From assembly GCF_016623585.1 (NCBI RefSeq), contig NZ_JAEHFY010000020.1, positions 1 to 64,000 on the forward strand: 64,000 nucleotides of DNA, written 5' to 3'. The translations under genes and the position numbers were made by a program. The number at the start of each line of letters is the position of its first letter. The stretch's first letter is position 1. The notes below the pieces were generated by a model that was not told the DNA's origin, ran no database searches, and saw nothing but the letters and a program-made list of their open reading frames with translations. Positions 1 to 64,000 of the stretch are shown piece after piece. Source of the stretch: Pedobacter segetis. GTDB lineage: Bacteria; Bacteroidota; Bacteroidia; Sphingobacteriales; Sphingobacteriaceae.

Positions 1-1
1 T

Positions 2-355
2 GAAGCAAAAAAAGCTGCGGGTTACATCAAAGGAGCTTTATCAGCAAATATCCCCGTAATAGTAGCCGTAGATTACGCCCCTGGCTCACCAAGTGGTAAT
101 CCAGATGGAAAAACAGACCATTTCATTGTGATTGTAGGCATGGGTTCAGATTCTAAAGGTAAATATTTTAGGTTTTTCGATAGTGCAACAGCTAACTTAT
201 GGGATGGAACTAGTTTAAGAAATAAATTATATTATAATTCTACTACTGGACTGATAAAAGGAGCAACATCTATTCCAAATTCAAATACAAATCTTTATCG
301 AGATTCAAAGAATAATATAAGTTATACAATTACCCATGTAAGGAGGAGCAAGTAA
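2..355 (+). CDS. C-terminal part of a C39/papain-like cysteine peptidase-type protein (5' end outside window)
   Basis: The frame is open from base 2 to the TAA at 353-355, giving 117 residues without the true start. The visible part has the pattern of the C-terminal half of C39-like/papain-like cysteine peptidase domains: a hydrophobic strand, a His in the KTDHFIVIVG context, then an Asp in FFDSA that would complete a Cys-His-Asp triad. The Cys would lie upstream of the window. Such domains occur in exported proteins and as terminal domains of polymorphic toxins. The stop codon overlaps the next start (TAATG), so the two are translationally coupled. The toxin idea is inference; the fold call is moderately sure. 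Confidence 0.6.
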   Translation, partial: EAKKAAGYIKGALSANIPVIVAVDYAPGSPSGNPDGKTDHFIVIVGMGSDSKGKYFRFFDSATANLWDGTSLRNKLYYNSTTGLIKGATSIPNSNTNLYRDSKNNISYTITHVRRSK

Positions 356-792
356 TGAAAAAAATAATTTATATATTTTATTTGTTCCTTATATTTTTAG
401 GATGTAAAGAAACATTTGCACAAAACACTATTTGCAAGATATCATCATCTTTAAATTCATCGGATACTTTTAAAGTAAAGGGACATATAAGGAGCATTAT
501 AATGAGATTTGGGGATGATCCAAGATTGATGTACATGCAAAAAAATGGAATTTTGAAAATTAGAGATTTTCAATCTAGTGTAGAATTCAAAATTAACGGA
601 TGCAATAAATATTATAATTTTTATTATGAAGTTAAGCCAGAAAACAAAAATAAAATTCCTGATTTTAATAATTTAAGACCATCGCAAGAATTTATTTTTA
701 CCTGCATTATTTTCAATGACAAAAACATACCTCCAAGTTATTATAAAGGGGAACCTTTTGTTATAATAAAAAAAATCGAAAAAGCTAACTAG
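355..792 (+). CDS. small exported protein, possible lipoprotein, unknown function
   Basis: A 145-residue protein with an N-terminal hydrophobic signal (residues 1-17) ending in FLGC, which could be a lipobox with Cys17; cleavage after the later TFA is an alternative. The mature part contains few cysteines and no domain I recognise. The start ATG overlaps the preceding stop, and AGGAGG lies a few bases upstream within the previous gene, a Shine-Dalgarno sequence that is unusual in this window. A related but interrupted copy follows at 803-1219. The position after a peptidase-like C-terminus would suit an immunity or inhibitor protein, but nothing in the sequence proves it. Confidence 0.6.
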   Translation: MKKIIYIFYLFLIFLGCKETFAQNTICKISSSLNSSDTFKVKGHIRSIIMRFGDDPRLMYMQKNGILKIRDFQSSVEFKINGCNKYYNFYYEVKPENKNKIPDFNNLRPSQEFIFTCIIFNDKNIPPSYYKGEPFVIIKKIEKAN

Positions 793-802
793 TAAAAGGT
801 AA

Positions 803-1219
803 ATGAAAACATTATTTATTATTGCAATGTCTTTTTTATCATTAAATTTTTGTGAAAAAGAAAAGCATTCTCAATGCGACCCTTTCTTAGAAAAAAATAA
901 TTTAATTGACACAATTGAGGTAAATGTTGAATTATTAGATATGGTTCAACTTCCAAGTATTCCAGCACTTTTTTATCTATAAAAGAAGAAATTATTACAC
1001 TCTAAAGACTTTGACTGTAGTTTAAGATTTAGACCGTTTGATTGTAAAAATATTTTTAATTTTATTTGTGGAGCCCCTAAAAGTTCAAATAAAATTCTTA
1101 ATTCAAATTTTCCAATTAAAGTTATATTAAAATGCGTAGTGTATAAAGACATTAATATCCCTGGTTGTCGTAATGATGGTTACTTTACAACAATTATAGA
1201 TGTGAGAAATGTGAAGTAA
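803..1219 (+). pseudogene. interrupted paralogue of the preceding small exported protein
   Basis: An ATG at 803 opens a signal-peptide-bearing frame that meets an in-frame TAA at 980-982. The same frame then continues without further stops to the TAA at 1217-1219. Read through, it would encode about 138 residues, close to the 145-residue neighbour. It shares its layout (signal, polar middle) and a similar segment near the end: ILKCVVYKDINIP here against IFTCIIFNDKNIP there. A single nonsense change therefore explains the break, although a compensated frameshift near the T-run at 970 is possible. Bases 1220-1480 downstream hold nothing I can identify. Confidence 0.5.
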
Positions 1220-1480
1220 TTTAAGTTATTAAAATAAATAATAGAAATTAGTTGAGTGAGGTTTATTAGACTTTCTAATAATTATACTGCTAATTTTTAA
1301 AACGTAGTAAACTATTTCGATCTCTTTTAAGATTTGAATTGTGCAGTTAATTCTTTGGACAGATTAAACGTGAAACAGTATGGAAAAAATTGCTACAGCT
1401 AACCAAAAGTCCTATGCCAAACGATTTGGGGGTAATCTTTAAAATCATTGAATCCTAAAACAAATTAATTATAGAAAGAT

Positions 1481-2044
1481 CTAATTTAACGCTGGATCGT
1501 TAGGGAAATTAACAATATGGGCGTATTTTACACCCATGTTTACAACGGCTTCTTTCCATAAATCATAAGCATCTTCATCAAAGATCATTTCAGAGTTGTA
1601 TTTTTTAGAAACCATCCAGCTGTTTAATGCCAATTCATCATCTAATTGATCTTTAGACCAGCCAGAGTAGCCGATAAAAAACTTAATTTCATCATCTTTG
1701 ATGTTGTAATTATTGATGTGGGTTTTTAAAGGTTCAAAATCGCCACCCCAAAACAAACCGTTTCCTAAATCAAGCCCATTTGGTACCCTATCGGGGCAAT
1801 TATGTATAAAATGTAAGGTATCTGTAGCCACGGGGCCCCCATAATAAACCTGGAAATCAGCATCCCAACAATCAGGGATTATATCTTTTAGAACAAAATC
1901 GCTTTTTTGGTTCAAAATATATCCCACAGAACCCTCTAAAGAATGCTCTGTAATTAAAATCACGGCCCTTTTAAAATTAGGGTCGATCATAAAAGGCTCA
2001 GAAATCAATAAACTACCTTTAGTTGGGATATCTTTTGTAAGCAT
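1481..2044 (-). CDS. yqgE: YqgE/AlgH family protein (UPF0301)
   Basis: The 187-residue product matches the YqgE/AlgH family from end to end. It has the opening GSLLISEPFM, the TEHSLEGSVGYILN segment, the YYGGPVATDTLHFIH segment and the FIGYSGWSKDQLDDEL segment that define this cytoplasmic fold. The biochemical role of the family is not settled; AlgH was named from alginate regulation in Pseudomonas. It is a single gene, divergent from pdxH. It starts at an ATG (2042-2044) and has the usual family length. Confidence 0.9.
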   Translation of the reverse strand: MLTKDIPTKGSLLISEPFMIDPNFKRAVILITEHSLEGSVGYILNQKSDFVLKDIIPDCWDADFQVYYGGPVATDTLHFIHNCPDRVPNGLDLGNGLFWGGDFEPLKTHINNYNIKDDEIKFFIGYSGWSKDQLDDELALNSWMVSKKYNSEMIFDEDAYDLWKEAVVNMGVKYAHIVNFPNDPALN

Positions 2045-2197
2045 ACCCTATAAACGTTTTGGGATATAAAAAAGTTTTTTGGCGATCTAAGATCATATTT
2101 AATGTCATTTTATAAGTTCTCAGTTCTTATAACCATTATCTATTACCTAAATACATTCTTTATTTAAAAACATTCTTTAAAACCATTTCACAATAGT

Positions 2198-2205
2198 TAA
2201 GTTTG
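2198..2205 (+). promoter_or_regulatory. Bacteroidota -7 box for pdxH-nuoC-nuoD
   Basis: TAAGTTTG fits TAnnTTTG. A TTTA at 2176-2179 lies 18 bases upstream as a weak -33 element. The box ends only seven bases before the pdxH ATG at 2213, so a transcript from it would have almost no leader. Confidence 0.45.
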
Positions 2206-2212
2206 TTCTATC

Positions 2213-2866
2213 ATGAGTATCGATAAAAAGACCATCCAAAACCTACGGCAAGATTACCGTTCTGCCTCTCTTTCTGAAGAGGATGCAACCGAGAGCCCTT
2301 ATCAATTATTTGAAAAATGGTTTACTGAAGCACTCAAAGCAGAAGTTTTAGAGCCAAACGCCATGACGGTTGCCACTTGCAATACCAATTGCATCCCATC
2401 GGCTAGGATCGTTTTATTGAAAGGGTTTAATGAGGATGGTTTTGTGTTTTATACCAATTATGAAAGCCAAAAAGGTAAAGAAATTGAACAAAACCCTTAT
2501 GCTGCCTTAGTGTTTTTTTGGGGAGATTTGGAGCGACAAGTACGTGTGGAAGGCGTTGTAGAGAAAGTGAGCGAAGAAGAATCTTCTAATTATTTCCATT
2601 CTCGCCCCAGAGGAAGCCAGTTAGGTGCTTTAACCTCACCCCAAAGCGAAACTATCCCCAACCGCCAGTTTTTAGCCGATAAGTTAGCGAAATTGGAAAA
2701 AGAATACGAAGATAAAGAGATCACAAAACCAGAAAATTGGGGCGGTTACAGGGTAATCCCTAACCGGATTGAGTTTTGGCAAGGCCGCTCTAACCGTTTA
2801 CACGATCGCTTGGCATACGTTCAAGAAAAAGACCAATCGTGGAAATTTGAAAGGCTTGCACCATGA
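2213..2866 (+). CDS. pdxH: pyridoxamine 5'-phosphate oxidase
   Basis: PdxH is a soluble FMN enzyme that oxidises pyridoxamine or pyridoxine 5'-phosphate to pyridoxal 5'-phosphate, the last step of vitamin B6 synthesis and salvage. The 217-residue product has the normal length. It shows the FMN/substrate segments ARIVLLKGFNEDGFVFYTNY and FHSRPRGSQLGA, and the C-terminal WQGRSNRLHDR motif with the substrate-contacting Arg and His. Its last four bases overlap the start of nuoC (ATGA), so it is translated in one unit with complex I genes. No metabolic reason for that pairing is obvious. Confidence 0.95.
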   Translation: MSIDKKTIQNLRQDYRSASLSEEDATESPYQLFEKWFTEALKAEVLEPNAMTVATCNTNCIPSARIVLLKGFNEDGFVFYTNYESQKGKEIEQNPYAALVFFWGDLERQVRVEGVVEKVSEEESSNYFHSRPRGSQLGALTSPQSETIPNRQFLADKLAKLEKEYEDKEITKPENWGGYRVIPNRIEFWQGRSNRLHDRLAYVQEKDQSWKFERLAP

Positions 2867-3363
2867 TCATCCATAAAATAAAAGAAATTCTGATTGCCAA
2901 GTTTGGCGATACTGTAATAATTGATGAGGAATTAGACCAAAAACAACCTGCTTTGATCATCGATCCAGATTTGATCGATCAAGTTTGCCTTACTTTAAGA
3001 AACCATGAAGAATTATGGTTCGATTTTCTTTCTTGTTTAACAGGCGTAGATTATGGTTTGGAGCAAAAGAAATTTGGTGTAACCTATCATTTAAGTTCCA
3101 TCATCAAAAACCATCAGATAGTTTTAAAAACCTTTAAAGAAAACGATAGGGAAATCAACAACCTACCTGTTTTTAAAAGTATCTGTGCTGTTTATAAAGC
3201 TGCCGAATGGCATGAGCGGGAAGCTTTTGATTTGTGCGGTATTTATTTTGAGAACCATCCAGACTTACGTAGAATATTACTTCCCGATGATTGGGAAGGT
3301 TATCCTCTAAGAAAAGATTATCAAACCGCAGAAAATTATCATCAAATTAAAATCGATTTTTAA
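2863..3363 (+). CDS. nuoC: NADH-quinone oxidoreductase subunit C
   Basis: NuoC belongs to the peripheral connecting arm of respiratory complex I and sits against NuoD near the quinone site. The 166-residue protein shows the complex I 30-kDa signature: WHEREAFDLCGIYFENHPDLRRILLPDDWEG followed by PLRKDY (quoted in parts: WHEREAFDLCG, HPDLRRILLPDDW). It overlaps pdxH by four bases and is three bases from nuoD. The remaining nuo genes are not in this window, so subunits A, B and E-N must be encoded elsewhere if the complex is complete. Confidence 0.92.
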   Translation: MIIHKIKEILIAKFGDTVIIDEELDQKQPALIIDPDLIDQVCLTLRNHEELWFDFLSCLTGVDYGLEQKKFGVTYHLSSIIKNHQIVLKTFKENDREINNLPVFKSICAVYKAAEWHEREAFDLCGIYFENHPDLRRILLPDDWEGYPLRKDYQTAENYHQIKIDF

Positions 3364-3366
3364 ATT

Positions 3367-4572
3367 TTGCTAGAAACCAATACATATAATTACCAAGAAG
3401 CTTTAATCCGTTATCAAGAAAAAATTAAAGCCGTTGCCGCACAAGAGATGGTGCTCAATCTGGGGCCTCAACATCCTAGTACACACGGTGTTTTAAGGTT
3501 AGAATTGATTACCGATGGTGAGATTGTTAAAGAGGTAATCCCTCATATCGGTTACCTGCATCGCTGTTTCGAAAAACATGGCGAGTCTTTAAATTATGCC
3601 CAGATAATTCCTTACACCGATCGTATGGATTATCTAGCCTCTATGAACAATAACCACGCTTTTGTGATGGGTGTTGAGCGGATGTTGGGTATTGAGAACA
3701 ACATCCCGAAACGGGTAGAGTACATTAGGGTTTTGGTTTGTGAGCTTAACCGTATTGCCTCGCACCTGATCGCCATTGGCACCTATGGAATAGATATTGG
3801 TGCCTTTACCCCTTTTCTTTGGTGTTTTAGAGATCGTGAGCACATCATGAATATGCTAGAATGGGCTTCTGGTGCAAGGATGCTCTATAATTATATTTGG
3901 GTGGGCGGTTTGTTTTACGATATTCCGGTTGGTTTTGAAAAACGCTGTGAAGAATTTGTTGCTTATTTTAAGCCAAAAATGAAAGAATTAAACCAGTTGC
4001 TAACCGATAATCAAATCTTTATTTCTCGTACAGCTAATGTTGGTGTTTTACCTTTAGATGTGGCCATTAATTATGGTTGCTCTGGCCCTATGCTGCGTGG
4101 TTCTGGTTTAAAATATGATTTACGCCGTGTTGATGAATATTCTGTTTATCCCGAGATTGATTTTGAGATTCCTTTTGCCAAAGGCGAGATTGGCCAGGTT
4201 GGCGATTGCTGGAATAGGTATAAAGTAAGAATTGATGAGATCGAAGAATCTTTGAAAATTATTGAGCAGTGCGTAAAAAAATTGACCAAAGAACACAAAC
4301 GTACCACAGAATTTGATCCAAGAGCTTTAGTGCCTAAGAAAACTGTCCCAAAGGCACAAGATTTTTATGTGCGGGCAGAAAACCCAAAGGGAGAAATCGG
4401 TTTTTATTTTATAGCTGATGGCCGTTCTGATAAACCTTTTAGGGTAAAATCTCGCGGGCCAAGTTTCTGCAACCTATCTGTATTGCCAGAAATTTCTAAA
4501 GGCGTTATGATCGCAGATTTAGTGGCAATAATTGGTTCTTTAGATATTGTGCTGGGTGAAGTGGATAGGTAG
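3367..4572 (+). CDS. nuoD: NADH-quinone oxidoreductase subunit D
   Basis: NuoD is the 49-kDa subunit that forms the quinone-binding pocket of complex I. The 401-residue product keeps the key features: GPQHPSTHG with the quinone-site His near residue 38, RMDY with the conserved Tyr, and the C-terminal [10 protein letters not shown] and [13 protein letters not shown] stretches. The start is taken as the TTG at 3367, three bases after the nuoC stop. The first in-frame ATG, at 3448, would begin only just before the conserved core, so TTG is the better choice. A bidirectional terminator follows. Confidence 0.92.
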
Positions 4573-4628
4573 GTAATTGATATTATGAGGGTTAAATATT
4601 TTGATCCAGATTATTAGGTCATAAAAAT

Positions 4629-4656
4629 AAAAAGCGGAAATTTATTTCCGCTTTTT
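4629..4656. terminator. bidirectional rho-independent terminator
   Basis: A perfect 12-bp stem (AAAAAGCGGAAA with TTTCCGCTTTTT) closes on a TTTA loop. A-runs and T-runs on the two sides suit termination of both nuoD and the converging ferritin-like gene. Confidence 0.9.
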
Positions 4657-4681
4657 ATTTATCTAATCAAATAGTTTATAA

Positions 4682-5557
4682 CTATGGTTTTATAAACATA
4701 CCTGCAATAGCAGAAACAGCCTCTTTGCTTAAAGGTTCATCAAAACTCTCAACCGCAATTTTCTTGGATGTTTTTGTACCGGTAGTAGCACCATTTAACG
4801 TTGTAACATCTAATCCACCTTGCATTACATTATCTTCGCCTTTAAAATTATCATCAGCAGCTGGCACACCAGAATCATTAGCTTGTCCGTTTGCACCCAA
4901 AGAAATCCAAGGAGTAATTACCCCTGTTACCCCGCTTGCCGCAAAGGCCCTCCTCATCTGGCGGATATGTGAAGCGTGACGGGCTTCTACCGCATGGATA
5001 CCCAAAGCGGCGGTTAAATAAACCTTGTTTCCTAATAAATTAGGTGCTTGCCCTTTATATGCCCTTACACCAGTATCTTCAAAAACCTGCGCCACCGCTA
5101 AATAAGTAGCGTAATTTTCAAAAACATCGTTAAAAGTACCATTTGCGGTAAAATCAAAATTTGGTTTTGTAACAGGGGTACCGTTATTAGCTTTTATAGT
5201 ATTCACTAAAAAAGTTACGTGGGCACTTTCATCTGCCTGAATTTGTTTTAATGCGGCAGCGGCTGCACTATTACCAGCTGTACCAGTGGTAAAGGCTAAA
5301 CTAGAATTTCCTTTAATGTAAAATTCTGATTCTAGGTATTCTAATGTTAAAGCAAAATTTAAAACATCATTAACACTATTGCTGGTTTGCCCATAGGCTT
5401 TATTAAATAACGTACCTAAAGCAAACGGAAGAGCAGACAATGCAACTTTAGAACCAAAACTAGTTATATTTTTAATTGCTGCCCTACGTGGGTTTAATCT
5501 ATCTGTAATTTCAGGATCGATTGTTTCTATATCCTTTAATATTTTTAAAAAGTCCAT
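4682..5557 (-). CDS. exported ferritin-like domain protein (Ferritin_2 type)
   Basis: The 291-residue protein has a four-helix ferritin-like pattern with the expected acidic and histidine ligands: EYLESEFY, QADESAHVTF, VFEDTGVRAY and HAVEARHASHIR. These resemble the Ferritin_2 family (PF13668), found in many exported Bacteroidota and plant desiccation-related proteins; the exact function is unknown. Residues 24-25 are a twin Arg (NPRRAAIKN) ahead of a hydrophobic segment at about 33-50, so Tat export is likely. It lies ten bases after its paralogue at 5568-6269 and is surely cotranscribed with it. Confidence 0.8.
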   Translation of the reverse strand: MDFLKILKDIETIDPEITDRLNPRRAAIKNITSFGSKVALSALPFALGTLFNKAYGQTSNSVNDVLNFALTLEYLESEFYIKGNSSLAFTTGTAGNSAAAAALKQIQADESAHVTFLVNTIKANNGTPVTKPNFDFTANGTFNDVFENYATYLAVAQVFEDTGVRAYKGQAPNLLGNKVYLTAALGIHAVEARHASHIRQMRRAFAASGVTGVITPWISLGANGQANDSGVPAADDNFKGEDNVMQGGLDVTTLNGATTGTKTSKKIAVESFDEPLSKEAVSAIAGMFIKP

Positions 5558-5567
5558 TTTGTTTTAT

Positions 5568-6269
5568 TTAAGAAGGTAAATTACTTGCGTTGATTTCTGT
5601 AACAATGTATTTTTTGGCCATTGTTAAAACCTCTATGGGCGTTCTACTGTTATTAACAGCATTAGCATCTACTACATCTGGCCCCACAAAAGTACCAGGG
5701 GTAATTAAATCCCTAATTAAAGCTGCATGGCGAGCTTCAACAGAAACAATCTTACCTGCTAATGTTAAATAATCGGCACTCTTAATCAAATAACCAGCTC
5801 CGTTATAAGCTGTTACACCTAAATCTTCAAAAGCTTTTGCAGATGCCAAAACACTATCTCTACTTGCAAAATTTATGGAAGAAAAATCAACTTCTAGGCC
5901 GGGGATGGCACTATTTCCCAAAGCTGCTTTAAAAAATTCTCTATGGGCAACTTCATGGTCGCGTATTGCGGTCATATAGGCACTTTCGGTAGATGAAATA
6001 CTAGCATACGGCGTTAGCGCCACTTGGGTATAAAATGCAGCCTCTAGTTGCTCTAGCGCATAAGCATAATTTAATATACCTATATCTCCGGTACCTAAAT
6101 CAATGCCTCTATTAAAATTGTCGTCTTTTTTACAGCCTGCGGCTACTAAGGCAATACCTGCTGCGCTGGCTCCTGCATATTGCAAGAAATTGCGACGTTG
6201 CATACTTTTAGAGAAAAATGTTTCATTTTCTACTTGCAACTCTTGATCATCTTTTTCAAAATTTTTCAT
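5568..6269 (-). CDS. Tat-exported ferritin-like lipoprotein
   Basis: This 233-residue paralogue of the downstream gene begins with a Tat-type signal: QRRNFLQYAG, then a hydrophobic stretch ending in VAAGC, which looks like a lipobox. Tat export would carry a prefolded, metal-loaded protein. The ferritin-like helices carry YALEQLEAAFY, RDHEVAHREFF, AFEDLGVTAY and VEARHAALIRDL, so the di-metal ligand pattern is intact. It is the first gene of the pair, with a candidate promoter just upstream. The substrate and metal are not shown by the sequence. Confidence 0.82.
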   Translation of the reverse strand: MKNFEKDDQELQVENETFFSKSMQRRNFLQYAGASAAGIALVAAGCKKDDNFNRGIDLGTGDIGILNYAYALEQLEAAFYTQVALTPYASISSTESAYMTAIRDHEVAHREFFKAALGNSAIPGLEVDFSSINFASRDSVLASAKAFEDLGVTAYNGAGYLIKSADYLTLAGKIVSVEARHAALIRDLITPGTFVGPDVVDANAVNNSRTPIEVLTMAKKYIVTEINASNLPS

Positions 6270-6304
6270 AAGAATTTAATTTTTTAGTTTAAAAATTGTG
6301 TTTA

Positions 6305-6312
6305 CAAACTTA
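6305..6312 (-). promoter_or_regulatory. candidate -7 box for the ferritin-like pair
   Basis: On the minus strand this reads TAAGTTTG, a full match to TAnnTTTG, about 36 bases before the start codon at 6269. No clear TTTG is found 19 bases further upstream, so the call is tentative. Confidence 0.35.
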
Positions 6313-6664
6313 AAAACGATAAAAAATGATATTTGGATGTTAATTATCAAATTAAAAATATGATTTGCCTAATCATTTTTTATTTATTCGTTTGTTTATG
6401 GGGGATGCTATAATTGTTCCAAAAAATAATATTTAACCAAAATATTCTGATTTAGAAATGCCTTTTTTAGTTTAAAAAACCAAACAAATTGACGGATGAG
6501 CATACCTAGAGCATTATTTTGCTTGTGAAAATATCCTAAATAAAAAATTTATAAAGTATTGGGTTATCGCTATTAAAAATAAAATTGTTGTATTTTGATA
6601 AAAACGTTTTTTTAGGTTTTAATAAAATAATTAAATCGCTTTTTTTATTAAATTTATCTCAGAT
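6313..6664. other. AT-rich divergent intergenic region
   Basis: This is the rest of the 395-bp gap between the ferritin-like operon and the membrane protein gene. It is very AT-rich. I see no gene, RNA or convincing repeat in it. Confidence 0.5.
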
Positions 6665-7279
6665 ATGAGAAAGTTTTTATCAATTTTATTTGCAATTATA
6701 GCTTGGTTTGCAATAATAGCACAGTATATTTTAATGTTGAACGCAAGTACCACAGGTTTTGCAGATACATCCATCAGGTTTTTTAGCTTTTTTACAATTC
6801 TTACCAATATTTTGGTGGCCATTTATTTTACCAACCAAGCATTCGTAAAAAATTATGCTCATAAAGCATTTTTAAATAAAACTGGTAATTTAACCTCAAC
6901 TACGGTATATATTTTAGTGGTTGGGCTAGTTTATCAGGTTATTTTAAGAAAAACATGGACATTTACTGGTTTAAATAAAATAGTAAACGAGCTTTTACAT
7001 TCTTTAATCCCCATCTTGGTTTTATTGTTCTGGTATCTTTACGAAGAGAAATCTATCATCAAATGGAAAAGTATATTGGGTTGGTTATTATACCCATTGG
7101 TTTATCTGATTTTTATTTTGATTAGAGGTTATTTTACCAATTATTATCCTTATCCGTTTGTTAACGTTCTAAATTTGGGTTTAAGCCAAGTGATCATCAA
7201 TAGTTTAATGATCATGATTTTATTTATAACCATTTCTTCCGTTTTAGTGGGGTTGGGTAAAAAGATCGATAAAGATTGA
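6665..7279 (+). CDS. Pr6Pr-type integral membrane protein
   Basis: A 204-residue protein with about six hydrophobic segments spread along its length, the first at residues 4-25. Its opening (SIRFFSFFTILTNILVAIYF) and overall layout fit the Pr6Pr family of six-helix membrane proteins, which is related to the FAR-17a/AIG1-like group. No catalytic residues can be assigned with confidence. It is a lone gene between the ferritin-like operon and pyrR. The family label is from memory of the pattern. Confidence 0.7.
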   Translation: MRKFLSILFAIIAWFAIIAQYILMLNASTTGFADTSIRFFSFFTILTNILVAIYFTNQAFVKNYAHKAFLNKTGNLTSTTVYILVVGLVYQVILRKTWTFTGLNKIVNELLHSLIPILVLLFWYLYEEKSIIKWKSILGWLLYPLVYLIFILIRGYFTNYYPYPFVNVLNLGLSQVIINSLMIMILFITISSVLVGLGKKIDKD

Positions 7280-7419
7280 TGAGCTTTTAATTTTAAAGTT
7301 GTGCTGATAATCCTTTTCCTTAAAGGATAAACAAGGTAAATTCTAATAATCAGTTAAGAATTTCATCATTATTGCCTACAGCAATCTCAAAATTTATCAC
7401 TCACTAATTATATTTTTTA

Positions 7420-7427
7420 TATTTTTG
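7420..7427 (+). promoter_or_regulatory. -7 box for pyrR-pyrB
   Basis: TATTTTTG matches TAnnTTTG. The box overlaps a possible TTG start at 7425, which argues that translation begins at the ATG at 7446 instead. Confidence 0.45.
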
Positions 7428-7445
7428 CCCAAACCAAACCAGCTG

Positions 7446-7988
7446 ATGCAAAATTTAACTCTTCTTAGCGGTAAAAAATTCCAGATCACTTTAGAAAGGC
7501 TTTGTCATCAATTGATAGAAAATCACAACGATTTTTCTAATTCGGTAATTTTAGGGATACAACCTAGGGGAATTTATCTTTCCCAACGCATCTCAGACGA
7601 ACTAAAAAATATTTTACCCAGTGCTAAAATCCAAAACGGGATATTAGACATTACTTTTTATCGCGATGATTTTAGAAGAGGCGATAATCCACTAGTGCCA
7701 AACAGCACCCAAATTGATTTTATTATAGAGGGGAAAAAAGTTGTTTTAATTGATGATGTATTATGGACCGGCAGAACCATTAGAGCCGCCATGGATGCCA
7801 TGTTGGCTTTCGGCCGGCCAGAAAAAGTTGAACTTTTAGTTTTGGTGGATAGACGTTACAGCCGCCAATTACCAATAGAACCCGATTATATAGGCATAAA
7901 GGTAGATTCTATCTCCTCACAAAAAGTAGTGGTAAGCTGGAAAGAGGCAGACAAAGAAGATAAAGTAGTTTTAGTTTCAGAGAATTAA
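7446..7988 (+). CDS. pyrR: PyrR-type uracil phosphoribosyltransferase / pyrimidine regulator
   Basis: PyrR proteins make UMP from uracil and PRPP and, in Gram-positive bacteria, bind pyr mRNA. The 180-residue product has the type I phosphoribosyltransferase core: GIQPRGIYLSQRI near the N-terminus and the PRPP motif VVLIDDVLWTGRTIRAAMDA. The ATG at 7446 is chosen over a TTG at 7425 because the TTG lies in the -7 box. It lies six bases before pyrB, which supports a role in pyrimidine metabolism. I see no PyrR-type RNA attenuator upstream, so an mRNA-binding role here is unproven. Confidence 0.88.
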   Translation: MQNLTLLSGKKFQITLERLCHQLIENHNDFSNSVILGIQPRGIYLSQRISDELKNILPSAKIQNGILDITFYRDDFRRGDNPLVPNSTQIDFIIEGKKVVLIDDVLWTGRTIRAAMDAMLAFGRPEKVELLVLVDRRYSRQLPIEPDYIGIKVDSISSQKVVVSWKEADKEDKVVLVSEN

Positions 7989-7994
7989 AAAAGA

Positions 7995-8933
7995 ATGTCA
8001 GAAACAGCGCAAAAATTAAGCAGCAAACATCTTTTAGGCATCAAAGACCTCAACAAAAAAGATATTGAGCTTATTCTAGAAACCGCCAACACTTTTAAAG
8101 ATGTTATCAACCGCCCAATAAAAAAAGTACCCTCTTTAAGGGATATTACCATTGCAAATATCTTCTTCGAGAATTCTACCCGTACAAAATTATCTTTCGA
8201 GCTGGCTCAAAAAAGACTTTCTGCAGACGTGGTTAACTTTGCCGCATCAAGTTCATCTGTAAGCAAAGGAGAAACCCTGATAGATACGGTAAATAACATC
8301 CTATCTATGAAAGTAGATATGGTAGTGATGCGGCACCCTTACCCCGGTGCCGGTGTGTTCTTGAGCAAACATATCAATGCCCAAATAGTAAATGCAGGCG
8401 ATGGCGCACATGAGCACCCTACCCAGGCCTTGTTAGATGCTTACTCCATCAAAGAAAAATTAGGCGAAGTGGCAGGCAAAAAAGTAGTGATAGTGGGTGA
8501 TGTTTTACATTCTCGGGTTGCCTTATCAAACATTTTATGCTTACAAAAATTGGGTGCAGAAGTAATGGTTTGCGGCCCAACAACATTGATCCCAAAATAT
8601 ATTGGCACACTTGGGGTAAAAGTAGAGCATAACTTGATAAAAGCTTTAAACTGGTGCGATGTTGCAAATATGCTTAGGATACAATTAGAAAGGCAGGATA
8701 TTAAATATTTCCCTTCTTTAAGGGAATATTCTATGATGTACGGCCTCAATAAAAAAATACTGAACAGCCTCGATAAAGAAATAGTGGTAATGCACCCTGG
8801 CCCTATTAACCGTGGGGTAGAGATCACTAGCGATGTTGCAGACAGCAAACAATCCATAATATTAAACCAGGTCGAAAATGGAGTTGCCGTTCGGATGGCC
8901 GTTCTATATCTTTTGGCCAGTCAAAAAGCTTAA
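7995..8933 (+). CDS. pyrB: aspartate carbamoyltransferase catalytic chain
   Basis: PyrB joins carbamoyl phosphate and L-aspartate, the first committed step of UMP synthesis. The 312-residue protein has the carbamoyl phosphate signature FFENSTRTKLSFELA, the MRHPYPGAG segment, HPTQALLDAYSI, and the aspartate-loop VMHPGPINRGVEI. Length and motifs are normal for the trimeric catalytic chain. No regulatory chain gene (pyrI) is present beside it. It is the second gene after pyrR. Confidence 0.95.
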   Translation: MSETAQKLSSKHLLGIKDLNKKDIELILETANTFKDVINRPIKKVPSLRDITIANIFFENSTRTKLSFELAQKRLSADVVNFAASSSSVSKGETLIDTVNNILSMKVDMVVMRHPYPGAGVFLSKHINAQIVNAGDGAHEHPTQALLDAYSIKEKLGEVAGKKVVIVGDVLHSRVALSNILCLQKLGAEVMVCGPTTLIPKYIGTLGVKVEHNLIKALNWCDVANMLRIQLERQDIKYFPSLREYSMMYGLNKKILNSLDKEIVVMHPGPINRGVEITSDVADSKQSIILNQVENGVAVRMAVLYLLASQKA

Positions 8934-8989
8934 ATCCTTAAAAATTTTGTTCTGTTCATATTATCAAAGAATAAATTGCGTTAATCTTG

Positions 8990-9024
8990 CTTATTAACAC
9001 TTGTTAGTTAATTATGTTAATAAG
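8990..9024. repeat. inverted repeat downstream of pyrB
   Basis: CTTATTAAC (8990-8998) and GTTAATAAG (9016-9024) form a 9-bp stem with a 17-base loop. No T-run follows, so it is either a weak terminator of pyrB or a binding site before the TPR gene. Confidence 0.3.
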
Positions 9025-9069
9025 ATTAAAAAGCTTAATGTAATTTAGATTTTCCACTTGGTCATAATT

Positions 9070-12000
9070 ATGCGAAAAATAATCATCGTCTTTACCTTAT
9101 TTTTTACTTCGTCAACTTTGCTATTTGCTCAATTACCTGCTTATTTTGATATAAATTCAAAGTATAAGGGCGCAACAGAATTGTTTGAGCAAGGGAAATT
9201 TGCAGCTGCCTCTTCCCTATTTTACGAGGTAGGAAAAGACAAGACCGTACAAACCCCGCAATCTTTCAATAATACCTTTACCTCTAATTTAAAAGTGAAT
9301 AGCGAATTTTACAGAGCGGTTTGCGCCCTAGAGTTAGGTAACGATGATGCAGAGCAACTTTTTAAAAGGTTTATCAAAAACCACCCAGAAAGCCCCAAAG
9401 CCAAACAAGCCTATTTTCAGGTTGGTAAATATTATTTTAACCAAGGAAATTATGAAGAAGCCTTAAATTGGTTCACAAAAGTTAGCTCTATTGATCTAAC
9501 CGGTAAAGACGATACAGAATATAAGTTTAAAACCGCCTATTCTTTTTTTGAAACCAAAGATTATGCTAGTGCAAAGCCCTTATTTGGTTTAATAAAGGAT
9601 GAAAACTCTCAATATAGCGAACAGGCCACCTATTATTACGCCTATATTGCTTATGCAGATAAAGAATATGATATTGCTTTAAAAAACTTCGAGAAATTAA
9701 AAAATTCTGAAAATTATAAAGAAAGTTATCCATACTACATATCTGCCATTTATTTTTTGGATAAAAGATATGACGATGTAATTGCTTACGCCGTACCAAT
9801 TGTAGAAAACACCAAGCAATTAAACGAGACAGAAATGCTTCGCATTATTGCAGCTTCTTATTTTGCAAAAGAAGATTATAACAATGCCCTTTCTTATTAT
9901 GAGCGTTTTATGAAACGTGATAATGGCAAAACCCAAAACAACCAAGACAGTTATCAAATTGGCTATACCTATTATAAACTTAAAAAATATAACGAGGCCA
10001 TTGTTCAATTAGGCAAGCTCATCAATGATAAATCTAATTACAGCCAAGCCGGATTATACACCCTTGGCGATGCCTATCTGACCAAGCAAGATAAACGATC
10101 GGCCAGAAATGTTTTACAAGTAAGCTCTAAATTAGATTTTGATAGGGAAATTAAAGAAGATGCTTTATTTAATTTCGCCAAACTTTCTTATGAATTACAG
10201 TTCAATTCTATTGCTTTAGATGCCATTCAACAATATTTAAAAGATTATCCCCGTTCAAAAAAGCTGATAGAGGCTAAAACCTTATTGGCAAAATCTTTGG
10301 CGAGCACAAAAAATTATCGCGATGCTATAGATGTATTAGAAGGTATAGAAAATAAATCGGCGGATGCCAAAGAAGCTTATCAAAAAGTAACCTATTTTAG
10401 GGCATTAGAATTTTACAACGAACGAGCATTTGAAAACGCGATCGGTCTTTTCTTAAGATCTAAAAATTATCCTGTTGATAAAGATATTTTGGCACTTTCT
10501 ACCTTTTGGTGTGCAGAAGCCATGTATGAAGTAAGAAAATACGGGGAATCGGTAGATAACTTCGAGACTTTCTTAGGAATGCCCGCCGCTAAAAACACCG
10601 ATCTTTATAATTACGCAAATTATGCCTTGGGTTATGCGGCTTTAGAAGGCGAAAGTTATCCAAAAGCAGCAACCTATTTTGCTAAATTCCTTAACGGGAA
10701 CGAGAAAGACCCAAAAACCATAAAAGATGCAACATTAAGATTGGCAGATGCTTATTTTGGTGCCAAAAATTATGGCAGCGCATTGGCTTATTACAATAAG
10801 ATAATTTCACAAGGTGGCACAAGTGAAGATTATGCCCTTTTTCAAAGAGGAATTATACAAGGTTTGCAAAACCAACCGGATGCTAAAATTGCCACTTTAC
10901 AATCGCTTTTGAGCAAATTCCCAAATTCTAACTATGCAGATGATGCAGGTTTTGAAATCCCTTATACCTATTTTTTAATTGGGCAGGGAGATATTGCCAA
11001 AACAGATTTAACCACATTTGTTGCTAAATATCCTCGTAGCTCTTATATCCCAAGGGCATTGGTTACCATTGGCCTGGTAAACTATGATCAAAAAAACGAT
11101 CAAGCTGCTTTAGAAACCTTTAAAAGAGTGGTTAGCGAATACAAATCTACAGATGAAGCACAACAAGCCCTTAAATTGATTCAAAAAATTTATGTAGATA
11201 TGGGCAACGCTACAGATTTCATAAATTACGCAAATACCACATCCATTGGTAATTATACCACTTCAGAACAAGATAACATCATGTTCCAGGCTGCCAACAC
11301 ACAATATCTAAGGGGAAACTGGGAAGGTGCAATAGAATCGGTAAATGCTTATTTTGATAAGTTTCCAAAAGCCATCCAAGACAAGCAAGCTAAATTTATT
11401 AGGGCAGAGAGCTATAAAAATTTGGGCAAGTTTGCCCCTGCCATTATAGATTATGAATACATCTTAAACGATTGGACAAGTGAATATACAGAAAAGGCAT
11501 TGGTAAGTATTTCTAAAATATACCTAAACAACAAACAATATAACGAAGCTATTGTGCATCTTAAAAAATTAGAAATAGCGTCAGAATATAAGGCAGATTA
11601 TTCTTTTGCAATAAATAATCTAATGATTTGTTACGCAGGCATTAAAGTACCAGATCAAACTTTGCTTTATGCAGATTTAGTGAAGAATTATGAAAAATCA
11701 TCTGAAGATGATAAGTTAAAGGCTGGCCTTTACAGCGGAAAAGCCTATTTAATGCAAGGCGATACCACAAAAGGAAAAAAAGAACTAGAGCAAGTTGCAA
11801 AGGCTACAAAATCTATTGTTGGTGCAGAAGCACTATATAACGTTGCAGAAATCCAATATCTTCAAAAAGAATTTAAGGCTTCACAAAAAACCTGTTTTGA
11901 TCTGGTTAACAATATGCCAAATTATGATTATTGGTTTGCTAAAACCTTTATCCTATTAGCCGATGATTATGCAGCACAAAAAGATAAGGTACAGGCAATA

Positions 12001-12093
12001 GCCACTTTAAAATCTGTAATAGATAATTATGAAGGTAATGATGAAATACTACCTACCGCAAAAGATAAACTGAAAAAACTAGATACCAAATAA
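9070..12093 (+). CDS. large exported tetratricopeptide repeat protein
   Basis: The product has a signal peptide (residues 1-21, ending LLFAQ) and then about 980 residues of TPR-like helical pairs such as AKQAYFQVGKYYFNQGNYEEA and KAKQAYFQVGKYY, with many alternating Tyr, Ala and Asn-Tyr positions. TPR arrays hold together protein complexes, here in the periplasm. The ATG at 9070 is preferred to the TTG at 9058 because it starts the signal peptide cleanly. It heads a six-gene operon ending in TonB/TolA-like genes, so it may play the CpoB/YbgF-like role of the Tol system. That analogy is inference. Confidence 0.8.
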   Translation: MRKIIIVFTLFFTSSTLLFAQLPAYFDINSKYKGATELFEQGKFAAASSLFYEVGKDKTVQTPQSFNNTFTSNLKVNSEFYRAVCALELGNDDAEQLFKRFIKNHPESPKAKQAYFQVGKYYFNQGNYEEALNWFTKVSSIDLTGKDDTEYKFKTAYSFFETKDYASAKPLFGLIKDENSQYSEQATYYYAYIAYADKEYDIALKNFEKLKNSENYKESYPYYISAIYFLDKRYDDVIAYAVPIVENTKQLNETEMLRIIAASYFAKEDYNNALSYYERFMKRDNGKTQNNQDSYQIGYTYYKLKKYNEAIVQLGKLINDKSNYSQAGLYTLGDAYLTKQDKRSARNVLQVSSKLDFDREIKEDALFNFAKLSYELQFNSIALDAIQQYLKDYPRSKKLIEAKTLLAKSLASTKNYRDAIDVLEGIENKSADAKEAYQKVTYFRALEFYNERAFENAIGLFLRSKNYPVDKDILALSTFWCAEAMYEVRKYGESVDNFETFLGMPAAKNTDLYNYANYALGYAALEGESYPKAATYFAKFLNGNEKDPKTIKDATLRLADAYFGAKNYGSALAYYNKIISQGGTSEDYALFQRGIIQGLQNQPDAKIATLQSLLSKFPNSNYADDAGFEIPYTYFLIGQGDIAKTDLTTFVAKYPRSSYIPRALVTIGLVNYDQKNDQAALETFKRVVSEYKSTDEAQQALKLIQKIYVDMGNATDFINYANTTSIGNYTTSEQDNIMFQAANTQYLRGNWEGAIESVNAYFDKFPKAIQDKQAKFIRAESYKNLGKFAPAIIDYEYILNDWTSEYTEKALVSISKIYLNNKQYNEAIVHLKKLEIASEYKADYSFAINNLMICYAGIKVPDQTLLYADLVKNYEKSSEDDKLKAGLYSGKAYLMQGDTTKGKKELEQVAKATKSIVGAEALYNVAEIQYLQKEFKASQKTCFDLVNNMPNYDYWFAKTFILLADDYAAQKDKVQAIATLKSVIDNYEGNDEILPTAKDKLKKLDTK

Positions 12094-12097
12094 GAAC

Positions 12098-13822
12098 ATG
12101 ACTAAGCAAATTTTTAAAGCAAGTTTTTTACTATTATCTGGTTTAATAACTAGTTCGGCATTAATTGCACAAACTAAACCAGTAGAAAAACCTGTGCCCG
12201 CTGCCGTAAAAGATACTTCAAAAACTGCCGTTTCAGAAGAAGTAGAAGTGGTTAGGTCTTACAAACCCGTTTTGGCAGATGCCGTAAAGATTAGAAAAAG
12301 CCCCAACCTTAACGATACCCGTCCATTTAACCCTAAAATGACCTATGATTTAATGGATAAAAGGTTAGAATTAAATAGCGGGATTAGGGAATTGGAGGCT
12401 CAGAAATTGATTAAACAGAAACAAGATGAGCTTAAAAATAATTTCGCAAAACTGGGCTTAGGCAATTTGGGCACCAACCTAGCTCAACTAAACATTGCTA
12501 CCGGGCAAGATGAAGCTTTACAAGCGGGTTTCAACTTTAACCACCTAGCAATGAGCGGTAAGTTAAACCAACAAAAAATCAGCAAGCAAACTATTAAAGG
12601 TTATGCAAGAAGTATTGGCGATGCTACCATATTAGAAGGAAAATTGAGCTACGATAGAACAGGTACTTACTTTTATGGGATAGATCCGAACGGTAGCTTT
12701 ACAAACCCAAATCCCGAAAGGCAAAAATTTAATTATTTTGAGGCAAAAGGATTAGTGATGAACCGTAACGATGCAACAGAAACCAACAATTTTGATTATG
12801 CAGCAAAAATTAACGCTTCTTTATTTAACAATGCTTTTGATGCAAAAGAAACCGCTTTTATAATTTCTGGAGGTTTAGGAAAAGACCTAGATAAATTTCA
12901 TTTGGGGGCAAATGCAAGCATAGACATTACAACAAGCCAAGATTCTGCTTATAGTTTTAACAATAACCTGTTCAGATTAAACCCTTATATACAATTTAAA
13001 ACCGATAGATTTAGGTTTACCGGAGGCATTAATTATGTGAACGAGTTTGGTGCCAACCAAAGGATAAACATTTTCCCCGCGGCCAGCTTAGATTTTATGC
13101 TGATCAAAAATTACCTAACCATTTTTGGTAATTTGGGCGGCGATGTTGATAAAACCTTGTTAAAAGATTTAACGGATTTTAATCCCTATCTAAATACCAA
13201 TGTAAATTTAAGAAATACGGTTAAAAAGATTGATGTAGCAGGAGGTATTAGAGGCACTTTAGCTCCAAACGTTGGTTATAAAGCAATGGTAAGCTATCAA
13301 ACCGTGTCGGATTTAAGCTATTTTGTAAATAATATCGATAAAAAACAAAAATTTGATGTTGCTTATTTTTCAGGCAATACCAACATCATCGGTTTTGATG
13401 GCGAGTTGAACATTAATTTTTCTGATGATTTTAATTTAGATAGTAAAGTTCAAATTAAACAATACAATAATAATACAGAACAATTTGCATGGCTTAGGCC
13501 TGGCTTTGTCCTAACATCTACCGCATCTTTTAAAATTATTGATAAGGTAAAACTATCTGGGGATTTGCTTTTTCAAGGAGAAACAAAAGCTAAGATATTA
13601 AATCCTGACCTTAGCGTACCTCCAATGCCATTGCCTCCAATAATAACCGTAAAAACCATTAAGGCTTTCGCCGATATAAGCGTTGGCGCAGAATATCAAT
13701 ACGATAAACAGATTTCCGCGTTTTTTAGGGTTAACAATATATTAGGCAACGAGTATGAAAAACTGCCTTACTATCCTAATTATGGCATCAATATTTTAGC
13801 AGGTTTGCGTTATGGATTTTAG
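12098..13822 (+). CDS. outer-membrane beta-barrel protein, TonB-dependent receptor-like
   Basis: The 574-residue protein has a signal peptide (cleavage near ALIAQ) and a polar N-terminal stretch with EEVEVVRSYKP, which resembles a TonB box. From about residue 150 onward there are repeated amphipathic strands typical of an outer-membrane barrel, ending in an aromatic-rich strand (GLRYGF). I see no complete plug domain, and the length is well below the 700-1000 residues of usual receptors. It lies four bases after the TPR gene and upstream of ExbB/ExbD/TonB-like genes. It may be their outer-membrane partner rather than a nutrient importer. Confidence 0.7.
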   Translation: MTKQIFKASFLLLSGLITSSALIAQTKPVEKPVPAAVKDTSKTAVSEEVEVVRSYKPVLADAVKIRKSPNLNDTRPFNPKMTYDLMDKRLELNSGIRELEAQKLIKQKQDELKNNFAKLGLGNLGTNLAQLNIATGQDEALQAGFNFNHLAMSGKLNQQKISKQTIKGYARSIGDATILEGKLSYDRTGTYFYGIDPNGSFTNPNPERQKFNYFEAKGLVMNRNDATETNNFDYAAKINASLFNNAFDAKETAFIISGGLGKDLDKFHLGANASIDITTSQDSAYSFNNNLFRLNPYIQFKTDRFRFTGGINYVNEFGANQRINIFPAASLDFMLIKNYLTIFGNLGGDVDKTLLKDLTDFNPYLNTNVNLRNTVKKIDVAGGIRGTLAPNVGYKAMVSYQTVSDLSYFVNNIDKKQKFDVAYFSGNTNIIGFDGELNINFSDDFNLDSKVQIKQYNNNTEQFAWLRPGFVLTSTASFKIIDKVKLSGDLLFQGETKAKILNPDLSVPPMPLPPIITVKTIKAFADISVGAEYQYDKQISAFFRVNNILGNEYEKLPYYPNYGINILAGLRYGF

Positions 13823-13868
13823 ATTTAATCTTTCCAATAACACTAATTAAATTTACATTTACGGTAAA

Positions 13869-14930
13869 ATGGATATCACACCTTATTTTTCAGCTTTGCT
13901 AAACCAAAAAGATCAGATAATTGTACCTGGTTTAGGTAGGTTTTTCAAAAAGAGGACTGCCGGTTTTTATGATGAAGAAAGTAAAAGTTTTTATCCGCCC
14001 ATCAATAAAATAGATTTCTCTACAGATTACCTTCACGATGATAAATTGGTGCACCTGATCAGCCAGAATGGCAATATATCTTTAACTTCTGCTTATGCAA
14101 TGTTAGATGAATATGTAAGGGAGATCAAAAACCTTTTAAAAACCGATGATATAGAGATTAATGGTATCGGCAAATTATCATCACACAGTGGTAAACTAAA
14201 GCTAGAATCGGCAGTAGCAAAAAGCTTAAACAAATCTTTTTTTGGTTTGCCAGATATTGATACTCAATCACCTTTACTCATTGGGCAAGAAGAAGAAACC
14301 TATAGCCTGGCACAACAAGCGATGATTACGGCAATGCCAGCAGATTTTGTGGAAGAAAGAGAACCGAGGAGTATCTGGAGCATGATCTTGATGATATTGG
14401 CGGTTGCAATTATAGCCGGTGCTATTGGGCTTTATTTTGCAAAACCAGATTTTTATAAAAACCTTATTACCAATATACAGACCATAGACTTTAACATCAA
14501 ACCTAAAAAAGCAACCAATCCGGTTGTTATAAACGCAAATAAAGAGGATCTGCAAAGGGCAGATTCTATCATGAACAGCAAAGGGAATGATGATATTGAA
14601 AATAAATTAAAAGCAGATGGTTTTGATGTAGAAAAACCCAGGGATTCTACAGACGTTTCTATAAAACCCAAAGTAGAGCCTAAAAAAGGCGAATTTAGGT
14701 ATGAGATCATCATAGGTTTATACATGACCAAGGAAGAAGCGCAAGAAAGAGTGAAACAACTAAAAAGCTACCAGATCAACGCCTACATTTTAGACGATAA
14801 AGATGGCCCAATGGTTAAAATTAGCGGCGCCACACTTTACAACAATGATGATGCAGAAAAAGAATTAAAAAGGATAAGAAAAGAGATCAATCCCGAAGCC
14901 TTTAAAAAAGCATATAAAATCTTAAAATAA
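13869..14930 (+). CDS. HU-CCDC81 and SPOR domain membrane protein
   Basis: The 353-residue protein has HU-like CCDC81 domains over roughly residues 1-125 (for example IIVPGLGRFFKKRTAG and IEINGIGKLS). One transmembrane helix follows at about 169-190, then a linker, and a C-terminal SPOR domain (about 275-350, starting FRYEIIIGLYMTKEEA). SPOR domains bind denuded peptidoglycan at division sites. The layout suggests a protein with a cytoplasmic N-terminus and periplasmic SPOR, linking a cytoplasmic scaffold to septal wall. It lies in the middle of a Tol/Exb-like operon, which supports an envelope or division role. Confidence 0.85.
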   Translation: MDITPYFSALLNQKDQIIVPGLGRFFKKRTAGFYDEESKSFYPPINKIDFSTDYLHDDKLVHLISQNGNISLTSAYAMLDEYVREIKNLLKTDDIEINGIGKLSSHSGKLKLESAVAKSLNKSFFGLPDIDTQSPLLIGQEEETYSLAQQAMITAMPADFVEEREPRSIWSMILMILAVAIIAGAIGLYFAKPDFYKNLITNIQTIDFNIKPKKATNPVVINANKEDLQRADSIMNSKGNDDIENKLKADGFDVEKPRDSTDVSIKPKVEPKKGEFRYEIIIGLYMTKEEAQERVKQLKSYQINAYILDDKDGPMVKISGATLYNNDDAEKELKRIRKEINPEAFKKAYKILK

Positions 14931-14938
14931 ACTAAATA

Positions 14939-15643
14939 ATGTACTTACAAGATACAACTGCCTTACAGCCACTTGCAGATACCGCAAGCAATGCAATATC
15001 TGCCTTAAAAGCAACCCCTTCCCAAGATTTGAGTTTATTTGAACTGCTTACCAAAGGAGGTTGGGTAATGATTCCACTCACCATATTGGCACTTTTGGCA
15101 CTCATTATTTTCTTTGAGAGGTACCTTACCATTAGAAAAGCAAATAAAGATGAGTCCCAATTATCGATGCAGGTAAAATCAAGTATCAAAACCGGGAATT
15201 TAGATTCGGCGATAGCCATTTGCAAAAGCAGCAACACCCCACTTGGGCGGATGTTACAAAAAGGTTTGCTAAGAATTGGCCGGCCCATTAAAGATATTGA
15301 AGGTGCAATTGAAAATGTTGGGAAGTTAGAGGTTTCTAAGTTAGAGAACAATATCGGTATTTTAGGCGTAATTGCGGGTATAGCACCCATGCTTGGCTTT
15401 GTAGGAACCATTATTGGGGTAATCACTATCTTTCACGATGTTTCTGTAAAAGGAGTTATAGAAATTGGTACCATCTCTGGCGGTTTATACATCAAAATGA
15501 TCTCATCCGCAACGGGATTGATCATCGGTATCATTGCCTATATTCTTTATCATATTTTAAATGCGATGGTAGATAAAGTGGTACTTAAAATGGAAACGGA
15601 TACCATTGAGTTTATTGATTTACTAGAAGAACCGGGACGATGA
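14939..15643 (+). CDS. MotA/TolQ/ExbB proton channel family protein
   Basis: The 234-residue protein has the ExbB/TolQ layout: one helix near residues 42-62 (GGWVMIPLTILALLALIIFF), a cytoplasmic loop, and two helices near 140-165 and 180-205 with the conserved APMLGFVGTIIGVI segment. With its ExbD/TolR partner it forms the proton-driven inner-membrane motor. It starts eight bases after the SPOR gene and overlaps the next gene by four bases. The sequence does not separate a Tol-type from an Exb-type role. Confidence 0.9.
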   Translation: MYLQDTTALQPLADTASNAISALKATPSQDLSLFELLTKGGWVMIPLTILALLALIIFFERYLTIRKANKDESQLSMQVKSSIKTGNLDSAIAICKSSNTPLGRMLQKGLLRIGRPIKDIEGAIENVGKLEVSKLENNIGILGVIAGIAPMLGFVGTIIGVITIFHDVSVKGVIEIGTISGGLYIKMISSATGLIIGIIAYILYHILNAMVDKVVLKMETDTIEFIDLLEEPGR

Positions 15644-16038
15644 ATTTTAGAAAAAAAGCAAGGCCACACGTAGAGGTACATACATCTGCATTAAACGATA
15701 TTATGTTTTTCTTGCTGTTGTTTTTTTTGCTGGCATCAGCAGTTGTAAACCCTAACGTGGTAAAATTGTTCTTACCGCGTTCAAGCTCGGGGCAAGCATC
15801 ACCGCAAAAAACCATCAATGTTTCTATAACCAAAGATTTGCAATATTATGTAGAGAAAGAGCAAGTACCTTTTGCCGCTCTAGAACAAAAAATAGCAACT
15901 TACCAACAAGCAAATCCAGATTTAACCGTTATTCTTTATGCTGATAATAGCATTGCGATACAAAATGTGGTAAGTTTAACAGACATCGCTAACAAGCTTA
16001 AAATAAAATTAGTATTGGCAACAGAGCCTCAGAAATGA
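15640..16038 (+). CDS. ExbD/TolR family protein
   Basis: The 132-residue protein has a short cytoplasmic N-terminus, one transmembrane helix (about residues 19-36) and a periplasmic domain. The helix carries the proton-carrying Asp20 in LNDIMFFLLLFFLL, as in all ExbD/TolR proteins. The periplasmic part ends with the VSLTDIANKLKIK-type fold seen in the family. It overlaps both neighbours by four bases (ATGA), showing tight translational coupling of the motor genes. Confidence 0.9.
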   Translation: MNFRKKARPHVEVHTSALNDIMFFLLLFFLLASAVVNPNVVKLFLPRSSSGQASPQKTINVSITKDLQYYVEKEQVPFAALEQKIATYQQANPDLTVILYADNSIAIQNVVSLTDIANKLKIKLVLATEPQK

Positions 16039-16865
16039 TTGCGTTAAACCAAAAAAACCCAGATAACAATTACCCAAAAGCTATTGCCATATCCATAGCT
16101 ATTTTGGTTGCTTTGTTGTTATTGAGTATTTTTTACATCGTGAGCAAGGCAACACCCCCAGAAGAGGTGGGTGTAGGCGGCATCATTGTTAATTATGGCA
16201 CTTCTGATGTTGGTATGGGGAATGATTACATGAGCGTAGAAGACCCCTCTGTAGATCCAAATGCAAATGGCAAGGCACCAGACAAAATTACCCCTAACAA
16301 AGAAGTTACCCAAAATTCTCAAGCGGTAAATTCTGATAATAATATTGTTACAGACGATAATTCTGATGCCGTAAGTTTAAATAATAAGGCAAAAGCCACC
16401 AATAACGCCCCAACCCAAAAAACAGAGGACAAGCCCAAAGCACCTGTTATCAATCAAAATGCGCTTTACAAGGGCAACAAAAACAAGGGAACAGGTACAG
16501 GAGATGGTACAGGAGACCAGGCTGGCAACCAAGGTAAAAAAGAAGGAGATCCTTTGAGTGATAATTATAACGGATCGGGTTCTGGTAATGGTGGTGTTGC
16601 ACTTTCTTTAGCAAGCAGAAGGTTTGTTAATTTACCATCTATAAAAGATGATGGGCAAAAATCTGGTAAAGTGGTGGTAGAAATTAGGGTAGATAAAAAT
16701 GGTAACGTTACCAGCGCAAAAGCGGGTGGGCGTGGTACTACCTTAACAGATCCAACACTTTGGGATAAATGTGAAACTGCTGCGCTGGGTTCTCGTTTTA
16801 ATACCTTAGAATCTGCCCCTGATACCCAAATCGGTACGATTGTTTTTAATTTTAAAGTGAAGTAG
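16035..16865 (+). CDS. TonB/TolA-like energy transducer
   Basis: The 276-residue protein has an N-terminal helix (about residues 15-36) and a long polar, Asn/Lys/Gly-rich periplasmic linker (about 75-185). The C-terminal domain starts near KVVVEIRVDKNGNV and has the TonB C-terminal fold pattern. Together with the two motor genes before it, it would carry energy to the outer membrane. It is the last gene of the operon. The short downstream gap has AAGTCAGAAG/AAGTCTG-type intergenic repeat units (about 16877-16900 and 16965-16977). Whether it acts as TonB or as TolA is open. Confidence 0.82.
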   Translation: MIALNQKNPDNNYPKAIAISIAILVALLLLSIFYIVSKATPPEEVGVGGIIVNYGTSDVGMGNDYMSVEDPSVDPNANGKAPDKITPNKEVTQNSQAVNSDNNIVTDDNSDAVSLNNKAKATNNAPTQKTEDKPKAPVINQNALYKGNKNKGTGTGDGTGDQAGNQGKKEGDPLSDNYNGSGSGNGGVALSLASRRFVNLPSIKDDGQKSGKVVVEIRVDKNGNVTSAKAGGRGTTLTDPTLWDKCETAALGSRFNTLESAPDTQIGTIVFNFKVK

Positions 16866-16995
16866 GTTAAAGGCTTTAAAGTCAGAAGTTTAAAGTCTGC
16901 TGCTGTCCGCAAACAGAGCTGCTCTGCTTGATTATATCTTTTAAGAAACATGCCTAAGAGCCTTACAGACTTCTGATTGCCGTCCACTAACTCTC

Positions 16996-18504
16996 TTAAA
17001 AACCAATCCCTACAACCAAAAAGATTGCACTTAAAATCATCATGATAAATACCAATGGCATGATAAATTTTAGCCACGCTTTATAACTTACCTGCACCAT
17101 CAACAAAGCGGGAAAAACCGATCCGGTTGGCGATATTAGAAACATAATACCAATGCCAAATAAATAAGAATTTACAATTTCCCTACCAGGGAGATTTAAG
17201 ATTATGGCCAATGCACCAATAATGGGCATGGTTAATACAGCCATCCCAGAAGATGAACTCACAAAAATGGCAAAGAAGAAATAGAAAAGCATTATGCCGA
17301 TAATAAATATACTTGGCGAAAAATGCTGCACCAAATTTGAAGCATAAAACAAGATAGAATCGCCCACAAAACCTTCGTTTAAAACAATGGTAACCCCTCT
17401 AGCCAAGCCAACGATCAATGCTACAGATAGTAAGCTTTCTGCACCTTTTATAAATTCTGCCACAAACGTTTTCTCCCCCATTCGCCCAATTATCCCAACC
17501 AAAATAGCCGAACCAAAAAACAATGCCGACATTTCCAACGTCCACCAATCAAAAAACACAATCCCAACAACCATTCCTGTAAACGTGAGAAAGAAAATCA
17601 ACAACAAAAATTTATTTTTTGTATTGAGTTTTATCTGTGGGGCATCTACATCAATACTAAATTCAAAAGCAGATTTTATGGCGCCGTCTATTTTATAAGC
17701 GATGGATTGTTTAGGGTCATTTTTTACTTTAGCGGCATATTTTAAAATGTACCAAACAAGTATCGAGGTTGCGATCACAAAAAACAAAAGTCGTTCATAA
17801 AGACCATCTGTCCAGTTTATGCCTGCAGCATTAGAAGCAATAATTACCGCAAACGGATTGGTAAAACTAGCTATTGCTCCAGTACAAGTTCCTCCAAAAA
17901 CAATCGCCAAGGGCACAATTAGATCATAACCTGCTGCTATAAAAAGTGGTACTAAAACAGGATAAAACACGATGGCTTCTACATCCATCCCATAAGAGCC
18001 CCCTAAAAACGAAAAGATAGAAGTTAAGATGATGATGAGCAGTTTTTCTTTTCCTTTCATCTTTTGTGCTAAATATTCCACTCCGTTAAACATGGCCTCC
18101 GTTTTATTAAAAACCGCCATAAAACCACCTATAAAGAGTATAAATAAAATAATATCGATACTATCCATTACCCCTTTTATGGGTGCTTCTAAAATTTGTA
18201 TAAAACCTTGTGGTTTAGCGCTAAGTTTTTGATAAGTATTTGGAACCGAAATTGCTTTGCGAATATCGCCGTTAATAAATTTTTGGATCGGTATTCTGAT
18301 AGAAAGGCTATCTAAGGTTTTTTGTTTAAAGGGTAATGAATAACTTTTGTTTGGCGAGCTGATCACAAAGCTTTTATTGCCCTCTACCGTAAGCTTGCTA
18401 TACTCGCCCGCCGGTAAAAGCCAAGTACTTATTGCAGCTACAATAATTACCAACATCATTAAAGTGAGTGGTGTTGGAAGGCTTTTAGCGTTTATGATTT
18501 TCAT
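16996..18504 (-). CDS. YfcC/DcuC-type anion carrier
   Basis: A 502-residue integral membrane protein with about 11-13 hydrophobic helices. It has the YfcC-family opening (PTPLTLMMLVIIVAAISTWLLPAG), an inserted polar loop at about 40-95, and a GGSYGMDVEAIVFYPVLVP segment. The family (PF03606, C4-dicarboxylate/basic amino acid carriers) transports carboxylates or amino acids at the inner membrane; the substrate cannot be read from the sequence. It probably shares a transcript with the NTF2-like gene 42 bases upstream. Confidence 0.8.
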   Translation of the reverse strand: MKIINAKSLPTPLTLMMLVIIVAAISTWLLPAGEYSKLTVEGNKSFVISSPNKSYSLPFKQKTLDSLSIRIPIQKFINGDIRKAISVPNTYQKLSAKPQGFIQILEAPIKGVMDSIDIILFILFIGGFMAVFNKTEAMFNGVEYLAQKMKGKEKLLIIILTSIFSFLGGSYGMDVEAIVFYPVLVPLFIAAGYDLIVPLAIVFGGTCTGAIASFTNPFAVIIASNAAGINWTDGLYERLLFFVIATSILVWYILKYAAKVKNDPKQSIAYKIDGAIKSAFEFSIDVDAPQIKLNTKNKFLLLIFFLTFTGMVVGIVFFDWWTLEMSALFFGSAILVGIIGRMGEKTFVAEFIKGAESLLSVALIVGLARGVTIVLNEGFVGDSILFYASNLVQHFSPSIFIIGIMLFYFFFAIFVSSSSGMAVLTMPIIGALAIILNLPGREIVNSYLFGIGIMFLISPTGSVFPALLMVQVSYKAWLKFIMPLVFIMMILSAIFLVVGIGF

Positions 18505-18546
18505 TTGGATTATTTTCTTATCTATTTTTGTTTGAAAAATTGTAAC

Positions 18547-19074
18547 CTATTTTCTCAAAACATTCATCAAACTATCCTCCGCTCCTGCTTTCATCTTTAC
18601 CACCTCATCCATAATTGGATTTGGTATGGTGGCAGATAGGATATATTGTTCAATCTTCCAACTTTTTCCCTGCTTTACCAAAACGCCAGAACCTCTACAA
18701 ATTTTCATTTGTGTGTTTAACAATTCATCAAACCAGGCTAAATTTCCAGTTTTATCAAAATAGATATGTCTTTGTAAAGATTTGAAATTCCATGCTTTAC
18801 CCCTATCAAAAAATGGTTTTGCCCAAACCATAAACTCCTTTTTGTTCCAACGTTCTTTAGCATCTGTCCCTGTAAAAATGGCATCATCACAATAAAAATT
18901 AAAATAAGTGCTATAATCAGCCTTAGCAGCAGCAACGTTAAAAGAATCTAGCATTAAATTGATGTTTCTCTTTTCTGAAATAATATCAAATTTGTGTGAT
19001 TTCTTAGCAGATAACGTATTGTACGCAAATATCCCAATCCCTAAGACTAATATAATGTAAACGATGCGATTCAT
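18547..19074 (-). CDS. NTF2-like (SnoaL/DUF4440-type) protein with N-terminal anchor
   Basis: The 175-residue protein has one hydrophobic N-terminal segment (residues 4-20), so it is probably membrane-anchored or exported. An NTF2-like cone fold follows: FNVAAAKADYSTYFNFYCDDAIFTG is split by the usual helix-strand pattern, then GNLAWFDELLNT and GSGVLVKQGKSWKIEQYILS. Such domains occur in many small enzymes and binding proteins; no catalytic residues stand out. It is the first gene of a likely pair with the YfcC carrier. Confidence 0.72.
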   Translation of the reverse strand: MNRIVYIILVLGIGIFAYNTLSAKKSHKFDIISEKRNINLMLDSFNVAAAKADYSTYFNFYCDDAIFTGTDAKERWNKKEFMVWAKPFFDRGKAWNFKSLQRHIYFDKTGNLAWFDELLNTQMKICRGSGVLVKQGKSWKIEQYILSATIPNPIMDEVVKMKAGAEDSLMNVLRK

Positions 19075-19290
19075 ATTCTTTAATGTGATTTAAAAAGATT
19101 AAGCTATTTTAAATATCCATAAAATTTTATAAGAATAACATACCTGAGGCAATCTTTATAAAAGCTTAACAAGGATTAAACGCCGTATGACCAAAATTTT
19201 TTTATATCGTAAAGTTACCAACCCAAGACTCCATGCTAGGATATTTCTTTCCATAAGCTGAACTACGATGTTCTACAATTTATAAAAAGC

Positions 19291-19321
19291 AAAAAATCCT
19301 TCAACAAATTAATGTGAAGGA
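19291..19321 (-). terminator. terminator of the RND efflux operon
   Basis: On the minus strand TCCTTCACA and TGT-T-GAAGGA form a stem with one bulged base and a short loop, followed by TTTTTT and a second T-run. It lies just after the stop codon of the permease gene. Confidence 0.65.
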
Positions 19322-19344
19322 CTTTATCTTACATGATTATGCCT

Positions 19345-22300
19345 TTAAGAAAACAGTTTGTCTCTTTTTTCTGCTTCTTTTTCTAACCGTTTCAACTTTT
19401 TACCGTATGCCAATTTTGTGATTAAAACAAACAATACCGGTACAACAAATATCGCTAAAGAAGTTGCTGCCAACATCCCTCCAAAAACTGTCCAACCTAT
19501 TGTTTTCCTAGATTCTGCCGCCGCACCACTTGCAAAAACCAATGGCAAAACTCCCAAAATAAAAGCTAAGGAGGTCATTATAATGGGCCTTAACCTTAGA
19601 TCTACGGCTTGCAAAGTTGCTGTTAAAATATTGATCCCCTTATCCACACGTTCTTTGGCAAACTCTACTATTAAGATCGCATTTTTTGCAGCCAATCCAA
19701 TCAAGGTTATCAAACCAATTTGTGCATAAATGTTATTGCTGATGCTGGGGATAAATGTTAATACCAAAATAGACCCAAATGCACCTATCGGCACAGCAAA
19801 TAATACAGAAAATGGAATAGACCAGCTTTCATAAAGTGCAGCTAAAAATAAGAATACAAATATCAGCGATAAGCCAAATATCAAAGTAGAACTGCTTCCC
19901 GCAGCTACCTCTTCTCGGCTTAAGCCAGAAAATTCATAACCATAGCCTTCTGGTAGTTCTTTGGCGGCAACCTCCTGTAAAGCTTTAATTGCTTCTCCGC
20001 TACTTACGCCTGGTGCAGCAGAGCCATTTATCTCTATAGAACGATAGATGTTATAATGAGAAATTAACGAAGGGCTTTCTATTATTTTTGTGGTAACCAA
20101 AGAACCCATCGGAATCATTTCTCCCCTGCTGTTACGTACATAATATTTATCCAACTCATCAATAGAAGAACGATAGGTACTATCAGCCTGAGCAACAACT
20201 CTGAAATTTCTGCCATAGAGGTTAAAATCGTTTACATAAGAACTTCCTAATAAAGTAGAGAGCGTACTATAAACATCCGTTAAGGAAATACCTAATTTTT
20301 TAACTTTATCCTTATCTACATTTACCTGATAACTAGGGGTGTTGGTGCTAAAAAAAGTATAAGCTTTACCAATTTCTGGCCTTTTGTTAACGGCAGCTAA
20401 AAACTTTTTAGCAACGGCATCAAACTTCTTGATATCATCTGCACTGGTAGTTTGTTGCAACTCAAATGTAAAACCAGATGTTGCCCCCAAACCCGGGATC
20501 GCTGGTGGCCCAATGGCTAAAATCCTGGCCTCTTTAATATCAGCGGTTCTTTTTTGCACTTCTGCCATAATGTTAGACAGCTGTAATTCTTTGCTTGTTC
20601 TATCTTCCCATGGATCTAACAGAACGAAAATAGTACCCGCATTAGATTTATTTGAAAAACTGATGATGTTTAAGCCCGCTAAACCACCAACCGTTTTAAC
20701 GCCCGGGATCTGCTTTAAACGTCTCTGTATTTCTACCAACATTTCTTTACTTCTGGTGGTAGAAGCACCCTCTTGCATTTCATAGGTTACATATAAACGC
20801 CCTTCATCTTCTGATGGCACAAAACCCGAAGGTTTATTCTTGAACAAGAAAAATAAACCGATGAATAAGCACACCATCATAATCAAAACTTTTGGGGTTG
20901 CCCTAATCCATAAAGCCACTCCTTTGGTATAAGAGCGGTTCATCCTATCAAAACCTTTATTAAACCAGGCAAAGAAGTTTTCTAACCAGTTTTTCTTAGC
21001 GTCTTTATCTTTTGATGGTTTTAACATCAGGGCGCACAAAGCAGGGGTTAAAGAAAGTGCTACAAAAGCAGAAATAATTACAGAAACTGCAATGGTAATG
21101 GCAAATTGTTGGTACAAACGACCTACGATACCCGGCAAGAAACCAACGGGAACAAATACTGCGGCCAAGATCAGCGCAATAGCTATAACTGGGCCCGATA
21201 TATCTTTCATTGCCCTTTGAGTTGCCTCTTTGGGCGATAATTTATGATGATCAATATAATGTTGAACCGCTTCTACCACCACAATGGCATCATCTACAAC
21301 AATACCAATGGCCAAAACAAAGGCGAAAAGCGTTAAAGTATTGATGGTAAAACCAAAAGGAATAAACAGAATGAACGTCCCGATTAAAGAAACTGGGATC
21401 GCTAAAACAGGAATTAAAGTAGCCCGCCAATTTTGGAGGAACAAGAAAACCACGATTACCACCAAGAGCAAAGCCTCTAATAAAGTGTGCAAAACCTCGT
21501 TCATAGAAACTTTTACTACCGATACCGTTTCCAATGGCATTACGTAATCTATATCTTTAGGGAAAGATTTTTTAAGCTTTGCCAACGCTTCGGTTAATCC
21601 TTTGTAAGTATCTAAGGCATTTGCACCGGGCGCTTGATAAATTAATACAAAAGCCGCTGGTTTACCGTTCACAAAAGCATTCGAGGCATAATCGAATTTA
21701 CCCAATTCTACCCTTGCAACATCTTTAAGGTAAACAACTGTTCCATCAGAAGGGACGGTTCTTACTATGATGTTTTCAAACTGTTCTGGTTTGTTTAATC
21801 TACTATTTGTTAAAACGCTATATTCAAAAGTTTGGGTGTTTGGTTGTGGGTTTCCGCCGATGGTACCTGCTGCAACTTGCAAATTTTGTTCTCTTAAAGC
21901 ACTCAGAACATCGGTAGTTGTTAGATTAAGTGCTGCTAATTTCTCTGGGTCTAGCCAAACCCTCATGCTAAATTCATCTGCTCTAGAAACAATATCGCCT
22001 ACACCTTTTACCCTTTGGAGCGCATCTTTAACATACAAATTGGCATAATTACCAACAAAAGTGGCATCATGTGTGCCTTTTGGCGAATAAAAAGCCAAGG
22101 CCACCATAATACTCGGGTTTTTTTTTGCTACGGTTAATCCTAAATTTTTTACGGCATCAGGTAATCTTGGCTCTGCAACCCTTACCCTATTTTGTATTTC
22201 TACTGCTGCATTGTTTATATCGGTACCTAACTCAAAATTCACATTGATAGAACTTTGCCCGCTTGAAGTACTATTGCTAGACATATATGTCATGCCGGGC

Positions 22301-22518
22301 GTACCATTAACCTGCGTTTCAATGGCAGTAGTAGTAGTTTGTTCTACTGTTTGAGCATCTGCACCGGTAAAATTGCCAGAAATAGAGACAGAAGGTGGCG
22401 TAATATCAGGATATTGGGCAATAGGCAAATTAAACATGGAGATTAACCCAACCAATACGATAACAACAGAAACAACTATTGCAGTAACTGGTCTTTTTAT
22501 AAATACATCTGATACCAT
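19345..22518 (-). CDS. HAE1-type RND multidrug efflux permease
   Basis: The 1057-residue inner-membrane permease has the RND layout of two repeats, each with one helix, a large periplasmic loop and further helices. Family landmarks include FIKRPVTAIVVSVVIVLVG at the start, the proton-relay Asp pair in GIVVDDAIVVVEA (about residue 405), GFLPGIVGRLYQQFA, and GLAAKNAILIVEFA in the second half. It exports hydrophobic compounds through the adaptor and TolC partner encoded upstream. Length is normal for AcrB-type pumps. The actual substrates are unknown. Confidence 0.93.
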   Translation of the reverse strand: MVSDVFIKRPVTAIVVSVVIVLVGLISMFNLPIAQYPDITPPSVSISGNFTGADAQTVEQTTTTAIETQVNGTPGMTYMSSNSTSSGQSSINVNFELGTDINNAAVEIQNRVRVAEPRLPDAVKNLGLTVAKKNPSIMVALAFYSPKGTHDATFVGNYANLYVKDALQRVKGVGDIVSRADEFSMRVWLDPEKLAALNLTTTDVLSALREQNLQVAAGTIGGNPQPNTQTFEYSVLTNSRLNKPEQFENIIVRTVPSDGTVVYLKDVARVELGKFDYASNAFVNGKPAAFVLIYQAPGANALDTYKGLTEALAKLKKSFPKDIDYVMPLETVSVVKVSMNEVLHTLLEALLLVVIVVFLFLQNWRATLIPVLAIPVSLIGTFILFIPFGFTINTLTLFAFVLAIGIVVDDAIVVVEAVQHYIDHHKLSPKEATQRAMKDISGPVIAIALILAAVFVPVGFLPGIVGRLYQQFAITIAVSVIISAFVALSLTPALCALMLKPSKDKDAKKNWLENFFAWFNKGFDRMNRSYTKGVALWIRATPKVLIMMVCLFIGLFFLFKNKPSGFVPSEDEGRLYVTYEMQEGASTTRSKEMLVEIQRRLKQIPGVKTVGGLAGLNIISFSNKSNAGTIFVLLDPWEDRTSKELQLSNIMAEVQKRTADIKEARILAIGPPAIPGLGATSGFTFELQQTTSADDIKKFDAVAKKFLAAVNKRPEIGKAYTFFSTNTPSYQVNVDKDKVKKLGISLTDVYSTLSTLLGSSYVNDFNLYGRNFRVVAQADSTYRSSIDELDKYYVRNSRGEMIPMGSLVTTKIIESPSLISHYNIYRSIEINGSAAPGVSSGEAIKALQEVAAKELPEGYGYEFSGLSREEVAAGSSSTLIFGLSLIFVFLFLAALYESWSIPFSVLFAVPIGAFGSILVLTFIPSISNNIYAQIGLITLIGLAAKNAILIVEFAKERVDKGINILTATLQAVDLRLRPIIMTSLAFILGVLPLVFASGAAAESRKTIGWTVFGGMLAATSLAIFVVPVLFVLITKLAYGKKLKRLEKEAEKRDKLFS

Positions 22519-22570
22519 TTATCTATTTTATTTACTCGATGATACTAATCTTAATTTTTTTTTGAGGTTT

Positions 22571-23701
22571 TTATTTAATCGGAGCTTGTTTCTCAACCGG
22601 TTTGGTAGTGATAACAGCGCCTTCCCTCAAATTTTGAACCCCCTCCACTACAATTTTATCATCTTCGTTTAAACCATCTTTTACTATCACATCTTTATCG
22701 ATAGTTTTACCTAAAACAACCTTGCGTTGTGAAACCTTGCTGCTATCACCAGGAACGTAAACAAAAAATTCGCCCAATTGCTCTACCACGGCTTTGCTAG
22801 GGATAACAACAGATTTGCTTTTATTATTGCTTTTAACCCTTACGGTAGCGTTCATTCCCGCAATCAGCATATTCTTTTTATTGGGAAAAACTAATCTAGC
22901 TTTGATGGTTCCTGTTTGAGGATTTACAGCCCTATCTAATAGAGAAAGTTTGCCCGGATAAGGATAAACATCGGTACCAAAAGCCAAGGTAAAGGTAGAA
23001 TCGTTCTGGCTTTGTTTATCGTTCAATAATTTGTTAAAGCGATAAATTTCTTTTTGATCGATGTTAAAATCTACTGCTAATTCTGCAACGGTAGAAATGG
23101 TATTAAGAACGGTTTGCCCCGTTGCCACTGCGGTACCTACTTTAACTTGCGAAATCCCTATTATACCATCAAAAGGTGCATAAACCTTGGTATATTTCAC
23201 GTTAGTTTGTACCGCGTTGATATTTGCTTTTCCTGCGGCAACTTGCTCTTTGGCAACCCTTAAAGCAGCATCGGCGTTATCAACCAATTGTTTGGCAATC
23301 GCATCTTTTTTATCTAATTCATGGTAACGATCAGCATCTTTTTGTGCTTTATTCAAATTTGCTTTTTGTACTTGCAAAGCCGCTACCGCTTGATCGTAAT
23401 TTGCTGCATAAAGCTGATTATCTATACTATATAAAAGCTGACCTTTAGAAACTTTATCCCCGTCTTTAAAATAAATACCTGTGATATTGCCGCTAACCTG
23501 AGGGCGTAATTCTATCTCGTTTAGCGGAACAACAGTACCGGGATACTCGTCAAAATAAGAAGCATGGGTAAAATTTACGTCCTCAACAGTTACTGGTACA
23601 GCGGGAGGTGCTGCTGCCGATTTATCTTTTTTATCGCCACAGGCAACCATCAAAAATAAGGCTATTGAAGCAAAAGCTGCTACTGATTTATTAGATAACA
23701 T
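22571..23701 (-). CDS. RND efflux periplasmic adaptor (membrane fusion protein)
   Basis: The 376-residue lipoprotein has a signal with a Cys after LMVA, then the AcrA order of domains. These are a lipoyl-like half (LRPQVSGNITGIYFKDGDKVSKGQLLY), a coiled-coil hairpin (about residues 100-150), the second lipoyl half (VYAPFDGIIGISQVKVGTAV) and a beta-barrel part. It bridges the permease and the TolC channel. It lies 52 bases before the permease and 21 bases after the channel gene, in one operon. I quote family segments only in short pieces. Confidence 0.9.
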   Translation of the reverse strand: MLSNKSVAAFASIALFLMVACGDKKDKSAAAPPAVPVTVEDVNFTHASYFDEYPGTVVPLNEIELRPQVSGNITGIYFKDGDKVSKGQLLYSIDNQLYAANYDQAVAALQVQKANLNKAQKDADRYHELDKKDAIAKQLVDNADAALRVAKEQVAAGKANINAVQTNVKYTKVYAPFDGIIGISQVKVGTAVATGQTVLNTISTVAELAVDFNIDQKEIYRFNKLLNDKQSQNDSTFTLAFGTDVYPYPGKLSLLDRAVNPQTGTIKARLVFPNKKNMLIAGMNATVRVKSNNKSKSVVIPSKAVVEQLGEFFVYVPGDSSKVSQRKVVLGKTIDKDVIVKDGLNEDDKIVVEGVQNLREGAVITTKPVEKQAPIK

Positions 23702-23722
23702 ATACGTTATTGATTAATTTGA

Positions 23723-25060
23723 TTAATATTTAATTTGCCCTAAAGCCTTCTCCACGTCTATTTTGCTTATCAACAATTGATAAACTGCATTGTAATAATT
23801 AATTTGTGAGGTACGCAAATCTGTTTCAGATACAATTACTTCTAAATAGGTTTTGATCCCAGAACGGTATTGAAGGTTTACCACCTCATAAACCTCTTTT
23901 GCCAGCCCCATATTCTCTTTTAGGGCCAAATAATTGGCATAATTACTTTTATAAACAGCCAAGGCTTGCTCATATTCTGTATTAAAATCATTCTTCAATA
24001 TTTCCAGGTCTAAAGCGTTGCGCCTTAATCTAAATTCGGCGATATTGATATTATCCCTACGTTTACCTCCCTGAAAAATGGGAATGCCCAAGGTTATGCC
24101 TGCATAAGAATTTGGAAAGCTCTTATTGTATAGATTACCGAAATTATTGTTCTGAAAATTAAAGTTATAGGCCCCGTTTGCAGATACCGAAGGTAAATAA
24201 CTCCATTTATTATATTTTAAGTTAGCATCTAATAAACGTCTTTGAGTTTGCAATTGGGCAAATTCTATTCTGTTATTATCTACCAAGGTCTGTGTGGTGT
24301 CCAAAAAAACCTCGTTCTCTAATTGTAAGCTATCATAAACGATGTTCAGTTTTTCATTTTTTGGATAATTCATCAATGATTTTAAAAAAGCCAACCTTGC
24401 ATTTAAGATAACTTCATTACTTTTTTGGTTTGCCTTGGTGTTATTAAGCGTGATAGTTGCCCTTTTATAATCTATTTTATCTGTAATACCTGCCTCATAC
24501 TGGTTGTAGGCATCTTTTAAGCTTCTTTCTAGCCTGCTAATATTAGAATTTGAGATTTTTATCTGTTGTATGGTTGATAAAACATTATAAAATGCCTTAG
24601 AAATATTTGCCACCAAATCGATTTTATTACTGGCAGTATTTTGTTTGGCCTGCAACAAAACATCGCCTTTTGTATTGGCCGCCAAAAGCGCATCTCTATT
24701 AAAAATATTTTGGGAGGCATAAAACTGTGCGCTAGAAGTATTATCAACACCTAACTTAACGGGATTGCCACCTATTACAGAGGTTTGTACGATAAAATTA
24801 TGTTGCAAATTATAATTGAAATTTACTTGGGGATACCAATCTGCTAATTTGCTCTTTATGGTAGATTCTGTAATTTTCTCATCTAAATAAGCTTGTTGTA
24901 AAGTTGGCTGCCTTTTTAAAGCATATTCTATGGCGTTATTTAAAGTAACTTCTTTTAGTAAACTATCGGGCTGGGTGGTTTGTGCCAACGCACTAAACGG
25001 AAGAAGCGAAGCAAGAAACAAACTTAATTTTATGATTTTCTTACTGATATATCTATTCAT
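23723..25060 (-). CDS. TolC-family outer-membrane efflux channel
   Basis: The 445-residue protein has a signal peptide (cleavage near SALAQ) and two repeats of the OEP domain, rich in long helices (for example YEQALAVYKSNYANYLALKEN and NLQYRSGIKTYLEVI). It is the first gene of the tripartite pump operon. The order channel, adaptor, permease is common in Bacteroidota. Each TolC-type subunit contributes to a trimeric tunnel through the outer membrane. Confidence 0.9.
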   Translation of the reverse strand: MNRYISKKIIKLSLFLASLLPFSALAQTTQPDSLLKEVTLNNAIEYALKRQPTLQQAYLDEKITESTIKSKLADWYPQVNFNYNLQHNFIVQTSVIGGNPVKLGVDNTSSAQFYASQNIFNRDALLAANTKGDVLLQAKQNTASNKIDLVANISKAFYNVLSTIQQIKISNSNISRLERSLKDAYNQYEAGITDKIDYKRATITLNNTKANQKSNEVILNARLAFLKSLMNYPKNEKLNIVYDSLQLENEVFLDTTQTLVDNNRIEFAQLQTQRRLLDANLKYNKWSYLPSVSANGAYNFNFQNNNFGNLYNKSFPNSYAGITLGIPIFQGGKRRDNINIAEFRLRRNALDLEILKNDFNTEYEQALAVYKSNYANYLALKENMGLAKEVYEVVNLQYRSGIKTYLEVIVSETDLRTSQINYYNAVYQLLISKIDVEKALGQIKY

Positions 25061-25126
25061 ATTTATTGTTTAAACGCTATGGCTTTATTTTTAACACCAA
25101 TGCTTTACTTTGTTTGGGCAAGGTGG

Positions 25127-25134
25127 CAAAATTA
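25127..25134 (-). promoter_or_regulatory. candidate -7 box for the RND operon
   Basis: The minus strand reads TAATTTTG, 67 bases before the channel gene start. No good -33 element is found. It lies in the 301-bp divergent gap 25061-25361, in which I see no palindromic TetR-type operator or other gene. Confidence 0.3.
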
Positions 25135-25361
25135 GTTCTTTAAAATTTTAAAACTTGTAATCAAAATGCAATTGTTTTATGAAAAAATTAAACAAATCAA
25201 GGTGTTTTTGAAAATAAAATCGAATATTTAACAAAAAAAACTCTTTATTGTTGCGATTAGATAATTGTGTAACATCAATTTTATATAAAACAGATTATCT
25301 GATTGTTAATTCAAAAAAAAGAAATAAAATACATTTATCGGATTTTGATTAACTTAACATT

Positions 25362-26066
25362 ATGCTTGCACAGTTAGACCTAAAAAGTATTTTAGTTTTG
25401 GATATTGAAACGGTGCCTCAATGTGCCGATTTTAATGATTTACCACCTCACTTTCAAAAACTTTGGGATTTAAAAACAAGTTATCAGCGTAAAAACCAAG
25501 AAACGGCAGAAGAGTTTTATCAGAGAGCTGGCATTTGGGCAGAATTTGGTAAAATCATCTGTATCTCTGTTGGGGTTTTTGTAGATGATAAAAGATTGAG
25601 GGTAAAGTCTTTTTACGATCATAACGAGACTGATTTATTGAAAGAATTTAACCATCTTTTAAATAATCAGCCTGCAAACCTAATGCTATGCGCACATAAC
25701 GGTAAAGAGTTTGATTTCCCTTATCTCTGTAGAAGGATGCTGATCAATGGGTTAGAAATCCCCGTTCAATTAAATATTGCCGGCAAAAAACCTTGGGAAA
25801 TCAATCACTTAGATACTTTAGAGCTATGGAAATTTGGCGATTATAAAAATTATACCTCCTTAAACTTATTGGCAGCAATCTTCAATATCCCAACTCCAAA
25901 AGATGATATTGACGGTAGTATGGTTGCCCATGTTTATTGGGAAGAAAACGATTTAGAAAGAATAAAAACCTATTGCCAAAAAGATGTGATTACTACCGCA
26001 AGACTTCTACAGCGTTTTAAAGGCCTGCCATTTACAGAAGATAATGAAATTACTTACGTTGATTAA
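25362..26066 (+). CDS. predicted 3'-5' exonuclease, PolB-like
   Basis: The 234-residue protein matches the PolB-like DEDD exonuclease family (PF10108). Exo I is VLDIETVP (Asp and Glu), Exo II lies near LCAHNGKEFDFPYL (Asp) and Exo III near IKTYCQKDVITTARL (Asp). These four acids would bind two metal ions for DNA or RNA 3'-end trimming. Its stop overlaps the next start by one base (TAATG), although the ABC ATPase that follows has no known link to it. Confidence 0.85.
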   Translation: MLAQLDLKSILVLDIETVPQCADFNDLPPHFQKLWDLKTSYQRKNQETAEEFYQRAGIWAEFGKIICISVGVFVDDKRLRVKSFYDHNETDLLKEFNHLLNNQPANLMLCAHNGKEFDFPYLCRRMLINGLEIPVQLNIAGKKPWEINHLDTLELWKFGDYKNYTSLNLLAAIFNIPTPKDDIDGSMVAHVYWEENDLERIKTYCQKDVITTARLLQRFKGLPFTEDNEITYVD

Positions 26067-27796
26067 TGGGCCTACTACAGATCAATAAGCTAAATATCGC
26101 TTTTAAATCTGGCGAAAGCCTATTCGAGGCCATTAAAGATATCGACATTAGGCTTAATGAAGGCGAAATCATCGGTTTGGTTGGCGAGTCTGGTTCGGGA
26201 AAATCGGTAACCTCTTTGGCCATAATGAGATTGTTAGAAAAAAGCGCCAATGTTTCTGGCGAGGTTTTATTAAAGGATATAGATTTACTCGCAATCTCTG
26301 AAAAAGAGATGCAAGCTTACAGGGGAAATGAAATCGCGATGATTTTTCAAGAACCCATGACATCTTTAAACCCTGTAATGAAATGTGGGGCCCAGATTAC
26401 GGAAAGTATCGTCTTGCACTTAAGATTAAACAAACAGCAAGCAAAAGAAAAAACGATTCGGCTTTTTGAAGAGGTAAAACTACCAGAGCCAAATGAGGTT
26501 TTCAATAAATACCCCCATCAATTATCTGGCGGACAAAAACAAAGGGTAATGATCGCGATGGCTTTGGCATGCAACCCTAAAATTTTAATTGCCGATGAAC
26601 CTACAACCGCTTTAGACGTAACCGTACAAAAAAGCATCTTAGAATTATTGAAAAGGATAAGAACCGAACGCAATATGAGCATGATTTTTATCTCTCACGA
26701 TTTGGGCGTAATAGCAGAAATTGCTGATGAGATACTGGTGATGTACAAAGGCGAGATAGTAGAACAAGGAGCTGTTAAAGATATATTTAATCATCCAGCT
26801 CATCCATATACCAAAGGTTTACTGGCCTGCCGCCCAAACCCCAAATTACAATTAACAAAATTACCAACCATTGCAGATTTTGCAAAAGAAAGCAACGGGG
26901 AATTTAATTATACCAAATTAAAAATAAGTGATTTACAAGAGAAATTTAAGGCTGCAGACGAAGTTATCCATAAAAACAGAAAATTGCTTTATGAGGCAGC
27001 TCCCATCTTAAAAATAGAAAATTTAAGTACTTGGTTTCCAAAAAGCAAATCGTTTTTTAGTAAGGATAAAGTATTTACCAAAGCTGTAAACGATGTTAGT
27101 TTTGAGGTTTATCCCGGTGAGACCTTTGGTTTGGTTGGCGAAAGTGGGTGCGGCAAAACAACTTTGAGCAGAACGATATTAAAACTTATAAAACCTACAA
27201 GGGGTAAAATTATTTTTGATGGTAAAGATATATCGGGTTTCAGCGATAAAGAAATGAGACCCTTAAGAAAAGATATCCAGATTATTTTTCAAGATCCATA
27301 TTCATCATTAAACCCTGTAAAAACCATTGGCGAAGCTTTAATTGAACCTTTGATTGTGCACCAAACTTTAAAAAACAACAAACAGCGAAAAGATTTTATG
27401 ATTGATTTGATGGAGAAGGTTGGTTTAACTGCATCACAATTTAACAGGTATCCCCATGAGTTTTCTGGCGGTCAAAGGCAAAGGATCGTTATTGCTAGAG
27501 CATTAGCCTTAAAACCGAAATTGATCATTTGCGATGAATGTGTTTCTGCTCTAGATGTTTCTGTGCAAGCGCAAGTGATCAACCTTTTAAAGGATCTGCA
27601 ACAACAATTTAAACTTACCTATATCTTTATTTCTCACGATATGGCAATCGTAAAACACGTTTCTGATAGGATGATGGTAATGAATAGAGGGCAAATTGAG
27701 GAAATTGGTTACCCTGAAGAAATCTATCATCACCCAACCAAGGCTTATACACAAAAATTGATCAACGCAATGCCGATGGGAATAAACTTAGATTAA
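26066..27796 (+). CDS. duplicated ABC ATPase of the peptide/nickel transporter family
   Basis: One 576-residue protein holds two full ATPase domains of the DppD and DppF type. The first has GLVGESGSGKS, LSGGQKQR and ILIADEPTTALDVT. The second begins near residue 310, with GLVGESGCGKT, FSGGQRQR and LIICDECVSALDVS; the Cys after the Walker B Asp-Glu is a small deviation from the usual Pro. Such fusions (YejF or GsiA type) power oligopeptide import. No permease or binding-protein gene is beside it, so the partners must be elsewhere. It is coupled to the exonuclease gene by a one-base overlap. Confidence 0.9.
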   Translation: MGLLQINKLNIAFKSGESLFEAIKDIDIRLNEGEIIGLVGESGSGKSVTSLAIMRLLEKSANVSGEVLLKDIDLLAISEKEMQAYRGNEIAMIFQEPMTSLNPVMKCGAQITESIVLHLRLNKQQAKEKTIRLFEEVKLPEPNEVFNKYPHQLSGGQKQRVMIAMALACNPKILIADEPTTALDVTVQKSILELLKRIRTERNMSMIFISHDLGVIAEIADEILVMYKGEIVEQGAVKDIFNHPAHPYTKGLLACRPNPKLQLTKLPTIADFAKESNGEFNYTKLKISDLQEKFKAADEVIHKNRKLLYEAAPILKIENLSTWFPKSKSFFSKDKVFTKAVNDVSFEVYPGETFGLVGESGCGKTTLSRTILKLIKPTRGKIIFDGKDISGFSDKEMRPLRKDIQIIFQDPYSSLNPVKTIGEALIEPLIVHQTLKNNKQRKDFMIDLMEKVGLTASQFNRYPHEFSGGQRQRIVIARALALKPKLIICDECVSALDVSVQAQVINLLKDLQQQFKLTYIFISHDMAIVKHVSDRMMVMNRGQIEEIGYPEEIYHHPTKAYTQKLINAMPMGINLD

Positions 27797-27836
27797 ACAT
27801 AAAATGATCTGGTTTTTACCAAATCATTTTATGTTT
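27795..27836. terminator. bidirectional terminator between ABC ATPase and ppc
   Basis: A perfect 14-bp stem (27795-27808 with 27823-27836, arm AAACATAAAATGAT) closes on a 14-base loop that can itself pair GGT with ACC. It lies between two converging genes. Confidence 0.75.
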
Positions 27837-27851
27837 AGAAGAGATTAGAAA

Positions 27852-30440
27852 TTATGCAGAATTTCTTGCTGCATTAACGATCCCATATAAAGTCCTTAAA
27901 ATCAGTTTATCATAAACTTCTTTTTGCTTTGGTTTAGTGTTTTTATCCAAGCTTTTGATAATTGCATAACGTTGGATGATAACCAGAGGCAGGATGATTT
28001 TTTCCCTAACATCGATAGATTGTGCTTCTATTGGGTATTTCTCCATCAAAACCTCGGTATCTGATAAATCTAATAACAGTTTTTGGGTCAATTGATACTC
28101 TGCATGCAGCATTTTCCAAAATTCCCCAAAAGTTTCATCATCAGCTAAGTAGGCCGTTAACCTAAAATCGGCTTTTTTCATAGACATCATACAATTATCT
28201 ACAATGGTTTTAAAAAACCCAGAATCTTTGTAAAGATTTTTAATGTTTAACCATTCTCCTTCTTCTTTTACCTTAGCCAAAGCGGTGCCCACGCCGTAAA
28301 AACCCGGTATGTTTTGTTTCAACTGACTCCATGAGGTAACAAAACTAATGGCTCTTAAATCCTCTAATTTTAATTCGGCATCAGAGTTTCTCTTTACCGG
28401 GCGGCTGCTAATGTTTATTTGAGAAAGCATTCTTAAAGGGCTTTGTACTTCCATAAATTTTAAAAACAAAGGGTTTGTTCTTAAATCTACAAAGGTGTTA
28501 TAGCTTATATCTGCCATTTTGCTCAATAAAACTTTCTCGCTCTCATTCATTGTATTTTCTTTCTGTTTATCTAGAGCAGAAGAAATACCAGCATGTATCA
28601 ATTGTTCTAAATTATTGATTGAGGTTTGAAAAGTACCATAATGCGAACTTATTGTTTGCCCCTGAACCGTGATTTGGATTTGTTTGTTAGCCACATCTTT
28701 ACCAAATGAAGCATAAAACTTATGTGTTTTACCTCCACCTCTTGCTGGTGGGCCTCCTCTGCCATCAAAAAAGGCCAAATCAATCCCGTTTTTTCTAGAA
28801 ACAGAGGTTAAAGTAAATTTTGCATAATATAAAGACCAGTTAGCCATTAAATAACCACCATCTTTTGTACTATCAGAAAAACCCAGCATAATAACCTGCC
28901 TATTTTTTCTGCGTTCTAAATGTTTTGAATAAATAGGGTGGCTATAAAGGCTTTGCATCACACTTTCAGCATCTTTTAAATCGTCTATGGTTTCAAAAAG
29001 TGGTACAAAATCAATATCTAATTCGTCCATTTTCCATCCGCTCCATAAAAACAATTGCATCAGTTGCAATATATCGGATGCTTTTTGGCAGTTGCTGATG
29101 ATGAAACGATGGCAAGCTCTTTTTCCGTTGTTCTTTTGAAGGTCTTTAATCAGTCTAATAACATCCAAACTATCTTTACTAAGGTCTTCAAATTTTTTAT
29201 AGTCGATCAGTTCGGCGGCATTTAAAGGTATTGAAGAGATTTTATCGCTTTCGGATAGATCCATATATCTTTCGCTAATGCTGCCTTTAATTTCGGGGTT
29301 CGTCATGCACTCTTCAAAAAGCCTCCTTAAAACCCTGCTATCTTGTCTAATATCCAAAGATGCGAAATGGCAGCCGAAAAGTTTCACTTTCCAAATCATA
29401 TCGTCCACAATATCAACAAATAAGCTATCGTGATACTCTATTAAAACACGTTTAATATTTCTTAAATTCTCTAAAAGGTCTTCTTTATTATCGTAAACAT
29501 TAACATTAGCCCTAAATGCATTATCATAAATGATGGTCTCTAAAATATCCATGTATTTCTCAACGCCATTAAATGTTACCCTGCGTTTCATGTTTTTAAA
29601 ATCACGGTAGTAACACCTAAACAAAGCTTTCCTTAAAAAAGAAGAAACTTGATCGGTGGTTCCTGCGGTTACAAAAGGATTGCCATCCCTATCGCCGCCT
29701 GGCCAAAAACCTAGTTCTATTAAAGAATGGTTATCTAGGTTTAGGTTAAAAACATTTTCCAGGTTCCTATGCACATCCGAAGCTGTTTGGTATAAAATAT
29801 TCTCCAAATACCAGGTTAGGCTGATTGCTTCATCTACGGGAGTAGGCTTTTTCTTCTTAAAAAACGGGGTTTTACCCAATTGTTGCAATAAAAGGTTGAT
29901 GGCGTTAACATCATTTTCTTTTATGGCATCGGTCAAATCCGTCATGATGCCTAAAACAGGGCCAGGGTAAAACTGGGTGGGGTGAGCGGTTAACACCAAC
30001 CTCAACTTAAATTCCTTTAAACAATCTTGTATCTTTTTATAAAGTACCTCGTCTTCTAAAGATTTATTCATCAATGTTTTTAACGAAGTTGCTTCTTCTT
30101 GGGAACTGATTTTACTGAATGCGGCATCTTCAACGGCATCAAACAAAACCACTTGCCTTTCAATGTATTGGATAAACCTAAACAACAGATCAGTAGTGTC
30201 TTGCTGTTTGGTTAAGCCCTTTTGCTGGGTAAAAAAAGATTCGATAATTTCATCTGGCTTTAACCTGTTTTCAATGCCTTTCTCGCAATGATCAAAGAAA
30301 TAAGGCAGGGCAAGGCCTGTATTCTTAACGCTGTAAAATGGAAGGGTTAAGAATAAACTGTTATAAAGGTCAAATTTTGTTGTTACTTCATTTTTGAAAA
30401 TGATATCTTTTGAATTGAGTTGTTTGTTTAGTTTCGACAT
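27852..30440 (-). CDS. ppc: phosphoenolpyruvate carboxylase
   Basis: This enzyme adds bicarbonate to phosphoenolpyruvate to give oxaloacetate, refilling the TCA cycle. The 862-residue product shows the catalytic-His segment VLTAHPTQFYPGP, the FWPGGDRDGNPF motif and the glycine-rich loop GRGGPPARGGG. Two positions differ from the classical pattern: the usual FHGRGG reads FDGRGG, and the C-terminal RNTG reads RNSA. These may be traits of a Bacteroidota clade or mark altered catalysis or regulation. It is a single gene with its own terminator. The family call is firm. Confidence 0.9.
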   Translation of the reverse strand: MSKLNKQLNSKDIIFKNEVTTKFDLYNSLFLTLPFYSVKNTGLALPYFFDHCEKGIENRLKPDEIIESFFTQQKGLTKQQDTTDLLFRFIQYIERQVVLFDAVEDAAFSKISSQEEATSLKTLMNKSLEDEVLYKKIQDCLKEFKLRLVLTAHPTQFYPGPVLGIMTDLTDAIKENDVNAINLLLQQLGKTPFFKKKKPTPVDEAISLTWYLENILYQTASDVHRNLENVFNLNLDNHSLIELGFWPGGDRDGNPFVTAGTTDQVSSFLRKALFRCYYRDFKNMKRRVTFNGVEKYMDILETIIYDNAFRANVNVYDNKEDLLENLRNIKRVLIEYHDSLFVDIVDDMIWKVKLFGCHFASLDIRQDSRVLRRLFEECMTNPEIKGSISERYMDLSESDKISSIPLNAAELIDYKKFEDLSKDSLDVIRLIKDLQKNNGKRACHRFIISNCQKASDILQLMQLFLWSGWKMDELDIDFVPLFETIDDLKDAESVMQSLYSHPIYSKHLERRKNRQVIMLGFSDSTKDGGYLMANWSLYYAKFTLTSVSRKNGIDLAFFDGRGGPPARGGGKTHKFYASFGKDVANKQIQITVQGQTISSHYGTFQTSINNLEQLIHAGISSALDKQKENTMNESEKVLLSKMADISYNTFVDLRTNPLFLKFMEVQSPLRMLSQINISSRPVKRNSDAELKLEDLRAISFVTSWSQLKQNIPGFYGVGTALAKVKEEGEWLNIKNLYKDSGFFKTIVDNCMMSMKKADFRLTAYLADDETFGEFWKMLHAEYQLTQKLLLDLSDTEVLMEKYPIEAQSIDVREKIILPLVIIQRYAIIKSLDKNTKPKQKEVYDKLILRTLYGIVNAARNSA

Positions 30441-30640
30441 GATGTGTGAAAATTACAAAATCTTTGTTAGTACACAAATAAATAAAGAAAATATACCATT
30501 TTAAGTTTCAGACTAGTTAATAAATTATTGGCTTTTTAAAGTAAAACTTTAACAAATCATAAAATATAAAAAATTAATATTCTGATGGATAATAGATTAC
30601 AGCATTCAACTAAAAAAAATCAATAATTATTCAAATAATA

Positions 30641-30671
30641 TTTGCCAAAATGATTCGCTTTCGTACTTTTG
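30641..30671 (+). promoter_or_regulatory. textbook Bacteroidota promoter of tRNA-Ser
   Basis: TTTG (30641-30644), exactly 19 bases, then TACTTTTG (30664-30671). This is a full match to TTTG-N19-TAnnTTTG. The expected start point falls within a few bases of the mature tRNA 5' end at 30676. Confidence 0.85.
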
Positions 30672-30675
30672 CGGC

Positions 30676-30760
30676 GGAGAGCTGGCAGAGTGGTCGATTG
30701 CGACAGTCTTGAAAACTGTTGACTGTAACAGGTCCGGGGGTTCGAATCCCTCGCTCTCCG
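30676..30760 (+). tRNA. tRNA-Ser (anticodon UGA)
   Basis: The acceptor stem GGAGAGC pairs with GCTCTCC. The anticodon stem ACAGT/ACTGT closes the loop CTTGAAA with anticodon TGA at 30710-30712. A long class II variable arm and the T-loop TTCGAAT follow, as expected for serine. The CCA end is not encoded. A promoter lies directly upstream and a hairpin terminator at 30773-30808. The gene reads UCA and similar serine codons. Confidence 0.96.
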
Positions 30761-30772
30761 CGTAATAATATT

Positions 30773-30808
30773 AAAAGCCTGTTAAATCGTTGATTTAGAC
30801 AGGCTTTT
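30773..30808 (+). terminator. terminator of tRNA-Ser
   Basis: AAAAGCCTGT pairs with ACAGGCTTTT, with AAATC/GATTT pairing inside, ending in a T-run. It lies 12 bases after the tRNA. Confidence 0.75.
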
Positions 30809-30895
30809 ATGTTTAAGCTTTATTCTGCTAATTCATCAGCATCGCAAGTTATTACTATAAAAAACTGACAATCAAGTATTTTTGATACATTGTGA

Positions 30896-30908
30896 GTTCG
30901 AATCCCTC
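30896..30908. repeat. repeat of the tRNA-Ser T-arm (possible attachment-site remnant)
   Basis: GTTCGAATCCCTC is an exact 13-bp copy of bases 30740-30752 of tRNA-Ser. The sequences before it cannot fold into a tRNA, so it is not a second gene. Position between the tRNA and a defence operon suits a decayed att site. Caveat: the T-loop part is shared by many tRNAs. Confidence 0.4.
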
Positions 30909-30925
30909 TCAGATTAACCTAATTT

Positions 30926-31107
30926 ATGAAACAAAAATCACGCATTAAAAAAAGCATCCAGGAAATTTAGAGCAGAGAATAGCTGATTTCCGTGCTCGAA
31001 ATGAAGAGGAAAGAGAAAAAGCATTAGACGCTCTTATTGTAGATATCATCGTTCAAGCGACGTTGTAAGAATATTATGAAATAACTGGAAGTACTGAAGG
31101 ACGATAA
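30926..31107 (+). pseudogene. degraded small gene of unknown type
   Basis: An ATG at 30926 opens a Lys-rich frame that stops at 30968. A second frame offset by one base starts with EQRIADFRARNEEEREKA and runs to a TAA at 31066. It then continues in the same frame to another TAA at 31105. One indel and one nonsense change would join these into about 60 residues of a charged helical protein. I do not recognise it. It could be left over from the mobile element that brought the neighbouring defence genes. Confidence 0.4.
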
Positions 31108-31142
31108 ATTATCTAAGCAAAGAACATTTTATAGTCCAAGAT

Positions 31143-31967
31143 TTATATCTGCTCATCAACCTCTTCGCCTATATTTTTCAAATAAGCGTTTAAGTTAATT
31201 GCAGGAATTGTCCCAATTGCTTGCTGTAAGTATCTCGTTAGCTGCATAAAGAAAGTTACAAATGAGTGGTCAGCCTCGCTAAATTTCATCTTATTAAACT
31301 TCCGATTAGCATAAAATTTTAAATAGGCTTCCTGTCCAACTATTGTAATTTCTTCATTTGGGTTATAATCAATATAAAAACTACCATAATCAGCGATACA
31401 CCCTAAATCAACACTTTGGAGATTATCTAACGCTTTGATATGCTTTTCAATTGTATCATTATTCTTATGAGTGAAACCGTTAGTGCTGCAAAGAATTCCA
31501 CCTATTATTTTTGTTAAGGGGCGGGGAGTAAATTTTGTGCCTCCGTTAATAAAGCTTGCAGCCTCTCTTTTTAGCACTCTTACGCTTTCAATTTTTTCTC
31601 CTGCATATTCTATGTATGTTTTTTCTCCAACATTACCTTGTATATCAGGTTTTACTTCAAAAACTGCATATACTCCTTCTGCCGGAACATAGTAAAATCC
31701 ATTCTGATTAAAGATAAAAGGAGTAAACCAATTGTCATATACAACAATATCCATTTGTTGGCTTGTATTGCCTTCGTGGTCTATTACTATTGCTTTATCA
31801 ACGCAATATCTGTTTGGTAAATATTTTCGCAACCATTCAATCCAAGCATTTTCTATCGCGTCGCCTTTAGAACCAGGATGGTCAATAAATTCTCTATTTG
31901 TATTTAGTTGGGCAGACATCTGGCGCTGCAACCCATTGAATAATTGTTTTAAATCGACTTTAGTCAT
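31143..31967 (-). CDS. DUF6602-like PD-(D/E)XK nuclease, predicted CBASS effector
   Basis: The 274-residue protein begins at the ATG 31965-31967; a longer frame to 32006 would run deeper into the upstream gene and looks less natural. It shows a nuclease core: Glu39 (GDAIE), Asp73 (QQMDIVVYD) and Glu104-x-Lys106 (VFEVKP), the order expected of PD-(D/E)XK enzymes. The segment GSKGDAIEN...LRKYLPNRYCVDKAIVID (given in parts) resembles DUF6602. It overlaps cap3 by eight bases and ends the CBASS operon, the usual effector place. No SAVED or other sensor domain is visible, so it may bind the cyclic nucleotide itself, as NucC does. That is inference. Confidence 0.7.
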   Translation of the reverse strand: MTKVDLKQLFNGLQRQMSAQLNTNREFIDHPGSKGDAIENAWIEWLRKYLPNRYCVDKAIVIDHEGNTSQQMDIVVYDNWFTPFIFNQNGFYYVPAEGVYAVFEVKPDIQGNVGEKTYIEYAGEKIESVRVLKREAASFINGGTKFTPRPLTKIIGGILCSTNGFTHKNNDTIEKHIKALDNLQSVDLGCIADYGSFYIDYNPNEEITIVGQEAYLKFYANRKFNKMKFSEADHSFVTFFMQLTRYLQQAIGTIPAINLNAYLKNIGEEVDEQI

Positions 31968-32418
31968 ATTTATATAAGTTATTTTCAAACCATACATAAA
32001 ATCCAAAATCTACTGTGTTTTTGGAATATCCTATTATTAATAAAACAGGATTTGCAATGGAAGTATTTTTGTTATTAATAATTGTATTTATTGCCGAAAT
32101 ATCTGTTGCGCTCGGGATGGGGCTATTATTCGGATGAGTATGCCATTCTCCGATGTAAATTTTTATCGGGGTGCCTGTATAAAATTCCGTAAATTCATTT
32201 TCAATTCCTTCTGTACTTCGTTCAAAAGAATATTTTGATGCTTGATATCTCTTTGGAAGCACAGTATCTGTAATGTGCAAATGCCGGTTATCTTCGGAAT
32301 AATACCCAATTAAAAATCCACCAAATTCTTTCTGGTAATGAGTTTTGCCAATTTCCAAAAGTTTATTCAGTAGTTCAGCTTCAAGGCTTAACCCTATTTT
32401 TTCTATTTTTAAAATCAA
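31960..32418 (-). CDS. cap3: CBASS Cap3, JAMM/MPN-type deconjugating peptidase
   Basis: The 152-residue protein is a compact JAB/MPN domain. Its JAMM zinc motif is complete: Glu in QKEFGGFLIG, then GEWHTHP...SATD giving H-x-H-x7-S-x-x-D. In type II CBASS, Cap3 cuts the bond made by Cap2 between the C-terminus of the CD-NTase and a target, and so tunes the response. The gene overlaps cap2 by four bases and the nuclease gene by eight, within one operon. The role is inferred from context plus motif. Confidence 0.88.
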   Translation of the reverse strand: MILKIEKIGLSLEAELLNKLLEIGKTHYQKEFGGFLIGYYSEDNRHLHITDTVLPKRYQASKYSFERSTEGIENEFTEFYTGTPIKIYIGEWHTHPNNSPIPSATDISAINTIINNKNTSIANPVLLIIGYSKNTVDFGFYVWFENNLYKYD

Positions 32419-34085
32419 AATTCCTTTATACTAATGTTGAAGCAATTTGTATCATCCGTTTCAATGAAAAAATTTCGTAGTGTCTTTTCTTGCTCGAACT
32501 TTGTATTTATCTGTTTTATCGCTGCCTGTACAAGAACATTTATATCATTATATGAGGCTTTAAACGTCGGGCTCCAACATCCTGTAGGATTATGCAAGTC
32601 GTCAACATCAAACTTTAATATATTCCCAGCAAATTGAGAGATGATGAAATCATATCTGTTTTGTTCCGCAGCACACACCAAATGTTTGGCGTGATTTGAT
32701 ATTGAAAGATTTAAGAGTGTTGACTTTATTTGTAGCTGACTTAACACATATAGCAAACCATTGTCAGCCGAGCAATCAATTATAATATCATACTCTTCAA
32801 GATGTTTTTCCATTTCAGCTTTGATACCGGTATCTGCCAAGTGCGATTTAATGAAAAAATCAAAGGCTTCGGAATAATCATATCCACCATTAATCGGCTC
32901 AAAGAAGGGAGAAATTAGACACAATTCGTTTATCAGATCATTGGTCTTATTTGTAATTCCTGTAAAGAAAGAATATTCTGACCTGCAAACATTTTCCGGT
33001 TCTTTTACATCAAACTCAATAAAACCTAATCTGCGGCAACCACATCTTATCAATGTTTTGGCTAATATGCTTCCAACGGCTCCGATTCCAATAATCAATA
33101 TTTTACTTTCAGTTATTCGCTCACTTAGTTTTCCTCTGCCAAAAAAGTATTTATAAGAACAGTTTCGGGTCATCGCCCAATGGATGGACCTATCTTCTTC
33201 AATCTTTGTAAGCCATTGCTTGTCTATTTTTTCGCCGTAGATAGGAAAGTTACCAATCTCAAGTATAATGGCCTGCCAATGAATTTCTGTTTCAGAAATA
33301 TTGTATCCTACAAATAAAGGAAGCGTTTTCCCATTCTCTTTTGCCAGTCTTTCTTCAACATTGTGTAGAAATTTTAAAAAATCTTGTGGTAATGTCGTCT
33401 CAAAGTCTTTCCAATCATTAAAAACCCATCGTTGATTTTTACTTGGTGCATCTTTTAAGAAGACGAATAATGCGGTGCTTTGAGGCAGGTTTTTAAGTTG
33501 GAAATTCCAATCTACATCTACTATTTTTTTCCTATCCTTATTTAAGAAAGCTTGGAAAATACTGCTTTGAATATTCTCTTTATAAAAAACCCCATTGTTC
33601 ATTATTGAATAATCAACAAAGCCAAATTGGTTTTTATGAAAAGTATAATCTACTTCACTAAAGAAGTAAGCAAAATAATTTTCCTTGAATGCTTTTTGTG
33701 GTACAATTAAATGTTCATAATGAGTATCTGAATCTTTGTTGATGTAGTATTTCTTAATCCAAGCCTTTACAGATTCAATATCATATATCAGTTTTTGGGA
33801 CAAAACAGGAGTATGTGCCGTATGAATGCAGATGGCTCCATTCTGCATAATGTGTTTGTGTTCTATTAAATTATCATTAGAAAACTTAATAGTTTCAGTC
33901 TCGTGGCTTTTAAACGGATATTGAGGATGGATAGTAACATTGAATTCTAATGGCTGCATCAAACCGCCAACAAAAACTGTAATACATCCCTCGATGTCAA
34001 TTTTGCTTTGCTCAAATGGCTTTACAATTTTCACATCGGGGATGCCTTTTATCACTGTATTGATTTCATTTACTCTTTGGCTCAT
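32415..34085 (-). CDS. cap2: CBASS Cap2, E2-E1 fusion ubiquitin-transfer-like enzyme
   Basis: The 556-residue protein joins an N-terminal E2-like domain to a C-terminal ThiF/E1 adenylation domain. The E2 part has its active Cys86 in NGAICIHTAHTP. The E1 part starts near residue 325 with the nucleotide loop IIGIGAVGS (333-338), the ENVCRSEY segment, and the catalytic Cys503 in NPTGCWSPTF. Cap2 activates the CD-NTase C-terminus and conjugates it to target molecules, which primes the synthase. It starts five bases after the CD-NTase gene. All expected catalytic residues are present. Confidence 0.9.
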   Translation of the reverse strand: MSQRVNEINTVIKGIPDVKIVKPFEQSKIDIEGCITVFVGGLMQPLEFNVTIHPQYPFKSHETETIKFSNDNLIEHKHIMQNGAICIHTAHTPVLSQKLIYDIESVKAWIKKYYINKDSDTHYEHLIVPQKAFKENYFAYFFSEVDYTFHKNQFGFVDYSIMNNGVFYKENIQSSIFQAFLNKDRKKIVDVDWNFQLKNLPQSTALFVFLKDAPSKNQRWVFNDWKDFETTLPQDFLKFLHNVEERLAKENGKTLPLFVGYNISETEIHWQAIILEIGNFPIYGEKIDKQWLTKIEEDRSIHWAMTRNCSYKYFFGRGKLSERITESKILIIGIGAVGSILAKTLIRCGCRRLGFIEFDVKEPENVCRSEYSFFTGITNKTNDLINELCLISPFFEPINGGYDYSEAFDFFIKSHLADTGIKAEMEKHLEEYDIIIDCSADNGLLYVLSQLQIKSTLLNLSISNHAKHLVCAAEQNRYDFIISQFAGNILKFDVDDLHNPTGCWSPTFKASYNDINVLVQAAIKQINTKFEQEKTLRNFFIETDDTNCFNISIKEF

Positions 34086-34090
34086 TATAA

Positions 34091-35065
34091 TTATCCAAAA
34101 TTTAGTTTCGGTGGAGGGACTGGCATACCGCTGTTGGTTCCATATTGGTTAGTTTTAGACTCTTCCTTTTTAAACTTTGAATTTTCAGGAAAATAGGTTT
34201 TCAAATTTTCGTCATTATCCCTAATCCTGTCAAGCATATTTTTCATATCATCCGATAGCTGTTGTTTTTCGTACGAAGTTAAAGTGTCGGCCAAATCATT
34301 AGAGCTATTACCTGGGTCTTTTAGTGTAAAGCTGTCCTTGGTTACGTTATCCCTAATATATTCTAAGACAGTTTCAAGTTTCTCCCAAATACTTCCGGTT
34401 ATGGTTTTGTTATCAAATGCTTTAATAGTAATGAGTTCCAAAAAGAATGATTTTGTAGGATAATTATATTTAGTGTTTTTCCAAACTTTCAAAAGGCGTA
34501 TAATTTTTCTTATTGAATCTTTTTCATCCGTAGCTCTGGTTTTAATGTTATTGATTTGAGCTTTGACATTAGTTTTAATACGTTCGCTTCCTGCATCGAT
34601 ATTCCCGTACTTGTAATACACATACAAGTTCAAATTTTCATTTTCCTTGTATTGGTCTTGAGATAACTCTCGTCCTGGGACAACATCAATCTTAATTACG
34701 TCTCCATCACTATCTGCATAAAACTCCAGCCCAATTGAAACCTTTTGTTTTTTAACCTCGGCAACATCTTTGTATTTTTCGTAAAGGAAATCATAGACAT
34801 CTTCATACATTTCTTTTAATGTTCCGCTGCAGCCAAAAGCATTACGTTTGAATGGAGACACCAAATCGAAATCGAATTTTGTGTTAATAGCGGTATTCTT
34901 GGCGTACGAACCGGAGTTAAACGGAGAGTAAATGTCGCTCTCGTATTTGTCTTCTAAGGCTTCTTTAACCTCGTTTTTCTTTTTGACGTATTTATCAAAA
35001 AGTGTTTCTTCTTTCGTTATTTGATGCGTCGAAATAACTGAATCTAAATGTTTGTTTTTATCCAT
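34091..35065 (-). CDS. CBASS CD-NTase (cGAS/DncV-like nucleotidyltransferase)
   Basis: The 324-residue enzyme would make a cyclic oligonucleotide second messenger when phage infection is sensed. The nucleotidyltransferase core is intact: Gly52-Ser53 in FNSGSYAKNT, Asp65 and Asp67 in KFDFDLVSP, and a third acid, Asp127, in VIKIDVVPG. The C-terminal tail is flexible and Pro-rich (SGMPVPPPKLNFG) and ends in glycine, as needed for conjugation by Cap2. It is the first gene of the operon, with a candidate promoter and direct repeats upstream. Clade and product cannot be told by eye. Confidence 0.9.
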   Translation of the reverse strand: MDKNKHLDSVISTHQITKEETLFDKYVKKKNEVKEALEDKYESDIYSPFNSGSYAKNTAINTKFDFDLVSPFKRNAFGCSGTLKEMYEDVYDFLYEKYKDVAEVKKQKVSIGLEFYADSDGDVIKIDVVPGRELSQDQYKENENLNLYVYYKYGNIDAGSERIKTNVKAQINNIKTRATDEKDSIRKIIRLLKVWKNTKYNYPTKSFFLELITIKAFDNKTITGSIWEKLETVLEYIRDNVTKDSFTLKDPGNSSNDLADTLTSYEKQQLSDDMKNMLDRIRDNDENLKTYFPENSKFKKEESKTNQYGTNSGMPVPPPKLNFG

Positions 35066-35112
35066 TTTGTAATATTTAAAAAGTTACTGATGCATCTATA
35101 GGCATCCAAATA

Positions 35113-35120
35113 CAAAGTTA
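35113..35120 (-). promoter_or_regulatory. predicted CBASS promoter (-7 box)
   Basis: The minus strand reads TAACTTTG, matching TAnnTTTG. Exactly 19 bases further upstream lies TTTA (35140-35143), one base off TTTG. The expected leader to the CD-NTase ATG is about 40 bases. The tandem repeats at 35141-35166 touch the -33 element. Confidence 0.5.
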
Positions 35121-35140
35121 CAAAATGTATTCCAAATAAT

Positions 35141-35166
35141 AAATCTGTCAACCAAATCTGTCAACC
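35141..35166. repeat. tandem 13-bp direct repeat, candidate operator
   Basis: AAATCTGTCAACC occurs twice in direct succession (35141-35153 and 35154-35166). Its core TGTCAACC recurs at 35280-35287, inside the promoter of the divergent regulator, where TGTCAACCAAA is shared over 11 bases with the first unit. The position beside both promoters suits operators for the HTH protein at 35324. Confidence 0.5.
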
Positions 35167-35271
35167 AGTTAGTTTTTACTTAAATTGTGAGATAATGCCC
35201 TTTTCTAACGCGTTTGCTGTATGTGAACTTTTGTCATAGTTACAACTGATGGCACAATACACCATAATACT

Positions 35272-35303
35272 ATTGCATTTGTCAACCAAAACAATTACCT
35301 TTG
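35272..35303 (+). promoter_or_regulatory. promoter of the HTH-peptidase regulator, with an embedded repeat unit
   Basis: TACCTTTG (35296-35303) fits TAnnTTTG, and ATTG (35272-35275) lies 20 bases upstream as a near -33 element. TGTCAACC (35280-35287) sits between the two elements, where a bound repressor would block polymerase. The promoter lies after the possible start at 35249, which supports the ATG at 35324. Confidence 0.5.
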
Positions 35304-35323
35304 CGGTACAAAATCAATATACA

Positions 35324-36388
35324 ATGGAAACAAAAGCAATATTTGCGGAAAGATTTAAGTCAGCCCGTCTTATGAATGGTTTCTCATTGCAGGATTTGGC
35401 TGACGCTTTAGGTGGTACTTTATCACGTCAGGCGTTGCATCGTTACGAAAAAGGAGAAGTCATTCCTGATGCAGAAAAAATCAATTTGCTAAGCAAAGCA
35501 CTTAATATAAGTCCTGATTATTTTTTCAGAACTACTAAAGTTGAATTTAGCGATATCGAATACAGAAAGCTAAGCAGAATGCCACAAAAAGATGTGGCAA
35601 TCATCAATGAAACTACTAAAGAATATCTTTCACGCTACTTAGAATTAGAAGAAATTATCGGACTTCCTCATAGTTTTGATAATCCTCTAAAAGATTTTGG
35701 AAAGGTTACTACTTATGAGCAGGTAAATAAAGCTGCTGAACTGTTAAGGAAGGAATGGTCTTTAGGCACTGGCCCAATATTCAATATCGTTGAACTTTTG
35801 GAAGATAAGAATATCAAAGTTGTAAAGTTAAGTGTGGACGAAGATTTCGATGGCTTACAGACTTTTGTTAACAAAACCATACCTGTTGTAGCTTATAATG
35901 AAAGAAAGGCTAATAAGGCTGATAGAATACGTTTTACTTTGCTTCACGAGTTGGCTCATTTACTTTTAGTATTGGGTGATGTAACCGAAAAACAAAAGGA
36001 AACTTTATGCCATCAGTTCGCAGGAGCAATGCTACTTCCTGAAGAAGCTATTAAAGCAGAATTAGGTAACCACCGTACAAAGCTATCGACTTTAGAACTG
36101 GGTAATATCAAAAAACAATATGGCATTTCAATGCAGGCCATTGTGATGAGAGCAAAGGTTTGTGGTATTATCAATGACAATTATACCAAACAATTCTTCT
36201 TTTTAATTAGACAGCAAAATTGGAAAGTAGATGAACCCGTAGAATATCAAGGAATTGAAGAGAGCAACCGCTTCGAACAATTATTATTTAGAGCTTTGAT
36301 TGAAGACCAGATTTCAATGTCAAAAGCCGCTTCATTATCTAATCAATCTTTGGCTGAATTTAAAAAACAGCATCAACCGATGTTTTAG
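35324..36388 (+). CDS. XRE helix-turn-helix plus ImmA/IrrE metallopeptidase regulator
   Basis: The 354-residue protein has an XRE-type HTH at residues 5-62 (FSLQDLADALG, LSRQALHRYEKGE). A linker follows, then an ImmA/IrrE peptidase domain with the zinc motif HELAH (208-212) and a downstream Glu in EKQKETLCHQFAGAMLLP. In known systems such peptidases cut a repressor after a damage signal. In CBASS the repressor CapH and peptidase CapP are separate; here both functions sit on one chain. It is divergent from the CBASS operon and 33 bases before a PIN gene. It may instead be the antitoxin of that PIN protein. Confidence 0.88.
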   Translation: METKAIFAERFKSARLMNGFSLQDLADALGGTLSRQALHRYEKGEVIPDAEKINLLSKALNISPDYFFRTTKVEFSDIEYRKLSRMPQKDVAIINETTKEYLSRYLELEEIIGLPHSFDNPLKDFGKVTTYEQVNKAAELLRKEWSLGTGPIFNIVELLEDKNIKVVKLSVDEDFDGLQTFVNKTIPVVAYNERKANKADRIRFTLLHELAHLLLVLGDVTEKQKETLCHQFAGAMLLPEEAIKAELGNHRTKLSTLELGNIKKQYGISMQAIVMRAKVCGIINDNYTKQFFFLIRQQNWKVDEPVEYQGIEESNRFEQLLFRALIEDQISMSKAASLSNQSLAEFKKQHQPMF

Positions 36389-36421
36389 TATTGATTCCCA
36401 AAGCCAAAAACTGTCAGGAGA

Positions 36422-36937
36422 ATGAAATTAAAAATAGCTGTTACAGATGCTTGTATTTTTATAGACCTTTATGATTTAGGTCTTGTTAATGAATTTTTCC
36501 AACTTGAAATAGAAATACATATTACGACCTCAGTTTATTTTGAATTATATTCTGAACAGCAACAAATTTTAAAAGCCTATCAATCCGTTGATAGACTTCT
36601 TGTTCATAATCTCAAAGAGGAAGATTTTCTTCAAATTCAGTCAGAACTTTATCCTAAATCTTTATCTGAAACTGACAAATCAGTTTTACACGTTGCCAAT
36701 AAATTAGATGCTTGTGTTTTGAGTAGCGACAAAACCGTTCGTAATTGTGCAAAAAATAAAGATATTGAGTATCACGGTATGATTTGGATATTTGATAAAC
36801 TTGTAGAAGCCAATATTCTTACAAAGAAACAAGCGGCTTTGAAGCTTGAAGAACTCGTCTCAACTAATTTTATTTTTCAGAATAACAAACCTTTAGTTGA
36901 CGAGATACAAATGAGGCTGAAGTTATGGCAACAATAG
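36422..36937 (+). CDS. PIN-domain protein (VapC/DUF3368-like ribonuclease)
   Basis: The 171-residue protein has a PIN fold with all acidic positions in order: Asp9 (VTDACIF), Glu41 (VYFELY), Asp85 (ETDKSVL) and Asp103 (SSDKTVR). PIN proteins are metal-dependent ribonucleases, often toxins. An AGGAG sequence lies four bases before the ATG, a strong ribosome site for this genome. The gene follows the HTH-peptidase gene and is likely cotranscribed. XRE-plus-IrrE proteins paired with PIN proteins are a known predicted toxin-antitoxin layout. A role as an extra CBASS-linked effector is possible but only inferred. Confidence 0.82.
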   Translation: MKLKIAVTDACIFIDLYDLGLVNEFFQLEIEIHITTSVYFELYSEQQQILKAYQSVDRLLVHNLKEEDFLQIQSELYPKSLSETDKSVLHVANKLDACVLSSDKTVRNCAKNKDIEYHGMIWIFDKLVEANILTKKQAALKLEELVSTNFIFQNNKPLVDEIQMRLKLWQQ

Positions 36938-37197
36938 TGGATATATAATATTTATTAGTCTTCTTATTTTTTAACAAGTAACAACACTACCGTTTTAAGC
37001 CATCGAAAAACGTCAAAAGCGGTATTAAGTGTTCGACTGTAATCCCTTTCAGCCCGCACCTAAAATTTATAAATCGTCTTTAATTAACTTTAGACGGCGA
37101 TTTTTTGTTTTGAATATATTTGTAATTAAAAAAACCTTACCTTTAAGGCTCAGAAAAATTATTATCGCAATTTGGCATCATTACACCTAGAAGTAGA
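36938..37197. other. gap after the PIN gene with a hairpin terminator
   Basis: This is the first part of a 510-bp gap (36938-37447). Bases 37071-37108 form an imperfect stem (AAATCG..TCT with AGACGGCGATTT) followed by TTTTTT-G-TTTT, a likely terminator for the regulator-PIN unit. A second plus-strand hairpin with a T-run is at 37321-37364 (CTAAACCA/TGGTTTAG). No intact gene is seen in the gap. Confidence 0.5.
37031..37052. repeat. T-arm-like fragment, possible distal boundary of the island
   Basis: GTTCGA-CTGT-AATCCCTTTCAG resembles the fragment at 30896 (GTTCGAATCCCTCTCAG) with a 4-base insertion and one change. It lies on the far side of the CBASS and PIN genes. The match is imperfect and short, so this is a weak boundary call. 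Confidence 0.3.
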
Positions 37198-37311
37198 TTA
37201 GCAGAATTTACTGCCATCAAAATCTGTTGTTAACCCTAAATAATTCGGTATTTCTAACCCAAAAAATTCTTCTTTTCTCTTTTCGGGAATCAATTCATAG
37301 GCATTTGCCCC
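37198..37311 (-). pseudogene. C-terminal gene remnant, unidentified
   Basis: On the minus strand a frame without a start codon reads about 38 residues (ANAYELIPEKRKEEFFGLEI and on to DFDGSKFC) and ends at the TAA 37198-37200. The composition looks coding, but an in-frame stop lies just upstream of it, so only a tail survives. I cannot name the family. Confidence 0.3.
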
Positions 37312-37400
37312 TAAAAACAACTAAACCACCACGAACTTTTATTGTCTGATGGTTTAGCTTTTTGAAAAATCAATCAAAAATGATACTAAATTAAATAGAA

Positions 37401-37439
37401 ATAAAAAAATCAGGGAGCAAAACTTATATCTCCCCGATT
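37401..37439 (-). terminator. terminator of the FecA-like receptor gene
   Basis: On the minus strand AATCGGGGAG pairs with CTCCCTGATT (10 bp including one G-U pair), followed by a run of seven Ts. It starts nine bases after the stop codon. Confidence 0.75.
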
Positions 37440-37447
37440 GAATAAAC

Positions 37448-39643
37448 TCATAACTTGAAGCCCAAACCAAGGTAAAAACTTCTGCCGATAGACGGAATGA
37501 TTCCCGGGCCAGGATATTCATCCGTTCTTTTGGTAAAGTACCTTTCATCTGTTAAATTATTTCCCCCGGCTTTTATATTCACATTTTTTAGGCGAAGGGT
37601 AAATGCCATGTCCATTACCGTATAGGAAGGAATTAACCCTGCTACCGCATCTGCAGATGGAATTATGGAATTCGCTGCATCCCCGAAAGATTTAGAGGTA
37701 TAACTTAATAGATAGGTGGCAGACAGGTTTTTATATTTCCCGGTAACGCCAGAACGGTTAATTACTTTAGGGGCATACTCCACCTGTTTGCCTTTGTATT
37801 CGCCGCTGATGTATTTGGCATCTATAAAAGCATTGGAATTGAAAATGCTGAATCCCCAGTTTTTCTGCATCGGCGAAAGCCATTTGGTTAAATTCAATTC
37901 CAGATAACTTTCGATTCCTTTATGCTCGCTATCTGCGATATTGGTTCTGAAAGGATAGGTATTGCCTTGACTATCGGTTTTTTCTATCACACCAATTCTA
38001 TCATTGTAACGCAAATAAAATAAACTGATATCATAATTAAGGTAATTTTTGAGTATCCCCCTAAAGCCTGCATCCACATTAAATCCTTTGGAATCTTTTA
38101 AATCAGGGTTTACTTGGGCGATACTTCCTAATGGGGTAAGACTAGAATAGTCAATCGGGCGATAAGCTTGTGTAATGTTTCCATAAAGGTTACTATTATA
38201 GTTGAGATTATATTGCAACCCTAATCCACCTAAAAGAAAACTTCTTGTTTGAGCATAATCACTTTGCAAAACCTCACTATCATCTTCTGAGGGATTGTAA
38301 CCCTTTACACTTGATTTGATAAATTCATACCTCAATCCAGGGGTAATGGATAGCTTTCCAAATTTGAAGGTGTTTTCTATAAAAGGGGCAATATTGGTAG
38401 TATAAAAATTAAGGTCATATTCATAACCGGGTTCTACTAAAGTTAGGTCATAACCTGTTCCTGTGGTGCCTTTTCCACCTCCTTGGCGGTGGAGTTTGCC
38501 ATAAAAACCTCTGATACCAGCAGCCAGATTACCCGAGAAAGCGTTATTCTTATATTTTCTAAAAAAACGAAGTTCTGAGGTATTGTTATTAAATTTTTCG
38601 TTCTCCACTTCCCTGTTTACATACTGACCGGTTATTGGGTCAATATCATCAGGTGCACCTGGTCCACCATCTTCATTACGCCATACCAGAGAACGCCTGC
38701 TTAAGTTAAGTGCATTTGTTAGAGAAAGGAAGGTGTTTTCTGAAATTTGATAATCTGCTTTTGCCGTAATCACGTTCCAAGGTGAAGTAATCCAATTGCG
38801 AGAGCGGTACGAAGCTCTGCTATCTGCGTTAAATTGCTCATCTGTAAAGCCACCTGGCATCTGAATTCGATTTCTTAAGATAGAATATTCTAAACCCAGT
38901 TTTAATTTTGCAGACGCCTGGTAGGATAAGCCTCCGAAACCGCTCAACTGCTTCAATGAAGAATTTGGCCGCCAGCCATCATTTCTTTTGTGCTCTATAA
39001 AACTGAAATAATTCAATTTACCAATTTGACCACCCACAGCATTGTAGGCATTTACAAAACCAAAACTCCCTGCTGTTTCTTTCGATGTGAATTCAAAACG
39101 CTTGTTTGGGTTTCCTTTCTTTAAAACGTAATTAATCACTCCACCAAACTGAGAACCAAATTGAAGCGAGGAAGAACCTTTGATCACTTCTATTCTTTCC
39201 ACGGCTTCAAGCGGGGGCAAATAATATGATTCAGGATACCCGTACAAATCTGCGGCAATATTGTAGCCGTTTTGGCGTGTATTTGTCTCTATGGATTGTG
39301 AAGGATTCAACCCTCTGAAACCAATACCATTGGTAGGGAAACCGCTTCCTTCTGTTTCAGAATAATTGGCTCCGGGTACCCTGCCCAAAACCTGCCTTGG
39401 ATTATTCTGTGCCGTATTGGCATCTAAGCTATCCAATAAAATTACTTCGGTTTTTTTACCCGAATAATTAATATGATTGCTGCTTTCGCCCAAATAACCC
39501 ATCCCCTTAATAGCTCTTACATCTGTTACTATTACCTCTTTTAAAGAAATTTTTTTGTTCCTCAAACTGTCTGGTTTTTCCTGTGCCTGAACTTGAGCAA
39601 TGGTCAAGGAGGCTATCATCATTAATGGTATCTTTTGCTTCAT
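37448..39643 (-). CDS. TonB-dependent receptor, FecA-like
   Basis: The 731-residue protein has a signal peptide (residues 1-20, ending QVQAQ) and a TonB-box-like start (LKEVIVTDVRA). A plug domain at about 50-175 carries RVPGANYSETEGSGFP, IGFRGLNP and VERIEVIKGSSSLQFGSQFGG. A 22-strand-type barrel follows, ending in the aromatic strand FYLGLGFKL. The closest resemblance is to FecA/ferric siderophore-type receptors, so the ligand is probably a ferric chelate. It lacks the N-terminal signalling domain that would pair with a sigma/anti-sigma system. No such genes are beside it. Confidence 0.88.
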   Translation of the reverse strand: MKQKIPLMMIASLTIAQVQAQEKPDSLRNKKISLKEVIVTDVRAIKGMGYLGESSNHINYSGKKTEVILLDSLDANTAQNNPRQVLGRVPGANYSETEGSGFPTNGIGFRGLNPSQSIETNTRQNGYNIAADLYGYPESYYLPPLEAVERIEVIKGSSSLQFGSQFGGVINYVLKKGNPNKRFEFTSKETAGSFGFVNAYNAVGGQIGKLNYFSFIEHKRNDGWRPNSSLKQLSGFGGLSYQASAKLKLGLEYSILRNRIQMPGGFTDEQFNADSRASYRSRNWITSPWNVITAKADYQISENTFLSLTNALNLSRRSLVWRNEDGGPGAPDDIDPITGQYVNREVENEKFNNNTSELRFFRKYKNNAFSGNLAAGIRGFYGKLHRQGGGKGTTGTGYDLTLVEPGYEYDLNFYTTNIAPFIENTFKFGKLSITPGLRYEFIKSSVKGYNPSEDDSEVLQSDYAQTRSFLLGGLGLQYNLNYNSNLYGNITQAYRPIDYSSLTPLGSIAQVNPDLKDSKGFNVDAGFRGILKNYLNYDISLFYLRYNDRIGVIEKTDSQGNTYPFRTNIADSEHKGIESYLELNLTKWLSPMQKNWGFSIFNSNAFIDAKYISGEYKGKQVEYAPKVINRSGVTGKYKNLSATYLLSYTSKSFGDAANSIIPSADAVAGLIPSYTVMDMAFTLRLKNVNIKAGGNNLTDERYFTKRTDEYPGPGIIPSIGRSFYLGLGFKL

Positions 39644-40290
39644 TTTTATTTAGACTAATTATAAACAATGGTGCAAGTATAAGACTTTATTAATTTTAAC
39701 CAAAATAAATTTGAGAAAATCAAATAGTGCTGAATAACAATTTATAAAAATCAAATAAAAAAAAATTGAGCTTATAATTTTGAAAACCTCTATCGTTAGG
39801 ATAAGAAATCAGGTCAACTTAAATAGCATTTAAGAACTGTATCAAATATTATAGAGCAAAAAACTACCTCGACCAAAGGTTGCGAATTTCTCTTTATTTA
39901 GAGGCAGGCGTTGCGGAATTAAAACTTTTTTTGTTTTGGTTATGGATAATTATTCAACCAAACCACTTGAAAATAAAAGTGAATAGATTTGCGGCAAAGA
40001 AAGATCAAATTCTTTTTATTGAAAGCAATCAATTATAAGCAAAACGTAAAGCAAAAAGTAATTATAACAGGAAAATATTTTTTAAAACTGAAAATAAGCA
40101 TTAAAGTGCATAGCTTCAAATAATGGATATGTCAACTAAAGTTTATGATCAAAGGGAAGTTGTAAACAATCTTAATGATTGCTTTTTTTATGTTAAAGAA
40201 AATACTTTAAAGAGATTCATTGGGGAATTTTACAACTAAGTGAATCTAAATCAAGAATCATAATCTTTAAATACTTGTGAAAATAAAAGC
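39644..40290. other. 647-bp gap upstream of the receptor gene
   Basis: Apart from the start-less frame at 39823-40038 and an unremarkable 38-codon frame at 40123-40239, I see no gene. No clear TAnnTTTG promoter or Fur-type palindrome for the receptor could be picked out by eye. Confidence 0.4.
39823..40038 (+). pseudogene. start-less open frame, probable gene remnant
   Basis: Between stop codons at 39820 and 40036 there are 71 sense codons with no ATG, GTG or TTG near the beginning. The product includes NYLDQRLRISLYLEAGVAEL, a Leu/Phe/Trp-rich hydrophobic stretch, and AAKKDQILFIES. The mixed charged and hydrophobic pattern looks more like decayed coding sequence than random AT-rich DNA. I do not recognise the family. 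Confidence 0.25.
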
Positions 40291-40977
40291 CTATGAGTCA
40301 AACTTATAGCCTACACCTTTTACAGTGGTTACGTAGTTATCTCCTAATTTCTCTCTTAATTTTCTGATGTGCACATCAATTGTTCGGTTGGTTACCACTA
40401 CAGAATCTTCCCAAATATTATTTAAAATAGCTTCCCTGGTATAAACTTTACCTGGTTTAGATGCTAAAAGAAACAGCAGTTCAAACTCCTTCTTTGCCAA
40501 AACAACCTTTTTCCCGTTTTGGTAAACCAAAAAAGATTCTCGGTCTATTACTAAATTCCCGATTTCTATTTTGTTATCAATTTCTTCTTCTGTTTGCACA
40601 TTACGCCTTAAAATGGCGTTGATCCTACTAATTAAGGCCCTAGGTTTTATCGGTTTCGCTATATAATCATCAGCACCAACATTAAATCCCGCAATTTCAG
40701 AGTATTCTTCGCTTCTGGCGGTTAAAAAAACCATAAAAGTGTTTTTAAACTCGGGCATTGTTCTCATAACCCTACAAGCTTCAATACCGTCCATTTTAGG
40801 CATCATAATATCAAGGATGATCAAGTCTGGGATTACCTTTTTCGCCTCTATTATCGCTTCTTTACCGTTATTGGCCGTATAAACCTGATAGCCTTCTTTG
40901 TTTAAGTTGTATTCTATTAAGTCCAAAATGTCGGGCTCATCATCAACTATTAAAATTTTTGGCTTGTTGTTACTCAT
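40291..40977 (-). CDS. OmpR/PhoB-family response regulator
   Basis: The 228-residue DNA-binding regulator has a receiver domain (residues 6-125) with the acidic pocket DDEPD, phospho-acceptor Asp56 in LIILDIMMPKMDG, Thr86 in FLTARSEE and Lys in YIAKPIKP. A winged-helix effector domain follows (about 135-228: LAKKEFELLFLLASKPG, TNRTIDVHIRKLREKLG, VKGVGYKF). The strong PhoB likeness and Pho-box-like repeats upstream suggest phosphate control. No histidine kinase gene is next to it. It is downstream of, and on the same strand as, the TlpA and gatB genes. Confidence 0.9.
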   Translation of the reverse strand: MSNNKPKILIVDDEPDILDLIEYNLNKEGYQVYTANNGKEAIIEAKKVIPDLIILDIMMPKMDGIEACRVMRTMPEFKNTFMVFLTARSEEYSEIAGFNVGADDYIAKPIKPRALISRINAILRRNVQTEEEIDNKIEIGNLVIDRESFLVYQNGKKVVLAKKEFELLFLLASKPGKVYTREAILNNIWEDSVVVTNRTIDVHIRKLREKLGDNYVTTVKGVGYKFDS

Positions 40978-41020
40978 AAACTTAATTTGTTACTAATCTA
41001 AGTTGTTTTTAGCACCAAAT

Positions 41021-41065
41021 GATTAACTTTACATTAAGAAATTGTTAAGGTTTACAATTTCTTAA
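41021..41065 (-). promoter_or_regulatory. Pho-box-like direct repeats before the response regulator
   Basis: Read on the minus strand, TTAAGA, TTAACA, TTAATG and TTAATC follow each other. The last three start exactly 11 bases apart (plus-strand starts 41043, 41032, 41021), and the first (41060) lies 17 bases before them. TTAACA-type hexamers at 11-base steps are the pattern bound by PhoP of Bacillus subtilis. The same stretch also forms a 12-bp inverted repeat (41034-41045 with 41054-41065), which could act as a hairpin instead. Confidence 0.45.
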
Positions 41066-41096
41066 CAAAAACAAAAAGCATCCGCAACAAGATAGC

Positions 41097-42215
41097 TTAT
41101 AAATTTTTAGTTAAAAAAGCGTTTAACTCGTTTCCCCTTAAATTTTTAGCAATAATTTTGCCAGATGGATCAACCAAGAAAGAGGCGGGTATTGCGTTGA
41201 TATTGTACAATCTGGCTGTTGGGGAATCCCATTGTTTCAATTCTGAAACCTGGTCCCAAACTAAACCATCAGTTTTGATCGCTTTTTTCCAAGCATCAAT
41301 ATCTGTATCTAAAGAAAAACCAAAAACGGTAAAATTCTTGTCTTTAAATTGCTGGTATTGCTTTACCACGTTAGGGTTTTCTTGTCGGCAGGGTGCACAC
41401 CACGATGCCCAAAAATCTACCAAAACATATTTACCTTTAAAGCTAGATAGGCTAATTGTTTTGCCTTCTGGGCTTACTGCTGTAATCTCTGGTGCTTGCT
41501 GCCCAATAGCAACTTTTTCTGCCGCTGCCATTTGCTGATAAAAGGCATCAACCGCTTTGTTTTTTGGGAAGTTGTTTTTAGCTTCTTTACTATAAGCGAT
41601 CAATTTGTTCTCATATTCTGGCGCATTCATGCCGGCCATAATGTTAGCAGCAAAAAATGCTGTTAACGAGTTTTTATTGTCTTGTATAAATTGATAGGAT
41701 TGTGCTAAAAAAGGCTTGTTTATTTCTTGCGACTTGGCATTAAACTCTGCTATAATTTCTTCTTTTTTATCTTGGTTTTTTGTGATCTTACCACTATACT
41801 CTTCGGCCAGCTTGCCTGTTTTTAAGCTATAATCACTGGTTATTTTATTATAAGCGGTCAGTTTATCGGCTTCTGGCGTTCCCTTGATCTGGTAGGTATT
41901 TGCTTGGTCTGTTAGATCTGCTTTAAACTCAATATCATCGCCGTTTTGCGCAATTCCAAAATAAGACCTTTGCCCAATGATCAACTGAAAAAATTCTGGT
42001 TCTTCACTTTTAGATTTTAAAACAAATTGTTGCTTTTCGTTAAAAAAGGTAGAGTCTTTAGGCACCATTTGCCCTAAACTATCTGCCAATAAAAGATATA
42101 TTTTTTTGTTGTTACCAACATTTTTAACCTCGCCATTGATGGTAAATTCTGTTTTGTTTTTACAGGCCGCTAAAACTGTGGCTAAAAAAATTACCGCTAA
42201 AAAAATCCTTCTCAT
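41097..42215 (-). CDS. TlpA-family thiol-disulfide lipoprotein with N-terminal DUF4369-like domain
   Basis: The 372-residue lipoprotein has a signal ending LAAC (Cys17 or 18). A beta-rich DUF4369-like domain covers about residues 23-120, then a helical linker, and a thioredoxin fold from about 235 with the redox site WASWCAPCRQ. The cis-Pro segment INAIPASFLVDPSG also fits. Such proteins reduce disulfides in the periplasm or on the outer surface, for instance for cytochrome c maturation. The gene overlaps gatB by four bases, so it is translated in the same unit. No partner gene reveals its substrate. Confidence 0.87.
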   Translation of the reverse strand: MRRIFLAVIFLATVLAACKNKTEFTINGEVKNVGNNKKIYLLLADSLGQMVPKDSTFFNEKQQFVLKSKSEEPEFFQLIIGQRSYFGIAQNGDDIEFKADLTDQANTYQIKGTPEADKLTAYNKITSDYSLKTGKLAEEYSGKITKNQDKKEEIIAEFNAKSQEINKPFLAQSYQFIQDNKNSLTAFFAANIMAGMNAPEYENKLIAYSKEAKNNFPKNKAVDAFYQQMAAAEKVAIGQQAPEITAVSPEGKTISLSSFKGKYVLVDFWASWCAPCRQENPNVVKQYQQFKDKNFTVFGFSLDTDIDAWKKAIKTDGLVWDQVSELKQWDSPTARLYNINAIPASFLVDPSGKIIAKNLRGNELNAFLTKNL

Positions 42216-43681
42216 TTTAAACTTTCTATTTTTTCTATAATTAACTGATTTGTTTTCTTTGGGTCTATTTTACCGTGTGATAGTTTCATCACTTCGCCCA
42301 TAAACAAACCTATAACTCCCTTTTTCCCGTTATGGTACTCTTTTACTTTATCCGGGAATTTATTTAACGCTGCCATGATAAAATCAGAAAGATCATCCTC
42401 ATGGTGATGGTTTCCCAGATGATGTTTTTCTACCAAACCAGCAACGGTTAATTGAGGGTTTTCTACCAAATTGGCAAATAATTTATCTTTAGCTTGATGA
42501 TGATTAATGCGCTTATTATCCAATAGATTGATGATCGCTGCTATCTCATTCAAAGGGACATGAAAATCATCAAATCCGATTTGTTTTTCTTTAAGATAAG
42601 ATTTCATGACACCCATTACCCAGTTAGAGGCTATTTTATAGGCTTTGGTATGTTCTGCTAGCGATAAAAAATAATCGGCAGTTTGTTTTTCAGCTATTAA
42701 AACCAAGGCATCATAAGAAGATAAACCCATTTCATTGGTAAACTTTTGATATAGTTCTTCTGGCAAAGCGGGCATTTCTGCCTTAATTTCTTGCAAGAAT
42801 TGATCAGAAATGGCTATCGGCAATAAATCAGGCTCAGGGAAATAACGATAATCATTAGCCATTTCTTTAGAGCGTAATGGGCTGGTTTTACCAGTAATGG
42901 CATCAAAATTTAGGGTATTTTGAGAAATGCTCTCTCCTTTATGTACCAAATTAATTTGCCTATCTATCTCATGTTCAATCGCTTTTTGAACATTTTTAAT
43001 CGAGTTTAGGTTTTTAACCTCGCAACGGTTTCCTAATTTTTTATCGCCCTTTAAACGGATAGAAATATTGGCATCGCAACGCATACTGCCCTCTTCCATA
43101 TTGCCGTCACAAATATCAAGGTAACGTACCAACTTTCTCAACTCTGTTAAATAAGCGGCAGCTTCCTCGCCAGAAGTGATCATTGGCTCGGTAACAACTT
43201 CTAACAGAGGCACCCCAGCCCTATTCAAATCTATATAAGAAAAATTCCTATCTAGATCATGGTTGCTTTTGCCGGCATCTTCTTCAATATGGATACGGTT
43301 AAGGATGATATCCTTTTCTGCACCGCTTTCTAACCTTATTTTCAATTTACCACCTACGCAAATAGGCCTGTTGTCTTGAGTTATCTGATAACCTTTAGGT
43401 AAATCTGCATAGAAATAATTCTTCCTATCAAAAAAATTATATTTATTGATCTCTGAATTGATGGCGAGCCCTAATTTAACGGCATAGGCAATTATTTTTT
43501 GGTTGCAAACGGGCAATGCACCCGGCAAGCCTAAAGATACCGCACTAATGTTTTGATTTGGTTCACTGCCAAAACTTGCAGAATCAGAACAAAAGGCTTT
43601 AGAATTTGTAGATAATTGAACATGGACTTCTAAACCAATAACCGCTTCGTATTGTTCAAATTCCTTTAAATTAACCTTCAT
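42212..43681 (-). CDS. gatB: Asp-tRNA(Asn)/Glu-tRNA(Gln) amidotransferase subunit B
   Basis: GatB phosphorylates the misacylated Glu-tRNA(Gln) or Asp-tRNA(Asn), which is then amidated with ammonia from GatA. The 489-residue product shows EAVIGLEVHVQLST at the start, DRKNYFYADLPKGYQITQ, the conserved RIHIEEDAGKS, and DYRYFPEPDLLPI. A C-terminal YqeY-like helical domain for tRNA binding follows. Length is normal. gatA and gatC are not in this window. A TlpA lipoprotein gene overlaps its end. Confidence 0.96.
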   Translation of the reverse strand: MKVNLKEFEQYEAVIGLEVHVQLSTNSKAFCSDSASFGSEPNQNISAVSLGLPGALPVCNQKIIAYAVKLGLAINSEINKYNFFDRKNYFYADLPKGYQITQDNRPICVGGKLKIRLESGAEKDIILNRIHIEEDAGKSNHDLDRNFSYIDLNRAGVPLLEVVTEPMITSGEEAAAYLTELRKLVRYLDICDGNMEEGSMRCDANISIRLKGDKKLGNRCEVKNLNSIKNVQKAIEHEIDRQINLVHKGESISQNTLNFDAITGKTSPLRSKEMANDYRYFPEPDLLPIAISDQFLQEIKAEMPALPEELYQKFTNEMGLSSYDALVLIAEKQTADYFLSLAEHTKAYKIASNWVMGVMKSYLKEKQIGFDDFHVPLNEIAAIINLLDNKRINHHQAKDKLFANLVENPQLTVAGLVEKHHLGNHHHEDDLSDFIMAALNKFPDKVKEYHNGKKGVIGLFMGEVMKLSHGKIDPKKTNQLIIEKIESLK

Positions 43682-43725
43682 TTATTGATAAATTTTTGCT
43701 GATAGGCGTTTTTTATTGTGATTTT

Positions 43726-43733
43726 CAAATATA
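43726..43733 (-). promoter_or_regulatory. candidate -7 box for gatB-tlpA
   Basis: The minus strand reads TATATTTG, 45 bases before the gatB ATG. No good -33 element is seen. The rest of the gap to 43949 is AT-rich without visible features. Confidence 0.35.
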
Positions 43734-43949
43734 ACCGAATTACTTACAATTCATTAAACAAAACAAAATATTATCAAATCATTAATTTTAAATCTATTTT
43801 AATCTGTATTTTACAACCGTTAACCCATAAATAGCTACCAAAAATATATTTAATGTAATAATTTGATTTTCTTGTTTTAATATATTTTCTACACATAAAA
43901 CATTTAATCTTTTTTTTTAAAAGCTATATTTTATGATATTTATAAATCT

Positions 43950-44435
43950 ATGAAAGTAAGTGCCAACACTTTAAAATGGATGCTCAGGTTTTATCCGCCT
44001 TTATTTTTCCAACGTATTTGGGTGCAAAAATTTGAGAAGGATTTTAGGGGTGTAAATGTAAAGATCAACAAAAGCATATTCAACATCAATTATAATAAAT
44101 CCATTTTTGGAGGAACCATATTTGCTGCCTCAGATCCCTTTTATGCCTTATTGTTTGATCAAATATTAAGGATCAAAGGTTTTAAAACAAGGGTTTGGTT
44201 AAAAAGCGCCAATATCCAATATTTAAAACCCGGCAAGGGCAATTTATATTTCAAAATCAGCATTAGCGAAACAGAAATAGCCGAAGCCGTAAAAGCTTTA
44301 GAAACTGTAGGCAAGTTTGTAAAATCCTATCCCATAGAAATTTATAACAAAGAAGGTATGCTTTGTGCCTTGGTAAACAACGAAGTTTATATAAGAAACT
44401 TGTTTTATGGCGAGCAAAATACCATAGCTTATTAA
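43950..44435 (+). CDS. DUF4442 hotdog-fold (thioesterase-like) protein
   Basis: The 161-residue protein has the DUF4442 pattern: an N-terminal helix with FYPPLFFQRIWV, a central FGGTIFAASDPFYALLFDQIL helix as in hotdog thioesterases, and beta strands such as RVWLKSANIQYLKPGKGNLYF. These proteins probably act on acyl-CoA-like molecules, but the catalytic residue is not settled. It ends directly before the GNAT gene (stop then ATG with no gap), so the two are coupled. Confidence 0.8.
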   Translation: MKVSANTLKWMLRFYPPLFFQRIWVQKFEKDFRGVNVKINKSIFNINYNKSIFGGTIFAASDPFYALLFDQILRIKGFKTRVWLKSANIQYLKPGKGNLYFKISISETEIAEAVKALETVGKFVKSYPIEIYNKEGMLCALVNNEVYIRNLFYGEQNTIAY

Positions 44436-44897
44436 ATGGAAACGATCATTAATGACGAGGTTTATCTTAAAAAAGGTTACTTCATAAATACAGATAAATC
44501 GCTGTTGAAACTAGATTATATCTATCAATATCTATCAGAAGAATCTTATTGGGCAAAGGGTTTGTCGCGAGAGAAATTTGAGACATCAATTAAAGGATCT
44601 ACCTGTTTTGGGGTCTTTTTGCAAGAAAAACAAATTGGTTTTGCCAGGGTGATCAGTGATAAAAGCACATTTGCCTATTTGGCCGATGTTTTTATTGATA
44701 AACATTTTAGAAAACAGGGCCTATCTAAATGGTTGGTACAAACTATCATCAACCATAAAGATTTTGAAGGCATTAGAAGGTTTCTATTGGCTACCGCCGA
44801 TGCCCATCAATTGTATAAAAAATTTGGATTTGAGCCTTTAAACCAACCTGATAGGTTTATGCAAAAATTCAAACCTTACCAAACATCCTCATCATGA
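44436..44897 (+). CDS. GNAT-family N-acetyltransferase
   Basis: The 153-residue protein shows the GNAT core: strand 4 with FAYLADVFIDKHFRKQGLSK, where the acetyl-CoA loop reads RKQGLS (variant of R/Q-x-x-G-x-G/A), and the C-terminal YKKFGFEPL. It acetylates an amine, but the substrate is unknown. It sits between a hotdog protein and an AlbA_2 protein, overlapping the latter by four bases. Confidence 0.85.
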   Translation: METIINDEVYLKKGYFINTDKSLLKLDYIYQYLSEESYWAKGLSREKFETSIKGSTCFGVFLQEKQIGFARVISDKSTFAYLADVFIDKHFRKQGLSKWLVQTIINHKDFEGIRRFLLATADAHQLYKKFGFEPLNQPDRFMQKFKPYQTSSS

Positions 44898-45535
44898 ATA
44901 GGTTAAAAATCGCTCAACTAAAGATGATGATCTTGGAAGGAGAAAGCGTGAGCCTCGATTTTAAAAAAACCATCACCTCTTGCCATAAGATCGCAAAAAC
45001 AATGGTTTCTTTTGCCAATAACAAAGGTGGCAAATTGTTTATCGGTGTGGCAGATAATGGCAGCATCAGCGGCGTAAAATCTGAAGATGAAGAACGCTAT
45101 ATGATAGAAAAAGCAGCTACATTTTTTATAAAACCCTTGTTAGAACCCATATTTGAAGAAATCTACATAGATGATAAAATAATTTTAGTGGTAGATATTC
45201 TACAAAGCGAACAAAAACCACATTATGCCTTGGGCGAAGACGAGAAATGGTGGGTTTACATCAGGGTTAAAGATAAAAGCGTTTTGGCGAGTAAAATTGT
45301 GGTTGATGTTTTAAAAAGAGAACATAAAGAAACGGGCGTTTTGATAGAATATGGTTCTAAAGAAAAAGCATTATTGGGATACTTAGAAACAAACGATAGG
45401 ATTACCCTAAAAGAGTTTTGTGAAATGCTTCATCTTTCTAAAAGGCGGGCATCCAAAATATTGGTTAAATTGATCCTTATGGGCTTAGTTAGGGTTCATA
45501 CCTCAGAAAAAGAAGAATTCTACACGGCAAGCTAA
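44894..45535 (+). CDS. AlbA_2 (Schlafen-type) domain protein with C-terminal winged helix
   Basis: The 213-residue protein starts with an AlbA_2 domain (about residues 5-125). The motif ESVSLDFKKT replaces the common E-x-x-x-x-E/D-F-K, and FANNKGGKLFIGVADNG is the glycine-rich signature. A helix-turn-helix of winged type follows (about 145-210, ITLKEFCEMLHLSKRRASKILVK). It probably binds nucleic acid and controls transcription. It overlaps the GNAT gene by four bases and closes the three-gene operon. Confidence 0.8.
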   Translation: MNRLKIAQLKMMILEGESVSLDFKKTITSCHKIAKTMVSFANNKGGKLFIGVADNGSISGVKSEDEERYMIEKAATFFIKPLLEPIFEEIYIDDKIILVVDILQSEQKPHYALGEDEKWWVYIRVKDKSVLASKIVVDVLKREHKETGVLIEYGSKEKALLGYLETNDRITLKEFCEMLHLSKRRASKILVKLILMGLVRVHTSEKEEFYTAS

Positions 45536-45568
45536 ATTTTATTAATTTCGCCGTTTGCTTTTGCCCAG

Positions 45569-46924
45569 ATGTTAAACTATTTTTTAAAGTACAAACCTTT
45601 TTATAAGAGTAATTTCTTGCTTGTTTACCCAGTTGTAATTTCGCAATTGGGGCAAATGCTTACGGCCATTGGCGATACCGTTATGGTAGGGCAATTAGGC
45701 ACTATCCCACTGGCAGCTTGTGCTTTAGCCAATAGTATTTTAAGTATTTTTTTGGTAAGTGGTATTGGTATTTCCCAGGGCATTACCCCTATTGTGGCGC
45801 AAGAAAACGGTAAGGGCAATAAAAAAATATGCGGACTTTATTTAGAACAAGGCGTAATCATCAGTATTTTTAGTGGCATATTTCTTTTTGGGATCGTTGC
45901 CTTAATTGCCCAACATCTACACTTATTAGCACAGCCCTTTTTAGTAGAAATTGCAGCTAAAGATTATCTTTTGGTTATTGCGGCATCTATCGTTCCGTTA
46001 ATGGTTTTTCAAATTTTTAGGCAATTTGCAGAAGGTTTGGGCTATACCAGACAGGCCATGTTTATTTCTATTGCGGGTAATGCGCTAAATATCCTTTTCA
46101 ACTTCATTTTAATTTATGGATGGTGGGGGTTCCCTGCTTATGGTTTATTTGGTGCCGGTATTGGGACTTTGGTTTCCAGAATTTTTATGGCACTTGCCAT
46201 GGGCTTTTATGTTATTAAATCATCTTTGTTTACCGCATACTTAAGCGATTTCAAGATCCATCGGCCAGATTGGAATAAAATTAAAAAGATTGTAAAATTA
46301 GGCTTCCCAATTGCCCTACAATATTTTTTCGAGATAGGGGCTTTTTCTGGGGCAGCGATCATGATCGGTTGGATAGGAGCAGTAGAATTGGCGGCTCATC
46401 AAATTGCAATAAATCTGGCTGCATTTACCTATATGGGCGCAAGCGGAATTGCCGCAGCAGCAACCATTAAAGCGGGAAATGCAATGGGCAAAAAAGACTT
46501 TAAAGAAATAAAACTTTCTGCAATAAGCTCTTATCATTTAGTGATGGCTTATATGTTGGCAACTGCTTTCATCTTTCTTACTTGCAACCAGTTATTACCA
46601 AGGTTATACATTAACAATGCAGCGGTAACTGCCTTGGCATCGCAATTGTTGATCTTGGCAGCATTTTTTCAGTTATCTGATGGCATACAAGTAGTGGGTG
46701 CAGGGGTTTTAAGGGGATTGTCTGATGTTAAGATCCCAACGATTATCACTTTGGTAGCATATTGGGTAATTGGCTTGCCATTAGGTTATGTTTTAGGTTT
46801 CACGTTTCATTTAGGCCCGCAAGGCATTTGGATCTCCCTCTCCATCGCATTAACCGCATCAGCAACATTATTATATTTCCGTTTTAGAAACATGATGGAT
46901 AAGTTGGCTTTTGAGACTGTTTGA
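45569..46924 (+). CDS. MATE-family multidrug/cation exporter
   Basis: The 451-residue membrane protein has twelve helices in two repeats of six, the MATE pattern. The first repeat has PVVISQLGQMLTAIGDTVMVGQLG, and ISQGITPIVAQENGKGN occurs between helices. The second begins near GFPIALQYFFEIGAF. MATE proteins export drugs or cations in exchange for Na+ or H+. It starts 33 bases after the AlbA_2 gene and could be part of the same transcript. The substrate is unknown. Confidence 0.92.
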   Translation: MLNYFLKYKPFYKSNFLLVYPVVISQLGQMLTAIGDTVMVGQLGTIPLAACALANSILSIFLVSGIGISQGITPIVAQENGKGNKKICGLYLEQGVIISIFSGIFLFGIVALIAQHLHLLAQPFLVEIAAKDYLLVIAASIVPLMVFQIFRQFAEGLGYTRQAMFISIAGNALNILFNFILIYGWWGFPAYGLFGAGIGTLVSRIFMALAMGFYVIKSSLFTAYLSDFKIHRPDWNKIKKIVKLGFPIALQYFFEIGAFSGAAIMIGWIGAVELAAHQIAINLAAFTYMGASGIAAAATIKAGNAMGKKDFKEIKLSAISSYHLVMAYMLATAFIFLTCNQLLPRLYINNAAVTALASQLLILAAFFQLSDGIQVVGAGVLRGLSDVKIPTIITLVAYWVIGLPLGYVLGFTFHLGPQGIWISLSIALTASATLLYFRFRNMMDKLAFETV

Positions 46925-46937
46925 GTCGATTAGTTTA

Positions 46938-47020
46938 ACCACAAAATTCTCGGATTTTTTGCACAGAGTAAACAAATGTAATTTTTTTTACCGCAGAGGA
47001 CGCAGTGTTCACAGAGCATG
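46938..47020. repeat. dispersed-type intergenic repeat (CACAGAG/CGCAGAG units)
   Basis: The gap after the MATE gene holds ACCACAAAATTCTC...GCACAGAG and then ACCGCAGAGGACGCAG...CACAGAG. Such ACCGCAGAGG/CACAGAG runs recur as intergenic elements in many bacterial genomes. Only one set is present here, so its family status is from general knowledge. Confidence 0.35.
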
Positions 47021-47132
47021 ATGGAAAAATTCGTTGAGGTTTTAATCCCGTTAATCCTAAAATCCTATAAATCATGATAAACACAATTTTTACCATCGAA
47101 AACAAAATATAGTTATATTTCTTTTTATATCG

Positions 47133-47519
47133 ATGACAAATAGAGATAACGAAATTATAAAATTAAGACCAGAAATAGATTTTGGTGATATTCCGCAACC
47201 ATTAGAGCAGTTTCAAGAAGTTTTAAGGCAGGTCTTAAAATTTCAACACGATGTTTTAGTGCAAACAACAAGAGATTATTTAGAACATAAATACAAAGGT
47301 TTCTCTACTCGTGATGAGACCGTCAAAGAAGAACTGTTTTATCAAAGCCTAAAAAAAGACATCCCATTTAAAAAAGATTTAATCGGGATGATAAAAGGGA
47401 TGTTTACCTCATTAGAACTAGAATACTATCTAAACAATCAACAAGAGATCAATAAAAGATTGGTAGAGTTTATTTACAAAAGAGTGCTTAGTGAGTTATC
47501 GCTTCAATATACTACTTAG
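47133..47519 (+). CDS. hypothetical helical protein of unknown function
   Basis: A 128-residue, mostly helical, soluble protein without signal peptide or membrane helix. Segments include PLEQFQEVLRQVLKFQHDVL and KKDLIGMIKGMFTSLELEYY. I recognise no family. It converges on the ABC permease gene, and their ends overlap by eight bases (47512-47519), which is tight but possible. The codon use and balanced composition support a real gene. Confidence 0.65.
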   Translation: MTNRDNEIIKLRPEIDFGDIPQPLEQFQEVLRQVLKFQHDVLVQTTRDYLEHKYKGFSTRDETVKEELFYQSLKKDIPFKKDLIGMIKGMFTSLELEYYLNNQQEINKRLVEFIYKRVLSELSLQYTT

Positions 47520-48759
47520 ACCTAATTGCTTCAACAGGATCTAACCTCGCAGCAGAAAAAGCGGGCCAAAAACCAGAAATAATACCTATGATTACGGATA
47601 TACTTATCCCCCTAATGATGTTTCCTTTATCCAGTACAATCTTTAGATCAAAACCATAAGTAGCAACTAAGGTGGCCAGATATACCACTCCCAAACCGAT
47701 CATTCCTCCTATCAAACATAAAACAATAGCTTCAAACAAGAATTGCATCAAAATGAAATAGTTTTTGGCACCCAAAGATTTCTGTATCCCAATGATGTTT
47801 GTGCGTTCTTTTACCGAAACAAACATGATATTGGCTATACCAAAGCCGCCAACTAAAATAGAAAAGCCGCCAATTATCCAACCAGCAACATTTACGATCC
47901 CAAAAAGTTGATCCAACTGTCCTGATAAAATTGTGGTTTTATTTAATGCAAAATTATCATCATCTGTTGGTCTTATCCTTCTTATAGAACGCATTACACC
48001 TCTTAATTCGCTTTCTACATCATCTACAGAATATTTATCTTTTCCTCTTACGGTAATTTGTGGGCCATATCTATCACTTTCTACATCAACCAGGTTTCTG
48101 GCAAAATTTAATGGTAATAAAAGGGTATTATCAGAAGAAACGCCCAATAAATCTTCTCCCTCCCTAGCAAAAACTCCAATTACCTGTACCCGCCTCCCCA
48201 AAACCTTTATCTCCTTTCCGGTTGCGGTTTGGTTGGGGAAAAGCCCGTCTGCCAAATCAGCACCTATAATACAAACGGGCGAACCGCTATTAGATTCATT
48301 TTCTGTAAAATACCTTCCTTCTGATAAATCAAAATTAAAGGTTTTGTTATAATCTTGGGAAGCTGCAGAAACCCTTGCCCCTTCTATACTGTTGCTTTTA
48401 TATTTTAATGTTCTGTTAGATAAGCCAACTTCAAAAGAAATAGCTTCGGCGGTGGTTAACCTACCTTTTAATGCCTCAAAATCTCTCAGATTGGCATTTG
48501 GGCGCTGCATATATTTCCACCAAGGATAATCCCCAAAACCACCCCAAGGCCATTTTTGTATATAAACGGTTTTGCTTCCCAATTTATCTACACTGGTTTG
48601 TAAGTTTCCCCTAAAGGTATCAACGGCTGCAAAAACCGTTATAATGGTAAAAATACCTATGGTTATCCCTAATAATGATAAAAATGTACGGGTTCTGTTT
48701 TGCCTTAACGCATCAAAAGCAAAAATGAAACTTTCTCTAAATAATTTTAAAAACAGCAT
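47512..48759 (-). CDS. MacB/FtsX-type ABC transporter permease
   Basis: The 415-residue protein has the MacB-like layout: one N-terminal helix (LSLLGITIGIFTIITVFAAV), a large periplasmic domain at about 45-280, and three C-terminal helices. The family segment KERTNIIGIQKSLGAKNYFIL lies before the second, and the end is AARLDPVEAIRSK. These permeases work with a separate ATPase, often to expel lipoproteins, peptides or drugs by mechanotransmission. No ATPase gene is beside it. The role is therefore unknown. Confidence 0.88.
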   Translation of the reverse strand: MLFLKLFRESFIFAFDALRQNRTRTFLSLLGITIGIFTIITVFAAVDTFRGNLQTSVDKLGSKTVYIQKWPWGGFGDYPWWKYMQRPNANLRDFEALKGRLTTAEAISFEVGLSNRTLKYKSNSIEGARVSAASQDYNKTFNFDLSEGRYFTENESNSGSPVCIIGADLADGLFPNQTATGKEIKVLGRRVQVIGVFAREGEDLLGVSSDNTLLLPLNFARNLVDVESDRYGPQITVRGKDKYSVDDVESELRGVMRSIRRIRPTDDDNFALNKTTILSGQLDQLFGIVNVAGWIIGGFSILVGGFGIANIMFVSVKERTNIIGIQKSLGAKNYFILMQFLFEAIVLCLIGGMIGLGVVYLATLVATYGFDLKIVLDKGNIIRGISISVIIGIISGFWPAFSAARLDPVEAIRSK

Positions 48760-48971
48760 AGTTAAAGGTAAGACCGTTATACCTTAGATAAGTTACAAGT
48801 TTAAAGCAAATAAGTTAATAAAAATCTATCACAACAGATTATTTACAAGAATTTATTGTGATGGTGCAGGCATTGAAAGCAGCTTAACAAATAATAAATT
48901 TTAAAATACTATCATTTAAGCATATCCAAAAAGTTACCCTTAAAAAAACAATAATTAATTCTGTAAATTGT

Positions 48972-48979
48972 TAGATTTG
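48972..48979 (+). promoter_or_regulatory. -7 box for the aromatic amino acid hydroxylase
   Basis: TAGATTTG matches TAnnTTTG, 30 bases before the ATG at 49010. No TTTG is found at the -33 position. Confidence 0.4.
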
Positions 48980-49009
48980 CTATTAACCCAATTTTGAAAA
49001 ACCCATTTG

Positions 49010-50797
49010 ATGATAGAAATAGACGACTTTAAAAATCCTCAAGTAAAAAAATTACCAAATCATCTTAGGCAATACATTGTTGCACAAAATTACGATCATT
49101 ACTCGCCGATAGACCATGCCGTTTGGCGATACGTTATGAGGCAAAATTATAGCTATTTAAAAGATGTGGCCTATTACCCCTACATAAAGGGCTTGGCTAG
49201 GGCAGGTTTAAGCATAGAAAACATACCCGATCTGCAAACCATGAACCATAATTTGGCAAAAATTGGTTGGGGAGCGGTTACTGTTGATGGTTTTATCCCT
49301 CCGGTTGCCTTTATGGAATTTCAGGCCTACCAGGTTTTGGTAATTGCCGCAGACATTAGGCAGATAAACCATATCGCATACACTCCCGCACCAGATATCA
49401 TTCATGAATCTGCTGGCCACGCTCCCATTATCGCCGATGAGGCTTATAATAGATACCTAAGTTATTTTGGTGCTATTGGTGCCAAAGCGATGTTTTCTTC
49501 AAAAGATCACCAATTATATGAGGCCATTAGAAATCTTTCTATTTTAAAAGAAGATGCCCATGCGCATCCTGCAGATATTAAAAAGGCAGAAAACAAAGTG
49601 GCTTTTTGCCAAGAAAACCTTGGCGACCCTTCTGAAATGGCATTATTGAGCCGTTTACATTGGTACACGGTAGAATATGGCCTAATAGGTACTTTAGAAA
49701 GCCCAAAGATCTATGGTGCTGGTTTGCTCTCTTCTATTGGCGAGAGCGCTAGCTGCATGAAAAATGATGTGAAGAAATTATGGTATAATTTAGATACGGT
49801 AAACTATGCTTATGATATTACCAAAACACAGCCACAACTATTTGTAACACCAAATTTTGAAAACCTTGTGAATGTTTTGGAGGCCTTCGCCGATACCATG
49901 GCGTTTAGAAAAGGAGGTGCTGAAAGCATTTTAAAAGCTATAGAATGTAAAAAGACCTGTACGGCTGTTTACTCTTCTGGTTTACAGATAAGTGGTGTCT
50001 TTACCGATATCGGCATCAGTAAGAACGATGAAGTGCTATTTATAAAAACAACGGGAGCATCGGCCTTGAGCCATAAAAACAAACAATTAGCCAACCACGG
50101 TAAAGAAAACCATAAAAATGGATTTAGCTCGCCGGTAGGCAAACTGAAAAATCAAGAAAAAAGCTTAGAAGATTTTGATGCCCAAGATTTAGAGGCCCTA
50201 AATATCATCATTGGAGATAAATGCAGCTTAGAGTTTGAGAGCGGGACCATTGTAAAAGGAAAAACAACCTCCATCTTAAAAGAAGATAACAAGATACTAC
50301 TGATCAGTTTTGAAGATTGTACGGTAACCACAAAAGAAAACCAAACACTTTTTAAACCCGGTTGGGGAGCTTTTGATATGGCAGTAGGAGAAAAAATTGT
50401 TTCTGTATATTGCGGGGCGGCAGATAAAGACGCTTTTGAAGAAATTGCCCATGTTTCTAAAACATCAAAGAAAATACCCGAACGTTCTAAAAAAGAAACC
50501 GAATTACATCAGCTATATGCCCAAACCAGAAAAATTAGAGAAAACGATACAGCACTAGAAAAATTAGAAGAAATATTTACCCAGCTTAAAACCAAACACC
50601 GGGAAGATTGGCTTTGTAGCATAGAATTATTAGAGATCTTACGCCAGCACCAATTAAATATTTCTTTACAAAAAGAGATTAAGATATATTTGGAGATGAA
50701 AGCATCTAACCAATCAGAATTAAAAAAACTGATCGTGGATGGTATAAAATTAATAGATAACCCCGTAATACAACTCACCATAAAAGAACAAAATTAA
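49010..50797 (+). CDS. pterin-dependent aromatic amino acid hydroxylase with long C-terminal extension
   Basis: The N-terminal half (about residues 1-330) is an iron- and tetrahydropterin-dependent hydroxylase of the phenylalanine/tryptophan family. The iron ligands are His132 and His137 (IIHESAGHAP) and Glu222 (WYTVEYGLIG). The total of 595 residues is about twice that of the small bacterial phenylalanine hydroxylases. The second half (about 330-595) has no domain I recognise and looks beta-rich, then helical. The ATG at 49010 is preferred to the TTG one codon earlier. An SDR gene overlaps its stop by one base. Confidence 0.88.
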   Translation: MIEIDDFKNPQVKKLPNHLRQYIVAQNYDHYSPIDHAVWRYVMRQNYSYLKDVAYYPYIKGLARAGLSIENIPDLQTMNHNLAKIGWGAVTVDGFIPPVAFMEFQAYQVLVIAADIRQINHIAYTPAPDIIHESAGHAPIIADEAYNRYLSYFGAIGAKAMFSSKDHQLYEAIRNLSILKEDAHAHPADIKKAENKVAFCQENLGDPSEMALLSRLHWYTVEYGLIGTLESPKIYGAGLLSSIGESASCMKNDVKKLWYNLDTVNYAYDITKTQPQLFVTPNFENLVNVLEAFADTMAFRKGGAESILKAIECKKTCTAVYSSGLQISGVFTDIGISKNDEVLFIKTTGASALSHKNKQLANHGKENHKNGFSSPVGKLKNQEKSLEDFDAQDLEALNIIIGDKCSLEFESGTIVKGKTTSILKEDNKILLISFEDCTVTTKENQTLFKPGWGAFDMAVGEKIVSVYCGAADKDAFEEIAHVSKTSKKIPERSKKETELHQLYAQTRKIRENDTALEKLEEIFTQLKTKHREDWLCSIELLEILRQHQLNISLQKEIKIYLEMKASNQSELKKLIVDGIKLIDNPVIQLTIKEQN

Positions 50798-51531
50798 TGC
50801 AAACCACTTCTTTAGACGATCAAATAGAAACAAAAAAAATAGTGATTACAGGCGCAAGTAGCGGCATTGGCTTTGAAACCGCCATAGATCTGGCGTTAAA
50901 AGGGCATCAAATAATTGCCATTGCCCGTACTAAAGAAAAACTGCAAAACCTCCATAAGATCATTAAAAGCTTAAACCCCGATGCTAAAATTTACCCAGTG
51001 GTTTTTGATATTTTAAATGATGATGAGAACATATTGACAAATTTTGTTATACAACAATTTGGTGCGTTCAACATCTTGATCAACAACGCGGGCACCCTAA
51101 TAAACAAACCTTTTAAACAACTAACCGAACTGGATATGGCCGAAATGTTCCAAAGCAATGTTTTGAGCCATTTTAGAATGATACAAGCTTTAATTCCGCT
51201 GATGCAGCCCAACTCGCACATCGTTAATGTAGGCTCTATGGGCGGTTACCAAGGCAGCTCAAAATTTAGTGGGCTTGCCGCATATTCTGCCAGTAAAGCC
51301 GCCCTGCATAATTTAACCGAGTGTTTAGCGCAAGAATTGATAGAAGATAAAATTAGCGTGAATTGCCTTGCCCTAGGCTCTGCCCAAACAGAAATGTTAG
51401 AAAAAGCGTTTCCCGGGTTCCAGTCGCCCGTACAAGCTTTTGAAATGGGTCAATATTTGGCAGATTTCGCTTTAACCGGCAACAAATTCTTTAATGGCAA
51501 AATTTTACCAGTAGCATTGAGTACGCCCTAA
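50797..51531 (+). CDS. short-chain dehydrogenase/reductase
   Basis: The 244-residue protein is a classical SDR with the NAD(P) loop TGASSGIGFETA, the NNAG motif and the catalytic YSASK (Tyr-x-x-x-Lys) preceded by a Ser in VNVGSMGGYQGSS. It overlaps the aromatic hydroxylase gene by one base (TAATG). Sepiapterin reductases and some dihydropteridine reductases are SDRs, so a role in making or recycling the hydroxylase's pterin is an attractive inference. The sequence alone does not fix the substrate. Confidence 0.88.
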   Translation: MQTTSLDDQIETKKIVITGASSGIGFETAIDLALKGHQIIAIARTKEKLQNLHKIIKSLNPDAKIYPVVFDILNDDENILTNFVIQQFGAFNILINNAGTLINKPFKQLTELDMAEMFQSNVLSHFRMIQALIPLMQPNSHIVNVGSMGGYQGSSKFSGLAAYSASKAALHNLTECLAQELIEDKISVNCLALGSAQTEMLEKAFPGFQSPVQAFEMGQYLADFALTGNKFFNGKILPVALSTP

Positions 51532-51560
51532 AAGAAAATATTTAAAAATTTATAGCGCAA

Positions 51561-51648
51561 AGCCTGTGTTTCAAACGGGGCGATATTCCCGCTTTCCCTC
51601 CAAGTCCGCTCCCACGGTCCTGCGGGCTTTCCGTACAATCGGGGCTAT
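51561..51648. repeat. GC-rich intergenic element
   Basis: This stretch, far richer in G and C than its surroundings, contains GGGGCGATATTCCCGC, CTCCAAGTCCGCTCCC and TGCGGGCTTTCCGTACAATC. Its GGGCG...GGGCTTTCCG skeleton resembles the element at 63383-63477. A frame passes through it into the next gene, but the true start of that gene is at 51722. Confidence 0.4.
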
Positions 51649-51721
51649 GAAGTTTGGCCCAACAAAAAAATCAAAACCAATAAAAAGGCAAGATTATTGC
51701 GCTTTAAAATCAAAAAAAGAT

Positions 51722-52255
51722 ATGAATAAAAAACCGATATATTTCTTGAGCATCCTTTTAATGGCTATAACCATTTCGGCTTGTAACCAAGATAAAAAAC
51801 AAGCAGATAATGAAGCAGATAGCAGCAAAATCATGCACTACTCAATAAAAGAAAAACCTAAAGAAATTGCCGATGTACCTTGGGCAGCAGAATTGGATGC
51901 CAATTCGCAAAAAATAAGCATGAAAAAAAGCGATATGGTTAAAAAAGAAGATTTGGATATAGATAACGTAGCCGAATCTTTAAACAGGAAATATCCAGAG
52001 ATACAGATCGCTTCGCAAACCCAAAGCAACGATACTGTTTTGGTAAATATCCCAAATGCAACTTATTTAACGCAGCAAAGCGGCAACATGGGATCAGAGA
52101 TATACTTGGCAGAAGCCACTTATTCTTTTACAGAAATAGCGGGTGTAAACTATGTTAAAATAAATTTTAAGATGGGCGATCACGCCACACCAGGGACATT
52201 TAAAAGATCGGATTTTAACTTAAAGGATGAGTTTATCCCAAATAAAACCCATTAA
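51722..52255 (+). CDS. lipoprotein of unknown function
   Basis: The 177-residue protein has a signal ending ITISAC, a clear lipobox, followed by a Lys/Asp-rich linker (residues 22-60) and a C-terminal domain with NKKYPEIQIASQTQSN-like strands (NRKYPEIQIA, VLVNIPNATYLTQQSG, INFKMGDHATPGTFKRSDF). The ending resembles GerMN/spore-type or 'DUF' domains only vaguely; I do not assign a family. The upstream frame extension to 51566 runs through a repeat and is rejected. It lies alone before the cbpA operon. Confidence 0.65.
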   Translation: MNKKPIYFLSILLMAITISACNQDKKQADNEADSSKIMHYSIKEKPKEIADVPWAAELDANSQKISMKKSDMVKKEDLDIDNVAESLNRKYPEIQIASQTQSNDTVLVNIPNATYLTQQSGNMGSEIYLAEATYSFTEIAGVNYVKINFKMGDHATPGTFKRSDFNLKDEFIPNKTH

Positions 52256-52344
52256 ATCTAATATTTCCCGTGGATCAATAAAGGCTATATCAATTATTTA
52301 ATGGTATCATTTAAACAGCAGTCATTTCAATTTAACCATCATCA

Positions 52345-53262
52345 ATGGAGTTTATAGATTACTACAAGATCTTAGGCTTAGATAAATCTGCAACAGAGGC
52401 AGATATCAAGAAAGCTTATCGTAAAATGGCCCGTAAATATCATCCGGATGTTAACCCTAACGATAAACAGGCCGAAATTAAATTCAAGGAAGTTAACGAA
52501 GCGAACGAGGTTTTGAGCAATGCCGAAAATCGTAAGAAATACGATAAATACGGCAAAGATTGGAAACATGCCGATCAATTTGATGCACAGGGCAGGCAGC
52601 AAAGTTACGGAGGCAACAGCAACCAAAACCAGCAAAATCCGTTTGGGCAAAGTTACCAAGGTGGCGGTTTTGATCAATCAGATTTTTCTGATTTCTTTAG
52701 TTCTATGTTTGGTGGCGGGGGCGCAAGAAGGGGAAATCAATCGAGATTTAAAGGCCAAGATTTTAATGCCGAATTAAAGTTAAACCTATCAGAGGTTTAC
52801 GTAACAGATAAAAAAACCTTAACTGTAAACGGCAAAAACATAAGGTTAACCATACCTGCCGGTGTGGCCGATGGGCAAGTGATAAAAATCAAAGGTTATG
52901 GGTCTGATGGTGTTAACGGTGGGCCAAAAGGGGATCTTAACATTAAATTTAACATCATAAATGATACTTCTTTTGTAAGGGATGGCAATAACCTTTATAA
53001 AACTATTCATCTAGACCTATATAAGGCTTTATTAGGTGGAGAAATCACTGTTGATACTATGGATGGGCAGGTAAAGCTGAAAATTGCACCATCTACCCAA
53101 ACCAACACCAAGGTAAAATTAAAAGGTAAAGGATTCCCGGTTTATAAGAACGAAAATGAATTTGGTGATCTCTATCTTACTTATCAGATTGTTTTGCCAA
53201 AAAACCTAAGTGATAAAGAAAAAGATTTATTTGAACAACTTGCTAAATTGAGAACATCATGA
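52345..53262 (+). CDS. cbpA: DnaJ-type co-chaperone, CbpA-like
   Basis: The 305-residue protein has a J domain (residues 4-70) with HPD at 33-35, which stimulates DnaK. A Gly/Gln/Phe-rich linker follows (about 85-130), then two C-terminal substrate-binding domains (about 135-300, with [16 protein letters not shown]). The zinc-finger domain of true DnaJ is missing, as in CbpA. It overlaps the cbpM-like gene by four bases, the normal CbpA-CbpM pairing. Confidence 0.93.
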
Positions 53263-53555
53263 CTAAAGAAAACTATATCCCAATAGCTACTTTATGCACT
53301 CATTACAATGTAGAAATGTCTTTAATAAAAGACCTGGACGATAACGGGTTGATACCGATTATCCAGATAGAAAAGTCTCCTTGCATCCATCAAGATTTTA
53401 TTTCATCGTTAGAAAAAATGCTGAGGCTGCATGAAGATCTACAGATCAACGTGGCAGGCATAGATACTATCTTTAATCTTTTAAACAGGGTTGAGGCTAT
53501 GCAATTGGAGCTTAGATCACTTAAAAACAGATTGAAGATATATGAGGATGAATAA
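53259..53555 (+). CDS. cbpM: chaperone modulator CbpM-like protein
   Basis: The 98-residue protein has the MerR-like CbpM pattern, with an N-terminal helix-turn-helix-like part ([26 protein letters not shown] given in part: [21 protein letters not shown]) and a C-terminal helix with [19 protein letters not shown]. CbpM binds the J domain of CbpA and limits its activity. Gene order and overlap with cbpA support the call. Confidence 0.85.
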
Positions 53556-53585
53556 AAAGCATTGAGCCAAACTGCAATGCTTTTT
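53554..53585 (+). terminator. terminator of cbpA-cbpM
   Basis: AAAAAGCATTG pairs with CAATGCTTTTT (11 bp) around a 10-base loop, ending in Ts. The stem starts within the cbpM stop codon. Confidence 0.85.
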
Positions 53586-53600
53586 ATGTTGATATCTATG

Positions 53601-53656
53601 GCGCTAACAATTGAAACGGCATCCCCGCCTGTACGGGCAGGCGTGTTAAAGCACCC
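53601..53656. repeat. REP-like palindromic element, copy 1
   Basis: The unit reads GCGCTAACA...CGGCATCCCCGCCTG-TA-CGGGCAGGC-GTGTTAAAGCACCC. It has an inner hairpin (GCCTG/CAGGC) and outer arms that pair loosely (GCTAACA/TGTTAAAGC). A second, longer copy is at 63224-63345. Confidence 0.55.
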
Positions 53657-53682
53657 ATAAAACCTTAATATACCCTCATCAA

Positions 53683-55050
53683 TTAATGCTTTACAAACTC
53701 TTCTGCGCTCAATAAAGTTCCTTGGGTGTATTTCTCTGAATGTTGGCTCTCATCTAAACCCAGTTCTTCTTCTTCTTCGCTTACCCTTATTGGTTCTATA
53801 AAGTTTACCAGTTTAAAAATGGCATAAGAAACACCAAAGCTATAAATTACGGTTATAAACAATGTTTTCATTTGTACTAAGAAAAAAGCAATATTCCCAA
53901 AAAACAAACCATCATTACCAGCCGGGTTAATCATTTTAGAAGCAAAAATACCTGTCATGATAACGCCCACCATTCCGCCGATCCCGTGGCAAGGAAACAC
54001 GTCTAAAGTATCATCTAACTTAGATTTAGATTTTATAGAGACCGCTACATTAGATATTAAAGATGCAATGGTGCCTATAAAAATACTATGGGGGATACTT
54101 ACAAAACCCGCAGCTGGCGTAATTGCTACTAAGCCTACAACCGCACCGATACAAAAGCCCAATACAGATGGTTTTTTGCCCCTTACCACGTCAAAAAACA
54201 TCCATGTTATACCTGCCGCAGCTGCTGCAGTATTGGTAGTTGCAAAAGCAGAAACCGCTAAACCATTTGCTGCCAATGCAGAACCGGCGTTAAAGCCAAA
54301 CCAACCAAACCATAATAAGCCAGTACCTATTAAAACATAAGGAATGTTGGTTGGCGGAATTTCTTTATGTTCTAGATGTACTTTTCTACGTTTTAAAACC
54401 ATGGCTCCCGCTAATGCAGCGCAGCCAGCAGAAATATGGACAACTGTTCCACCGGCAAAATCCAAAGCCCCCAACTGAAACAAGAAACCATCTGGATGCC
54501 AGGTCCAATGTGCTAAAGGTGCATAAACAAATATGCTGAACAGTACGGTAAACAAAATATAAGAAGTAAATTTTATCCGTTCGGCAACCGCCCCAACAAC
54601 CAAACCCGGGGTAATTACCGCAAACATCAATTGAAAAAACGCAAACAACGTTCTGGGTATGGTAGGTGCCAATGGCCAGGGCCCAGAAGAAGCAACGTCT
54701 TTAAAAAATAAATGCGTGAAAGGGTTACCAATAAAACCGTGGATGTCTTCGCCAAAGCATAAACTATAACCAACAACTATCCATAATACACCAACAACCC
54801 CAGTTGCTACTACGCTCTTGATCATGGTGGATAAAATATTTTTCCTGTGCACCATTCCTCCATAAAAGAAAGCCAAGCCGGGTGTCATGATAAAAACCAG
54901 GGCGGTTGCTATTAAAATAAATGTGATATCTGCTTGGTTGTATTTAGATTCATCAGCGAAATTGGGCAATACTTTTATAAAAAGTGCTGAAATTGAAATT
55001 GCTAAAAAGATTACAAATGGCAAGTATCTTTTTAAAGGAGTTGTGTTCAT
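53683..55050 (-). CDS. amt: ammonium transporter
   Basis: The 455-residue Amt protein has eleven or more helices and the family segments TPGLAFFYGGMV (first signature), DFAGGTVVHISAG (with the twin-His region) and FPCHGIGGMVG. The N-terminus has an extra hydrophobic segment (residues 10-28) that may be a signal. The C-terminal cytoplasmic tail (about 415-455) is acidic. No glnK gene is beside it, although such pairing is common. The gene converges on cbpM. It conducts ammonium across the inner membrane. Confidence 0.93.
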   Translation of the reverse strand: MNTTPLKRYLPFVIFLAISISALFIKVLPNFADESKYNQADITFILIATALVFIMTPGLAFFYGGMVHRKNILSTMIKSVVATGVVGVLWIVVGYSLCFGEDIHGFIGNPFTHLFFKDVASSGPWPLAPTIPRTLFAFFQLMFAVITPGLVVGAVAERIKFTSYILFTVLFSIFVYAPLAHWTWHPDGFLFQLGALDFAGGTVVHISAGCAALAGAMVLKRRKVHLEHKEIPPTNIPYVLIGTGLLWFGWFGFNAGSALAANGLAVSAFATTNTAAAAAGITWMFFDVVRGKKPSVLGFCIGAVVGLVAITPAAGFVSIPHSIFIGTIASLISNVAVSIKSKSKLDDTLDVFPCHGIGGMVGVIMTGIFASKMINPAGNDGLFFGNIAFFLVQMKTLFITVIYSFGVSYAIFKLVNFIEPIRVSEEEEELGLDESQHSEKYTQGTLLSAEEFVKH

Positions 55051-55257
55051 TTTTTAAATAACGTTTAAATTTTAGACAATTATCTAAAATATTTTCCAAT
55101 ATTTCATATTTTTATTAAAAAAATATAATCAATATCATGTTTTTAACCTTATAATTTCACTTTTTTATCATAATTGATAAAATTACCGGCTAAATTCTGC
55201 AAAAAAAGAATAGAATAAATCAATAAACAATAGTCATAATGATTTGTTAAATAGATT

Positions 55258-55725
55258 ATGAAAACTTATACATTACATTATCAACAAAAAATACCCATCT
55301 CATTAGAAAAAGCTTGGGATTTTTTCTCTTCTCCGTTAAATCTATCCAAGATTACCCCAAAAAGTATGTCTTTTATAGTTACCTCTGATTATACCGAAAA
55401 AACTAAGATGTATGAAGGGATGATCATTACCTATAAGGTTTCTCCTCTTTTAGGAATAAAAATGGATTGGATGACGGAGATTACCACCGTAAAAGAGAAT
55501 AAATATTTTATTGACGAGCAACGTTTTGGTCCGTTTAAATTTTGGCACCACGAGCATCATTTTGAAGAAATTGAAGGCGGTGTATTAATGACCGATAAAT
55601 TAACCTATGCCATACCCTATGGGATTATCGGCCAATTAGCTAACTCAATAATGGTTTCTAAACAAACCAAAGAGATTTTTGATTTTAGGGTTAAGGCGGT
55701 GGATGAAATTTTTGGTGTTTATTAA
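55258..55725 (+). CDS. SRPBCC-superfamily protein
   Basis: The 155-residue protein has the START/SRPBCC fold pattern: YTLHYQQKIPISLEKAWDFF, SPLNLSKITPKSM, then strands and the final helix (TKEIFDFRVKAVDEIFG). The family binds lipids or other hydrophobic ligands in a deep pocket. Related proteins are annotated as cell-division inhibitor-like or cyclase-like; no precise role can be given. It is a lone gene. Confidence 0.82.
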   Translation: MKTYTLHYQQKIPISLEKAWDFFSSPLNLSKITPKSMSFIVTSDYTEKTKMYEGMIITYKVSPLLGIKMDWMTEITTVKENKYFIDEQRFGPFKFWHHEHHFEEIEGGVLMTDKLTYAIPYGIIGQLANSIMVSKQTKEIFDFRVKAVDEIFGVY

Positions 55726-55746
55726 GTTCATTGGTTCATTAGTAGA

Positions 55747-55770
55747 TGCGTTATGGCAATTAGGTCATTT
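55747..55770. repeat. direct repeat flanking the YdeI-like gene, left copy
   Basis: TGCGTTATGGCAATTAGGTCATTT here matches TGCGTTATGGCAATGAGGTCATTG at 56331. Just before it stand TTCATTGGTTCATTAG units. Pedobacter-like genomes have degenerate GGTCATTGGTTCATT intergenic runs, so this may be one of these. Confidence 0.45.
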
Positions 55771-55793
55771 GTAATTGGTTAGCAGTAATTTTT

Positions 55794-56264
55794 TTAATTT
55801 AACTGTTCAAGTTTTGAAATAAATTTTACGATCTTTTCTACTTTCTGATCTTCAGTAGCGGTTGAATTTATGTTTTGCATTATTTCATTTTGTTCCTCAA
55901 TTTTAAGTTTGTTGAATATATTTAATACCCCAGCATCTTTGAAACATTCAAAAATCATTTCATCTTTATTGTTTTCTTCGGTGTTTTTATTTTCAAGATA
56001 AAGAGTAACATAGACAAAATCTCCAGCACCTTTTCCAATAGAATTTCTAATTTCAGAGTTTACCGCCATTTTTTTGTCGGCGTTTTTCATCGGACCTAAA
56101 TTCTTATTTTTAATTTCTAAATTGTCTATCTTACCAGATACTTTTAAATCTCCCCATTTTCCTTTGATATCTTTAGTATTGGGTATAATCAATTGATAAG
56201 TCCAAGCACCATTCCCAGGGATATATTGAATTTCTAATTTTTCATTTTCTACTACAAAATTCAT
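55794..56264 (-). CDS. DUF1905/YdeI (OmdA)-like protein
   Basis: The 156-residue protein has a DUF1905-like beta domain (about residues 8-95: GKWGDLKVSGKIDNL, VNSEIRNSIGKGAGDFVYV) and a C-terminal helical part (about 100-156) like the YdeI/OmpD-associated family. Relatives are called bacteriocin-protection proteins, but the mechanism is unclear. It lies alone between two similar 24-base repeats, and its base composition is more AT-rich than its neighbours. The call is moderate because the sequence is divergent. Confidence 0.6.
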   Translation of the reverse strand: MNFVVENEKLEIQYIPGNGAWTYQLIIPNTKDIKGKWGDLKVSGKIDNLEIKNKNLGPMKNADKKMAVNSEIRNSIGKGAGDFVYVTLYLENKNTEENNKDEMIFECFKDAGVLNIFNKLKIEEQNEIMQNINSTATEDQKVEKIVKFISKLEQLN

Positions 56265-56330
56265 GGTTCTAATTCAAGTTTTTAGTTTCTTTTCTTTCTA
56301 TCTGGAAACATTACTGTTAACTGTAGTACT

Positions 56331-56360
56331 TGCGTTATGGCAATGAGGTCATTGGTTCAT
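56331..56360. repeat. direct repeat flanking the YdeI-like gene, right copy
   Basis: TGCGTTATGGCAATGAGGTC and following ATTGGTTCAT. It matches the left copy at 55747 apart from two bases over the first 24. Confidence 0.45.
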
Positions 56361-56402
56361 AAATATTTTAATTTGATTACGATCCTAATAAACCTTAAAG
56401 AT

Positions 56403-57392
56403 CTAATGAAGTATTTCAACTAATGAACTTTTACTGTATTTGCTTCCTTGCACCACTCCTTTCCTCTCGATCTCATTATCAATAAAAGTTTGGATTTCAG
56501 ATTTCCTTAATCCCCATTTTGGGGCAATGAGCATCTCTAAATCAGATATTCCGAAAAGACGTTGTATTACAACCTCAGGGCGTATCAGTGGTAAAAGTTC
56601 ACAAAGAAAATCGGCGTATTCTTGTAAGGAGAACAGTTTGAAAGGATCTTTTTTGTATTTAGCACCCATTATAGAACCTTCTACAATATGTAAATGATGG
56701 AATTTTACGAAATTGATCTGTGGAAAGCGATTGATCTCATCGGCGTAAGCCAACATCATTTCTTTTGTTTCTCCGGGCAAACCGAAAATGGTGTGTACAC
56801 AAATATCCAGCTTAGATTTTGTCAACAAGCCCATCACATCAACAAACTCGTCATGAGAGCAACCTCTATTAATTTGTGAAAGCGTTTGGTTATAGATAGA
56901 CTCCATTCCCATTTCCAGATCCACATCTACCCTATCGGTATAACTTTCTAATAAAGTTATTTTTTCTTTATCTATACAATCTGGCCTGGTACCAACAGAA
57001 AGGCCAACAACATTTGTCATATCCACACTTAAAGCCTCATCATACATTATTTTAAGATAGTGCGCAGGCGCATAAGTATTGGTGTTGGGCTGAAAATAGA
57101 TAATGAATTTTTCTGCCTTATAATGTTTCCAAGCTCTTTCCATCCCAAATTCTATTTGTTCTTTCATAGAAGCCATGGTGCGTGAAGTTGGTGTAAAAGA
57201 ATCTACATTGCAATAGGTACAGCCCCCGTAGCCCTTAGAACCGTCTCTATTGGGGCAAGTAAAGCCCCCATCTACAATAACTTTGTAAACCCGTTTTACT
57301 TTATACTTGTTTTTTAAGTATGCACTGTAGTAGTTATAATTCTTTTCGCCGAAGGCTAATGCTTTTTCCAATGTCAAATGATATTTTTGCAA
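56403..57392 (-). CDS. radical SAM protein of the TIGR01212/YhcC family
   Basis: The protein has the radical SAM cluster motif with Cys46, Cys58 and Cys61 (FTCPNRDG...GGCTYCN), the longer spacing typical of the TIGR01212/Elp3-like group. LSVGTRPDCI, DRVDVDLEMGMES and HTIFGLPGETKEMM also fit. It would bind a [4Fe-4S] cluster and S-adenosylmethionine; the substrate is not known. No ATG or GTG occurs near the N-terminus. TTG at 57392 gives the longest product, but TTG at 57377 or 57371 is as likely, because a -7 box overlaps the first. Confidence 0.87.
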   Translation of the reverse strand: MQKYHLTLEKALAFGEKNYNYYSAYLKNKYKVKRVYKVIVDGGFTCPNRDGSKGYGGCTYCNVDSFTPTSRTMASMKEQIEFGMERAWKHYKAEKFIIYFQPNTNTYAPAHYLKIMYDEALSVDMTNVVGLSVGTRPDCIDKEKITLLESYTDRVDVDLEMGMESIYNQTLSQINRGCSHDEFVDVMGLLTKSKLDICVHTIFGLPGETKEMMLAYADEINRFPQINFVKFHHLHIVEGSIMGAKYKKDPFKLFSLQEYADFLCELLPLIRPEVVIQRLFGISDLEMLIAPKWGLRKSEIQTFIDNEIERKGVVQGSKYSKSSLVEILH

Positions 57393-57397
57393 AGATA
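57390..57397 (-). promoter_or_regulatory. possible -7 box for the radical SAM gene
   Basis: The minus strand reads TATCTTTG, matching TAnnTTTG, and overlaps the first TTG start candidate. If it is used, translation must begin at a later TTG. Confidence 0.35.
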
Positions 57398-57429
57398 CGA
57401 ATAGATAATCAATCTAAAATTGAGGTGAG

Positions 57430-58383
57430 ATGCTGAGAATATACTATAAGAAAAATACCCGTTTGGCCAAAGAGTCTGATGTGGGGATTTTACGGGAAAT
57501 ACCGATGCAAGATATGGTTTGGGTAGATCTTCAAAACCCAACGGTAGAAGAAAAGATAACCATTGAAACTTATTTCGATATTAAATATTCCTCGGAAGAA
57601 GAATCACAAGAAATAGAAAGCTCTTCCCGCTTTAGCGAAATGGACAATGAGATCATCATCAACTCCAACTTTTTATCGGTTAGGGAAAACAGTTTCGAGT
57701 ACAATCCGGTATCTATCATCCTCGAAAAAGGGATTTTATTCACCTATCGGGATGATGATTTGAAAACTTTTAGCGAATCGGTAAAGAAAATAAAATCTAA
57801 CCCAACGTTGTATATCAATGGCTATCAGATACTTTCTACCATTTTAGAAACCTGTATTGATCAAGATGCAGATTTGATAGAGAATATAGCAAAAGAGATT
57901 GCCGAACTAAATAAAAGCTTAAAAGCCACCAATGAGCGTGTTGATGAGGATGATCTGCTAAAGATTTCTTCTCTTCAGAACGATAATATGATGTTAAGGG
58001 AAAACATCATCGATAAACAGAGGTTGCTATCTTCCCTGATAAAATCCTCGGTATTCCCACCAGAATATATGGGCGTTCTAAAAATCATGATCAAAGATAT
58101 CAGCTCGCTTTTAGAACACAATAAGTTTGCTTTTGAAAGGCTAGAATATTTGCAAGATACTTTTATGGGTTTGATCAATATAGACCAAAACCGGATCATC
58201 AAAATATTTACCGTAGCTACGGTAGCCTTTATGCCCCCAACTTTAATTGCCAGTATTTATGGGATGAATTTTAGCTTGATGCCAGAATTAGAATGGAAAT
58301 ATGGTTATCTGATTGCCATATTGTTTATGGTATTATCCTCTTTAGGAACCTTGGTGTATTTTAAGAAAAGGAATTGGTTGTGA
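57430..58383 (+). CDS. corA: CorA-family magnesium/cobalt transporter
   Basis: The 317-residue protein has a cytoplasmic alpha/beta and long-helix domain (about residues 1-255) and two C-terminal membrane helices. Between them lies the signature YGMNF in IASIYGMNFSLMPELEWKYG. This defines the CorA pentameric Mg2+ channel. The gene ends with TGA at 58381-58383, immediately against the converging stop of the next gene, so both share the palindrome TGATCA. Confidence 0.92.
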   Translation: MLRIYYKKNTRLAKESDVGILREIPMQDMVWVDLQNPTVEEKITIETYFDIKYSSEEESQEIESSSRFSEMDNEIIINSNFLSVRENSFEYNPVSIILEKGILFTYRDDDLKTFSESVKKIKSNPTLYINGYQILSTILETCIDQDADLIENIAKEIAELNKSLKATNERVDEDDLLKISSLQNDNMMLRENIIDKQRLLSSLIKSSVFPPEYMGVLKIMIKDISSLLEHNKFAFERLEYLQDTFMGLINIDQNRIIKIFTVATVAFMPPTLIASIYGMNFSLMPELEWKYGYLIAILFMVLSSLGTLVYFKKRNWL

Positions 58384-58917
58384 TCAAAAGATGCTCTTTA
58401 TCCCATCAAAAACAGATTCGAAAAATGTTGGGATTGATAAACCTTTACTGTAATAGAAATAACCCAACACCAATAGGAAAAATATAACTATACCAATCAG
58501 TTTTCTAAATAAGTAACCAATCAATATCAACCCGATAGGTATAGAAATAAGCAAATACCAATTTATTTTATAAGGGTTTAGATCGCCCTCTTTTTTATAA
58601 ATAAAATACAAGTTAGAATGGCTGCCACTATCGTTTAGATGCTTAAAAAAAACAAATGCAGATTTTTCTATCTGTAGCTGACAAACAGCTACGCCATCAT
58701 GAAAATTGAGTTCTTGCTTAAATCCGTTTACAGAGAAATTAAAAACACCGTTAATGTTTTCTAGCGGCACACCTAAAGAATCTGTGGCTATAATGGCTAG
58801 TTTTTGGTTCTTTAAAAGATTTTCTTTTACGATAAAATAATCTATTTTTTGATTATCCGCTTTTACCCCAATTATAAGAATTAATAAAAATAAAACGGTA
58901 ACCAGCAGTCTTTTCAT
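58384..58917 (-). CDS. hypothetical membrane protein with signal peptide
   Basis: The 177-residue protein has a signal peptide (residues 1-20, ending VKA), an extracytoplasmic domain of about 95 residues with beta-type strands (ENINGVFNFSVNGFKQEL), and two C-terminal hydrophobic helices (about 123-140 and 143-160). I recognise no family. It converges on corA with no gap between the stop codons, which may couple the two by shared transcript ends. Confidence 0.7.
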   Translation of the reverse strand: MKRLLVTVLFLLILIIGVKADNQKIDYFIVKENLLKNQKLAIIATDSLGVPLENINGVFNFSVNGFKQELNFHDGVAVCQLQIEKSAFVFFKHLNDSGSHSNLYFIYKKEGDLNPYKINWYLLISIPIGLILIGYLFRKLIGIVIFFLLVLGYFYYSKGLSIPTFFESVFDGIKSIF

Positions 58918-58982
58918 TTGAGAACAAATTTTGATAAGCCAATATGTGAAAAAACATTAGGTTTTTATCCATAAAAAGTAAA

Positions 58983-59013
58983 AATCCTTATCGTATCTTA
59001 AACAATAAGGATT
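58983..59013 (-). terminator. terminator of the small gene at 59030
   Basis: AATCCTTAT and ATAAGGATT form a 9-bp stem. On the minus strand it is followed by TTTTTACTTTTT. Confidence 0.6.
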
Positions 59014-59029
59014 AAATCTTTTCAGATTT

Positions 59030-59236
59030 TCATTTTTCATCTGGAAGTAAGGACCCTACAAAAGCTTTGCCTTCGGCGGTTATTACCGCGGTAAGCTTAT
59101 CTTCTTCTTCCCAATTTATTTTGATGTAACCTAATCTTTCCAATTCTTCATATTCGGCTTGCATACCCCCTAATATGGAAGAATGTTGCTGATGAAAAAT
59201 TGTTCTCATTAAAGCTATTAATTCTGACCTTTCCAT
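59030..59236 (-). CDS. small hypothetical protein, possibly winged-helix-like
   Basis: A 68-residue protein with an N-terminal helix (SELIALMRTIFHQQH), then EELERLGYIKINWEEEDKL and a beta-hairpin-like end (AVITAEGKAFVG). The pattern of a helix, 'LGYI', strand and TAEGKAF resembles the tail of small winged-helix proteins, but I cannot name a family. It has its own terminator, which supports a real gene. Confidence 0.6.
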   Translation of the reverse strand: MERSELIALMRTIFHQQHSSILGGMQAEYEELERLGYIKINWEEEDKLTAVITAEGKAFVGSLLPDEK

Positions 59237-59325
59237 TTGCTTATTTGTTGATTTGTACTGTTAAACGTTAAACAAAATTTAAGCCGTAATATTTATTTAA
59301 TTGAATTGATTTTTTATTTCTGATA

Positions 59326-59333
59326 TAATTTTG
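59326..59333 (+). promoter_or_regulatory. -7 box for the phosphosugar mutase
   Basis: TAATTTTG matches TAnnTTTG, 36 bases before the ATG. A weak ATTG lies 17 bases upstream. Confidence 0.35.
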
Positions 59334-59369
59334 TTCTACTAACTTTACAACAGATAAATTATCCCTGAA

Positions 59370-61106
59370 ATGCAAGAATTAGATAAAGCGACCCAAGAAA
59401 AGGTAAACCAATGGTTAAATGGTAGTTACGATAAAAACACCAAGGCCGAGATTCAAAAGTTGATTGACCAGAAAGCTTATACAGAACTGACCGATGCTTT
59501 TTATAAAGATCTTGAGTTTGGTACGGGTGGTTTACGGGGCATTATGGGTGCCGGTTCTAATAGGGTAAACAAATATACCATTGGTGCAGCTACACAAGGT
59601 TTGGCCAATTTTTTAAAGAATAAATACCCAAACCAAAAAATAAAAGTTGCCATTGCACATGATAGCAGAAACAATTCTGATGTTTTGGGCAAAGTTACGG
59701 CCGATGTTTTTTCTGCTAACGACATCCATGTTTATTTCTTTAAAGCATTACGCCCAACCCCAGAGCTTTCATTTGCCGTACGTAAACTCGGTTGCCAAAG
59801 CGGTGTGATGCTTACGGCCTCTCATAATCCGAAAGAATATAACGGTTATAAAGCTTACGGAGAAGATGGTGGGCAATTTGTTGCACCAGATGATAAGGCA
59901 GTTATGCAAGAGGTGGGCAAAATTACAACCGTTGACGATATAAAATTTGAAGTTAAACCAGAAAACATCTCTTATATAGGTGAAGAAATCGACGCAGATT
60001 ATTTAAAGAAAATCACTTCGCTTTCGGTTTCACCGGATGCCATTAAACGCCAAAAAGATCTAAAAATAGTTTACTCGCCCATCCATGGCACAGGAATTAC
60101 CTTAGTACCGAAAGCCTTAGAGATGTTTGGCTTTGAAAACGTAATTTTAGTTGATGAGCAAACCACCCCAGATGGCAATTTCCCAACGGTGGTTTATCCC
60201 AATCCAGAAGAAAAAGAAGCTTTAACGCTTGCGCTTAAAAAAGCAAAAGAAACAGATGCCGATTTGGTTTTAGCAACCGATCCAGATGCCGATAGAGTTG
60301 GTATTGCCGTTAAAAACCACAGAGGCGAATTTGAGCTGCTAAACGGTAACCAAACCGGTTCTTTATTGATCAATTATATGTTAGAGGCTTGGGAAAAAGA
60401 AGGAAAACTTACTGGTAAAGAATATGTTATCAAAACCATCGTTACCACTTATTTAATTGATAAAATTGCTAAGAGTAAAAAAGTAAATTGCTACAACACC
60501 TTAACTGGCTTTAAATTTATCGGCCAAGTGATGGAAGAAAAACTTGGGAAAGAAACTTTTATAGCGGGCGGAGAAGAGAGCTACGGTTATCTGGTTGGCG
60601 AATTTGTTAGGGATAAAGATGCGGTAGTTTCTGCTGCATTTATTGCCGAGATGACTGCTTTTTACAAAGACAAAGGCAGTAGTTTGTACGATGCCATGAT
60701 CGATATGTATGTGAAATACGGTTTTTTTAAAGAGAAATTGGTTTCAATCACAAAAAAGGGCAAAGCAGGTGCCGAAGAGATTAAAGCGATGATGGAACGT
60801 TTTAGAAACAATCCTCCACAAAACCTAGGCGGTTCTAAAGTGGTTACTTTGAAAGATTATACGCTACAAAAAGAAACAGATTTAAAAACAAAAGCTGCCA
60901 TTGCCTTAGATTTTCCAAAGTCTGATGTTTTGCAGTTTATAACAGAAGATGGTTGTATTATTTCTGCTCGCCCAAGCGGTACAGAACCAAAAATTAAATT
61001 TTATTGCAGCGTAAATGCGCCTTTAACCAAAAAAGAAGATTTTGATAAAGTGAACGCGGCATTAGAATCTAAAGTTGATGAAATAATGAAAGATCTAGAG
61101 GTTTAA
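59370..61106 (+). CDS. phosphoglucomutase/phosphomannomutase
   Basis: This 578-residue alpha-D-phosphohexomutase moves phosphate between C1 and C6 of a hexose. It has the catalytic phosphoserine loop MLTASHNPKEYNGYK, the Mg2+ loop ATDPDADRVG, the sugar loop GGEESYGYLVG and the phosphate-binding loop ARPSGTEPKIKFY. The length and loop forms match the PgcA-like phosphoglucomutases rather than the shorter ManB type. It is a single gene ending before a long palindrome at 61155. Confidence 0.93.
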   Translation: MQELDKATQEKVNQWLNGSYDKNTKAEIQKLIDQKAYTELTDAFYKDLEFGTGGLRGIMGAGSNRVNKYTIGAATQGLANFLKNKYPNQKIKVAIAHDSRNNSDVLGKVTADVFSANDIHVYFFKALRPTPELSFAVRKLGCQSGVMLTASHNPKEYNGYKAYGEDGGQFVAPDDKAVMQEVGKITTVDDIKFEVKPENISYIGEEIDADYLKKITSLSVSPDAIKRQKDLKIVYSPIHGTGITLVPKALEMFGFENVILVDEQTTPDGNFPTVVYPNPEEKEALTLALKKAKETDADLVLATDPDADRVGIAVKNHRGEFELLNGNQTGSLLINYMLEAWEKEGKLTGKEYVIKTIVTTYLIDKIAKSKKVNCYNTLTGFKFIGQVMEEKLGKETFIAGGEESYGYLVGEFVRDKDAVVSAAFIAEMTAFYKDKGSSLYDAMIDMYVKYGFFKEKLVSITKKGKAGAEEIKAMMERFRNNPPQNLGGSKVVTLKDYTLQKETDLKTKAAIALDFPKSDVLQFITEDGCIISARPSGTEPKIKFYCSVNAPLTKKEDFDKVNAALESKVDEIMKDLEV

Positions 61107-61154
61107 GCTTTACAAAAATTTTGATAAGTAATGTAGAGAGATATTGCCAACAAC

Positions 61155-61186
61155 CAATACTGTCCTAAACGTTTAGGACAGTATTG
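61155..61186 (+). terminator. perfect 32-bp palindrome after the mutase gene, probable terminator
   Basis: The half-site CAATACTGTCCTAAAC (61155-61170) is followed at once by its exact reverse complement to 61186. As RNA it folds to a 14-bp stem with an ACGT loop, then TTTTAT comes shortly after. It may also serve as a protein-binding palindrome. Confidence 0.6.
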
Positions 61187-61255
61187 ATTTTATATTAAAA
61201 AATATGGTAATAAAGCTTTTTTGAATTCAAAAATAATAAATTATTAAATTTGATT

Positions 61256-61540
61256 ATGAAAATTGAAATCATAGAAAAAATCAAACTTCTAAAACCCCAA
61301 CTTAAAAAAGATTTTAATGTAGATGAAATTGCTTTGTTTGGTTCATACTCACGCAATGAAGAAACTGAAAAATCTGATTTAGACATCATCGTTAAATTAC
61401 ATAAACCTTTAGGTTTGAAATTTTTGACCTTACTATATTTTTTAGAACATAATTTAAAGCAAAAAGTAGATTTAGTTACAGAACAAGCGCTAAGAAAAAA
61501 TATGAAAAGCCAAATTTTAAGTGAGGCAATATTTATTTAG
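61256..61540 (+). CDS. mntA: MntA-type nucleotidyltransferase antitoxin
   Basis: The 94-residue minimal nucleotidyltransferase has Gly29-Ser30 in ALFGSYSRNE and Asp41/Asp43 in KSDLDIIV, a complete active site. MntA proteins neutralise HepT toxins by adding AMP groups to a tyrosine. The ATG at 61256 is preferred to the TTG at 61250. The gene lies one base before hepT, the normal order for some pairs. Confidence 0.85.
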   Translation: MKIEIIEKIKLLKPQLKKDFNVDEIALFGSYSRNEETEKSDLDIIVKLHKPLGLKFLTLLYFLEHNLKQKVDLVTEQALRKNMKSQILSEAIFI

Positions 61541-61541
61541 T

Positions 61542-61886
61542 ATGAAAAGAAATTATATTCAATTTTTGGAGGATATGGTTTCGTCTATTCGTAAAATAGA
61601 AATTTATACAATAACATACGGTATTTCAGATTTAAGAAACGAAGGAATTTATTATGATGCCGCTCTCAGAAATTTAGAAATTATTGGAGAAGCTTCTAAA
61701 AATATTCCAGATTTAATAAAAGAAAAGTATTCTGATATTTCTTGGAAAGAACTTTATGGTTTAAGAAACATTATATCACACGCTTATTTCGGTATTGATA
61801 TTTCAGAAATTGAATATATCATAGAATATGACTTAGCAGATTTAAAAATTAAACTAGAAAGAATTTTAAATCAAATTGATAAATGA
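61542..61886 (+). CDS. hepT: HEPN-domain toxin HepT
   Basis: The 114-residue HEPN protein carries the R-x4-H-x-Y motif as Arg75, His80 and Tyr82 in GLRNIISHAYFG. Arg and His are the ribonuclease site and Tyr is the residue AMPylated by MntA. The family DUF86 pattern is also seen in YYDAALRNLEIIGEASKNIP. The ATG at 61542 is taken over an upstream start inside mntA. Toxin and antitoxin make a stand-alone defence or stress module. Confidence 0.87.
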   Translation: MKRNYIQFLEDMVSSIRKIEIYTITYGISDLRNEGIYYDAALRNLEIIGEASKNIPDLIKEKYSDISWKELYGLRNIISHAYFGIDISEIEYIIEYDLADLKIKLERILNQIDK

Positions 61887-61986
61887 GTGTCCATTTCATC
61901 AACCTTTTCGATTACGATATTTTACCAATAATAAATAAACCCATTTATCTTGTAATTCTATTTAATAGCCATTACATTTGCAACAA

Positions 61987-62358
61987 ATGATAAAAAAGGT
62001 ATCCTGCATTTTACTAATCGTATTAATTAGCCTTTCTAGTTTTACCAGATTGTTCTATTTCGCAGGGTACGAGCTCAATAAAAATTACATTGCAAAAGAA
62101 CTTTGCATCAATAAAGATAAACCAGAAATGCACTGTAACGGTAAATGTTTTTTAAACCGTAAAATTGCCGAAGCAGAAAAGCAACAACAATCTCAAGAGC
62201 GCAAAACCCAAAAAGACCTTACACAGCAAATCATGCTGATAGCAACCTTTAAAATCAATTTTTATAGCTTAGAAAAAGATATTATTGAAAGCTGTTACCA
62301 AAATAATTACAAATTCATAAAAAGCACCTCTTTTTATCACCCACCACCAACCGTTTGA
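61987..62358 (+). CDS. small membrane-anchored Cys protein before mbnP
   Basis: The 123-residue protein has one hydrophobic N-terminal helix (residues 7-27). A short Cys/His motif follows: Cys40, then His49-Cys50-x-x-x-Cys54 in EMHCNGKCFLNRK. A charged Gln-rich stretch and hydrophobic helix come next. The motif could bind copper or another soft metal. It lies 73 bases before an MbnP-type copper lipoprotein gene. The ATG at 61987 is preferred to the TTG at 61978. A metal role is inference from motif plus neighbour. Confidence 0.65.
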   Translation: MIKKVSCILLIVLISLSSFTRLFYFAGYELNKNYIAKELCINKDKPEMHCNGKCFLNRKIAEAEKQQQSQERKTQKDLTQQIMLIATFKINFYSLEKDIIESCYQNNYKFIKSTSFYHPPPTV

Positions 62359-62431
62359 TTTTCTTTTTTAACAGTCTGATCTTTTAAGCCAGACTGATTT
62401 CTTAATCGTAAAAATCAAATCATAAAAAAAA

Positions 62432-63187
62432 ATGAAAAAAATATTTTTAATGGTGGCCATAGCTGCCGTTATGTTTACTGCCTGTAAAAAAGATACGGCA
62501 GGGGTAGTGGGTACAGGAACCTTAAACTTCGAGTTTGAAAACATGGTAGGTAACCAACCCCTGGTTTTAAGCACACAAAACTATACTACGGCAAAAGGCG
62601 AGTCTTTTAAGGTAGATATGTTTAAGTATTACATCTCAAATATCGAATTGTCCAAATATGATGGGAGTGTATATAAGGCTCCAGAAAGTTACTTTTTAAT
62701 AGATCAATCTAATGCCGCCACCCTTAAACCCAGTTTAAGCAACGTACCTGCTGGCGATTATACAAAAATCAGTTTTACCATTGGTGTAGATTCTGCAAGA
62801 AACTTCGCAGGTGCACAAACCGGTGCGCTGGCACCAGAAAACGCCATGTTCTGGTCTTGGAACTCTGGTTATGTATTTGTTAAAATGGAGGGTACGTCCC
62901 CTGCATCAACTGGGGCAAATCATAATCTTATTTTTCATATTGGCGGCGCATCTGCAACCGTTAACGCCATAAGAAAAGTAACATTTAATATAGACCCAAA
63001 CATTCTAAGGATTAGAACAGACAAAGCCCCGATCATGCACTTTTTGGCAGATGCCGGCGCAATGTTTAGTGGCAGGCAAAACATCTCTTTTGCAGATTAT
63101 AATTCTATGCATGGTGGTTTACCGGCTTTGATCATTGCGGATAATTACGCCCAGGGGATGTTTAGCTTAGATCATATCCATAATTAA
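62432..63187 (+). CDS. mbnP: MbnP-family copper-binding lipoprotein
   Basis: The 251-residue lipoprotein has a lipobox (MFTAC, Cys18) and the MbnP pattern: an early strand TLNFEFENMVG, FKVDMFKYYISNIEL, FLIDQSN, FTIGVDSARN, and the aromatic AMFWSWNSGYVFVKMEG. MbnP proteins bind copper in the periplasm, and a partner di-heme peroxidase, MbnH, oxidises a tryptophan in them to kynurenine. A peroxidase-like gene follows at 63635, fitting this pairing. The gene symbol is given by family likeness. Confidence 0.82.
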   Translation: MKKIFLMVAIAAVMFTACKKDTAGVVGTGTLNFEFENMVGNQPLVLSTQNYTTAKGESFKVDMFKYYISNIELSKYDGSVYKAPESYFLIDQSNAATLKPSLSNVPAGDYTKISFTIGVDSARNFAGAQTGALAPENAMFWSWNSGYVFVKMEGTSPASTGANHNLIFHIGGASATVNAIRKVTFNIDPNILRIRTDKAPIMHFLADAGAMFSGRQNISFADYNSMHGGLPALIIADNYAQGMFSLDHIHN

Positions 63188-63223
63188 GTTTGGATTGGAG
63201 ACGGTCTTTTTCTACAAACTATC

Positions 63224-63345
63224 GCGTTAACGATAGAAGCGGCATCCCCGCCTGTAATTCGGGCAGGCTTTTTTTGCTTTTATGACCATGATGCAAATAG
63301 CAAAAAAAGATACATCCGCCGGCTGGCGGAGTGTTAAAACGCCCC
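63224..63345. repeat. REP-like palindromic element, copy 2 with an extra hairpin
   Basis: It reads GCGTTAACG...CGGCATCCCCGCCTG...CGGGCAGGC, as at 53601. It then has a T7 run, about 45 further bases with a second hairpin (TCCGCC-GGCT-GGCGGA, 63315-63330), and GTGTTAAAACGCCCC. The first hairpin plus T7 may terminate mbnP transcription, which would make expression of the next gene depend on readthrough or its own promoter. Confidence 0.55.
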
Positions 63346-63382
63346 TATTAAATTTATAATTATCTATTTAAAAATAATTATT

Positions 63383-63477
63383 TGGGCGTTCGGGCGGGCT
63401 ATCCGTTCATACTGCGCTTGGCATTAGCCACAAGGCCGGTATCCACTTCTATCCCTAACGCAAAAAGTTAAGAGGCT
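63383..63477. repeat. GC-rich intergenic element, second type
   Basis: GGGCGTTCGGGCGGGCTATCCG... and TCTATCCCTAACGC stand out from the AT-rich background. The GGGCG...GGGCTATCCG skeleton is like the element at 51561-51648. The remaining bases 63478-63634 hold nothing else I can name. Confidence 0.4.
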
Positions 63478-63634
63478 GGCCTTAAAAGTTTGCCATGCCG
63501 AAAATTTATTTCAGCATCTCATTTGCAGATCATCAAACTGCATAAGAGTTAATTTTGATAAGATTCTGAGAGAAATTTGGAATGACATCGCTTTTTGAGA
63601 CAATATTTTGACATCAAAAGATTAAAATAACCAG

Positions 63635-64000
63635 ATGAAAAAAATAGCCACATTATTAGTTGTAGCTTGTGTAATTTTCTTGATTTCTTGTGCAAAGGAT
63701 AAAGATTTGAACAAACTTTTGTCCATAGAAATCCCTAACGGATTTCCACAACCGGTTTATCAGTTTACAGATAACCAACCTACGCAAAAAGGTTTTGATC
63801 TGGGTAAAATGTTGTTTTATGATCAAGGTTTATCTAAAGATGGTACGGTATCTTGTGGCGATTGCCACCAGCAATTTGCAGGTTTTGGTAATTTAGACCA
63901 TGCAACCAGCCACGGTGTTGATAATTGTTTTGGTGCCAGAAATGCCCCAGTTTTGTTTAACCTTGCTTTTAAAGACAATTACTTTTTAGACGGGGGCGTT
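63635..64000 (+). CDS. di-heme cytochrome c peroxidase/MbnH-like protein (3' end outside window)
   Basis: The first 122 residues are visible. A lipoprotein signal ends in FLISC (Cys19), followed by the di-heme peroxidase start: FDLGKMLFYDQGLSKDG, the first heme motif SCGDCH (C-x-x-C-H), QQFAGFGN and ARNAPVLFNLAF. The second heme site lies beyond the window. The family includes MauG, bacterial cytochrome c peroxidase and MbnH. Placement after mbnP favours the MbnH role. Confidence 0.82.
   Translation, partial: MKKIATLLVVACVIFLISCAKDKDLNKLLSIEIPNGFPQPVYQFTDNQPTQKGFDLGKMLFYDQGLSKDGTVSCGDCHQQFAGFGNLDHATSHGVDNCFGARNAPVLFNLAFKDNYFLDGGV

What the first reader, a model, noticed from the sequence alone, without database searches (positions are those of the whole stretch)
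35324..36388. Single-chain repressor-protease beside CBASS (fused CapH/CapP-like regulator)
The protein joins an XRE HTH to an ImmA/IrrE peptidase with an intact HELAH site and is divergent from CBASS. Known CBASS control uses two proteins, CapH (HTH) and CapP (peptidase that cuts CapH). A one-chain version could cleave itself after DNA damage and release the operon.
Basis: partly seen in the sequence, partly recalled or inferred. Interest (0 to 1): 0.7.

Follow-up and report, generated by a model that had tools for sequence, protein, structure and literature searches.

The report
Toxin-linked repressor-protease controlling swappable immune operons
A single protein that joins a DNA-binding repressor to a protein-cutting enzyme, paired with a predicted toxin nuclease, appears to act as a portable on/off switch for whichever phage-defence operon sits beside it: CBASS in this genome, and Pycsar, ubiquitin-like and other systems in relatives.

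Summary
35324-36388 encodes one 354-aa chain: XRE HTH (matches CapH) plus an ImmA/IrrE zinc peptidase (matches CapP/IrrE) with an intact, invariant HExxH...E site. It is divergent from a complete type II NucC CBASS operon and followed by a PIN-nuclease gene. Among 80 close relatives plus the window (all Bacteroidota), 37 have a defence or stress operon in the same divergent slot: CBASS of several types, Pycsar, Bub-like, IetAS and others. The shared control region carries a precise long palindrome, GTTnACA-N23/24-TGTnAAC (35 exact pairs, 0.2 expected), at two fixed places: over the regulator's promoter and over the cargo promoter. In the window's genome the best match is unique and covers the CBASS promoter. 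Cargo is swapped repeatedly: near-identical regulators face different systems, and CBASS operons 90% alike sit beside regulators only 54% alike. Inferred, not shown: repression of CBASS, self-cleavage, the inducing signal, PIN toxicity. The pair is kin to RosmerTA-type toxin-antitoxins; as a controller it works like CapH+CapP but is one chain without the GAF region: a new variant of a known kind.

The parts
35324..36388 (+). Single-chain repressor-protease: XRE HTH (residues 4-70), linker with near-invariant R81-K82 loop, ImmA/IrrE (M78) zinc peptidase (about 128-280) with HELAH 208-212 and E226, conserved all-helical C-terminus (285-354)
36422..36937 (+). PIN-domain nuclease (putative toxin), conserved acids D9, E41, D85, D103; probable co-transcribed partner
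   Evidence: Homologue directly downstream in 84 of 101 loci; conserved residues; PDB profile hit 2lcq, VapC6/Nob1; PIN folds top Foldseek; PADLOC PDC-S70
35115..35153 (.). Distal operator AAGTTACA...CTGTCAACC, over the CBASS promoter
   Evidence: its GTTACA-N-TGTCAAC form is the only exact match in the whole genome
35156..35169 (.). Extra tandem half-site ATCTGTCAACCAGT (13-bp period with 35143-35156)
35277..35290 (.). Proximal operator right arm ATTTGTCAACCAAA, between the -33 and -7 boxes of the repressor promoter (left arm degenerate here, intact in L047)
35273..35303 (+). Bacteroidota-type promoter of the repressor gene: TTG-N20-TACCTTTG
   Evidence: sequence; conserved in seven aligned control regions; orientation statistics
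35113..35151 (-). Probable CBASS promoter: TTG(AC) -33 in the operator right arm, -7 box TACATTTtG or TAACTTTG in the left arm
   Evidence: sequence; distal operators carry promoters facing the cargo 29 against 8
34091..35065 (-). CD-NTase (CBASS cyclase)
   Evidence: PADLOC Cyclase 1e-83
32415..34085 (-). Cap2 (E1-E2 conjugase)
   Evidence: PADLOC E1-E2 7e-236
31960..32418 (-). Cap3 (JAB peptidase)
   Evidence: PADLOC JAB 1.5e-50
31143..32006 (-). NucC-type endonuclease effector (Pfam DUF6602)
   Evidence: PADLOC NucC effector 1.5e-93; Pfam DUF6602

Best explanation
35324-36388 is a repressor fused to its own metalloprotease and paired with a PIN nuclease. It represses itself and the divergent CBASS operon by binding a long-spaced palindrome (GTTnACA-N23/24-TGTnAAC) placed over both promoters. 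On a stress or infection signal the peptidase domain would cleave the chain, most plausibly at the flexible, near-invariant R81-K82 loop between the DNA-binding and peptidase halves. That would lift repression of CBASS and of the repressor-PIN operon and could free the PIN nuclease. The module is portable: its operators and promoters stay put while the defence operon plugged into the divergent slot is exchanged. Supported by comparative sequence: domain architecture, operators, promoter placement, cargo exchange. Inferred: repression, self-cleavage, signal, PIN toxicity.
For: Protein: CapH, CapP, ImmR, DdrO and IrrE all match one chain; catalytic residues invariant in 74 sequences. Operator: GTTNAC..GTNAAC pairs at 30-31 bp, 35 found against 0.2 in shuffles; degenerate pairs 112 against 2.6. 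Two fixed sites near -210 and -75 from the repressor start, most often 134-135 bp apart. Promoters in proximal sites face the repressor 43:7, in distal sites the cargo 29:8. Distal site in 28 of 37 defence loci against 6 of 18 loci with no divergent gene (Fisher p 0.0035; not corrected for relatedness). Genome-unique exact match at the CBASS promoter. Cargo: cyclases and E1-E2 proteins dominate the divergent side while no cyclase is among the leading families on the downstream side. Cargo labels change 31 times on the regulator tree; the CBASS CD-NTase is 90-91% identical to the window's in Belliella where the regulator is 54%. The control region is conserved where cargo differs, including the position of the divergent start codon.
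Against: No experiment. Nine of 37 defence loci lack a distal site at the threshold used, and 6 of 18 loci without a divergent gene keep one. The window's proximal operator has a degenerate left arm. No IrrE/CapP-like C-terminal GAF region, so the inducing signal is unknown. In other phyla the pair is found without a divergent immune operon. Fused XRE-ImmA proteins of the PrpR/RamB kind (a M. tuberculosis regulator of this fold matched) regulate without known self-cleavage (own knowledge).
Confidence: 0.62

Rival explanations
1. It is only a self-regulating toxin-antitoxin pair (RosmerTA kin: XRE-ImmA antitoxin, PIN toxin) that happens to sit in a defence island; CBASS has its own independent control.
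For: PADLOC RmrA is the best family hit (1e-47). PMC10440598 reports ImmA antitoxins paired with PIN-like domains. The pair exists without CBASS in many genomes and other phyla. NucC-CBASS relatives of about 40-55% CD-NTase identity exist without it.
Against: A second operator sits over the divergent promoter, its promoters face the cargo, its presence tracks cargo, and it is conserved when cargo changes. Cargo sits specifically on the divergent side.
Confidence: 0.2
2. It does repress CBASS but is not switched by self-cleavage: the peptidase fold senses a ligand or partner (as in PrpR-type regulators), cleaves another protein, or repression is relieved by titration through the PIN partner.
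For: No GAF-type sensor region; M. tuberculosis regulator structures of this fold match residues 129-303 (Z 10.6); TA antitoxins are often autoregulated by the toxin:antitoxin ratio (own knowledge).
Against: HExxH and E226 are invariant in 74 sequences, which argues for retained catalysis; CapP, IrrE and ImmA all cleave an HTH repressor (PMC10904395, PMC10440598).
Confidence: 0.3
3. The distal operator serves only autoregulation, by looping to the proximal one, and its overlap with the cargo promoter is incidental.
For: Fixed 134-135 bp spacing in 19 of 35 loci with both sites; six loci without a divergent gene keep the distal site.
Against: Promoter orientation within distal sites favours cargo 29:8, and loci without cargo keep the distal site less often.
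Confidence: 0.08

Closest known systems
CapH + CapP (CBASS-associated two-protein repressor/protease)
   Same: HTH repressor plus ImmA/IrrE-type peptidase beside immune operons; both domains match by sequence and fold
   Different: One chain instead of two; PIN partner; no GAF-type C-terminal region; long-spaced palindrome at two divergent promoters
RosmerTA / ImmA antitoxins with PIN-like toxins (NetFlax D25 node, PMC10440598)
   Same: XRE-ImmA antitoxin-like chain next to a toxin-like gene; RmrA is the best PADLOC hit
   Different: PIN partner has no RmrT hit; here the pair also carries an operator over a neighbouring immune operon
CapW/BrxR and CapK+CapS (controllers of adjacent immune operons, PMC13373217)
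   Same: Regulators found beside CBASS, Bub, Thoeris and other cargo; CapKS also noted beside yegP, as here
   Different: WYL domain or kinase/STAS chemistry, no protease and no toxin partner
DdrO/IrrE (PprI) and ImmR/ImmA
   Same: HTH repressor inactivated by an M78 peptidase
   Different: Separate chains; control DNA repair or an ICE rather than immunity

Membership tests
CapH+CapP controllers | HTH repressor domain related to CapH | tested here: met
   PADLOC capH 5e-10; CapH N-terminal domain Z 10.7, 31% identity
CapH+CapP controllers | ImmA/IrrE-type zinc peptidase with HExxH and third ligand | tested here: met
   capP 1.5e-14; CapP Z 10.7 over 163 residues; invariant H208 E209 H212 E226
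CapH+CapP controllers | Repressor and protease are separate proteins | tested here: not met
   One uninterrupted ORF, fused in all relatives aligned
CapH+CapP controllers | C-terminal GAF-type region in the protease | tested here: not met
   Only about 50 residues follow the peptidase match; the model has helices and no strand after residue 220
CapH+CapP controllers | Binds the immune operon promoter | tested here: inconclusive
   Conserved, genome-unique palindrome over the CBASS promoter; binding itself not testable here
CapH+CapP controllers | ssDNA-triggered cleavage of the repressor | not testable with these tools
   Needs purified protein
RosmerTA | RmrA-type XRE-ImmA antitoxin | tested here: met
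   14 RmrA models, best 1.4e-47
RosmerTA | Recognised RmrT toxin next door | tested here: inconclusive
   Neighbour is a PIN protein with a PDC-S70 hit and no RmrT hit; RmrT toxins are diverse
RosmerTA | Toxin neutralised by the antitoxin | not testable with these tools
   Needs expression assay
Type II CBASS (neighbour operon) | CD-NTase, Cap2, Cap3 and effector in one operon | tested here: met
   All four recognised by PADLOC

The most novel reading that the evidence does not exclude
A toxin-antitoxin pair has become a portable controller of immunity: a self-cleaving repressor-protease with a PIN nuclease carries a fixed two-operator divergent promoter into which unrelated defence operons (CBASS, Pycsar, Bub-like, IetAS and others) are plugged and exchanged. 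One trigger would then release both the defence operon and a back-up toxin.
Probability: 0.45. Interest if true: 0.83.

Novelty: new variant of a known kind. Interest (0 to 1): 0.72.

Why it matters
The paper read here lists three families of controllers for adjacent immune operons: CapW/BrxR, CapH+CapP and CapK+CapS (PMC13373217). This would be a further one, built as a single chain and tied to a predicted toxin. It gives a concrete, testable operator and explains how very different immune systems can be exchanged behind one regulatory switch in Bacteroidota. It also offers a handle for finding unknown defence genes: whatever sits divergent from this module behind the palindrome is a candidate.

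Tried and rejected
Start at 35249 (379 aa): rejected, a conserved promoter lies inside it and relatives align from 35324. Operator as a simple direct repeat: refined, the 13-bp tandem repeat contains the right arm of a long-spaced palindrome that only the relatives reveal. 'CBASS-specific regulator': rejected, cargo varies. 'PIN-only TA with no regulatory link': disfavoured by the distal operator statistics. Searching from the cargo side found only distant NucC-CBASS relatives, four of which were read and have no such regulator nearby, so this CBASS does not need it. Palindromes in more distant XRE-ImmA relatives (32-44% identity) look similar in layout with other letters, but single loci do not clear shuffles convincingly. 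9vzy, a solved 393-aa HTH-containing chain whose residues 185-316 match the peptidase part, could not be traced to a paper. The CapH/CapP original paper (PMC9670203) is not held, so an earlier mention of fused forms cannot be excluded; the papers defining Bub operons did not come up in the searches either.

Full report
CHECK. The ORF at 35324-36388 encodes 354 aa with an HTH_3 domain and a Peptidase_M78 domain. PADLOC ranks it nearest RmrA (RosmerTA antitoxin, 1e-47), then capP (1.5e-14) and capH (5e-10); NCBIfam's spr1629 antitoxin model matches below its cut-off. The alternative start at 35249 is unlikely because a Bacteroidota-type promoter (TTG-N20-TACCTTTG, 35273-35303) lies between it and 35324 and is conserved. 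The neighbouring operon is a complete type II CBASS: CD-NTase, Cap2, Cap3 and a NucC-type nuclease. Downstream is a 171-aa PIN protein.

STRUCTURE. AlphaFold gives a confident model (pLDDT 93). Residues 4-70 match the CapH DNA-binding domain and ImmR, residues 128-305 match CapP. H208, E209, H212 and E226 are invariant in 74 sequences, so the peptidase is probably active. The lowest-confidence stretch of the body (81-90, pLDDT 74) is the loop between the DNA-binding half and the peptidase half, and it holds near-invariant R81 and K82; it is my candidate cleavage site by analogy with the exposed cleavage loop of DdrO, whose arginine matters (PMC10904395). This is inference. The C-terminus is all helical and only about 50 residues follow the peptidase match, so there is no room for a GAF-type region like that of IrrE/CapP.

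NEIGHBOURHOODS. In 400 genomes of the family, 24 have a relative at E below 1e-30. A scan of 84,980 species genomes gave 442 relatives, of which the best 80 (51-99% identity, all Bacteroidota) were kept. A PIN homologue follows directly in 84 of 101 loci studied. In 81 loci (80 plus the window), 37 have a recognisable defence or stress operon in the divergent slot: CBASS with NucC (9, window included), CBASS with HORMA/TRIP13 (3, one of them, L117, called from an AAA+ hit and gene order), other CBASS with CapV phospholipase, TIR, SAVED-HNH or other effectors (6), Pycsar PycTM+PycC, some with E2 (5), Multi_ubiq/DUF6791-ThiF/DUF6527 operons resembling Bub (6), IetAS (2), DUF2188 plus pP_pnuc_1 nuclease (2), a Cap3-like JAB operon (1), and a split HTH + CapP-like peptidase + PIN-like set (3). 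Members of each type were assigned from annotated representatives by blastp clusters or by reading gene order. Eighteen loci have no divergent gene and 26 have one of other or unknown nature. More distant relatives face Thoeris-like (L040) and Wadjet-like (L044, L045) genes; these labels are from reading the sequences only. A Runella plasmid homologue (42%) is divergent from an annotated CBASS phospholipase operon.

CONTROL. With the same PADLOC scan, the two genes downstream of the PIN gene show scattered defence hits (GajB 3, R-M specificity 2, AbiEii 2) and no cyclase among the leading families, whereas the divergent side has a single cyclase family matching up to 12 proteins and E1-E2 families matching 7. 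So the divergent slot, not just the island, is special.

OPERATOR. In the 320 bp upstream of 81 repressor genes, the 7-mer GTTGACA/TGTCAAC occurs in 64 (3.5 expected). Pairs GTTNAC..GTNAAC at start-to-start distances of 30-31 occur 35 times against 0.2 in shuffles, with few at other distances. Allowing mismatches gives 112 against 2.6. They fall in two clusters, about -52 to -109 and -176 to -242, most often 134-135 bp apart. Promoter-like TTG-N-TAnnTTT strings in proximal sites point to the repressor (43:7), in distal sites to the cargo (29:8). In the window the distal site is 35115-35153, plus a tandem half-site at 35156-35169; the proximal right arm is 35277-35290 and its left arm is degenerate, while L047 (regulator 99% identical) keeps it. 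The GTTACA-N-TGTCAAC form occurs once in the 3.84 Mb genome, here.

EXCHANGE. On a tree of 80 regulators, cargo labels need 31 changes (least possible 9). L048 (CBASS) and L049 (Pycsar) are sister rows, each with a regulator 96% identical to the window's. Conversely, Belliella L103 and L105 carry CBASS with CD-NTase 90-91% and NucC 91-92% identical to the window's, next to regulators of only 54% identity. The control regions of seven close loci align end to end, with the divergent start codon in the same column even where the cargo gene differs. Distant NucC-CBASS operons lack the module. The simplest reading is a regulatory cassette into which cargo is swapped.

MECHANISM. Shown by comparison: architecture, intact catalytic residues, two operators over two divergent promoters, recurrent linkage and exchange. 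Inferred: repression; relief by self-cleavage; DNA damage or ssDNA as signal (known for CapP and PprI, PMC10904395, PMC13373217); toxicity of the PIN protein. Rivals are a plain TA pair, non-proteolytic sensing, and looping-only autoregulation.

KNOWN AND NEW. ImmA antitoxins with HTH domains and PIN-like partners are known as predicted TA pairs, and an HTH cleavage mechanism was suggested for them (PMC10440598). Controllers of adjacent immune operons are known in three families (PMC13373217). I found no paper that joins the two, but only open-access papers were searched and the CapH/CapP paper itself was not held. I therefore call it a new variant of a known kind.

Noticed in passing
Control region between the operators; window about 35188-35202 and 35233-35245: Two further conserved motifs: TGACATNATGTCA (28 of 81 loci with at most 2 mismatches, 1.6 expected) and TGTCATAGTTACA (17 of 81, 0.5 expected, mostly near -95). 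They could be extra repressor sites or sites for a second factor. The first is degenerate in the window.
   Followed up: partly
35324-36388, residue C229: An invariant cysteine in E226-x-x-C229 next to the zinc site in all 74 sequences, where related peptidases usually have alanine (own knowledge); a possible redox or metal-related role.
   Followed up: no
L101, L115, L121 (Algoriphagus): The divergent slot holds a small HTH protein, a CapP-like peptidase and a PIN-like protein: an unfused version of the same three-part module facing the fused one.
   Followed up: partly
L143 (Shewanella baltica plasmid) and L144 (Sulfuricurvum plasmid): The XRE-ImmA + PIN pair sits next to or inside type I restriction-modification operons outside Bacteroidota.
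   Followed up: partly
L048, L049, L051, L054: A yegP-type DUF1508 gene, and in three of them an LRAT-fold gene, lie between the control region and the CBASS or Pycsar operon; yegP is also reported beside CapKS (PMC13373217).
   Followed up: partly
window 30676-30761 and about 30890: A tRNA-Ser(TGA) gene borders the CBASS side of the island, followed by a short degenerate echo of its 3' end (gagttcgaatccctctc), suggesting old integration at this tRNA; no second full copy was found in the window.
   Followed up: partly
L029 about 3760-5190, L030 about 5470-6860 (oriented loci): A roughly 460-476-aa gene of unknown function with a hydrophobic stretch ends both the NucC-CBASS operon (L029) and a Pycsar operon (L030); it is absent from the window.
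   Followed up: no
L050, L065, L067, L068, L084, L111: Distal operator kept although no divergent gene is found: lost cargo, a very small gene or an RNA.
   Followed up: no
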